A stretch of DNA of 33,952 nucleotides from Patescibacteria group bacterium (GTDB taxonomy: Bacteria > Patescibacteriota > JACPGU01), in NCBI GenBank assembly GCA_028718745.1, contig JAQULF010000001.1, positions 175,078-209,029 of the forward strand, in the 5' to 3' direction. The notes under the pieces were generated by a model. It had not been told where the DNA came from. It did not search any database and saw only the letters and a list, made by a program, of their open reading frames with translations. The translations under genes and the position numbers were made by a program. Below, in pieces: positions 1 to 33,952 of this stretch. Numbering within the stretch: the first letter of the stretch is position 1; every line of letters begins with the position of its first letter.

Positions 1-1
1 T

Positions 2-376
2 TATAAGGGCAAAATAATAGCGGTTTATGGTTCTTGCGGCGGAGGAAGAGATGTAGCTAAAAGGCCTTTAATGGGCCAGATCGTTTCAGGCTATGCGGAC
101 TATTCCATTCTTACCAACGAAGATCCTTATTTTGAAGATCCTTATGAAATAGTTAAAAATATCGAAGAGGGGTACAAAAATAATGACAAAGTTTTGGGGC
201 AAGATTATGAAGTTATAATCAACCGCGAACAGGCAATCGAAAAAGCACTTCTCATGGTTGCCGGCGAAGGCGATGTGGTGGTTATTACTGGCAAGGGATC
301 GGAAACGGGGATGAATGTACAGGGGAAGATAATGCCGTTTAATGATAAGAATATCGTAGAAAAGTATATTAAGTAA
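2..376 (+). CDS. murE: MurE-like Mur ligase (UDP-N-acetylmuramyl peptide synthetase), C-terminal part, truncated by window edge
   Basis: Frame is open from base 2: YKGKIIAVYGSCGGGRDVAKRPLMGQIVSGYADYSILTNEDPYFEDP; the GxGGGRDxxKRPxMG...TNEDPxxEDP motif is typical of MurE. Confidence 0.85.
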   Translation, partial: YKGKIIAVYGSCGGGRDVAKRPLMGQIVSGYADYSILTNEDPYFEDPYEIVKNIEEGYKNNDKVLGQDYEVIINREQAIEKALLMVAGEGDVVVITGKGSETGMNVQGKIMPFNDKNIVEKYIK

Positions 377-406
377 TAGAATTCAAAAACAACCAGAAAA
401 GGATTA

Positions 407-464
407 AATGAATAAATGATTAAAGGATTTTTCATTCATTTAGTCCTTTATTCATTTATTCATT
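407..464. repeat. AT-rich inverted repeat (AATGAATAAATGA / TCATTTATTCATT) upstream of polA
   Basis: Perfect 13-nt inverted repeat at 407-419 and 452-464. Confidence 0.6.
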
Positions 465-480
465 CATTAAAACTTTAATT

Positions 481-3354
481 ATGTCTAAAAAGCAAAAATT
501 TTTGTTAATAGATTCTAACGCTCTCATCCACCGCTCCTTCCACGCTCTTCCTCCTCTTCGCATCAAAACAGGGGAATTTGTGGGAGCTGTTTATGGTTTC
601 ACCTCAACACTTTTAAAAGCGATCGAAGATATCAAGCCGGATTTCGTCGCGGCCGCTTTTGATTTGCCCGCGCCAACCTTTCGTCATGAAGAATATAAGG
701 AATATAAGGCCACTCGCACTAAAGCGCCCGACGAGCTTTATGAACAAATTCCGTACGCCAAAGAAGTTTTGACGGCTTTAAATATTCCGATCTACGCGCT
801 GGCCGGATTTGAAGCCGACGATCTGATTGGTACGCTTTGTAAGAGAATCGATGACAAGAAGCTGAATATCGACACCTATATTCTTACGGGCGATATGGAT
901 ACGCTTCAGTTGGTTGATGATAACACTCGTGTTTATACTTTGAAAAAAGGAATCAAAGATACGATTATTTATGATGAATCTTTGGTTGAACAAAAATACG
1001 GTTTTGGTCCGGATCGCGTTATCGATTACAAAGCTTTGCGAGGCGATCCATCGGATAATATCCCGGGAGTTAAAGGAATTGGAGAAAAAACCGCGACGGA
1101 TTTGATTAAAAAATATGGATCGCTGGATGGAATTTATAAAGCGATTAATGAGAATGCATTTGCCTTTTCCGCTTCGATAAAAGACAAGTTAATAAGCGAT
1201 AAAGAGAATGCTTATCTCTCAAAAAAATTAGCTACGATTCGACTGGATGTGCCGATTAAAATCGAAATTGAAGATTGCTGCACTTACGATTTTGACAAAG
1301 CCAAAGCGACGGCAGTTTTTCAAAAATTCGAGTTCCGATCTTTGATGGGAAGATTGTTAAAGTTGGTTGGTGATAAAAATAAGGTTGATGGCTCCGTAGG
1401 GGCGGGGTCTTCCCGCCCAGATTCGGGCGCGGTAACCGCGCCCCTACAAAATCCCAAATACATCCTTGTAAACACCCAAGAATCTTTTGATAAATTTTTT
1501 AATGAATTAAAAAAACAAAAAGAATTCGCAATCGATACCGAAACATCATTTCTTGGAGCTTTTGAGTCGGATTTAGTCGGCATCTCTTTTTCTTGGAAAG
1601 CGGGAATGGGATACTATATACCTGTAGGCCACACTGTAGGGAACAGCCATGGCTGTTCCGAACCAGATAGGGACAGGCATGCCTGTCCTCTGCAATTGGA
1701 CAAAAAATTCGTTTTAGAAAAACTCAAGCCAATTTTAGAGAATGAAAAGGTTAAAAAAATTGGCCAAAATATAAAATATGATCTTTTGGTTTTGAAAAAA
1801 GTTGGTATAAATATTAATGGTGTCTATTTCGACACTATGATCGCCTCTTACCTTATGAATCCAACCGGAAGAGGAAATTCTTTGGATGTTTTGGCTTTCT
1901 CCGAGTTTGGTCATGAAAATATGAAAATAACCGAATTGATTGGTACAGGAGCAAAACAAAAATCATTTGCCGAAGTTTCGGTTGAAGATGCCTGCGATTA
2001 TTCCGGAGAAGATAGTGATATTACTTGGCGACTTTACGAAGTATTCAAGGAAAGATTACAGGGCGAATCCCGACATCGGATGTCGGGGAATTCCCCGACA
2101 TCCGATGTCGGGACCGTAGAAAATATTTTTTATAACATTGAAATGCCTCTCGTTAAAATTTTGACCGATATGGAATTTTGGGGGGTGAAAATTGATGACA
2201 AATTTTTAGGAAAATTAAGCGCCAAAGTTGGCGAGAAGATTGCCGAGTTAGAAAAGAAAATTATCAAGATGGCGGGAGTTGATTTCAATATCAATTCGAC
2301 TCAACAGCTTTCGGAAGTTCTCTACAAAAAATTAGGCATCTGGAGCGAGAGCGCTAAGAAAACCAAAACCGGTATTTCAACCGGCATTGAATCATTGGAA
2401 AAATTAAAAGACGATCATCCGATTATTAAATTGATTTTGGAATATCGAGGATTGGCGAAATTGCAAAGCACATATCTCGAAGCTTTGCCAAAATTAATTA
2501 GCGAAATTGATGGTCGAGTGCATACTTCATATAACCAGACAATTGCTTCTACCGGCAGATTATCTTCGTCAGATCCAAATCTGCAGAATATTCCCATTCG
2601 CACCGATTTAGGGGCGGAAATTCGCAAAGCATTTATAGCCGAAAAAGGAAAGAAACTTTTGATTTGCGATTATTCGCAAGTGGAACTTCGGGTGGCCGCT
2701 TCCATCGCTAATGATAAAAAAATGCTAGAAGCGTTTAATTCCGGCCGCGATATTCACACGGAAACCGCAGAAGCGATTTTTGACATTCCGAGTAGGGGCA
2801 CGGCGCGCCGTGCCCCTACAAAAGATGAAAGGCGAGTTGCCAAGGTGGTTAATTTTGGAATTATTTACGGCATCTCGCCTTACGGTTTGGCGCAAGCAAC
2901 CGAGAAAACTCCGCAAGAAGCTGGGAAATTTATGGAGGAGTATTTTAAGGAATATCCATCGATCAAAAAATATATGGATAGCACAATTGTTGGTGTGCAG
3001 GAAAAAGGTTATGTTGAAACTTTGCTTGGTCGTCGCCGTTATATTCCCGATATTAATTCGGGTGTTATTCAAATCAAAAAAGCGGCCGAGCGCATGGCGA
3101 TAAATATGCCGATTCAAGGTACCGCGGCGGATATTATGAAACTCGCGATGCTCAAAATCGATGAAGAGATTTTACAAAAAGATAAAGAAGTTAAAATGAT
3201 CCTGCAAGTACACGATGAACTTGTCTTTGAAATCGATGAATCAAGAATTAAGAATTATGAATCAAGAATCAAGGAAATTATGGAATCAGTTTTCAAACTG
3301 AAATGCCCATTGATTGTGGAGACGAGTGTTGGGGAGAATTGGGGAGAGAAATAA
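481..3354 (+). CDS. polA: DNA polymerase I (5' nuclease, 3'-5' exonuclease and polymerase domains) carrying several in-frame palindromic insertions
   Basis: 957 aa; motifs DYSQVELRVAA, RRVAKVVNFGIIYG, LQVHDELVFE, and exo FAIDTET. Confidence 0.97.
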   Translation: MSKKQKFLLIDSNALIHRSFHALPPLRIKTGEFVGAVYGFTSTLLKAIEDIKPDFVAAAFDLPAPTFRHEEYKEYKATRTKAPDELYEQIPYAKEVLTALNIPIYALAGFEADDLIGTLCKRIDDKKLNIDTYILTGDMDTLQLVDDNTRVYTLKKGIKDTIIYDESLVEQKYGFGPDRVIDYKALRGDPSDNIPGVKGIGEKTATDLIKKYGSLDGIYKAINENAFAFSASIKDKLISDKENAYLSKKLATIRLDVPIKIEIEDCCTYDFDKAKATAVFQKFEFRSLMGRLLKLVGDKNKVDGSVGAGSSRPDSGAVTAPLQNPKYILVNTQESFDKFFNELKKQKEFAIDTETSFLGAFESDLVGISFSWKAGMGYYIPVGHTVGNSHGCSEPDRDRHACPLQLDKKFVLEKLKPILENEKVKKIGQNIKYDLLVLKKVGININGVYFDTMIASYLMNPTGRGNSLDVLAFSEFGHENMKITELIGTGAKQKSFAEVSVEDACDYSGEDSDITWRLYEVFKERLQGESRHRMSGNSPTSDVGTVENIFYNIEMPLVKILTDMEFWGVKIDDKFLGKLSAKVGEKIAELEKKIIKMAGVDFNINSTQQLSEVLYKKLGIWSESAKKTKTGISTGIESLEKLKDDHPIIKLILEYRGLAKLQSTYLEALPKLISEIDGRVHTSYNQTIASTGRLSSSDPNLQNIPIRTDLGAEIRKAFIAEKGKKLLICDYSQVELRVAASIANDKKMLEAFNSGRDIHTETAEAIFDIPSRGTARRAPTKDERRVAKVVNFGIIYGISPYGLAQATEKTPQEAGKFMEEYFKEYPSIKKYMDSTIVGVQEKGYVETLLGRRRYIPDINSGVIQIKKAAERMAINMPIQGTAADIMKLAMLKIDEEILQKDKEVKMILQVHDELVFEIDESRIKNYESRIKEIMESVFKLKCPLIVETSVGENWGEK
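1396..1447. repeat. Paired-hairpin palindromic element in polA (GTAGGGGCG...CGCCCCTAC)
   Basis: GTAGGGGCGGGGTCTTCCCGCCCAGATTCGGGCGCGGTAACCGCGCCCCTAC; read as VGAGSSRPDSGAVTAPLQ. Confidence 0.9.
1636..1693. repeat. Paired palindromes in polA exonuclease domain (GGAACAGCCATGGCTGTTCC and GGACAGGCATGCCTGTCC)
   Basis: Perfect palindromes at 1640-1659 and 1671-1688; read as VGNSHGCSEPDRDRHACPLQ. Confidence 0.9.
2068..2113. repeat. 46-nt perfect palindrome in polA
   Basis: TCCCGACATCGGATGTCGGGGAATTCCCCGACATCCGATGTCGGGA equals its own reverse complement. Confidence 0.95.
2792..2819. repeat. 28-nt perfect palindrome in the polA polymerase domain
   Basis: GTAGGGGCACGGCGCGCCGTGCCCCTAC; read as SRGTARRAPT just before the O-helix motif. 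Confidence 0.95.
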
Positions 3355-3400
3355 AATATGAATTGTTACGAATTTAGGACGAATTATTACGAATGGGATT

Positions 3401-3470
3401 GTAGAGGTTTGATTTATCAAACCTTGAAATTGAGTGCGAAATAATGGCCATTGATGAATCAAACCCCTAC
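3401..3470. repeat. Intergenic paired-hairpin element with GTAG...CTAC ends
   Basis: GTAGAGGTTTGATTTATCAAACC...ATTGATGAATCAAACCCCTAC. Confidence 0.75.
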
Positions 3471-3545
3471 GGATTTCGGGCAAAAAAATAGGGTAGATAC
3501 GATGACCTACCCCACAATTTCCGGGGATTGCATCCGGATATGAAT

Positions 3546-3908
3546 CTAGATGAGAACGAGTTCCAGTATTTTCCCATCCATATCATATCTGTCACACTCT
3601 GGGGGGTCTTGCCGGTTTATATTGCGCAGGGGAGTGATGTGAGTCCATGACCAGTTCTTCTCAAGCTCACGATTGTTTATCCTGATTTTGTAGGGCATCA
3701 ATGCGCCGACTGAAGTTTCGATGACAATGATGTCGCCCCCCTGACCTTCTTCTCTGTAGCCTTTTTTTGTGGACCAAAATCCCTCTATTGTGCCTGCGAT
3801 ACTGATATGGCCACTTTCTCTTTCGATGATTTTGAACTTTCTCCCGATGATTTTCATGGGGTCATCAATTCCGAAAATATCCAACAAAAGAGCTTCGGCT
3901 GTTTCCAT
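3546..3908 (-). CDS. Hypothetical protein
   Basis: 120 aa ORF; strong SD AAGGAGTGAG upstream on the minus strand. Confidence 0.65.
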   Translation of the reverse strand: METAEALLLDIFGIDDPMKIIGRKFKIIERESGHISIAGTIEGFWSTKKGYREEGQGGDIIVIETSVGALMPYKIRINNRELEKNWSWTHITPLRNINRQDPPECDRYDMDGKILELVLI

Positions 3909-4016
3909 ATTCTCACTCCTTTTCTCACTATATTAATTTAATGTTCGCGGTGTTCTGCGACTACTATATTTTAGCATAAAATACAGGAAAAATGCAAATG
4001 CGTTATTGTACATCAA

Positions 4017-4040
4017 GGTTCCACGCAGGAGCATGGAACC
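4017..4040. repeat. GGTTCCACGC-AGGA-GCATGGAACC hairpin; half copy of the element at 31535-31631
   Basis: Near-identical to GGTTCCAAGCAGGAGCTTGGAACC at 31605-31628. Confidence 0.7.
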
Positions 4041-4067
4041 AACATACGGGGTATATCAAGCCATTTT

Positions 4068-4132
4068 TTACGAGCAGATTTTCACCACCAACAAATCCAA
4101 TGCCAGTCCCGGTTCTTTTTCTCCGGTTTTGA
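4068..4132 (-). pseudogene. holA: Detached 3' end of holA (...KTGEKEPGLALDLLVVKICS*)
   Basis: About 89% identical to 4670-4734 (end of intact holA); differences mostly synonymous. Confidence 0.9.
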
Positions 4133-4141
4133 AGATATATA

Positions 4142-4170
4142 TTGACAGCTAATTTTTGTTAAGTTATAAT
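4142..4170 (+). promoter_or_regulatory. Consensus sigma70-type promoter for the TA cassette
   Basis: TTGACA (4142-4147), 17-nt spacer, TATAAT (4165-4170). Confidence 0.85.
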
Positions 4171-4201
4171 CAAATTAATAAAATTAACTAATTTAACTAA
4201 T

Positions 4202-4471
4202 ATGCAAACTTACACTTTGAAAATCTTTAATACGGGCCAGGTAACTCTGCCAAAGGTATGGCGAGACAGGGTCGGAACCAAGAACCTAGTCGCCGAAGAA
4301 ACTGACGAGGGGCTCTTGATTAAACCATTACAAATTGATGACATTGTTTACTACCAATCCAAAGATGGGTTTGGTTTATATTGCGAGAAGGGTTTGCCGG
4401 TTGATAAAATCATTTCAAAAATAAAAAATATTCATGGATCGGATCGAAAAGTTCTTAAGAAAAATAGATAA
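4202..4471 (+). CDS. AbrB/MazE-like antitoxin domain protein
   Basis: MQTYTLKIFNTGQVTLPKVWRDRVGTKN, swapped-hairpin AbrB-like N-terminus. Confidence 0.7.
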   Translation: MQTYTLKIFNTGQVTLPKVWRDRVGTKNLVAEETDEGLLIKPLQIDDIVYYQSKDGFGLYCEKGLPVDKIISKIKNIHGSDRKVLKKNR

Positions 4472-4673
4472 GAAAAACGCTCTAAAATTAGGCAAGATTC
4501 TTGAAGACATTCGCGCTCTCAATATAGATGGTTATGATCTGACAAAAATGGAACCCCAAAATACACTATATCGGATCCGTTCCGGAAAAATAAGAGTGGT
4601 TTTTCGAAAAGAGAATGGGATTGGGGTACCGATTTATATAGAGTTTCGAGGGCGGGTCTATAAAAAGTTCTAA
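4434..4673 (+). CDS. RelE/ParE-family toxin-like protein
   Basis: 79 aa; LYRIRSGKIRVVFRKENGIGVPIYIEFRGRVYKKF is RelE-like; overlaps the antitoxin gene. Confidence 0.8.
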   Translation: MDRIEKFLRKIDKKNALKLGKILEDIRALNIDGYDLTKMEPQNTLYRIRSGKIRVVFRKENGIGVPIYIEFRGRVYKKF

Positions 4674-5638
4674 GAACAAATTTTTACCACTAACAAATCC
4701 AACGCCAGTCCCGGGTCTTTTTCGCCGGTTTTGATAGCGAGGTCGGTTTCAAAGATTAAGTGGTAAATTTCTTTGAGTTTTTCGAGAGTGAAATTTTTGG
4801 TTTGCAGTAAAGTTTTTTTGTGGACATACGGATTCATCCGGGTTTCGGTCAGAAATACTTGAAGCGGGATTTTTTCTTTTTCTGCTAATTTAATTAAAAT
4901 TAAATTGCGAAATTGGAAAGCGATCATAGATAAAACCCCATAAATTTCCTCTCCAGAATCAGTGATATTTTTTAAGATATTTTGAGCGGTTTTAATATCT
5001 TTTTTCGCAAGAGCATCAGTTAAACTAAAAATGTTGGTATCTACATTGGCTTTAACTAATTTCAAAACATCATCGGAATTGATGTTTTTTTCTTTATATT
5101 TATAGGCAGTTAACTTTTTGATTTCATTATCAATCTGGCGAGTGTCATAACCCACCAACGCCACCAATCCATTAATGGCTTTTGGTTCGATAGAAAAGCC
5201 CTTCGCTTTCAGCTTATCGCCAATCCAGCGGTTCAATCGTGCCACATCCATATTTTGGAAATGAAAAACATTTTTGGGATCTAGTTTACCGATAAAATTT
5301 TCAATTTCCTTAACGCGATCTTTGGCTTTATAAGGCAGGAGATCCTTATTTTCAAAAAAGATTATAACTGTAGAATCCGGCGATGAGACCGCGCCCTCAA
5401 TGATTTTTTTACGATCATCTTTTTTGGTGCTGCTCAAAATATTTTCCAAAATTACCACTCTTTTTTCTCCGAGAAAGGGAAGCGAATTTATTTCATTTAA
5501 AATTTTATTAATGTCCAGATTTTCCTCGCTAAATCCGCTCACATTAAAATCCCCATATTTTTTTATGGAGCCAGATTTGAAAAAAATAAGTTTTTCGCTA
5601 GCGAGAAAATCGTCCTCGCCATGGATTAGATAGACCAT
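4670..5638 (-). CDS. holA: DNA polymerase III delta subunit
   Basis: MVYLIHGEDDFLASEK..., HolA-type N-terminus; the ORF-track start (5674) lies in repeat DNA. Confidence 0.85.
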   Translation of the reverse strand: MVYLIHGEDDFLASEKLIFFKSGSIKKYGDFNVSGFSEENLDINKILNEINSLPFLGEKRVVILENILSSTKKDDRKKIIEGAVSSPDSTVIIFFENKDLLPYKAKDRVKEIENFIGKLDPKNVFHFQNMDVARLNRWIGDKLKAKGFSIEPKAINGLVALVGYDTRQIDNEIKKLTAYKYKEKNINSDDVLKLVKANVDTNIFSLTDALAKKDIKTAQNILKNITDSGEEIYGVLSMIAFQFRNLILIKLAEKEKIPLQVFLTETRMNPYVHKKTLLQTKNFTLEKLKEIYHLIFETDLAIKTGEKDPGLALDLLVVKICS

Positions 5639-5643
5639 TAGAG

Positions 5644-5715
5644 TAGTAAGTAGTAAGTAGTAAGTAGTAAGCAAAAATCCATACTACCTACTACATAATA
5701 CCTACTACCTACTAC
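5644..5715. repeat. GTAGTAAGTAGTAAG.../...CTACCTACTAC inverted repeat unit with no gene inside
   Basis: gtagtaagtagtaagtagtaag ... ctacctactacataatacctactacctactac. Confidence 0.7.
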
Positions 5716-6650
5716 AATTTTCTTATTAAAACATTTAAGACTCTCCCAAATTTATATAAAAAATAACCCCACTTGGAAATCACCACATCATAAGTCCCTG
5801 GATAATCTATTTGCGTTCCCCCAAAGCCTTTTTTAAATCTGGTTACGCCCGCCCATTTGTGACGAATATTGTCATCGGGAGCGATACCCCAGAAATCATA
5901 ATAGGCAAAACCTCCTTCTTTGGAGTCTAGGATGGCTTCCCATTGAAGTAAATAGGGCGCCATAACATTGCGATATTCATTAGAAGAAGCGCCGTGAAGA
6001 TAGGAAACGGTGTTGCCAAAAAAAGACACCATGTTGGCAGCAATATATTTATTATCATATTTCGCCAAATATAATTTAATGATTCCTTTCCGGCCGAGTA
6101 TTTCCAATTGTTTTTTGTAGTGCCGCAAAGAATGAGCGCTAAAGCCATCTCGGTCAGTTGTTTCTTTCATGATGCGATAAAAAATTTCAGCCTTTTCCGA
6201 ATCAGTCGTTACCTCAATTTCAACGCCCTTTTTTCTGGCCAAATTGATATTGTAACGAGTTTTCTGTTTCATTTCAGATAAAATCTCTTGATCCGATCTA
6301 GTCAAATCCAAAATCAAGGTACTGGGCGGATTAATATCTTTAGTTTTTTTAATTTGAATCGCAGGATTTTCCCGCGTGGTTTGATTTATGCACTTTTGTG
6401 CTTCATTTGTAGTGCACCCAATCGGTTCAACTCTGATGAAAATAGAATTTTCTTTTTTACCCAATTCGATTGCCTTATCCAAAAATTCTTTGGTCAAACC
6501 AAATGGTCCTCTGGGGCAATAAAAATAATTCTTTTTTTCAAAAAGATGATTTTTTATTAACAAAGCATTATCAATCCAAAAAGTCTCATGACCCAGAGCT
6601 TTTTCAAATTCTTCCCACTCGACGGATTGTAGGAGATTGCTTAATTGCAT
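5712..6650 (-). CDS. FemAB/FemX-like peptidoglycan bridge aminoacyltransferase (GNAT fold)
   Basis: 312 aa; LDLTRSDQEILSEMKQKTRYNINLARKKGVEIE and YYDFWGIAPDD...FKKGFGG motifs. Confidence 0.9.
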   Translation of the reverse strand: MQLSNLLQSVEWEEFEKALGHETFWIDNALLIKNHLFEKKNYFYCPRGPFGLTKEFLDKAIELGKKENSIFIRVEPIGCTTNEAQKCINQTTRENPAIQIKKTKDINPPSTLILDLTRSDQEILSEMKQKTRYNINLARKKGVEIEVTTDSEKAEIFYRIMKETTDRDGFSAHSLRHYKKQLEILGRKGIIKLYLAKYDNKYIAANMVSFFGNTVSYLHGASSNEYRNVMAPYLLQWEAILDSKEGGFAYYDFWGIAPDDNIRHKWAGVTRFKKGFGGTQIDYPGTYDVVISKWGYFLYKFGRVLNVLIRKL

Positions 6651-6683
6651 GAATAGATTTTAACATTTTTTTCTCTTTTGAGC

Positions 6684-6717
6684 AAAAAAAATCCTCGCCT
6701 TTCGGTTTGAGGATTTC
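6684..6717 (-). terminator. Rho-independent terminator for the thioredoxin-like gene
   Basis: AAATCCTC...GAGGATTT stem followed by a T tract on the minus strand. Confidence 0.75.
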
Positions 6718-6756
6718 TGATTGGGTTCAGGTAGAGTGCCGGAGGATGTCAGATAG

Positions 6757-7083
6757 TTACAGCTCGATGCCGTTTTCTCTCAATTCCTTTATCATTTGTT
6801 CTTTTGTGACATCGCCGACGAACCTGATGATCTCCTCACCATTGTAGAATATGAAGGTCGTTGGCACGCCCCTGATCCCCAGAAATTTGAGTGCGGCAGG
6901 GAACTCGTTGGCATCGAGCGCAAACGCCGAAGTTTTGTCTCCAAGCTCCATGGCCAACTTCTCAATCTTGGGTCTCATTGTTATGCATGGTCCGCAATGC
7001 TTTTTGTGGACCCACAAGAGCATCAATCCTTCAGTCTTTTTCAAGAGGGAAAGATCTGTTTCACTCAAAACTCTCAGCTCCAT
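6757..7083 (-). CDS. Thioredoxin-family protein
   Basis: HCGPC active site with thioredoxin-like GVPTTFIFYNGEEIIRFVG. Confidence 0.93.
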   Translation of the reverse strand: MELRVLSETDLSLLKKTEGLMLLWVHKKHCGPCITMRPKIEKLAMELGDKTSAFALDANEFPAALKFLGIRGVPTTFIFYNGEEIIRFVGDVTKEQMIKELRENGIEL

Positions 7084-7176
7084 AGGCCACCACCCTTTAG
7101 GTTTTTAAAAAAGTTTTTTTATGCTAATATAAATAATACTACAAATCACCATAGAAATCAATTAATAAACTAAATA

Positions 7177-8406
7177 ATGAAGATTATAGCTATTGAAACA
7201 TCCTGTGACTAAACTTCTGCGGCAGTTTATGATTCGAAACGCGGTTTGCTATCCAATGTTGTAGCAAGCCAGATTGATATTCATAAAAAAACCGGCGGAG
7301 TGGTACCGGAAGTGGCATCTCGTGCCCATGTGGAGCAGATTTTACCGGTTATTGAAGAAGCTCTGAAAAAAGCCAATGTTAGTTTGGGGAAAATTGATTA
7401 TATTGCCGTTACGCATGCGCCGGGCTTGATTGGATCGCTTTTAGTCGGGGTTAATACGGCGAAAACTTTGTCGGCAGTATTGGATAAACCGCTTTTACCG
7501 ATAAACCATTTGGAGGGGCATATATACGCAAACTTCATAAATCAGAACCAAGATTTAGCAGGATTACAAAGGATTAAACCGGATTCTAATCCTGAAAATC
7601 CAAATAAAATCCTGATTAATCATGGTTCAGAATTTAAATTTCCTGCAATTGTATTATTGGTATCCGGTGGACATACTTCCTTAATTCTTATGCGAGATCA
7701 TGGTAAATACAAAACTCTAGGTGAAACATTAGATGACGCGGCAGGAGAGGCGTTTGATAAAGTAGCTAGGGTGCTGGAACTGCCATATCCAGGAGGACCT
7801 AATATTTCACGCATGGCCGAAGAGTATCGCAGAAAATTTCCAATTTCCAATTTCCAATTTCCAATAAAATCCCAAATTCAAAATCCCAAAATGGGGGATG
7901 GAAATTTTTTTCCGAGATCTATGTTAGATAGTGGTAATTTTAATTTCTCTTTTTCCGGATTAAAAACTGCAGTTTTGTACAAATGGCAGGAGGAGACCGT
8001 AGGGGCGACCCTGCGTGGTCGCCCGCATTCGGGAGGCCACATAGGGCCTCCCCTACAATCCGGTCAAAATAATAATCTTAGAGAAATGTTTTGCTACGAA
8101 TTTGAAGAAGCCGTTGTTGATATTCTGGCGACAAAAACACTTTCCGCTGCAAAAAGATATAGAGCAAAAACGGTCTCCATTTGCGGAGGAGTGGCGGCAA
8201 ATAAACGACTCAGAGAAGAAATTAGCTTGCGAATACAAAAAGAACTGCCTAATACTTTATACTTAATACCTAATACTAAATTCTGTGGAGATAATGCGGC
8301 AATGGTCGCGACATGCGCAAGTTATCAAGTAAACAAGAAAACAAAAAAGCAAAAAAACAAGAAATCAAATTTGGATTTTGAGGTAATGTCAAATAAAGAG
8401 CTGTAA
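7177..8406 (+). CDS. tsaD: tRNA N6-adenosine threonylcarbamoyltransferase TsaD, interrupted by an in-frame TAA at 7210-7212
   Basis: MKIIAIETSCD*TSAAVYDSKRG...; downstream motifs HLEGH, VSGGHTSL, FSFSGLKTAV, CGGVAANKRLR, FCGDNAAM all intact. Confidence 0.93.
7545..7628. repeat. Inverted-repeat element inside tsaD (GAACCAAGATTTAGCAGGATT ... AATCCTGATTAATCATGGTTC)
   Basis: 21-nt arms matching at 18 of 21 positions; extra peptide between HLEGHIYANF and EFKFPAIVLLVSGGH. Confidence 0.8.
7999..8056. repeat. Paired-hairpin GTAG...CTAC element inside tsaD
   Basis: GTAGGGGCGACCCTGCGTGGTCGCCCGCATTCGGGAGGCCACATAGGGCCTCCCCTAC; read as VGATLRGRPHSGGHIGPPLQ. Confidence 0.9.
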
Positions 8407-8421
8407 ATTTATATAAAAAAA

Positions 8422-8444
8422 CCGCATAAAAATGCGGCGTTTTG
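8422..8444 (+). terminator. Probable bidirectional terminator
   Basis: CCGCAT-AAAA-ATGCGG flanked by A and T tracts. Confidence 0.7.
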
Positions 8445-8467
8445 CGAATAATGAAAGATAGATTGTT

Positions 8468-8728
8468 TTATTCAATGACGCTCTCGATATGATCTGGGTG
8501 AATCGAATATTGTACTTGACCGAGCTGGTCTCCTTTTACTACCTTGCCGAAGAAATTGCCAGCCATAAACGGACCTTTAACTATCTGGAATACGGTTCCC
8601 TTTGGATACCTTTCTTTTTCTACTGTTTGGTCAGTTCCATCAATGTCTTCTAACTCGATTAAATCTTTCTTCAGTGTAACTTTATTGCCTATCTCAACTG
8701 TTAATGTGCTACCGGTCATCTTTATCAC
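8468..8728 (-). CDS. Hypothetical small protein
   Basis: 86 aa; SD AAGGAGTGAT upstream of ATG. Confidence 0.65.
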   Translation of the reverse strand: MIKMTGSTLTVEIGNKVTLKKDLIELEDIDGTDQTVEKERYPKGTVFQIVKGPFMAGNFFGKVVKGDQLGQVQYSIHPDHIESVIE

Positions 8729-8802
8729 TCCTTAGGGTTTATTTTCAGAATATTCTGTAGTATAATTAATTATATCATATTTTATAACTATTTCAAACTA
8801 TA

Positions 8803-10938
8803 ATGAAAGAATTAGCCAAAGCTTACAATCCAAAAGAAGTTGAAGAAAAAATTTATCAGGCATGGGAGGTGTCAGGATTTTTTAGTCCCAAAATTGATGA
8901 GAAGAAAAAGCCTTTTGTCATTGCTATTCCTCCGCCAAATGTAACAGGAGAATTGCATATGGGGCATGCTTTGAATAATTCTATTCAAGATGTTCTGATT
9001 CGCCGCAAGAGAATGCAAGGCGTTCCAACACTTTGGATCCCCGGAACTGATCATGCGGGTATCGCAACTCAATTCAAAGTAGAGCAAAAATTACAAAAAG
9101 AAGGTTTAAATAAATTTGATTTAGGGAAAGAAAAGTTTATAGAAAAAGTTTGGGAGTGGAAAGATGAATTTGAAGCGACTATTCTTGGCCAGCTAAAAAA
9201 GATTGGCTGTTCTTGCGATTGGAGCCGTACCCGCTTCACAATGGATGAAGGATATTCAAAAGCAGTGCTTGAGGCCTTCCAAAATTATTGGGACAAGGGA
9301 TATATTTATCAAGGAGAAAGGATTATAAATTGGTGCCCAAGTTGCAAAACATCTCTTTCCGATCTAGAAACGGAATACCAAGAGGATGAAGGTCATTTGT
9401 GGTATATAAAATATCCTCTAGCCGGTGATAAAAACAGTTTTATAACGGTTGCAACTACTCGTCCAGAAACAATGTTGGGTGATACGGCCGTAGCAGTAAA
9501 TCCAAAAGATGATCGATACACAAATTTAGTTGGCAAGATGCTAGTCTTGCCATTGATTGATCGTGAAATTCCTTTGATTGCCGATGATGCAGTAGAAAAA
9601 GATTTTGGAGCGGGCGCTCTCAAAGTTACTCCCGGATCCGATATGGTAGACTGGGATATTGGTCAAAGACACAAATTGGAAGTTATAAAAATAATTGATG
9701 AAGATGGCAAAATCACTAAAGATGGTGGTAAATATGCGGGACTAGATCGTTTTGAAGCAAGAAAAAAAGTTTTAGAAGACTTGGAATCACAAGGCTTATT
9801 AGAAAAAATAGAAGATTTGCCGCATAACATTTCCGTTTGTTATCGTTGCGCAACTCATGTTGAGCCTTTAATATCTAAACAGTGGTTTGTAAAAATGTCG
9901 GAATTAGCAAAGTCTACAATTGAGGTATTAGAAAAGGGTGATGTAACTTTTACGCCAAGCAATTGGACAAAAGTAAGTATTGATTGGCTAAAAGACATAA
10001 AAGACTGGTGCATCTCCCGTCAGATTTGGTGGGGCCACAGATTACCAGTTTGGACGAAAGATACTGAAACCAAAGTTAGTGTTGAATCTCCGGGGGATGG
10101 CTGGGTTCAAAGTGAAGATGTTTTGGATACTTGGTTTTCCTCTGCTTTATGGCCATTTGCAACACTTGGCTGGCCCGAAAAAACAAAAGATCTAGAGTAT
10201 TTTTATCCTAATTCCGTAAACATTACTGACAGAGGAATAATTAATCTCTGGGAAATGAGGATGATATTTTCTGGACTCGAGTTTATGAAGGAAATTCCCT
10301 TTAAAGAAATTTACATCAACCCAACTGTTTTTAACAAAGAAGGCAAGAGAATGAGTAAATCCTTGGGTACCGGAATTGATCCGCTGGAAATGGTTGATAA
10401 GTACGGAGCCGATGCGCTTCGCTTCGGATTGCTTTATCAAACTACCGGAACTCCCGATCTTAAATTTGCCGAAGACACGCTTCAAATGGCAAAAACTTTT
10501 ATGAATAAAATCTGGAATGCATCTCGGTTCGTATCCATGAAACTCGGCGATTATGAACAAATAGGTGAACTTAAGTTCACAGAAAATACTGAAGCGGATA
10601 AAGAGATCAAGAAACAATTTGAAGCGGTTGCGAAAAGTTACAATGAGAATCTGGAAAGATATCGATTCGGACAAGCAGCGGAGGAGATTTATCATTTCTT
10701 CTGGCACCAATTTTGTGATGTTTATATTGAAAAAACCAAAGAACAAATTCCCTATCCATTACCGGAAAATCCGGATGAAAAACTAATCAAAGAAACAAAA
10801 GATAATCTGCTTTATATTTTGAAAAATTCTCTTGTTCTCTTGCATCCGATGATTCCATTCATCACTGAAGAAATTTACCAAACCCTGCCAATTGAAGGGA
10901 AGAAAGAATTCTTGATGGTGGAGGAGTGGGTTAGCTAA
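8803..10938 (+). CDS. valS: Valyl-tRNA synthetase (short form)
   Basis: PPPNVTGELHMGHALNNSIQD, GTDHAGIATQ, KRMSKSLGTGIDP. Confidence 0.96.
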   Translation: MKELAKAYNPKEVEEKIYQAWEVSGFFSPKIDEKKKPFVIAIPPPNVTGELHMGHALNNSIQDVLIRRKRMQGVPTLWIPGTDHAGIATQFKVEQKLQKEGLNKFDLGKEKFIEKVWEWKDEFEATILGQLKKIGCSCDWSRTRFTMDEGYSKAVLEAFQNYWDKGYIYQGERIINWCPSCKTSLSDLETEYQEDEGHLWYIKYPLAGDKNSFITVATTRPETMLGDTAVAVNPKDDRYTNLVGKMLVLPLIDREIPLIADDAVEKDFGAGALKVTPGSDMVDWDIGQRHKLEVIKIIDEDGKITKDGGKYAGLDRFEARKKVLEDLESQGLLEKIEDLPHNISVCYRCATHVEPLISKQWFVKMSELAKSTIEVLEKGDVTFTPSNWTKVSIDWLKDIKDWCISRQIWWGHRLPVWTKDTETKVSVESPGDGWVQSEDVLDTWFSSALWPFATLGWPEKTKDLEYFYPNSVNITDRGIINLWEMRMIFSGLEFMKEIPFKEIYINPTVFNKEGKRMSKSLGTGIDPLEMVDKYGADALRFGLLYQTTGTPDLKFAEDTLQMAKTFMNKIWNASRFVSMKLGDYEQIGELKFTENTEADKEIKKQFEAVAKSYNENLERYRFGQAAEEIYHFFWHQFCDVYIEKTKEQIPYPLPENPDEKLIKETKDNLLYILKNSLVLLHPMIPFITEEIYQTLPIEGKKEFLMVEEWVS

Positions 10939-10940
10939 AT

Positions 10941-10978
10941 AAAAGAAAAAATCTCGAGAAATCGAGATTTTTTCTTTT
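10941..10978. terminator. Bidirectional terminator after valS
   Basis: AAAAGAAAAAATCTCGA-GAAA-TCGAGATTTTTTCTTTT. Confidence 0.85.
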
Positions 10979-10985
10979 AACTAAA

Positions 10986-11059
10986 TAGCTGGGGCGAGGA
11001 TCGAACTCGCGACCTTAGGCTTATGAGTCCTACGCTCTAACCAACTGAGCTACCCAGCC
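10986..11059 (-). tRNA. tRNA-Met (CAT), elongator
   Basis: 74-nt cloverleaf GGCTGGGTAGCTCAGTTGG...CTCATAA...GTTCGATC...CCCAGCTA; not initiator type (positions 1-72 can pair). Confidence 0.88.
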
Positions 11060-11105
11060 GCGTCGCTACTCAATTGTTTTAATCCTGAAAAATCCTCCTT
11101 CATCC

Positions 11106-11143
11106 TTACTGCAAAACGAATTACATTCTGTTATTGCAGTAGC
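11106..11143. repeat. 38-nt hairpin element, copy 1
   Basis: TTACTGCAAAACGAATTACATTCTGTTATTGCAGTAGC; second copy at 16145-16182. Confidence 0.85.
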
Positions 11144-11200
11144 GGATTACGGCGGATGAAAATTATTTTTGTATATATTTAAGATGTGATAATTTTCAAA

Positions 11201-11272
<72 letters not shown>

Positions 11273-11401
11273 TCGCGTCGTAATTGGCTCAAGTGCTTTC
11301 CATAAAAATTTGATTACAAATTTTTCTTACAAGCACATCGCAATTACTCCTTTTACGAGAAAATTCTATTATATATTTTGGTATAAATTTTCTCGTTATT
11401 A

Positions 11402-11815
11402 TTATATTTTCTTCTTTACAAAAAAGAATTCAAACCATTTTAAGATATTTAGCTTTTTGTCTTCATTTTGCTGATACTGTTGCTGTTCGCGGATTAATCT
11501 CTCTCTTTCCGGATCCTGACGGGGCAAGGCATATACTCTTTCTCCTGCCTTTTGATAACCTAACTTCTCTCTTAAAATCTTCTCGGTATAGGCATCTGTA
11601 CTATAATACAACATTTTGCTCTCTTGTTCAATGTTATTCGCAGCGAGACTCTCCATATTTGCTTTAATAGTCTGCATTTGTTTATTGATCGTGTAATTCT
11701 TATAGATTATTCCAATCAAAGAATATAGGATCAGTAGTATAAAAATTGACAGTATGGTAATCCCTTTTGTTAAACGGTTTTGTTTTTTTAGAAATCTTAA
11801 AATTTCTTGCCACAT
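11402..11815 (-). CDS. FtsB/DivIC-like septum formation initiator protein
   Basis: Single TM segment plus coiled coil, AYTEKILREKLGYQKAGERVYALP; start moved to MWQEIL to avoid overlapping the tRNA. Confidence 0.85.
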   Translation of the reverse strand: MWQEILRFLKKQNRLTKGITILSIFILLILYSLIGIIYKNYTINKQMQTIKANMESLAANNIEQESKMLYYSTDAYTEKILREKLGYQKAGERVYALPRQDPERERLIREQQQYQQNEDKKLNILKWFEFFFVKKKI

Positions 11816-11829
11816 AATTTTATTTTTAA

Positions 11830-11903
11830 TGGGCATAGCTGGACTTGAACCAGCGACCCCCACCTTATAAGGGTGGTGCTCTAACCAACTGAGCTATATG
11901 CCC
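11830..11903 (-). tRNA. tRNA-Ile (TAT)
   Basis: Full cloverleaf GGGCATATAGCTCAGTTGGTTAGAGCACCACCCTTATAAGGTGG...TATGCCCA; anticodon loop CTTATAA. Confidence 0.93.
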
Positions 11904-11934
11904 ATAATTTTTTATTTAAAATATGCAAGATTCC

Positions 11935-12074
11935 AGACTTGTCACGCTACGCGTGATCAGGCGAAGCCTGAGACCATCGACCCCCACCTTATAAGGGTGG
12001 TGCTCCCCGCCCGCCATCGCAAGCTTGAGCTTACTCAGGCGTTGCGGGCGGGTAACCAGCTGAGCTATACGCGC
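11935..12074 (-). pseudogene. tRNA-Ile(TAT)-like gene disrupted by hairpin insertions in D and T arms
   Basis: Anticodon arm CCACCCTTATAAGGTGG and GTATAGCTCAGCTGGTTA retained; 47-nt insert 12006-12052 and paired 15-nt hairpins 11942-11971. Confidence 0.85.
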
Positions 12075-12168
12075 TCGCGTCGCAATCGGCTTATTAATAA
12101 ACACTAAAAAAGCATTTTGTAATGCTAGTAGATAATATAGTAACAAAAAAACTAAAAAAAATCAATTT

Positions 12169-12540
12169 TTACGCTTTGGAAATGCTGTTTTGGATTAAAA
12201 TGTTTTTTATTTCTTCCAAAGTTGCGCGATTTAGGCAATTTTTTATAAAATCCTGAACCTCCATTCTTTCCATTTCAAAATCAGTTTTATTTAAGTCTAA
12301 AAATAATTTAGTTGAAAATAATGCTGTGGCCAGATTCCCGCTTTTAAAGGGCTTCTTTTTGGCAATCGCAAAGAAAAGAGCGGCCGCTTTGGCAAATTTG
12401 TCGGGAAAAACCTCATTATTGCGCAGATAATTTATGGTTTTTTTCAAAATGCCAACACTTTCAACACCATGAATAGAGCTCGTTTCATCGACTAGGCGAT
12501 TGTGTATATATAAAATTTCAGCAGGTGATAAGTAGTTCAT
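12169..12540 (-). CDS. Doc/Fic-like protein with degenerate active-site motif (KPFKSGNLATA)
   Basis: Doc-like fold signature (AEILYIHNRLV..., AAALFFAIAKKKPFKSGNLATALFSTKLFLDLN); next to an AbrB antitoxin. Confidence 0.75.
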   Translation of the reverse strand: MNYLSPAEILYIHNRLVDETSSIHGVESVGILKKTINYLRNNEVFPDKFAKAAALFFAIAKKKPFKSGNLATALFSTKLFLDLNKTDFEMERMEVQDFIKNCLNRATLEEIKNILIQNSISKA

Positions 12541-12541
12541 A

Positions 12542-12775
12542 TTATTCGGAAAGTTTTTCTAGTTCTTTTTTGTATTTTGAAATGAAGCTTTCAATTTTCC
12601 CGGCTAGTTCGGTTTCAATCTTGAAATTAACGACCGGCTCGATGATAACTCGGCGGTTTTTGCCATCCACATTCACAAAAACTTTATCGCCAATATCGAT
12701 AGCGAGTGTTTTTAAAACTTTTTTAGGAATAGTAACGGCAGCAGAGGAGCCGATCTTTATAACTTTATTGGACAT
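12542..12775 (-). CDS. AbrB/MazE-family antitoxin
   Basis: MSNKVIKIGSSAAVTIPKKVLKTLAIDIGDKVFV. Confidence 0.88.
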   Translation of the reverse strand: MSNKVIKIGSSAAVTIPKKVLKTLAIDIGDKVFVNVDGKNRRVIIEPVVNFKIETELAGKIESFISKYKKELEKLSE

Positions 12776-12960
12776 GATTATTTTTATTATTATTTATTTC
12801 AAATCTCAAATGTTAAATTTCAAATCCATATCTTTTTATGTCAAATCTTTTCAGATAACCAGCTTTAACATTTGGTTTTAACATTTGACATCTAACATTT
12901 AAGATAGCCTTTTATTATAATATCATTCTAACTCTTTTCCTTGCAAGAGGGTTTTTGAGA

Positions 12961-12996
12961 AAAGAAAAAGCTTCGCGTCCTTTCGGCCACGAAGCC
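12961..12996 (-). terminator. Terminator for the rlpA-like gene
   Basis: GGCTTCG...CGAAGC stem followed by T-rich run on the minus strand. Confidence 0.7.
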
Positions 12997-13025
12997 TTGT
13001 CGCCTTGTCATCTCGAATCCTCTTT

Positions 13026-13817
13026 TCAGAGGACACGATATGCGATTCGAGCAGTTCCATCTTCTCTGTAGCCGAGCTTTTCAGCCGCGGCTTCGGATAG
13101 ATCGAACTGTCGGTCGGGATGGGGCACTAGGTGGTTCTCTTTGAATACAGGGATAGCACCTCTCTTCTTCCCCATGCGGTTAATCGCGTACGGACCCCGG
13201 TCTCTGATGAGAACCTTGATAGTTCTCTTATTCTTCAGGTTGGTGATTATTACCGGAGTACCGCAGGGGAGTACCGGGCTAGCGGCACTCACTTTTTCCT
13301 TGTCGAACCTTACTCCTCGGCAAGCTCCGACCTTACCATCAAATCCCGGACCGTACCAGCTTGCCTTGCCATACCGGATCTTTCCGACCGGTTTGGTGGC
13401 GACTTTTTTCTGCTTGGTGATTGGACTTGCTGATGTTTCCGCAGGTTTCGGTGCTACCGGCCCTTGGGGAGCCGGTTTGGGCTTCGGAGTGGGTTTCGGC
13501 GCGGATTCAAGTAATTCGAGCTTCCATTTTTCCGGAAGCTTTTCGGGGCATTTGTTGACGATGGTCCCGTTCTTGATCTCCGGTATGCAACCCTTCATCC
13601 GTTTGTTTCTTTCGTGAATCTCCTTATCGTTTACGGCCTCGTGGTGAGCGAAATCCTTCTTCACCCAATTCCAGCCGGCGCTCAAACCGGTCTTCAAACC
13701 AGTCGTTAACAACAGGGCGATGATGAGGATGATGGGGGAAAGAATGATGGTCGCCACAACTTTCCGAATGCTTTTCTTTCCTCCCCTGAAAGTCGTCTTT
13801 CCGATACGGATTTTCAT
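13026..13817 (-). CDS. rlpA: RlpA-like double-psi beta-barrel protein with N-terminal TM segment
   Basis: GKASWYGPGFDGK...LPCGTPVIITNLKNKRTIKVLIRDRGPY...FDLSEAAAEKLGY; ATG at 13817 preceded by AAGGAGG. Confidence 0.85.
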   Translation of the reverse strand: MKIRIGKTTFRGGKKSIRKVVATIILSPIILIIALLLTTGLKTGLSAGWNWVKKDFAHHEAVNDKEIHERNKRMKGCIPEIKNGTIVNKCPEKLPEKWKLELLESAPKPTPKPKPAPQGPVAPKPAETSASPITKQKKVATKPVGKIRYGKASWYGPGFDGKVGACRGVRFDKEKVSAASPVLPCGTPVIITNLKNKRTIKVLIRDRGPYAINRMGKKRGAIPVFKENHLVPHPDRQFDLSEAAAEKLGYREDGTARIAYRVL

Positions 13818-13980
13818 GTGTAAAGCCTCCTTGGATTTTCTCGCCACTATGAGCGAGGAGAGTGTTTTTCTATATATGAAATTCTCCCGTGTGAACCCCC
13901 GATCGAGTCAGGGTTTTAATTGTCGAGGTACGACCGCTGTATCTATTCAAATTGGCTAGTTTCAGCCAAGTTGTACTATA

Positions 13981-14009
13981 ATTTTAACACAAAAAATGGC
14001 AAAAGTCAA
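13981..14009 (-). promoter_or_regulatory. Promoter for the rlpA-like gene
   Basis: TTGACT, 17-nt spacer, TAAAAT on the minus strand. Confidence 0.65.
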
Positions 14010-14037
14010 CACTTTTATTCTTATTCGCCAGAAATCC

Positions 14038-14066
14038 TTGACAATTCTGTAAATTTGTGATACAAT
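14038..14066 (+). promoter_or_regulatory. Promoter for the DHH gene
   Basis: TTGACA (14038-14043), 17-nt spacer, TACAAT (14061-14066). Confidence 0.85.
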
Positions 14067-14098
14067 GACCTAATTTTAGTTGATACCTTTCAGGGTAT

Positions 14099-15616
14099 AT
14101 GCTAAAATTAGAAAAGAAAGCCAAAATTATGATGAAAAGAGATTTAAGCCCAAAACAACTCGCAACTGATTTGATCAGAAATAGTAAAACTTTTCTGATT
14201 ATTACTCATGAACGACCGGATGGCGATGCTATCTCCTCTTGTTTAGCTTTGAAAAAGGTTCTGGAGAAAATGGGCAAAAAGGCTGATGTGATCATTCCGG
14301 ACGAAATTCCATCCGATCATTACTTCTTGCCGGGAACAGAAAAGATTATCAAGGATATTAAATTAAACCGAGACCTGGTTATAAACATCAAAAAAGCCAA
14401 TCGAGTTTCCTATAATAAGAAAGAGGACGGATCAGTGGATTTGATTGTTGCTCCGGATGAGGGGCAAGAATTCAAAAAGCATGATGTGGCTCTGGAATTT
14501 GGTAAAACGCATTATGATGTTTTGGTGATTCTAGACACCTCGGATTTGCTGCGCGCTAATGCAGTTTACGAACAAAACAGGGAGATTTTATCTAATACTC
14601 ATATTATAAATATAGATCATCATCCTACCAACAGCAGCTTTGGCGGAACCAATCTGATCGATCCATCAGCTACTTCTACCTGTGAAATCCTATTTTCTCT
14701 GATTGAATCCCTAGATAAGAACCTAATGGATTCGGATGTTGCTACTCTTCTTTTGGCTGGTATTATTACCGATACCAATAGATTCCAAAATACCAACACT
14801 TCTCCAAAGGCTTTGACGGTTGCGGCGCAATTGATTGCGGCCGGAGCAAGGAGATCGGAGATAATTATTAACCTCTATAAAACTAAATCGCTTTCTACGC
14901 TGAAGCTTTGGGGTAAAATTTTAACTAATATAAAAGAAGATAAACAAGATAAAATCGTCTGGTCTACCATTTCCGCCCGCGAAATAGCGGATGTCGGAGC
15001 CAGCGTAACAGAAACAGGAGGGGTGATTAATGAATTAATTTCTACTGTTCCCAATGCTAATGTTGGTCTTTTGCTTACCGAGCAGGAACCGGGAATAGTG
15101 ACAGCCAGCATGAGAACCAATGCTGAAAATGTAGAATTAGATAATATTGCCCTGGCTTTTGGTGGAGGAGGACACAAAAAAGCAGCCGGCTTTAAGGTTG
15201 AAGGATTGTCGCTTTCAGAAGCTGAAAAGATGGTGATTAACAGACTAAAAGCCTATTTCAATGGCGCAAAAAATGGCACTCCGAAAGTAGAAAAAGTATT
15301 AGGTACAGAAAAAAAAGAAGTGGTCTTTAATTCGCCTCAAACCAAGATTAGCGAAAAACCGATTCAAAAAAACAATATCCAAACCGAAGATGATCTCTAT
15401 GCTCCAGCTCTTACCGATATAGCTATGGAAAATCCAAATATAATCGAAACCAAAGGCTCAATTCTTTCAAAGATAGTTGAACAAAAGAAGAGGCCGAAAG
15501 AAGAATTGGACTTTGCAAAAATGGAGCAGGAAGCCAGATCTCAAAATAGTGGAGCTCTATTGGAACAAAATCCATCATCCGCAGATCTGGAAGATTTTGA
15601 TGAGGACTACGAATAG
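14099..15616 (+). CDS. DHH/DHHA1 phosphoesterase (NrnA/RecJ-like) with C-terminal extension; start may be 14129 or 14132
   Basis: THERPDGDAISSCLAL, DTSD, NIDHHPTN, GGGGHKKAAG. Confidence 0.93.
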   Translation: MLKLEKKAKIMMKRDLSPKQLATDLIRNSKTFLIITHERPDGDAISSCLALKKVLEKMGKKADVIIPDEIPSDHYFLPGTEKIIKDIKLNRDLVINIKKANRVSYNKKEDGSVDLIVAPDEGQEFKKHDVALEFGKTHYDVLVILDTSDLLRANAVYEQNREILSNTHIINIDHHPTNSSFGGTNLIDPSATSTCEILFSLIESLDKNLMDSDVATLLLAGIITDTNRFQNTNTSPKALTVAAQLIAAGARRSEIIINLYKTKSLSTLKLWGKILTNIKEDKQDKIVWSTISAREIADVGASVTETGGVINELISTVPNANVGLLLTEQEPGIVTASMRTNAENVELDNIALAFGGGGHKKAAGFKVEGLSLSEAEKMVINRLKAYFNGAKNGTPKVEKVLGTEKKEVVFNSPQTKISEKPIQKNNIQTEDDLYAPALTDIAMENPNIIETKGSILSKIVEQKKRPKEELDFAKMEQEARSQNSGALLEQNPSSADLEDFDEDYE

Positions 15617-15669
15617 GGACAAAAAAGCAAGAGAGCCAAAAAGCAAAAAAACAAAAATACTTGGTTTGT

Positions 15670-15698
15670 TTGACTTAAATACCCTTCTATGATATAAT
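15670..15698 (+). promoter_or_regulatory. Promoter for rpsO
   Basis: TTGACT, 17-nt spacer, TATAAT. Confidence 0.8.
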
Positions 15699-15765
15699 GC
15701 CTCTAAGAATTAAAAAGATCTAAATTGATTTTTTGTTTTCTTGTTTTATTGATTAACTGGTTATT

Positions 15766-16029
15766 ATGTTATCTACAGAAGAAAAGAAGGTTGCAAGAAC
15801 TAAAGTTTCTAGCGAAAAAGATACGGGCTCTGTCAGTGTACAGATCTCTGCTTTGACTACGAAGATTCTAAAGTTAAACGATCATCTAAAGAAAAACATT
15901 CACGACTTCTCCTCAAAGAGAGGTTTACTTAAAAATGTAGGACAGAGAAGAAAATTTTTGAAATACTTAAAAAAATCAGACCCAAAGAAATACGAGGAAG
16001 TATTGGGGAAATTGGGATTAAGAAAATAA
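15766..16029 (+). CDS. rpsO: Ribosomal protein uS15
   Basis: DTGSVSVQISALTTKILKLNDHLKKNIHDFSSKRGLLKNVGQRRKFLKYLKK. Confidence 0.97.
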   Translation: MLSTEEKKVARTKVSSEKDTGSVSVQISALTTKILKLNDHLKKNIHDFSSKRGLLKNVGQRRKFLKYLKKSDPKKYEEVLGKLGLRK

Positions 16030-16144
16030 ATTATTATTAACTTCAGAGTATATTAAGACGGAGATAGAGTTTAGCATCGCAAAAGCGGTTCTGACCCCTA
16101 TATCTGTCAATGTACTCTCAAGAAAAAAGGACCCAGCCAAAAGT

Positions 16145-16182
16145 TTTACTGAAAAACGAATTACATTCTGTTATTTCAGTAG
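16145..16182. repeat. 38-nt hairpin element, copy 2 (pnp leader)
   Basis: TTACTGAAAAACGAATTACATTCTGTTATTTCAGTAGC; 36 of 38 identical to copy 1, with paired changes. Confidence 0.85.
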
Positions 16183-16205
16183 CAACTTTTAGGCGGGTAA
16201 ATAAA

Positions 16206-18302
16206 ATGAAAAAGATCGAAAAGTTTGAGTTAGATTTTGCAGGACGCAAGATCGAAGTAGAAGTAGGTAGATTAGCCTTTCAGGCTAATGCTGCTGTTAC
16301 TGTGCGCTATGGCGACACAGAAGTTCTGGCAACCGCTGTTTCTCCAAAGCAAAAAAGATTAGAGGATCAGGATTTCCTTCCTTTAACTGTGGATTATGAA
16401 GAGAGAATGTACGCAGCCGGAAAGATTTCCGGTTCTAGGTTTATAAAAAGAGAAGGCAGACCAACCGAAGAAGCGACTTTGATGGCGCGTATGATCGACA
16501 GACCACTACGGCCGATATTTCCAAAGGGGTATTTCTTTGATGTTCAAGTTATAGTTACGGTTCTATCTTATGATCAGGTGAATAATACCAAAGTTCCGGC
16601 ATTATTGGCCGCATCATTAGCTCTTGGAATTTCCGATATCCCATGGAATGGTCCTTTAGGATTAGTTCAAGTTGGCTTAGTTGATGGACAACTAATTCTT
16701 TGTCCAACCGAGGAGCAATTATCAAAATCAGATCTTGATTTGGTAGTGGTTTCATCGGATAAAAAAGTAGTTATGATTGAAGCCGGCGGCAAACAAGTTC
16801 CGCAAGATAAAGTTATGGAAGCGGTTGAATTTGCGCATAAAGGCGTTCAATCCTTAATCCAATTTCAAAACGATATCATCGCTAAAATTGGTCTTAAAAA
16901 GAGAGAGTTTGTTAACGAGATAAACGAAGAGCTATACAAAGAAGTAGAGACCAATTACGCAAAAGAATTGGAAACTCTATTTACTCTCAAGGAAAAATTA
17001 GAGAGAGAATCTTTGTTTAACGATACACTAGTTAAAATTAAAGAAGCCTATAAAGAAGATGAAGATAAAAGTAAAACTTCCAAAGCAGTACAGTATTTCG
17101 ATGAGATATTTCGAGAGAGAATGAGAGCGCTTATTATGGAAAAGGAAGTTAGAATTGACGGCAGAAAATTGGATGAAGTTCGTCCTATTTCCTGCGAAGT
17201 CGGATTGTTACCCCGTGTTCATGGATCTTCACTTTTCAATCGCGGATACACCCAAGTTTTGAATGTTACGACTTTGGGATCTACCGGAATGCGCCAAAGC
17301 CTGGATACTATGGAAGAAAATGACACCGAAAAAAGATATATGCACCACTACAATTTCCCTCCGTATTCTGTGGGTGAAGCTCGCCCGGCCAGATCTGCAG
17401 GAAGACGAGAAATCGGTCATGGAGCATTGGCTGAAAAAGCCTTATTCAATGTTTTCCCTTCTGAAGAATCATTTCCTTATACAGTTCGCCTCGTTTCCGA
17501 ATGTTTGTCATCTGACGGATCTACTTCAATGGGTTCAACTTGCGCTTCCACACTTTCATTGATGGATGCAGGTGTACCAATTGCCGCCCCCGTTAGTGGC
17601 ATTGCGATGGGAATTGTTACTGATGAAAAAGATAATTACAAAGTTTTGTCGGATATTGCCGGAACAGAGGATCACAATGGCGATATGGATTTCAAAATTG
17701 CCGGATCTGTAGCAGGCATTACCGCAATTCAATTGGATGTAAAAAACAATGGTCTAACATTGCAAATGATTAAAGATATTTTCACCCAAGGAATGAAGGG
17801 CAGATTTCATATTTTGGAACAAATGTTAAAAGTAATTCCGGAAGTTAGGAAAGAGATGTCTCCTTACGCTCCAAGAATTGAAACCATCCGCATTAATCCG
17901 GACAAAATCCGCGATGTTGTTGGACCGGGCGGAAAAGTGATTAATAAAATTATTGAAGAAACCGGTGTTGAAATCGACATCGAACAAGATGGCCGGATAA
18001 ATATCTGCGCGGTCAATAAAGAAGCGATTGATAAAGCTCGCGCAATTATCGAAGGCATTACGGCTGAACCGGAAGTCGGCAAAGTCTATGATGGAAAAGT
18101 TATCAAAATAATGGACTTCGGCGCTTTCGTAGAATTTATGCCGGGTCGTGAGGGACTAGTTCATATCTCTGAAATCTCCGATTCGCGAGTCGAAAAAGTT
18201 ACCGATGTTCTCAAAGAAGGTCAGGATGTAAAAGTGGTTTTGAAAGAGATCGATAGCATGGGAAGAATGAATTTATCTATGAAGAGAGTTAATAATAAAT
18301 AG
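16206..18302 (+). CDS. pnp: Polyribonucleotide nucleotidyltransferase
   Basis: Two RNase PH domains, KH (IRDVVGPGGKVINKI) and S1 (VGKVYDGKVIKIMDFGAFVEF). Confidence 0.97.
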   Translation: MKKIEKFELDFAGRKIEVEVGRLAFQANAAVTVRYGDTEVLATAVSPKQKRLEDQDFLPLTVDYEERMYAAGKISGSRFIKREGRPTEEATLMARMIDRPLRPIFPKGYFFDVQVIVTVLSYDQVNNTKVPALLAASLALGISDIPWNGPLGLVQVGLVDGQLILCPTEEQLSKSDLDLVVVSSDKKVVMIEAGGKQVPQDKVMEAVEFAHKGVQSLIQFQNDIIAKIGLKKREFVNEINEELYKEVETNYAKELETLFTLKEKLERESLFNDTLVKIKEAYKEDEDKSKTSKAVQYFDEIFRERMRALIMEKEVRIDGRKLDEVRPISCEVGLLPRVHGSSLFNRGYTQVLNVTTLGSTGMRQSLDTMEENDTEKRYMHHYNFPPYSVGEARPARSAGRREIGHGALAEKALFNVFPSEESFPYTVRLVSECLSSDGSTSMGSTCASTLSLMDAGVPIAAPVSGIAMGIVTDEKDNYKVLSDIAGTEDHNGDMDFKIAGSVAGITAIQLDVKNNGLTLQMIKDIFTQGMKGRFHILEQMLKVIPEVRKEMSPYAPRIETIRINPDKIRDVVGPGGKVINKIIEETGVEIDIEQDGRINICAVNKEAIDKARAIIEGITAEPEVGKVYDGKVIKIMDFGAFVEFMPGREGLVHISEISDSRVEKVTDVLKEGQDVKVVLKEIDSMGRMNLSMKRVNNK

Positions 18303-18324
18303 AGCTAAAATCAAGTAAGTTTTT

Positions 18325-18804
18325 ATGCATCATCCACAAAAAGAGTTTATGGAGGTTGCGATTAAAGAAGCAATTCGTTCCGCCAAAAAGGGGCAGTATG
18401 CTTTGGGAGCGGTCGTTGTTTTGAATGACAAAGTGATTTCAATCGCTCATACTACTTTACACAAAATCCCCGATTCTTCTGGGCATGCGGAAATGAATGC
18501 AATTAGAAAAGCATGTAAAAAACTGGGTTCAAGATATCTTGAAGGCGCTTGGCTGTATACCGTCCAGGAGCCCTGTCTAATGTGCGCATCTGTTGCTGTT
18601 TGGGCTAAAATGGAAGGGGTAGTCTTCGGAGCATTTGAGAAAGACGCCTTAAAGATATTCAATAAGCATGTGCGGTCAAGGTTTACTTGGAGACAAATCA
18701 TGATATCTGCAAAAGAAGTTCTTTCAAAAAGTGATCCAAAAGTCAAGTTATATGAGGGTTTTATGCGGGATGAATGTATCGAGCTTTATAAATTGAATAA
18801 GTAA
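18325..18804 (+). CDS. Nucleoside/tRNA deaminase family (CMP/dCMP-type zinc-binding)
   Basis: HAEMNAIRKA and PCLMC zinc motifs. Confidence 0.9.
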   Translation: MHHPQKEFMEVAIKEAIRSAKKGQYALGAVVVLNDKVISIAHTTLHKIPDSSGHAEMNAIRKACKKLGSRYLEGAWLYTVQEPCLMCASVAVWAKMEGVVFGAFEKDALKIFNKHVRSRFTWRQIMISAKEVLSKSDPKVKLYEGFMRDECIELYKLNK

Positions 18805-18824
18805 GATAGTTAATATATTTTGTT

Positions 18825-19289
18825 ATGTCAGTAAAGTTGATGACTCTTTGCATAGTTTGCAAAGACAAAAAAGTTCTCCTTGGTATGAAGAAAAGAGGCT
18901 TTGGCGTGGGAAGATGGAATGGTTTTGGCGGAAAGGTTCAGGAAGATGAAACCATCGAAGAATCTTTAAGGCGCGAGATGGAAGAAGAATGCGGTTTGAA
19001 ATTAGGAGATTTAGAGGAATTGGGAGTTTTGGAATTTGAATTTGCTAAAAAGCCTGGCGATATTTTGGAAGTGCATATATTTAAATCCATAGATTTTTCG
19101 GGAGAACCCACCGAATCAGAAGAGATGAAGCCGGAATGGTTTGATGAGGATAAAGTGCCATTTGAAAAAATGTGGTCTGATGATCCTTATTGGTTTCCTC
19201 TATTTTTGGCAGGTAAAAAATTCAAAGGCCATTTTCTTTTTGACGACAATGATCAGATTTTAGAAAAAAACATAGAGGTAATAAAATAA
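18825..19289 (+). CDS. Nudix hydrolase (MutT/8-oxo-dGTPase-like)
   Basis: GGKVQEDETIEESLRREMEEECGL Nudix box. Confidence 0.92.
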   Translation: MSVKLMTLCIVCKDKKVLLGMKKRGFGVGRWNGFGGKVQEDETIEESLRREMEEECGLKLGDLEELGVLEFEFAKKPGDILEVHIFKSIDFSGEPTESEEMKPEWFDEDKVPFEKMWSDDPYWFPLFLAGKKFKGHFLFDDNDQILEKNIEVIK

Positions 19290-19298
19290 AATTAAAAC

Positions 19299-19418
19299 GA
19301 AAAAATCTATACCAGAGTATATCAATCGGATTTTTTCTTAGAGGAGAAACATTGCGAAAGCTGGAGCGAACCAATTCCTTATTGGTGCGCGGAAGCTGAA
19401 GAAATGTTTGGACGAATG
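19299..19418. repeat. Duplicated upstream module, copy A (GAAAAAATC...GATTTTTTCTTAGAGGAGAAA...TTTGGACGAATG)
   Basis: Shared blocks with 32662-32787, in the same order and ending at a start codon. Confidence 0.7.
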
Positions 19419-19961
19419 CCAGACGAAATAATTGACATTGTAGATGAAAATAATAATTTAACTGGTGAAAAAGCTTCCCGCAATGAAGCTCACCTTAATG
19501 GTTTGTGGCACAGGATAATTAATATCTGCATCTATAATTCTCGAGGAGAGATATTACTTCAGTTAAGGTCAAAAGATAAAATGATTTATCCGGATATGTG
19601 GGATATTTCAGTGGCTGGTCACATTGGCGCAGGAGAAGAACCAATAGCTGCAGCGCTTCGCGAGACAGGGGAAGAAACCGGTCTGGGAACAAAAGAAGAA
19701 GATCTACATTTTTATAAAATTCGCCCAGAAGAATATCGAAAGGGTGATGTGAATATGAAAGAATTTCTTTATATTTACCTTTTAAAATATGACGGTGATA
19801 TTTCAAATTTGAAAATTCAGAAAGAAGAACTTCAAAAAATTGAATTTGTTCCCATTGATAAAATAGAAGAAGAATTAAAATCCGGTAGTATCAAATTCGC
19901 TCCGCATGGAGCATATTGGGAAGATGTGATAGGAGAAGTCAAGAGGAATTTGAACAGTTAG
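19416..19961 (+). CDS. Nudix hydrolase (isopentenyl-diphosphate isomerase-like)
   Basis: MPDEIIDIVDENNNLTGEKASR...GHIGAGEEPIAAALRETGEETGL. Confidence 0.9.
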   Translation: MPDEIIDIVDENNNLTGEKASRNEAHLNGLWHRIINICIYNSRGEILLQLRSKDKMIYPDMWDISVAGHIGAGEEPIAAALRETGEETGLGTKEEDLHFYKIRPEEYRKGDVNMKEFLYIYLLKYDGDISNLKIQKEELQKIEFVPIDKIEEELKSGSIKFAPHGAYWEDVIGEVKRNLNS

Positions 19962-19985
19962 AACAAAAAAATAAAAACAAAAAGT

Positions 19986-20522
19986 ATGGCAGAAATTATT
20001 TCTCCACATGGAGGGTATAGAGATTTAATGTCCTATCAAGGTGCTACGATCATCTATGATTTAACGACAGATTTTTGCAAAAAATATATAAGTGGGTACA
20101 GCAGAACCACCGATCAGATGGTACAGGCAGCAAGAAGTGGTAAACAAAATATTGCCGAAGGTAGTATGGCGTCAGGAACTTCTAAAAAGACAGAATTAAA
20201 ACTAGTTAGTGTGGCTCGAGCTAGTCTTGAAGAACTACTGGCAGACTATGAAGACTATTTAAGACAGCATCATTTTTTACAGTGGGGCAGAGATGATCCG
20301 AGAGCAATTGAGGTTAGAAAGTTGGCTTATAGGTCGGATAAGTCTTATAAGACATATGAGCCATACATGACGAGCGGTGAATTAGCGGCCAATGCGCTAA
20401 TTTGTCTGATTCATCAGACTAACTATCTACTAGATCAACAAATGCGATCGTTAGAAAAAAGTTTTATGGAAGAGGGTGGATTTACTGAAAGATTGTACAA
20501 AGCGCGAAAAGAAAGACAATAA
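19986..20522 (+). CDS. Four-helix-bundle protein (S23/avd-like, suffix-domain type)
   Basis: TTDQMVQAARSGKQNIAEGSMASGTSKKTELKLVSVARASLEELLADYEDYL. Confidence 0.88.
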   Translation: MAEIISPHGGYRDLMSYQGATIIYDLTTDFCKKYISGYSRTTDQMVQAARSGKQNIAEGSMASGTSKKTELKLVSVARASLEELLADYEDYLRQHHFLQWGRDDPRAIEVRKLAYRSDKSYKTYEPYMTSGELAANALICLIHQTNYLLDQQMRSLEKSFMEEGGFTERLYKARKERQ

Positions 20523-20570
20523 ATAATATAAGTCTTATAGGACTTATATGACATATAATAATTAAAAATT

Positions 20571-22637
20571 ATGGAAAAAGAAAATCAAAAAAGAAACAGT
20601 TCTAATCAGCAAATTAGTTCTAGTCAAGCCGTTGGCGCATCTCGCCAACAAAAAAATAGAGGAAGATATGGAAGACAAGTAAGTAGAGGGAGCGATAGAC
20701 CGGTTCAGACAAATCAGCCGAATCTTGCTCTACCAGCAAATCAGCCGCTAATGATGACGGCCTACCATTCGCATGGTCCAAAACGGATTGTGTTAAAGCA
20801 GGATGCGCCCAAACAAAGCAATCCAAGAAGTGGTGGAAGAGGCAAAAGAGACAGGGGTCGTAGAGGTCCTTTAGAATTAGTAAAATCGCGCCATAATATA
20901 TCAACTAGAAGTGACTATGTTGGCGCAAAAGTATTCTCTCCACAAAGAGCAAAACTGAAAATGATATCACTTGGTGGCATGGGTATCATGAATAAAAACC
21001 TAATGGTTTATGAATATGAAGACCCGAACCTTCCGGACGGCGGTGATATTATTATCATCGACTGCGGCATGGGTTTTCCGGATGCAGAAATGTATGGTAT
21101 CGATTATCTGATACCCGATGTTTCATATCTGAAGGATCGCATTAAAAAGATTCGCGGGATTTTGATTACTCATGGACATGAGGATCATATCGGAGCATTG
21201 CCGCATATTTTGCCAGAACTTGGCATGGTACCAATCTTTGCGACCAAATTGACCGCCGGATTAATTGAAAGAAAATTTTCTGAATATAATCTTCTGCGCA
21301 GTTTCAAAGTCAGTGTTTTTGAGCCGGAAGAAACATTGCGATTGGGAGTATTTCGAATTGAACCATTTAGAATGGCTCACTCCGTTCCGCAAAATGTCGG
21401 GTATGGAATACATACTCCTTACGGATTAGTTTTGCATGTTGCGGATTTCAAAATCGATCTAACGCCGGCGGATAACTGGGCGACCGATACCGAAAAGATA
21501 AAAGATCTTTGCAATAAAGCCGGGGGAGCATTGCTCTTGGGACTAGATAGTACCAGAATCGATGAGAAAGGCTTCTCTATTTCTTCCAAAGATATTGATG
21601 AAGGCTTTAATGAAGCTTTTAGCACAGCTCATGGCAGAATTATTATTGCCGCCTTTTCTTCACAGATAGCCAGAATGCAACAGATTTTTGAATATGCTCA
21701 AAAGTATGGTAGAAAAGTGGCGATTGCCGGCAGAAGCATGCAAAACAATGTAGATGTGGCGTTCAATATGGGATTTTTGAAAGCCCCACCGGATTTAATT
21801 GTAAATCTGCGCGAGCTCAACAAATATAAAGATGAAAATCTGGTTATTATTGGCACAGGAAGCCAAGCACAAAACAGATCGGCTCTAATGCGCATGTCTA
21901 TTGGCGAACACAATCAGGTAGAATTAAAAACCAGCGATACAGTTATCGTTTCAGCTTCTCCAATTCCCGGGAACGAAGATTCTGTCTATAGAATGTTAGA
22001 TGATTTAATGAGGTTAGGGCCAAGAGTTATTTACAATAAAATCATGCAAGTACACGCTACAGGACATGGATTTTATGGAGAAATAGAACAGATATTCAAC
22101 TTAGTTCGACCAAAGTATTTTGCGCCTATTCATGGAGATTTTCATCACTTAGTTGAAAATCGCGATATGGCTTTAAAAAATGGTCTGCGAAGCGATCATA
22201 TTTTTCTATTTGAAGATGGGGAAGTTCTAGAAATTGACGAGAATGGAGCTCGCATGGCTAACTATCGCGTTCCAGTTGGATCTCTAATGGTAGACGGATT
22301 AGGAGTTGGCGACATTGGCAATATCGTTCTAAGAGATCGCCAAGCCATGGCGCAAGAAGGATTATTTATGGTTATTGTGACGGTTGATCGAAATACCGGC
22401 AATCCATTAACAAGTCCGGATATAATCTCTCGGGGATTTGTTTATATGCGAGAATCCAACGAACTGATCAATGGAGCCAGAAATGAGGTAAAAAAGGTTC
22501 TAGCCAACTTCCAACAAGTTTGGACTCCCGAATGGAAGAAAGAGATCAAAGAAGTTCTCAAAGAGCATATTGGCGATTATCTCTATAAAAATACGAAAAG
22601 AAGACCGATGGTGATACCGGTAGTAATAGAGGTGTAG
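20571..22637 (+). CDS. rnj: Ribonuclease J
   Basis: THGHEDHIGALPHIL metallo-beta-lactamase motif, beta-CASP and C-terminal domain; basic disordered N-terminus. Confidence 0.95.
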   Translation: MEKENQKRNSSNQQISSSQAVGASRQQKNRGRYGRQVSRGSDRPVQTNQPNLALPANQPLMMTAYHSHGPKRIVLKQDAPKQSNPRSGGRGKRDRGRRGPLELVKSRHNISTRSDYVGAKVFSPQRAKLKMISLGGMGIMNKNLMVYEYEDPNLPDGGDIIIIDCGMGFPDAEMYGIDYLIPDVSYLKDRIKKIRGILITHGHEDHIGALPHILPELGMVPIFATKLTAGLIERKFSEYNLLRSFKVSVFEPEETLRLGVFRIEPFRMAHSVPQNVGYGIHTPYGLVLHVADFKIDLTPADNWATDTEKIKDLCNKAGGALLLGLDSTRIDEKGFSISSKDIDEGFNEAFSTAHGRIIIAAFSSQIARMQQIFEYAQKYGRKVAIAGRSMQNNVDVAFNMGFLKAPPDLIVNLRELNKYKDENLVIIGTGSQAQNRSALMRMSIGEHNQVELKTSDTVIVSASPIPGNEDSVYRMLDDLMRLGPRVIYNKIMQVHATGHGFYGEIEQIFNLVRPKYFAPIHGDFHHLVENRDMALKNGLRSDHIFLFEDGEVLEIDENGARMANYRVPVGSLMVDGLGVGDIGNIVLRDRQAMAQEGLFMVIVTVDRNTGNPLTSPDIISRGFVYMRESNELINGARNEVKKVLANFQQVWTPEWKKEIKEVLKEHIGDYLYKNTKRRPMVIPVVIEV

Positions 22638-22795
22638 GATATTAAGAAATTAAGATATTAGGATATTGGGAAAATAAAAAATATCTTAATATCAATGAGC
22701 GAAGCGAATGGAATATCTAATATCTATGATTATCTTTTAATAAGACTGTCCATAATGTTGATATTATTCTATCGTGTGTGATATGATATTTGTAT

Positions 22796-25039
22796 ATGGC
22801 AAAAAGAAGACGAAGGCAAGCGCCGAGCAATCGGAGTAAAAGCAAAAAAGCAAAAAACAAAAAAAACCAAAAAGGCAATTGGGAAGTGGTTGAGTTTAAT
22901 ATGAGTCCGGAAACAGCTACTGAAATAACCGCCATCTCCTTTGTACTTTTGGGCGTACTTTTGATCTTAAGTCTGACGGGTGTATTCGGAAGTTTCGGCC
23001 ATGCAGTCAATCTTTTTATCCATCAGATCTTTGGCTGGATGGCTCCCGTATTTGCAGTTTCATTAATAGTTTTGGGTATTGTCCGCTTTTATCCTGATAA
23101 ATACAAAATCGGCATGGCTAACTACCTTGGTTTCGCCATGTTTAATCTCTGGCTTCCGGCTCTAGTCCACCTTTTTATCAGCTCCGATCGTTCTTACGAG
23201 GTTGCGCTTGATGGAGCCGGCGGAGGAATGATCGGTCATTATATTGGTACTTCGCTTAAAGATTCAGTTTCTTTTACTGGCGCATTAGTTCTTCTGATAG
23301 CTTTTATTTTAATTTCACTATTGGTTCTTTTTAATACAAGTTTTAAACGGCTTCAAGAAAAAATGGAAATGGATTCATTGGGCAATCCTACTGGTAGTTT
23401 GATGCCAAAACAATTGAGCAAGTTGAAGATAAACATGCCACAAGCTTCGCTCAAAGATAAGGTAACCGGTAAATTAAGAATTAATGGAGTTGAGACAAAA
23501 AATCAAGAAAGCAATAAAGCAAAAAATCAAGAAAATTCAGAATTAGAAAAACCCAAAGTTATCAAAGAAGAGATAAATTGGAATTTTCCGACCATGGATC
23601 TTTTAGAAGACTCTAAATATTCGGTGGATAGCGGGAATGTTACGGGCAACGCTGAAATTATTGCCAATACTCTTTCTCAATTTGGCATTACTGTGGCGAT
23701 GCAGGATGTAAATGTCGGTCCGACTTTTACGCAATATACTTTAAAACCGGCTGAAGGAACGAAATTGTCAAAAATTACTACTTTGCAAGATGATCTTGCT
23801 TTGGCTCTGGCAGTTCATCCGATCCGAATAGAAGCGCCTATTCCGGGAAAATCTTTGGTTGGTGTAGAAATTCCCAATAAGAAAGTAGCTCTGGTTCGCC
23901 TTAAAGAAATTTTGGCTTCCGGAGAATATCGCAGCTCTGTCGATCGAGGTAATCTAGTGGTTGCGCTTGGTAAAGATGTTTCCGGAACCCCTGCAATGGC
24001 GGATATTTCCAAAATGCCACACTTATTGGTTGCCGGCGCCACAGGTTCCGGTAAGTCGGTTTGTGTTAATGGGATATTAGCCAGTCTTCTTTTTCAATAT
24101 TCACCCAAAGAATTGCGGCTAATTATGGTAGATCCGAAAAGAGTAGAAATGACCGGATATAATGGCATTGCGCATCTTTTGACCCCGGTCATTACCGATC
24201 CGGACAAAACCATCAATGCCTTTCGCTGGGCAGTGATAGAAATGGAAAATCGTTACAAAATACTTTCAGCGGCTGGAGCGCGAGACATTGCCGGATACAA
24301 TAAGAAACTCTCTAAAGACGAAGAAAAGATGCCCTATCTAGTTTTGGTAGTAGATGAGTTAGCTGATGTAATGTTAACCGCCGGTCAGGAAATGGAAGGG
24401 TTAATCGTTAGAATTGCCCAGATGGCGCGTGCTGTCGGAATTCACCTAATCCTAGCAACCCAGCGACCATCAGTAAATGTTGTTACAGGTTTAATCAAGG
24501 CTAATATACCTTGCCGTATCGCTTTTCGAGTGGCCAGTCAAATCGATTCACGAACCATTTTGGATGCGGCCGGTGCAGAAAGATTGATTGGCAAAGGAGA
24601 TATGCTTTTTATGGCGGGAGATGGTCAGAAGCCAAAAAGAATCCAAGGAGTTTTTGTTGATGATAGAGAAATTAATTCCATTCTGGATAATGTTAAGTCG
24701 CAGCAAGAGCCTCAATATAATGAAGATGTGGTAAAATCTCATAAAGGACCTGCAGCCGGCGGTGAGGGTTTATCTGGCATGAATGGCGAAGTGGATGATG
24801 ATATGTATCAGCAGGCTTATGATGAGGTGGTTCGATCCGGCAAAGCCTCCGCTTCCCTTCTTCAAAGGCGCTTAAGAGTTGGTTATGCCCGCGCTGCTAG
24901 ATTGTTAGATTTATTAGAAGAACAAGGAGTGATCGGCCAAGCTGACGGTGCCAGACCGCGCGAGATATTAGTTAGTCGCGACGAGGGCGGAACAGCGGGA
25001 ATATATGATGATGATTGGGGAGGGGAAAAGGAAATATAA
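22796..25039 (+). CDS. ftsK: DNA translocase FtsK/SpoIIIE
   Basis: TM segments, Walker A AGATGSGKSVCVN, LVVDELADVM, C-terminal winged-helix gamma domain. Confidence 0.96.
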   Translation: MAKRRRRQAPSNRSKSKKAKNKKNQKGNWEVVEFNMSPETATEITAISFVLLGVLLILSLTGVFGSFGHAVNLFIHQIFGWMAPVFAVSLIVLGIVRFYPDKYKIGMANYLGFAMFNLWLPALVHLFISSDRSYEVALDGAGGGMIGHYIGTSLKDSVSFTGALVLLIAFILISLLVLFNTSFKRLQEKMEMDSLGNPTGSLMPKQLSKLKINMPQASLKDKVTGKLRINGVETKNQESNKAKNQENSELEKPKVIKEEINWNFPTMDLLEDSKYSVDSGNVTGNAEIIANTLSQFGITVAMQDVNVGPTFTQYTLKPAEGTKLSKITTLQDDLALALAVHPIRIEAPIPGKSLVGVEIPNKKVALVRLKEILASGEYRSSVDRGNLVVALGKDVSGTPAMADISKMPHLLVAGATGSGKSVCVNGILASLLFQYSPKELRLIMVDPKRVEMTGYNGIAHLLTPVITDPDKTINAFRWAVIEMENRYKILSAAGARDIAGYNKKLSKDEEKMPYLVLVVDELADVMLTAGQEMEGLIVRIAQMARAVGIHLILATQRPSVNVVTGLIKANIPCRIAFRVASQIDSRTILDAAGAERLIGKGDMLFMAGDGQKPKRIQGVFVDDREINSILDNVKSQQEPQYNEDVVKSHKGPAAGGEGLSGMNGEVDDDMYQQAYDEVVRSGKASASLLQRRLRVGYARAARLLDLLEEQGVIGQADGARPREILVSRDEGGTAGIYDDDWGGEKEI

Positions 25040-25153
25040 AAAATAAAATATAAAAAATAAAAAGCAAGAATTAAAAACTTAAAAATGGATTTGTTTTTGC
25101 ATATTTAAGTATTTGTTTTTTATCTTTTATTTTTAATTTTTTATTTTAAATCT

Positions 25154-25648
25154 ATGGCTTCTGAATTTTCCTTTGATATCGTATCACAATTTGACCGGCA
25201 GGAATTGGTTAATGCTTTAGATCAGACAAAGCGCGAACTGGAGTATCGCTATGATTTTAATAATTCACCCTATGAAATAGCTTTAGAAAAAGAAGGGCTG
25301 ATCATTAGCGCCCAAGATGCTTATAAAATGAAAGCGATTACCGATCTTATTTTAACTAAATTGATTTCCAGAAAATTAGATACCCGAATTTTGGATTTTT
25401 CAGTAGAAAATGAACCGGCGGCTGGCAATACGGTTCGAAAAAAGGTAAAATTAATCGCAGGATTGGATAAAGAAAAAGCTAAAGAAATCGCCAAGGTTAT
25501 AAACACTAATTTCAAGAAAGTAAAAGCCTCAATTCAAGGTGAAGAAATCAGGGTTAGCTCGCCTTTTAAAGATACTTTGCAAGAAATAATGTCGCTCTTA
25601 AAAACTAAAGATTTTGGGGTGCCACTGCAATTTACAAATTATAGGTAG
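25154..25648 (+). CDS. YajQ-family cyclic-di-GMP/nucleotide-binding protein
   Basis: FSFDIVSQFDRQELVNALDQTKRELEYRYDF. Confidence 0.93.
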   Translation: MASEFSFDIVSQFDRQELVNALDQTKRELEYRYDFNNSPYEIALEKEGLIISAQDAYKMKAITDLILTKLISRKLDTRILDFSVENEPAAGNTVRKKVKLIAGLDKEKAKEIAKVINTNFKKVKASIQGEEIRVSSPFKDTLQEIMSLLKTKDFGVPLQFTNYR

Positions 25649-25788
25649 CGACACTAATTCACGAATTCACACGAATGTCGCGAATATTACAAAAATAATT
25701 TACTTTAGTCATACAAAAATAAAATTAAAATTCGAATTAAATTCGCAACGATTCGTTTTTAATTCGTAAAGATTAGCGAGGTAAAAAA

Positions 25789-26214
25789 ATGGAAAGTAAT
25801 TTTGATTACAATTACACCACTACTTGGACTCCAGATCAGGCAGCAGCGGCAGGAGCAGCCGGAGGACTTTTTGCCGGCGGAATGATGCTGTTCATGTTTA
25901 TTATGATTGTAGCGATGTATGTGTTAATGGCTTTGCCATTAATGAAAATTGCTCAAAAAAGCGCATTCAAGGAATTTAACGACAAAGCTTGGTGGGCATG
26001 GGTACCTGTTTTGAATTTAGTTTTAAACTACAATATGGGTGGATATTCTGGCTGGTGGATGTTGCTGCCGGTTGGAAATGTTATCGTCTTGATCCTATCT
26101 TGGATGAAAATTTCGGTTAAATGCGGCAAACCGGATTGGCTTGGGATTCTAATGATTGTTTCTCCACTTAATATAATCATTCCTTTCTACTTGGCATATG
26201 GCAGTGACAAATAA
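25789..26214 (+). CDS. DUF5684-like membrane protein
   Basis: Several TM segments; WWAWVPVLN...GYSGWWMLLPVGNVIVLI. Confidence 0.75.
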   Translation: MESNFDYNYTTTWTPDQAAAAGAAGGLFAGGMMLFMFIMIVAMYVLMALPLMKIAQKSAFKEFNDKAWWAWVPVLNLVLNYNMGGYSGWWMLLPVGNVIVLILSWMKISVKCGKPDWLGILMIVSPLNIIIPFYLAYGSDK

Positions 26215-26235
26215 TAAATTATTTTAAATAGAGAT

Positions 26236-26270
26236 AAAAAGAAGCTCAAAATAGGGCTTCTTTTTGTTTT
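26236..26270 (+). terminator. Rho-independent terminator
   Basis: AAAAAGAAGC...GCTTCTTTTTG. Confidence 0.75.
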
Positions 26271-26313
26271 TAGAGAATGGTAGAATAAGATTAATATCAC
26301 TAGCTTAAACTAT

Positions 26314-27363
26314 ATGGCAACTAAAAAAGACGAAGAGAAAAACGAAGTTGAAGTTAAAGAAAGCGAAGCAAGTAAGGAGCAAGGAGCAAAACAAAAAGCG
26401 GTTCGGCTCGCTCTTGATCAGATTGAAAAGCAGTTTGGCACCGGCTCTATTATGAAAATGGGCGAGGTTAATAAGGTAGATGTGGATGTGGTGCCTACCG
26501 GCTCTCTTTCCCTTGATTTAGCGCTTGGCGTCGGTGGAATACCTCGAGGTTGAATCATCGAAATCTTTGGCCCGGAATCTTCCGGTAAAACCACTCTAGC
26601 GCTTCATATTGTGGCCGAAGCGCAGAGGAAAGGCGGGATTGCCGCTTATGTCGATGCGGAACATGCGCTGGATCCTGAATATTCCAAGAAAATCGGTGTT
26701 AATATCGATGATCTGCTCGTTTCTCAACCCGATACAGGTGAGCAGGCTTTGGAAATCACCGAGACTCTTATCCGTTCCAATGCAGTAGATATTGTGGTAA
26801 TAGATTCAGTCGCCGCTTTAACTCCTCGCGCTGAAATTGAAGGAGAAATGGGGGATTCTCACATGGGGCTTCAAGCAAGACTAATGTCTCAAGCACTTCG
26901 CAAAATTACCGGAGCGGTGGCCAGATCGAATACAATTGTTATATTCATCAATCAAATCCGCATGAAAATCGGAGTTATGTTTGGCAACCCCGAGACTACT
27001 ACCGGAGGTAATGCTTTAAAATTCTACGCTTCGATTCGTTTGGATATTCGCCGAAAAGATCAAATCAAAGACGGCGAAAATATTATCGGCAATCATGTAT
27101 TAGTTAAAGTCGTCAAAAATAAAGTGGCCCCCCCATTCCGCACTGCAGAATTTGATATTATGTACAATGAAGGAATTAGCAAAGAGGGCGACTTGGTTGA
27201 GCTTGGCGTGAAGATGGGTATTATTGGCAAAGCCGGCGCTTGGTTTGATTACGGCGAAGTGAAGCTTGGTCAGGGCAAAGAACAAGTAAAGCAGCTGTTT
27301 CGAGAAAATAAAAAATTAGCGCATGAGATTGAAAAGAAAATTCTAGCAGCAGCTAAGATCTAG
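26314..27363 (+). CDS. recA: Recombinase RecA, interrupted by an in-frame TGA at 26551-26553
   Basis: ...[32 protein letters not shown]...; the frame resumes immediately and stays intact to the end. Confidence 0.96.
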
Positions 27364-27373
27364 TTGGTAGTTG

Positions 27374-27805
27374 GTAGCAGGTAGTAAGTATTATGGAAAA
27401 AACAAAAATAAAAAACTTCATGGATTTAGATGCCTGGAAAGAGGCACATAGTTTAGTTCTGATTATTTATAAAGCAACAAAAGATTTTCCAAAAGATGAG
27501 ATATATGGTTTGACTAATCAACTAAGAAGAGCTTCAGTTTCTATAACATCTAATATCGCTGAAGGTTTTAGTAGGCAATCATTTAAAGAAAAAATTCAAT
27601 TTTACTCGATATCTTGCGGTTCTATTACAGAGGTTCAAAGCCAACTTTTGATCGCAAGAGATTTAGGTTTTTTAACTGTAGGAGATTTCGATCTGATATT
27701 CCAGAAAACCATAACGGTTCAGAAATTGCTTAACGGTTTAATTCGCAGTATAAAAAATTACAATGTTGCATAATTCCCTACTACATACTACTTACTACCT
27801 GCTAC
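27374..27805. mobile_element. Putative inverted-repeat-bounded unit carrying a four-helix-bundle gene, between recA and recX
   Basis: Perfect 17-nt inverted repeat GTAGCAGGTAGTAAGTA (27374-27390) and TACTTACTACCTGCTAC (27789-27805). Confidence 0.55.
27393..27773 (+). CDS. Four-helix-bundle protein (23S rRNA intervening-sequence/S23 family)
   Basis: DLDAWKEAHSLVLIIYKATKDFPKDEIYGLTNQLRRASVSITSNIAEGFSR. Confidence 0.93.
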   Translation: MEKTKIKNFMDLDAWKEAHSLVLIIYKATKDFPKDEIYGLTNQLRRASVSITSNIAEGFSRQSFKEKIQFYSISCGSITEVQSQLLIARDLGFLTVGDFDLIFQKTITVQKLLNGLIRSIKNYNVA

Positions 27806-28414
27806 ATGGTTATCTCAAAGATTGAAATCCAAAAGAAACGCAAAGATCGCTACAACATACATATAGACGGCATATTTCGATTTGGATTGGATGAAGGAGT
27901 GGTGGCGCGGTTTGGGCTTTATGAAAAAATGGAAATAGATCAGGGATTGATCGATCAAATTGAAAACGAAGAAGTAAATGCTAAAGCTTTTAATGCAGCA
28001 GCTAATTTTTTAAAAACCAGAGAGAGATCTGGCAAAGAAATTCGTGATAAATTGAAAACCAAAGAATACTCGGAAAATATTATCGAAAAAGTTTTAGAAA
28101 AACTGGAAAGATTGGATATAGTCAACGACAGGCGATTTGCGGAAATGTTTGTGCGTGATAGAATGAAATTGAAACCAAAAGGAAAAAAGGTTTTGCAGTT
28201 AGAATTGGCGCAAAAAGGGATTAATCGAGATATTGTAGACGAGGTTTTGAATGAGATGTTAGGTGGCGACAATGAGTTGGAACTGGCGAAAAGAGTTTTG
28301 GAAAAGATTGAGAAAAAGTATTCCGGACTGGAAGGGAATGTTAGGCGGGATAAAATTATTAAATATCTATTAAGTAAGGGGTTTTCATATAATATAGTAG
28401 AAAAAGTATTATGA
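27806..28414 (+). CDS. recX: Regulatory protein RecX
   Basis: RSGKEIRDKLKTKEYSENIIEKVLEKLERLDIVNDRRFAEMFVRDR; follows recA. Confidence 0.93.
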   Translation: MVISKIEIQKKRKDRYNIHIDGIFRFGLDEGVVARFGLYEKMEIDQGLIDQIENEEVNAKAFNAAANFLKTRERSGKEIRDKLKTKEYSENIIEKVLEKLERLDIVNDRRFAEMFVRDRMKLKPKGKKVLQLELAQKGINRDIVDEVLNEMLGGDNELELAKRVLEKIEKKYSGLEGNVRRDKIIKYLLSKGFSYNIVEKVL

Positions 28415-29415
28415 AGCATTTAAGTAAAACCAAAATCGTCGCCACCATCGGACCTGCATCGAGCAGTAAGAAAGTCCTTACTCAAATGATTGAGTCGGGA
28501 CTGGATATTGCGCGCTTTAATTTTTCTCATGCCAAATATGACTTGAGCGCCAAATGGATCGGAATTATTCGCGCGATTGCGAAAAAGAAAAAGAGAGAAG
28601 TAAAGATTCTCCAGGATTTGCAAGGACCTCGAATTCGCCTGGGAGCTGATTTGCCCGAAAAAGGATTGCCGTTGAAAAAAGGCGCCAAGATCAAGATTGG
28701 CTTTGGCAAATTTAAAAGGGGATTTTTACCGATTGATTACAAAGGATTGGTTGATGATATTAAGATTGGAACCCTAATTATGCTTTCGGATGGAACAGTG
28801 GAGCTGGAAGTGATCAAAAAAGAAAAAAATTCTGCTTTGGCAAAGGTTTTGGTTGGCGGAAAAGTTTTTAGTCGCAAAGGAGTGAATATTCCCAATGCGA
28901 ATTTAAAAATTTCTCCGATTACCGAAAAAGACAAAGCGGATATCAAATGGGGTCTGAAAAACGAAGTGGATTATATTGCTCTGTCTTTTGTCAAAGATGA
29001 AAAGGATATGAAGGAACTAAGAAAACTAACTGGCGGCAAAGTAAAGTTAATTGCAAAGATAGAAAGACCGCAAGCTTTAAAAAATCTCAAGAAGATTTTA
29101 AAATTTTCCGATGGGGTGATGGTGGCGCGAGGTGATCTGGGTATCGAACTTCATCTGGAAAAAATACCTAATGCGCAAAGAAAGATCATAGATGTTGCCC
29201 ACAAAACAAAGAAGCTGGTCATTGTAGCTACTCAAATGATGGAATCGATGCTAAATAATCCTCAACCAACCCGGGCGGAAGTTTCCGATATCGATACGGC
29301 GGTTATCGAAAAAGCCGATGCGGTGATGCTATCTGAAGAAACAGCTATTGGTAAATATCCTGTGGAAGCGGTCAGAGTAATGGAGAAGATTTGCAAAGAG
29401 GCCGAGAAAGAATAG
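28411..29415 (+). CDS. pyk: Pyruvate kinase, short form lacking the C-terminal domain
   Basis: TKIVATIGPASSS, VMVARGDLGIEL, ATQMMESMLNNPQPTRAEVSDIDTAV; 334 aa. Confidence 0.95.
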   Translation: MKHLSKTKIVATIGPASSSKKVLTQMIESGLDIARFNFSHAKYDLSAKWIGIIRAIAKKKKREVKILQDLQGPRIRLGADLPEKGLPLKKGAKIKIGFGKFKRGFLPIDYKGLVDDIKIGTLIMLSDGTVELEVIKKEKNSALAKVLVGGKVFSRKGVNIPNANLKISPITEKDKADIKWGLKNEVDYIALSFVKDEKDMKELRKLTGGKVKLIAKIERPQALKNLKKILKFSDGVMVARGDLGIELHLEKIPNAQRKIIDVAHKTKKLVIVATQMMESMLNNPQPTRAEVSDIDTAVIEKADAVMLSEETAIGKYPVEAVRVMEKICKEAEKE

Positions 29416-29443
29416 TTTAAAAAAGCCTTAACAAAGTCATCTA

Positions 29444-29472
29444 TTGACTTTATTTTATTCTTCATGTATAAT
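29444..29472 (+). promoter_or_regulatory. Promoter for the structured leader/orphan ORF
   Basis: TTGACT, 17-nt spacer, TATAAT (29467-29472). Confidence 0.8.
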
Positions 29473-29569
29473 AAACTAACATATCGTTTTTAGCCCCTTT
29501 GGGGGTTCTGAACAGTTGCTTAACAGAGGATTTAGGGATGCCCAGTTTCGGTGATCTCACGCTTTTTTG

Positions 29570-29745
29570 TCCGTATCCCCAACGGATGAGAATGCGCTAC
29601 CGAAGCTGGTAGACAACTACCTGGGAGTATTAGCTTGCTCCTGGTAATATAGAAAGTCCAAATACCTGCTCGCAAGAGTAGAAGACGAAGGAGTAACGCC
29701 TATGGAGTTGCCGCAGTATCCGTTGTAGATGGGCAAGACACTGAA
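29570..29745 (+). ncRNA. Candidate structured leader RNA, unknown family
   Basis: CAACGGAT (29580-29587) pairs with ATCCGTTG (29718-29725), enclosing at least three hairpins including a GCAA tetraloop hairpin (29666-29681). Confidence 0.45.
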
Positions 29746-29769
29746 AATAAAAAACTGGGGATATACATA

Positions 29770-30114
29770 ATGATCATTAAAAAGAGAATCGAAGGCAGTA
29801 CGGTATTTGTTCTGACTCACGGCGATAAACGGATGGTTGTGGGAAAGGACAAGGGACGGCTGTATGATCATCTCGAAAAAGCAATGAAAATACCGGTTGA
29901 AAGGCGCGGAGGCGATCATCCCGACTGGAACAACTGGTATGCCGTATGCTGGAACAATGGTGGTCGCGACATGCACTACGCAGACTTCCTTTTCGTCTGC
30001 AGGGCGCTTTCAGAGGGCGATCCGAAGTTGACATCTTCTGTTCCTATGGAGCTGGTTGCTGCTGATGCAGCAGCCGAGAATGACTCCATGGGGAAAACCG
30101 CCGCATCAGCCTGA
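29770..30114 (+). CDS. Hypothetical protein
   Basis: 114 aa ORF between the structured leader and a terminator. Confidence 0.65.
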   Translation: MIIKKRIEGSTVFVLTHGDKRMVVGKDKGRLYDHLEKAMKIPVERRGGDHPDWNNWYAVCWNNGGRDMHYADFLFVCRALSEGDPKLTSSVPMELVAADAAAENDSMGKTAASA

Positions 30115-30161
30115 TTCGGGACTTCAAACGAGGAATCGAATTGGGATAAAGAACAAAAACG

Positions 30162-30190
30162 AGCGGGGGACGCTTTATGCCCCCGCTTTT
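30162..30190 (+). terminator. Rho-independent terminator
   Basis: AGCGGGGG-ACGCTTTATG-CCCCCGCTTTTT. Confidence 0.88.
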
Positions 30191-30252
30191 TCTTTTCCCG
30201 GATTTTGTGTTAAAATGGATTTTGCGTTAGAACACTTTTAATCGCACAAAAA

Positions 30253-31518
30253 ATGTCAGAATCTTTTGAAATTAAGGGTGGCAAAAAATTAAAAGGGAAA
30301 GTTCAAATCAGCGGATCAAAAAACTCCGCTTTGGTTTTGATGGCTGCCTCAATTCTCACGGATGAAGATGTGGCTCTCCATAATGTTCCCGATCTTTTGG
30401 ATATTCATACTTCCATAGAGCTTTTGGAAAAATTAGGCAAGAAGATTGAGTTTGTTGAGAATAGATTAGTTATTCAGCAAACAAAAAACATTAGTACCGA
30501 GGCACCCTATGATCTGGTTAATAAAATGCGCGCTTCTATCATAGTTTTGGGTCCGCTGCTAGCAAAGTACAAAAAATGCAAAGTTTCTCTTCCTGGAGGA
30601 TGCGCTTTTGGTCCTCGACCGGTAGATCTACATATTATGGGCATGAAAAAATTAGGCGCCAAAATCAAACTAGATCATGGTTATATTGACGCGGAAACTT
30701 CAGGATTAGTTGGCGCTCAAATTTTTCTAGCCGGTAAATTTGGGCCTTCGGTTTTGGGAACTGACAATGTAATGATGGCAGCAACTCTTGCAACCGGTGA
30801 AACGATTATCGACAGCGCGGCTATGGAACCGGAGGGTGTAGATCTGGCGAATATGCTGGAAAAAATGGGGGCGAAGATCGAAGGCATTGGAACTTCTACT
30901 CTAAAAATAACCGGTGTAGCAAAATTAAACGGAGTGGAATATACCGTTATTCCAGACAGGATCGAGACTGGCACATTCCTGATTGCTGGGATATTAATTG
31001 GCGAAAATTTAACAATTGAGAATTGCAATCCGGAGCATCTGGCCTATCCGATAGAATTATTAAAAAACATGGGGGCGAAGATTGAAATCAAAAAAGATTC
31101 GATTATCGTTAGTAAATCTGAAAACCTAAAACCTTTTACGGTGAGCACAAGCCCTTATCCATTTTTGGCTACCGATCTACAGCCTTTTTTTACGGTTCTG
31201 GGCTGTGTTATTGCCGGAACAAGTTCTATTTCTGAAGGAATTTATCCGGATCGCTTTCAATATACTTCGGAATTAGCCAGAATGGGTGCGGATATAAAAA
31301 TAGAAGGGAATACCGCAGTTATAAAAGGAGTGGAAAAATTAACCGGAGCCGAAGTTATGGCTTCTGACTTGCGCGCCGGCGCCGCCTTGGTTTTAGCCGG
31401 ATTAATAGCTGATGGCAAGACGGTGGTGGATAGAATTTACCATATCGATAGGGGATATGAAAAATTAGAAGAGAAGTTATCAGTATTAGGGGCAGATATA
31501 AAAAGAGTAGAAAAATAA
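30253..31518 (+). CDS. murA: UDP-N-acetylglucosamine 1-carboxyvinyltransferase
   Basis: GGKKLKGKVQISGSKNSALVLMAA, DLRAGAALVLAGLIADGKT. Confidence 0.97.
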   Translation: MSESFEIKGGKKLKGKVQISGSKNSALVLMAASILTDEDVALHNVPDLLDIHTSIELLEKLGKKIEFVENRLVIQQTKNISTEAPYDLVNKMRASIIVLGPLLAKYKKCKVSLPGGCAFGPRPVDLHIMGMKKLGAKIKLDHGYIDAETSGLVGAQIFLAGKFGPSVLGTDNVMMAATLATGETIIDSAAMEPEGVDLANMLEKMGAKIEGIGTSTLKITGVAKLNGVEYTVIPDRIETGTFLIAGILIGENLTIENCNPEHLAYPIELLKNMGAKIEIKKDSIIVSKSENLKPFTVSTSPYPFLATDLQPFFTVLGCVIAGTSSISEGIYPDRFQYTSELARMGADIKIEGNTAVIKGVEKLTGAEVMASDLRAGAALVLAGLIADGKTVVDRIYHIDRGYEKLEEKLSVLGADIKRVEK

Positions 31519-31534
31519 TGTTATGTATTTTAGC

Positions 31535-31631
31535 GTTGGTTCAATGCTCCTGCATTGAATCATGAATGTACAATAAGAATTTAAAACTTCAAGATGTACA
31601 CATAGGTTCCAAGCAGGAGCTTGGAACCAAC
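31535..31631. repeat. Paired-hairpin element with GTTGG...CCAAC ends
   Basis: GTTGGTTCAATGCTCCTGCATTGAATC ... GGTTCCAAGCAGGAGCTTGGAACCAAC; half copy at 4017. Confidence 0.75.
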
Positions 31632-31635
31632 TATT

Positions 31636-31722
31636 GGTGGGGTCGCATAGTGGCCTAGTGCGCTTGCTTGGAAAGTAAGTATACCCGCAAGGGTATCGCG
31701 AGTTCGAATCTCGCCCCCACCG
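31636..31722 (+). tRNA. tRNA-Ser (GGA)
   Basis: 87-nt class II tRNA GGTGGGGTCGCATAGTGG...CTTGGAAAG...ATACCCGCAAGGGTAT...GTTCGAATC...CCCCACCG. Confidence 0.93.
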
Positions 31723-31749
31723 TTTTAACCAAAAATGGCTTAGTTTAGC

Positions 31750-31787
31750 AAAAAAACCTTGACAAATCAAGGTTTTTTTGCTACAAT
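31750..31787 (+). promoter_or_regulatory. Overlapping terminator and promoter
   Basis: Stem AAAAACCTTGA-CAAA-TCAAGGTTTTT contains the -35 TTGACA (31759-31764); 17-nt spacer; -10 TACAAT (31782-31787). Confidence 0.75.
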
Positions 31788-31841
31788 TAAAACAGAGTTA
31801 ACAATCGATTTTTCAGGGTAATCCCCTGTGGAGGAAGCGGT

Positions 31842-32228
31842 ATGAAAAAGGTACTTTTGGCAGTTTTGGCGATTCTTCTCCTTTTCCCCGCTTTGGCCAA
31901 AGGGGAAATAATGCTCTCGGTTCAATCCGAGGCGCTAAGCTTCACAGAAGCCAGCGCCAGGGTAGCGGCTCCGGTCGCCAAGGAAGAAAAGAAAGACATT
32001 TTCCAGAAGATGGAGGCGAAGTTGAAAAAAACGGCGCTAAAAGCGCTTTTTCACCTCAATCTTCGGTTAACCGGCAACGGCAAGGCCTTGTCGCTAGGTC
32101 AGGACAAGGAGCTGAAGATTAGCAAAAAAAGGGTTCAGATAGTTTGGACCCGTCCCTCAAAAAAAGAGTTGGCTCTCCAGGTCACAAGGACCAGAGAGGT
32201 CAAACTGGGTTACACCTTCGAATATTGA
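31842..32228 (+). CDS. Hypothetical protein with signal peptide
   Basis: MKKVLLAVLAILLLFPALAKG signal; SD GGAGGAAG. Confidence 0.7.
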   Translation: MKKVLLAVLAILLLFPALAKGEIMLSVQSEALSFTEASARVAAPVAKEEKKDIFQKMEAKLKKTALKALFHLNLRLTGNGKALSLGQDKELKISKKRVQIVWTRPSKKELALQVTRTREVKLGYTFEY

Positions 32229-32262
32229 TCGTGCAACCCGCCCTCTAAGTCGCATTCATGCG

Positions 32263-32285
32263 CTGCCCAGTCAATGACTGGGCAG
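32263..32285 (+). terminator. Terminator-like hairpin
   Basis: CTGCCCAGTC-AAT-GACTGGGCAG. Confidence 0.6.
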
Positions 32286-32411
32286 TTATTAGTTTTATGA
32301 CAATTGCTTTTATTTTAGTTGCTTTTTATTTTCTCCGCTTTATAATAATGTTATAAACTGTTTTTAAAAAGTTTGTAACTTTTTGTTTTAATATAAATAA
32401 TGAATTACATT

Positions 32412-32654
32412 ATGAAAAAACCCGAAGACACAAGAGAAAATCTTGATCGCTGCTTGTGCAAAGAATGTGGACTATATTTGGGACGAGCTTGTTCTAATGG
32501 ACCAAAAGAAGAGAAACTTTATTGTGCTCGTACAGTTTCAGAATGTAAAATGGGGCAGGGAGTTTGTTTTTGCCCGGGATGCCCAGTACATAAAGAAAAT
32601 AATCTTGTGGGAGCGGTTTTTTGTCTTAAGGAAATTGAAGAAGGTTCAAATTAA
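32412..32654 (+). CDS. Cysteine-rich small protein (DUF2769-like)
   Basis: MKKPEDTRENLDRCLCKECGLYLGRACSNGPKEEKLYCARTVSECKMGQGVCFCPGCPVH. Confidence 0.75.
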   Translation: MKKPEDTRENLDRCLCKECGLYLGRACSNGPKEEKLYCARTVSECKMGQGVCFCPGCPVHKENNLVGAVFCLKEIEEGSN

Positions 32655-32661
32655 ATAACAA

Positions 32662-32787
32662 GAAAAAATCTATACCAAAATATACAATCGGATTTTTTCT
32701 TAAGAGGAGAAATTCACGGAGCGTTTGAAGAAAAATCTTTCCCAAAAAAGATTTTGCGGAAAGCGCGGAATGAATTTGGACGACATG
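32662..32787. repeat. Duplicated upstream module, copy B
   Basis: GAAAAAATCTATACCAAAATATACAATCGGATTTTTTCTTAAGAGGAGAAA...ATGAATTTGGACGACATG; compare 19299-19418. Confidence 0.7.
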
Positions 32788-33000
32788 ATCATTCTATTAT
32801 TTGGAAAACCTTTAGTTTTCTGGTTAGGGCTAATAGTCTTAGCTTTTTTTATTATCCAAGTTACATTAGGTATCCTTATGACAGTGGGGAAAAAATATGG
32901 TCTTTTGAAATATCATAAACTAAATGCTTTAATCCTTTGTATTATTTTATTGATTCATATATTTTATGGCCTTAGCCTTTATTTTAATTTACATCTGTGA
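32785..33000 (+). CDS. Small two-TM membrane protein
   Basis: MIILLFGKPLVFWLGLIVLAFFIIQVTLGIL...; the ORF-track TTG start lies in the repeat. Confidence 0.55.
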   Translation: MIILLFGKPLVFWLGLIVLAFFIIQVTLGILMTVGKKYGLLKYHKLNALILCIILLIHIFYGLSLYFNLHL

Positions 33001-33952
33001 AAAAATATTGTAAAAATTGTGACAAAACATTCAAGTATGAATGTAAAACCTGCGCTTTTTGCCGCAAGAAAGTTAGTGATATTAAAATAGATGATAAAAG
33101 TCTAAAAAAGTTTTTAGGAGTTGACGATAAAAATCTAGCTCGATTTAAAGAAATCAGAAAAAATACGATTGCCGAAGCAAAGAGATTAAATCGAAAGGGT
33201 AGAAAAATAAAGGCTTTAGGTATATCTTCTTCGTCTCGAGATATTAATGATACGGCCCAAGAAGATAGCAATTCGGAATTTTTGTTGAAGGTGGCGCTAG
33301 ATCAATTAAAAAAACTTGGAGTTGAAGTCGAGCTGATACCATTGAGAAAATATAATATTCAATACTGCAAAGCTTGCTATTCCACCACCAATACGCAATG
33401 TCATTTTCATTGCTCTTGTTATCCAAAAGGAACTCCGGCTGGAGATGATATGACCAACATTTTATATGATAAAATTTTAGAGGCGGATATTATTCTTTTT
33501 GCCACACCGGTGAATAATTTTAAAATTTCAACTAAGATGGCAACATTCATCGATCGCTGCATCTCACTTGATGGATCGCTTGAGCCAGCGGATCCGAAAA
33601 ATCCCAAAAATAAAGCATTAAACATTAAGCACACTAAATTTGTGGAAATGATGGCGGATCAAAAAATTCCGGGAAGCGGATTTCTACGCCGGTTTATGGG
33701 CAAAGTCGCCGGTATTATTGTTACCGGTCATGAAGAAGGAGCGACGATGGTTATTTCAAATTTATTTATGACACTAAATCATTTTGGCATGATTTTTCCA
33801 GCTTGGAGCAATATGTATGCTATGAGCTCAATTTTGTATCCGACCTGTTCTGACAGATCGATTGTTCGGGGGGAAGCATATCAAGAAGAAGTCAGGATGA
33901 TAGCTAATAACACTTTTAAATTAGCAAAAGATTTGAGAAAAAGAAAAGTTAC
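32997..33952 (+). CDS. Flavodoxin-fold NAD(P)H-dependent FMN reductase/iron-sulfur flavoprotein-like, with N-terminal CxxC zinc-ribbon-like segment, truncated by window edge
   Basis: GTG start overlapping the upstream TGA; VKKYCKNCDKTFKYECKTCAFCRKK...IKALGISSSSRD...YCKACYSTTNTQCHFHCSCYP...ADIILFATPVNNFKIS; open to window end, absent from ORF track. Confidence 0.85.
   Translation, partial: MKKYCKNCDKTFKYECKTCAFCRKKVSDIKIDDKSLKKFLGVDDKNLARFKEIRKNTIAEAKRLNRKGRKIKALGISSSSRDINDTAQEDSNSEFLLKVALDQLKKLGVEVELIPLRKYNIQYCKACYSTTNTQCHFHCSCYPKGTPAGDDMTNILYDKILEADIILFATPVNNFKISTKMATFIDRCISLDGSLEPADPKNPKNKALNIKHTKFVEMMADQKIPGSGFLRRFMGKVAGIIVTGHEEGATMVISNLFMTLNHFGMIFPAWSNMYAMSSILYPTCSDRSIVRGEAYQEEVRMIANNTFKLAKDLRKRKV

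Follow-up and report, generated by a model that had tools for sequence, protein, structure and literature searches.

Palindromes inside a Patescibacteria polA gene as probable GTAG REPs and REPINs with resident RAYT transposases

Repetitive extragenic palindromic elements (REPs) carrying a GTAG tag have been described within genes, DNA polymerase I included (Di Nocera et al. 2013, PMC3733652). Double-foot REPs, and REPs in frame inside tnpAREP genes between HuH and Y, are marks of TnpAREP subclass 2.4 (PMC6006769). Given that both intragenic GTAG REPs and REPs inside tnpAREP are published, the REP/RAYT system analyzed here is already known in kind, although it is apparently unreported in Patescibacteria and is unusually gene-dwelling here. 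RAYT-embedded REPs were likewise dropped as a novelty, being already in PMC6006769. An earlier note on this DNA knew of no described equivalent in the lineage; precedents are published elsewhere, and for Patescibacteria the statement holds within a limited literature search, which found no report combining Patescibacteria or the candidate phyla radiation with repetitive extragenic palindromic elements and is a weak negative.

The window, meaning the whole 33,952-nucleotide stretch analyzed, spans G000:C1:175078-209029, where G000 is the draft genome studied (888 kb, 28 contigs, 97% complete). Its polA gene (481..3354, + strand; Pfam DNA_pol_A at 504 bits, 5_3_exonuc_N, DNA_pol_A_exo1) encodes all three Pol I domains: 5' nuclease, 3'-5' exonuclease, and polymerase. 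The nearest named PolA record comes from Patescibacteria RA.bin104 (75% over the best segment), followed by Kerfeldbacteria and Falkowbacteria at 47-49%; judged by PolA similarity, the source genome belongs in Patescibacteria. All four palindromic elements that the earlier note placed in polA are real, and, as it had claimed, they leave the frame open; it runs to 957 aa. Overlapping perfect stems of 9 bp or more number 15 in the gene; 200 synonymous-codon shuffles averaged 0.285, with at most 3 stems and a longest stem of 11.

Element 1 (1396..1447), in the linker that joins the 5' nuclease domain to the 3'-5' exonuclease domain, is a head-to-head GTAG REP dimer (REPIN) with two hairpins, laid out as GTAG plus GGGCGGGGTCTTCCCGCCC, a 6-nt spacer, and GGGCGCGGTAACCGCGCCC plus CTAC. 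Its left half has a GGGCGGGG core, like the REPIN cores inside a RAYT gene at G000:C5:37383. Element 2 (1636..1693) is a REP dimer in an exonuclease-domain loop after YYIPVGH, consisting of GTAG plus GGAACAGCCATGGCTGTTCC, a spacer, and GGACAGGCATGCCTGTCC, with hairpins at 1640-1659 and 1671-1688; its first core is identical to one inside the RAYT gene at G000:C6:21635, and that RAYT copy carries GGAACAGGCATGCCTGTTCC together with GGAACAGCCATGGCTGTTCC, the pair of core types found in element 2. Element 4 (2792..2819), in the loop before the O-helix, is a double-foot REP, GTAGGGGCACGGCGCGCCGTGCCCCTAC, with 14-bp perfect arms. Three sites in the genome hold exact 28-nt copies of it, as do two other families of Patescibacteria. 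None of the five resident RAYTs described below offers a partner for the core of element 4, and the closest among the RAYT cores compared, GGGCACGGCATGCCGTGCCC, lies in another genome (L186).

Element 3 (2068..2113) is a 46-nt perfect palindrome with 23-bp perfect arms, formed by two CCCGACATC(C/G)GATGTCGGG hairpins. The GTAG palindrome tag proposed earlier is present in elements 1, 2, and 4 (degenerate, CTGC, at the end of element 2) and absent from element 3, which is therefore not filed in the GTAG REP superfamily. Related palindromes of GATGTC/GACATC type occur both within the L005 RAYT gene and on its flanks, and others are found inside radical-SAM (L103:3642) and mfd (L117:9456) ORFs; given these occurrences, a second RAYT-linked, REP-like family of the L005 type probably supplied element 3, a reading of lower confidence.

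The two other genomes of the same family, G001 and G002, encode PolA proteins of which one is 78% and the other 63% identical to that of G000. In codon alignments the element peptides are absent from both, as the earlier note expected, with the exception of the element 2 position in G002, which holds a degenerate REP (GTAGGGACAGAAAATATTCTGCCCGTAC); they are also missing from 21 further PolA relatives by protein alignment. The wording of the earlier note, which called the elements insertions, stands only in part: elements 1 and 4 partly replace host codons, because their net gain over G002 (27 of 52 nt and 15 of 28 nt) is less than element length, and for element 4 the codon alignment likewise gives a net +15 nt against relatives. 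The suggested surface-loop placement agrees with an AlphaFold model of PolA (mean pLDDT 86.5), in which the three segments with pLDDT <50 (aa 299-323, 388-400, and 537-541) are elements 1-3, and element 4 is predicted to form a loop before helix 781-795. Separately, a Falkowbacteria PolA (L025) carries an independent in-frame REP (VETHNHASLR) elsewhere, within its 5' nuclease domain.

Beyond polA, we surveyed stretches totaling 420 kb, or 47% of the genome. With no tag assumed, we asked which 4-mers lie directly 5' of hairpins: GTAG did so 71 times against 3.6 expected from tag frequency, a roughly 20-fold excess and the highest ratio among 4-mers, and the Markov control of this test gave 0 GTAG-plus-hairpin sites. 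The tagged hairpins are nearly all 19-21 nt, and their stem sequences are many and unrelated with pairing kept (GGGCGCGG.., GGGCACGG.., GGAACAGCC.., AGACGAACGG.., GGGCGCAA.., and more). Paired tags are arranged head-to-head in 19 cases versus tail-to-tail in 1, and the sample holds 79 REP units in 54 elements. A match inside pnp (window 16267) aligns to G002 without gaps and is probably due to chance.

These features place elements 1, 2, and 4 with the GTAG REP superfamily, since in each an unpaired GTAG immediately precedes a short hairpin of 19-20 nt, and the genome has many copies and common head-to-head dimers. The mostly extragenic location that is usual for the superfamily, though not defining, is not seen; genic location does not exclude membership because intragenic members have been described (PMC3733652). 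REPIN organization, in which a pair of inverted REPs and the spacer between them disperse together, is also found. The tsaD gene (7246..8406, + strand; Pfam TsaD, 300 bits) hosts a REPIN in frame (7999..8056; peptide VGATLRGRPHSGGHIGPPLQ) that is identical at 57/58 nt to one elsewhere in the genome (L099:7861-7918), and core pairs similar to it occur in polA and at L102, L103, and L113. Just 3' of polA, an intergenic AT-rich GTAG..CTAC dimer lies at 3401..3470 (AGGTTTGATTTATCAAACCT; TTGATGAATCAAACCCCTAC). At window positions 5643-5708, close to the beginning of a minus-strand ORF (4670-5674), short GTAGTAA tandem repeats give way to CTAC-rich sequence; these do not form a REP hairpin.

The earlier proposal of a dispersed palindrome family colonizing coding genes in frame was borne out, as elements are spread across many other genes. 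In the 420 kb, 44/54 elements fall inside called ORFs against an ORF cover of 83%, a figure that is approximate because the ORFs are simple longest-ORF calls and that takes in three RAYT genes and the probable chance hairpin in pnp. Genes are thus not avoided in G000: the genic share is about what ORF cover predicts. Pfam families were matched by 27 of 30 interrupted ORFs scanned, including TsaD, TsaE, PrmC, Dus, GatB, QueA, TGT, ArgRS, NusA, S6, S1, an Mfd-like protein, and two pseudouridine synthases; a methylpurine-DNA glycosylase gene also carries a REP. Seven ORFs have at least two elements versus a simulated mean of 2.9, so clustering is somewhat above random. The earlier note found four elements in one polymerase striking; the number is unusual without being unique, and polA was rejected as a special target. 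Four in polA is the extreme of a general pattern, because three elements occur in each of prmC and dus, and mfd combines two GTAG elements with a palindrome that lacks the tag.

Eight Y1_Tnp genes were first found in the genome, four of them with GTTG-class hairpins at their ends. The PF01797 matches at L001-L004 were rejected as partners of the polA elements, their hairpins being GTTG-tagged and without a match to those elements. This second hairpin class (GTTCNNNGCTCCTGC...) occurs in the window at 4019-4043 and 31596-31631, flanks the L001-L004 RAYTs, and is dispersed elsewhere too. The partner clade was recognized because three REP-interrupted ORFs were themselves transposases. It has five members in G000 (C9:1616, C12:23302, C6:21635, C12:11401, and C5:37383), each with a REP or REPIN in its own reading frame shortly after the HUH motif, and their internal cores match dispersed REPs, including polA elements 1 and 2. 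Among 43 homologous Patescibacteria RAYT ORFs, 41 contain a GTAG hairpin within the CDS, and in 40 of the 43, all five of G000 included, it lies between HUH and WQ, where synonymous shuffles predict 0.85. At a given locus the internal and flanking RAYT cores differ at a median of 1 position, compared with 13 between loci.

Of the 71 dispersed REP units compared, 26 lie within 2 mismatches of a core from the five resident RAYTs, whereas sets of five foreign RAYTs drawn at random gave 3.3 on average (p 0.0005; one of three thresholds tried); exact matching gave 9 versus 2.3 and was not significant (p 0.16). The putative link between RAYTs and REPs is based on sequence matching. In a RAYT structure model, the REP-coded residues are predicted to form a disordered loop that follows the HUH strand and precedes the next helix.

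Alignment of these RAYTs shows MPNH[ILVF]H, WQ in most, and YI..NP, corresponding to the subclass 2.4 motifs NH[IFV]H, WQ, and YIxNNP, with YI.SNP in G000 as a variant of the last; REPs also sit in frame within tnpA, in the stretch from HuH to Y. The best NCBIfam, NF047646, scores 52-54 bits, under its cut-off of 80. From the motifs and the internal REPs described for the subclass, the RAYTs are probably of the subclass 2.4 type. A sample of 313 Patescibacteria genera gave profile matches in 50, some of which may lie outside subclass 2.4. The RAYT genes at L004, L005, L006, and L008 contain in-frame palindromes of other types, such as AGGGAAGATCCAATCTCCCCCAAGGAGGGGGAGATTGGATCTTCCCT in L006. 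Outside Patescibacteria, the Leptolinea and Spirosoma plasmid RAYTs have only nearby REPs, and a Monoglobus plasmid RAYT has an internal REP plus REPs on both flanks. The latter is a Bacillota RAYT, WP_331681923.1 (L224; Monoglobus pectinilyticus plasmid NZ_OY725736.1, 2040-2405), with one REP core upstream, inside, and downstream; it sits between two site-specific DNA methyltransferase genes.

Taken together, the anatomy of tag and hairpin, the dispersal in many copies, the lack of the elements in the genes of relatives, the in-frame placement in loops, and the RAYT core matches make it very probable that polA elements 1, 2, and 4 are GTAG REPs/REPINs, non-autonomous hairpins spread as single-stranded DNA by resident HUH/tyrosine TnpAREP (RAYT) transposases of the subclass 2.4 type. 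By analogy with TnpAREP biochemistry (PMC8266576), a RAYT would bind the single-stranded GTAG hairpin and cut beside it. Cutting and transfer would most likely use the template of the lagging strand, as in IS200/IS605, and the copies produced would join elsewhere. Any that landed out of frame or in structured regions would be lost, and those in frame in loops would be kept by selection and persist as extra peptide; VGNSHGCSEPDR is an example in PolA, predicted from REP codons. Element 3 probably followed the same process with another family, that of the L005-type RAYT, at lower confidence.

A net gain in genes that is usually less than element length argues against clean insertion, which would need later deletion. 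In gatB (L113:4242-4265), 15 of 24 nt are gained, and the second dus element (L113:6705-6728) gains a net 0 of 24 nt against two relatives, with 8 codons replaced. REPs therefore often appear, from such codon alignments, to replace host codons rather than simply add to them, through either deletions after insertion or a replacing process. By eye, no target-site duplications were evident in the codon alignments. G000 and G002 both carry a REP at the same codon in gatB, prmC, dus (third element), and polA (element 2). The gatB core is near-identical in the two, with base differences, and the site is empty in G001. At the other three the cores differ between the two genera (L113:11815 vs L226; L113:6789 vs L229; window 1636 vs L016): the G002 copies all have a AGAAAATTTTCT-type core (those of dus and polA being degenerate), and the G000 copies have three different cores. 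Coincidence within 10 nt at four of ~20 comparable sites would be expected ~0.01 times, an arithmetic estimate that sets roughly eight genic REP sites against 328 kb of coding sequence in G002. Chance is not expected to produce such coincidence, which calls for common ancestry or a common hot spot.

These sites support the most serious alternative, in which an ancestral REP is rewritten in place by template switching or REP-to-REP conversion, so that most sites are old, only their cores change, and new insertion is rare. The differing cores at shared codons, the gatB REP shared with G002 and missing from G001, and the length-neutral swap in dus all fit it; most G000 elements nevertheless have no recognizable REP opposite in G002, and near-identical REPINs in unrelated genes require copying between loci. 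We regard this alternative as improbable, though worth keeping in mind. A bolder generalization, which we offer as speculative and rather doubtful, is that REPs in this lineage overwrite coding DNA by being swapped in place, that an occupied site is rewritten repeatedly with the cores of resident RAYTs, and that genes, not intergenic DNA, are their main long-term home. The gene-dwelling pattern is not shown for the whole family, because only 8/15 elements of G002 lie inside ORFs.

The earlier note looked to Rickettsia palindromic elements (RPEs) for a precedent, and GTAG REPs/REPINs with RAYT transposases fit instead. An independent RPE-like system without a transposase would likewise leave palindromes in frame in numerous unrelated essential genes, here as there in a reduced genome. 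This reading was rejected and is very unlikely, since the GTAG tag, the modular 24/28-nt size, the head-to-head dimers, and the match to RAYT-embedded REPs point to REP/RAYT; RPE-4 and RPE-6 are listed as CGTC-tagged repeats (PMC3733652) and have no known dedicated transposase, whereas the tag in G000 is GTAG. Equally hard to credit is selection of the inserts in PolA for a function, as regulatory RNA hairpins or as modifiers of polymerase activity. PMC3733652 speculates on such functions for REPs in repair genes, and three GTAG elements plus a fourth palindrome in polA, with further REPs in mfd and the methylpurine-DNA glycosylase gene, would suit the idea, but the interrupted genes cover translation, tRNA modification, transcription, conjugation, and metabolism, relatives' PolA lacks the inserts, and these are predicted loops. 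We infer no benefit of the inserts to PolA. Although the genome is a draft of 28 contigs, assembly artefact or chance has next to no likelihood, as identical elements occur in independently assembled genomes, the gatB element is common to G002 with base differences, and the shuffles exclude chance.

The polA gene strikingly illustrates a known type of genome parasite, in this case within an ultra-small lineage of Patescibacteria. REP/RAYT elements are thereby established in Patescibacteria, in a reduced genome where REPs sit mostly inside essential genes and several RAYT-REP pairs coexist. Because sister genera carry different cores at orthologous sites, how REPs change sequence becomes testable, and REP-coded peptides explain odd protein inserts that might otherwise be taken for lineage-specific features.

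The closest described system is TnpAREP subclass 2.4/RAYT group 4 (Quentin et al. 2018, PMC6006769), with which this one shares GTAG..CTAC double-foot and long REPs, many with a G-C stem base; in-frame REPs in the tnpAREP gene between HuH and Y; flanking REPs of the same core; and the HUH/WQ/YI..NP motifs. The published members are mainly from Cyanobacteria, Bacteroidetes, and various phyla, whereas these are from Patescibacteria, with several RAYTs of differing cores per genome, AGAC-based stems besides GGGC, and heavy dispersal into host genes. As with the intragenic GTAG REPs of PMC3733652, the elements lie in frame in numerous genes, among them those for DNA polymerase I and repair, in single and dimer forms adding 20-30 extra residues; the published REPs are mostly intergenic, in contrast to the ORF share here, which approximates ORF cover (44/54 vs 83%). 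Like the REPINs of Bertels and Rainey (2011, PMC3116915), polA element 1 and the tsaD element comprise two inverted REPs and a spacer as a unit, but here the spacer is only ~6-30 nt, the location is often intragenic, and a single genome carries many cores.
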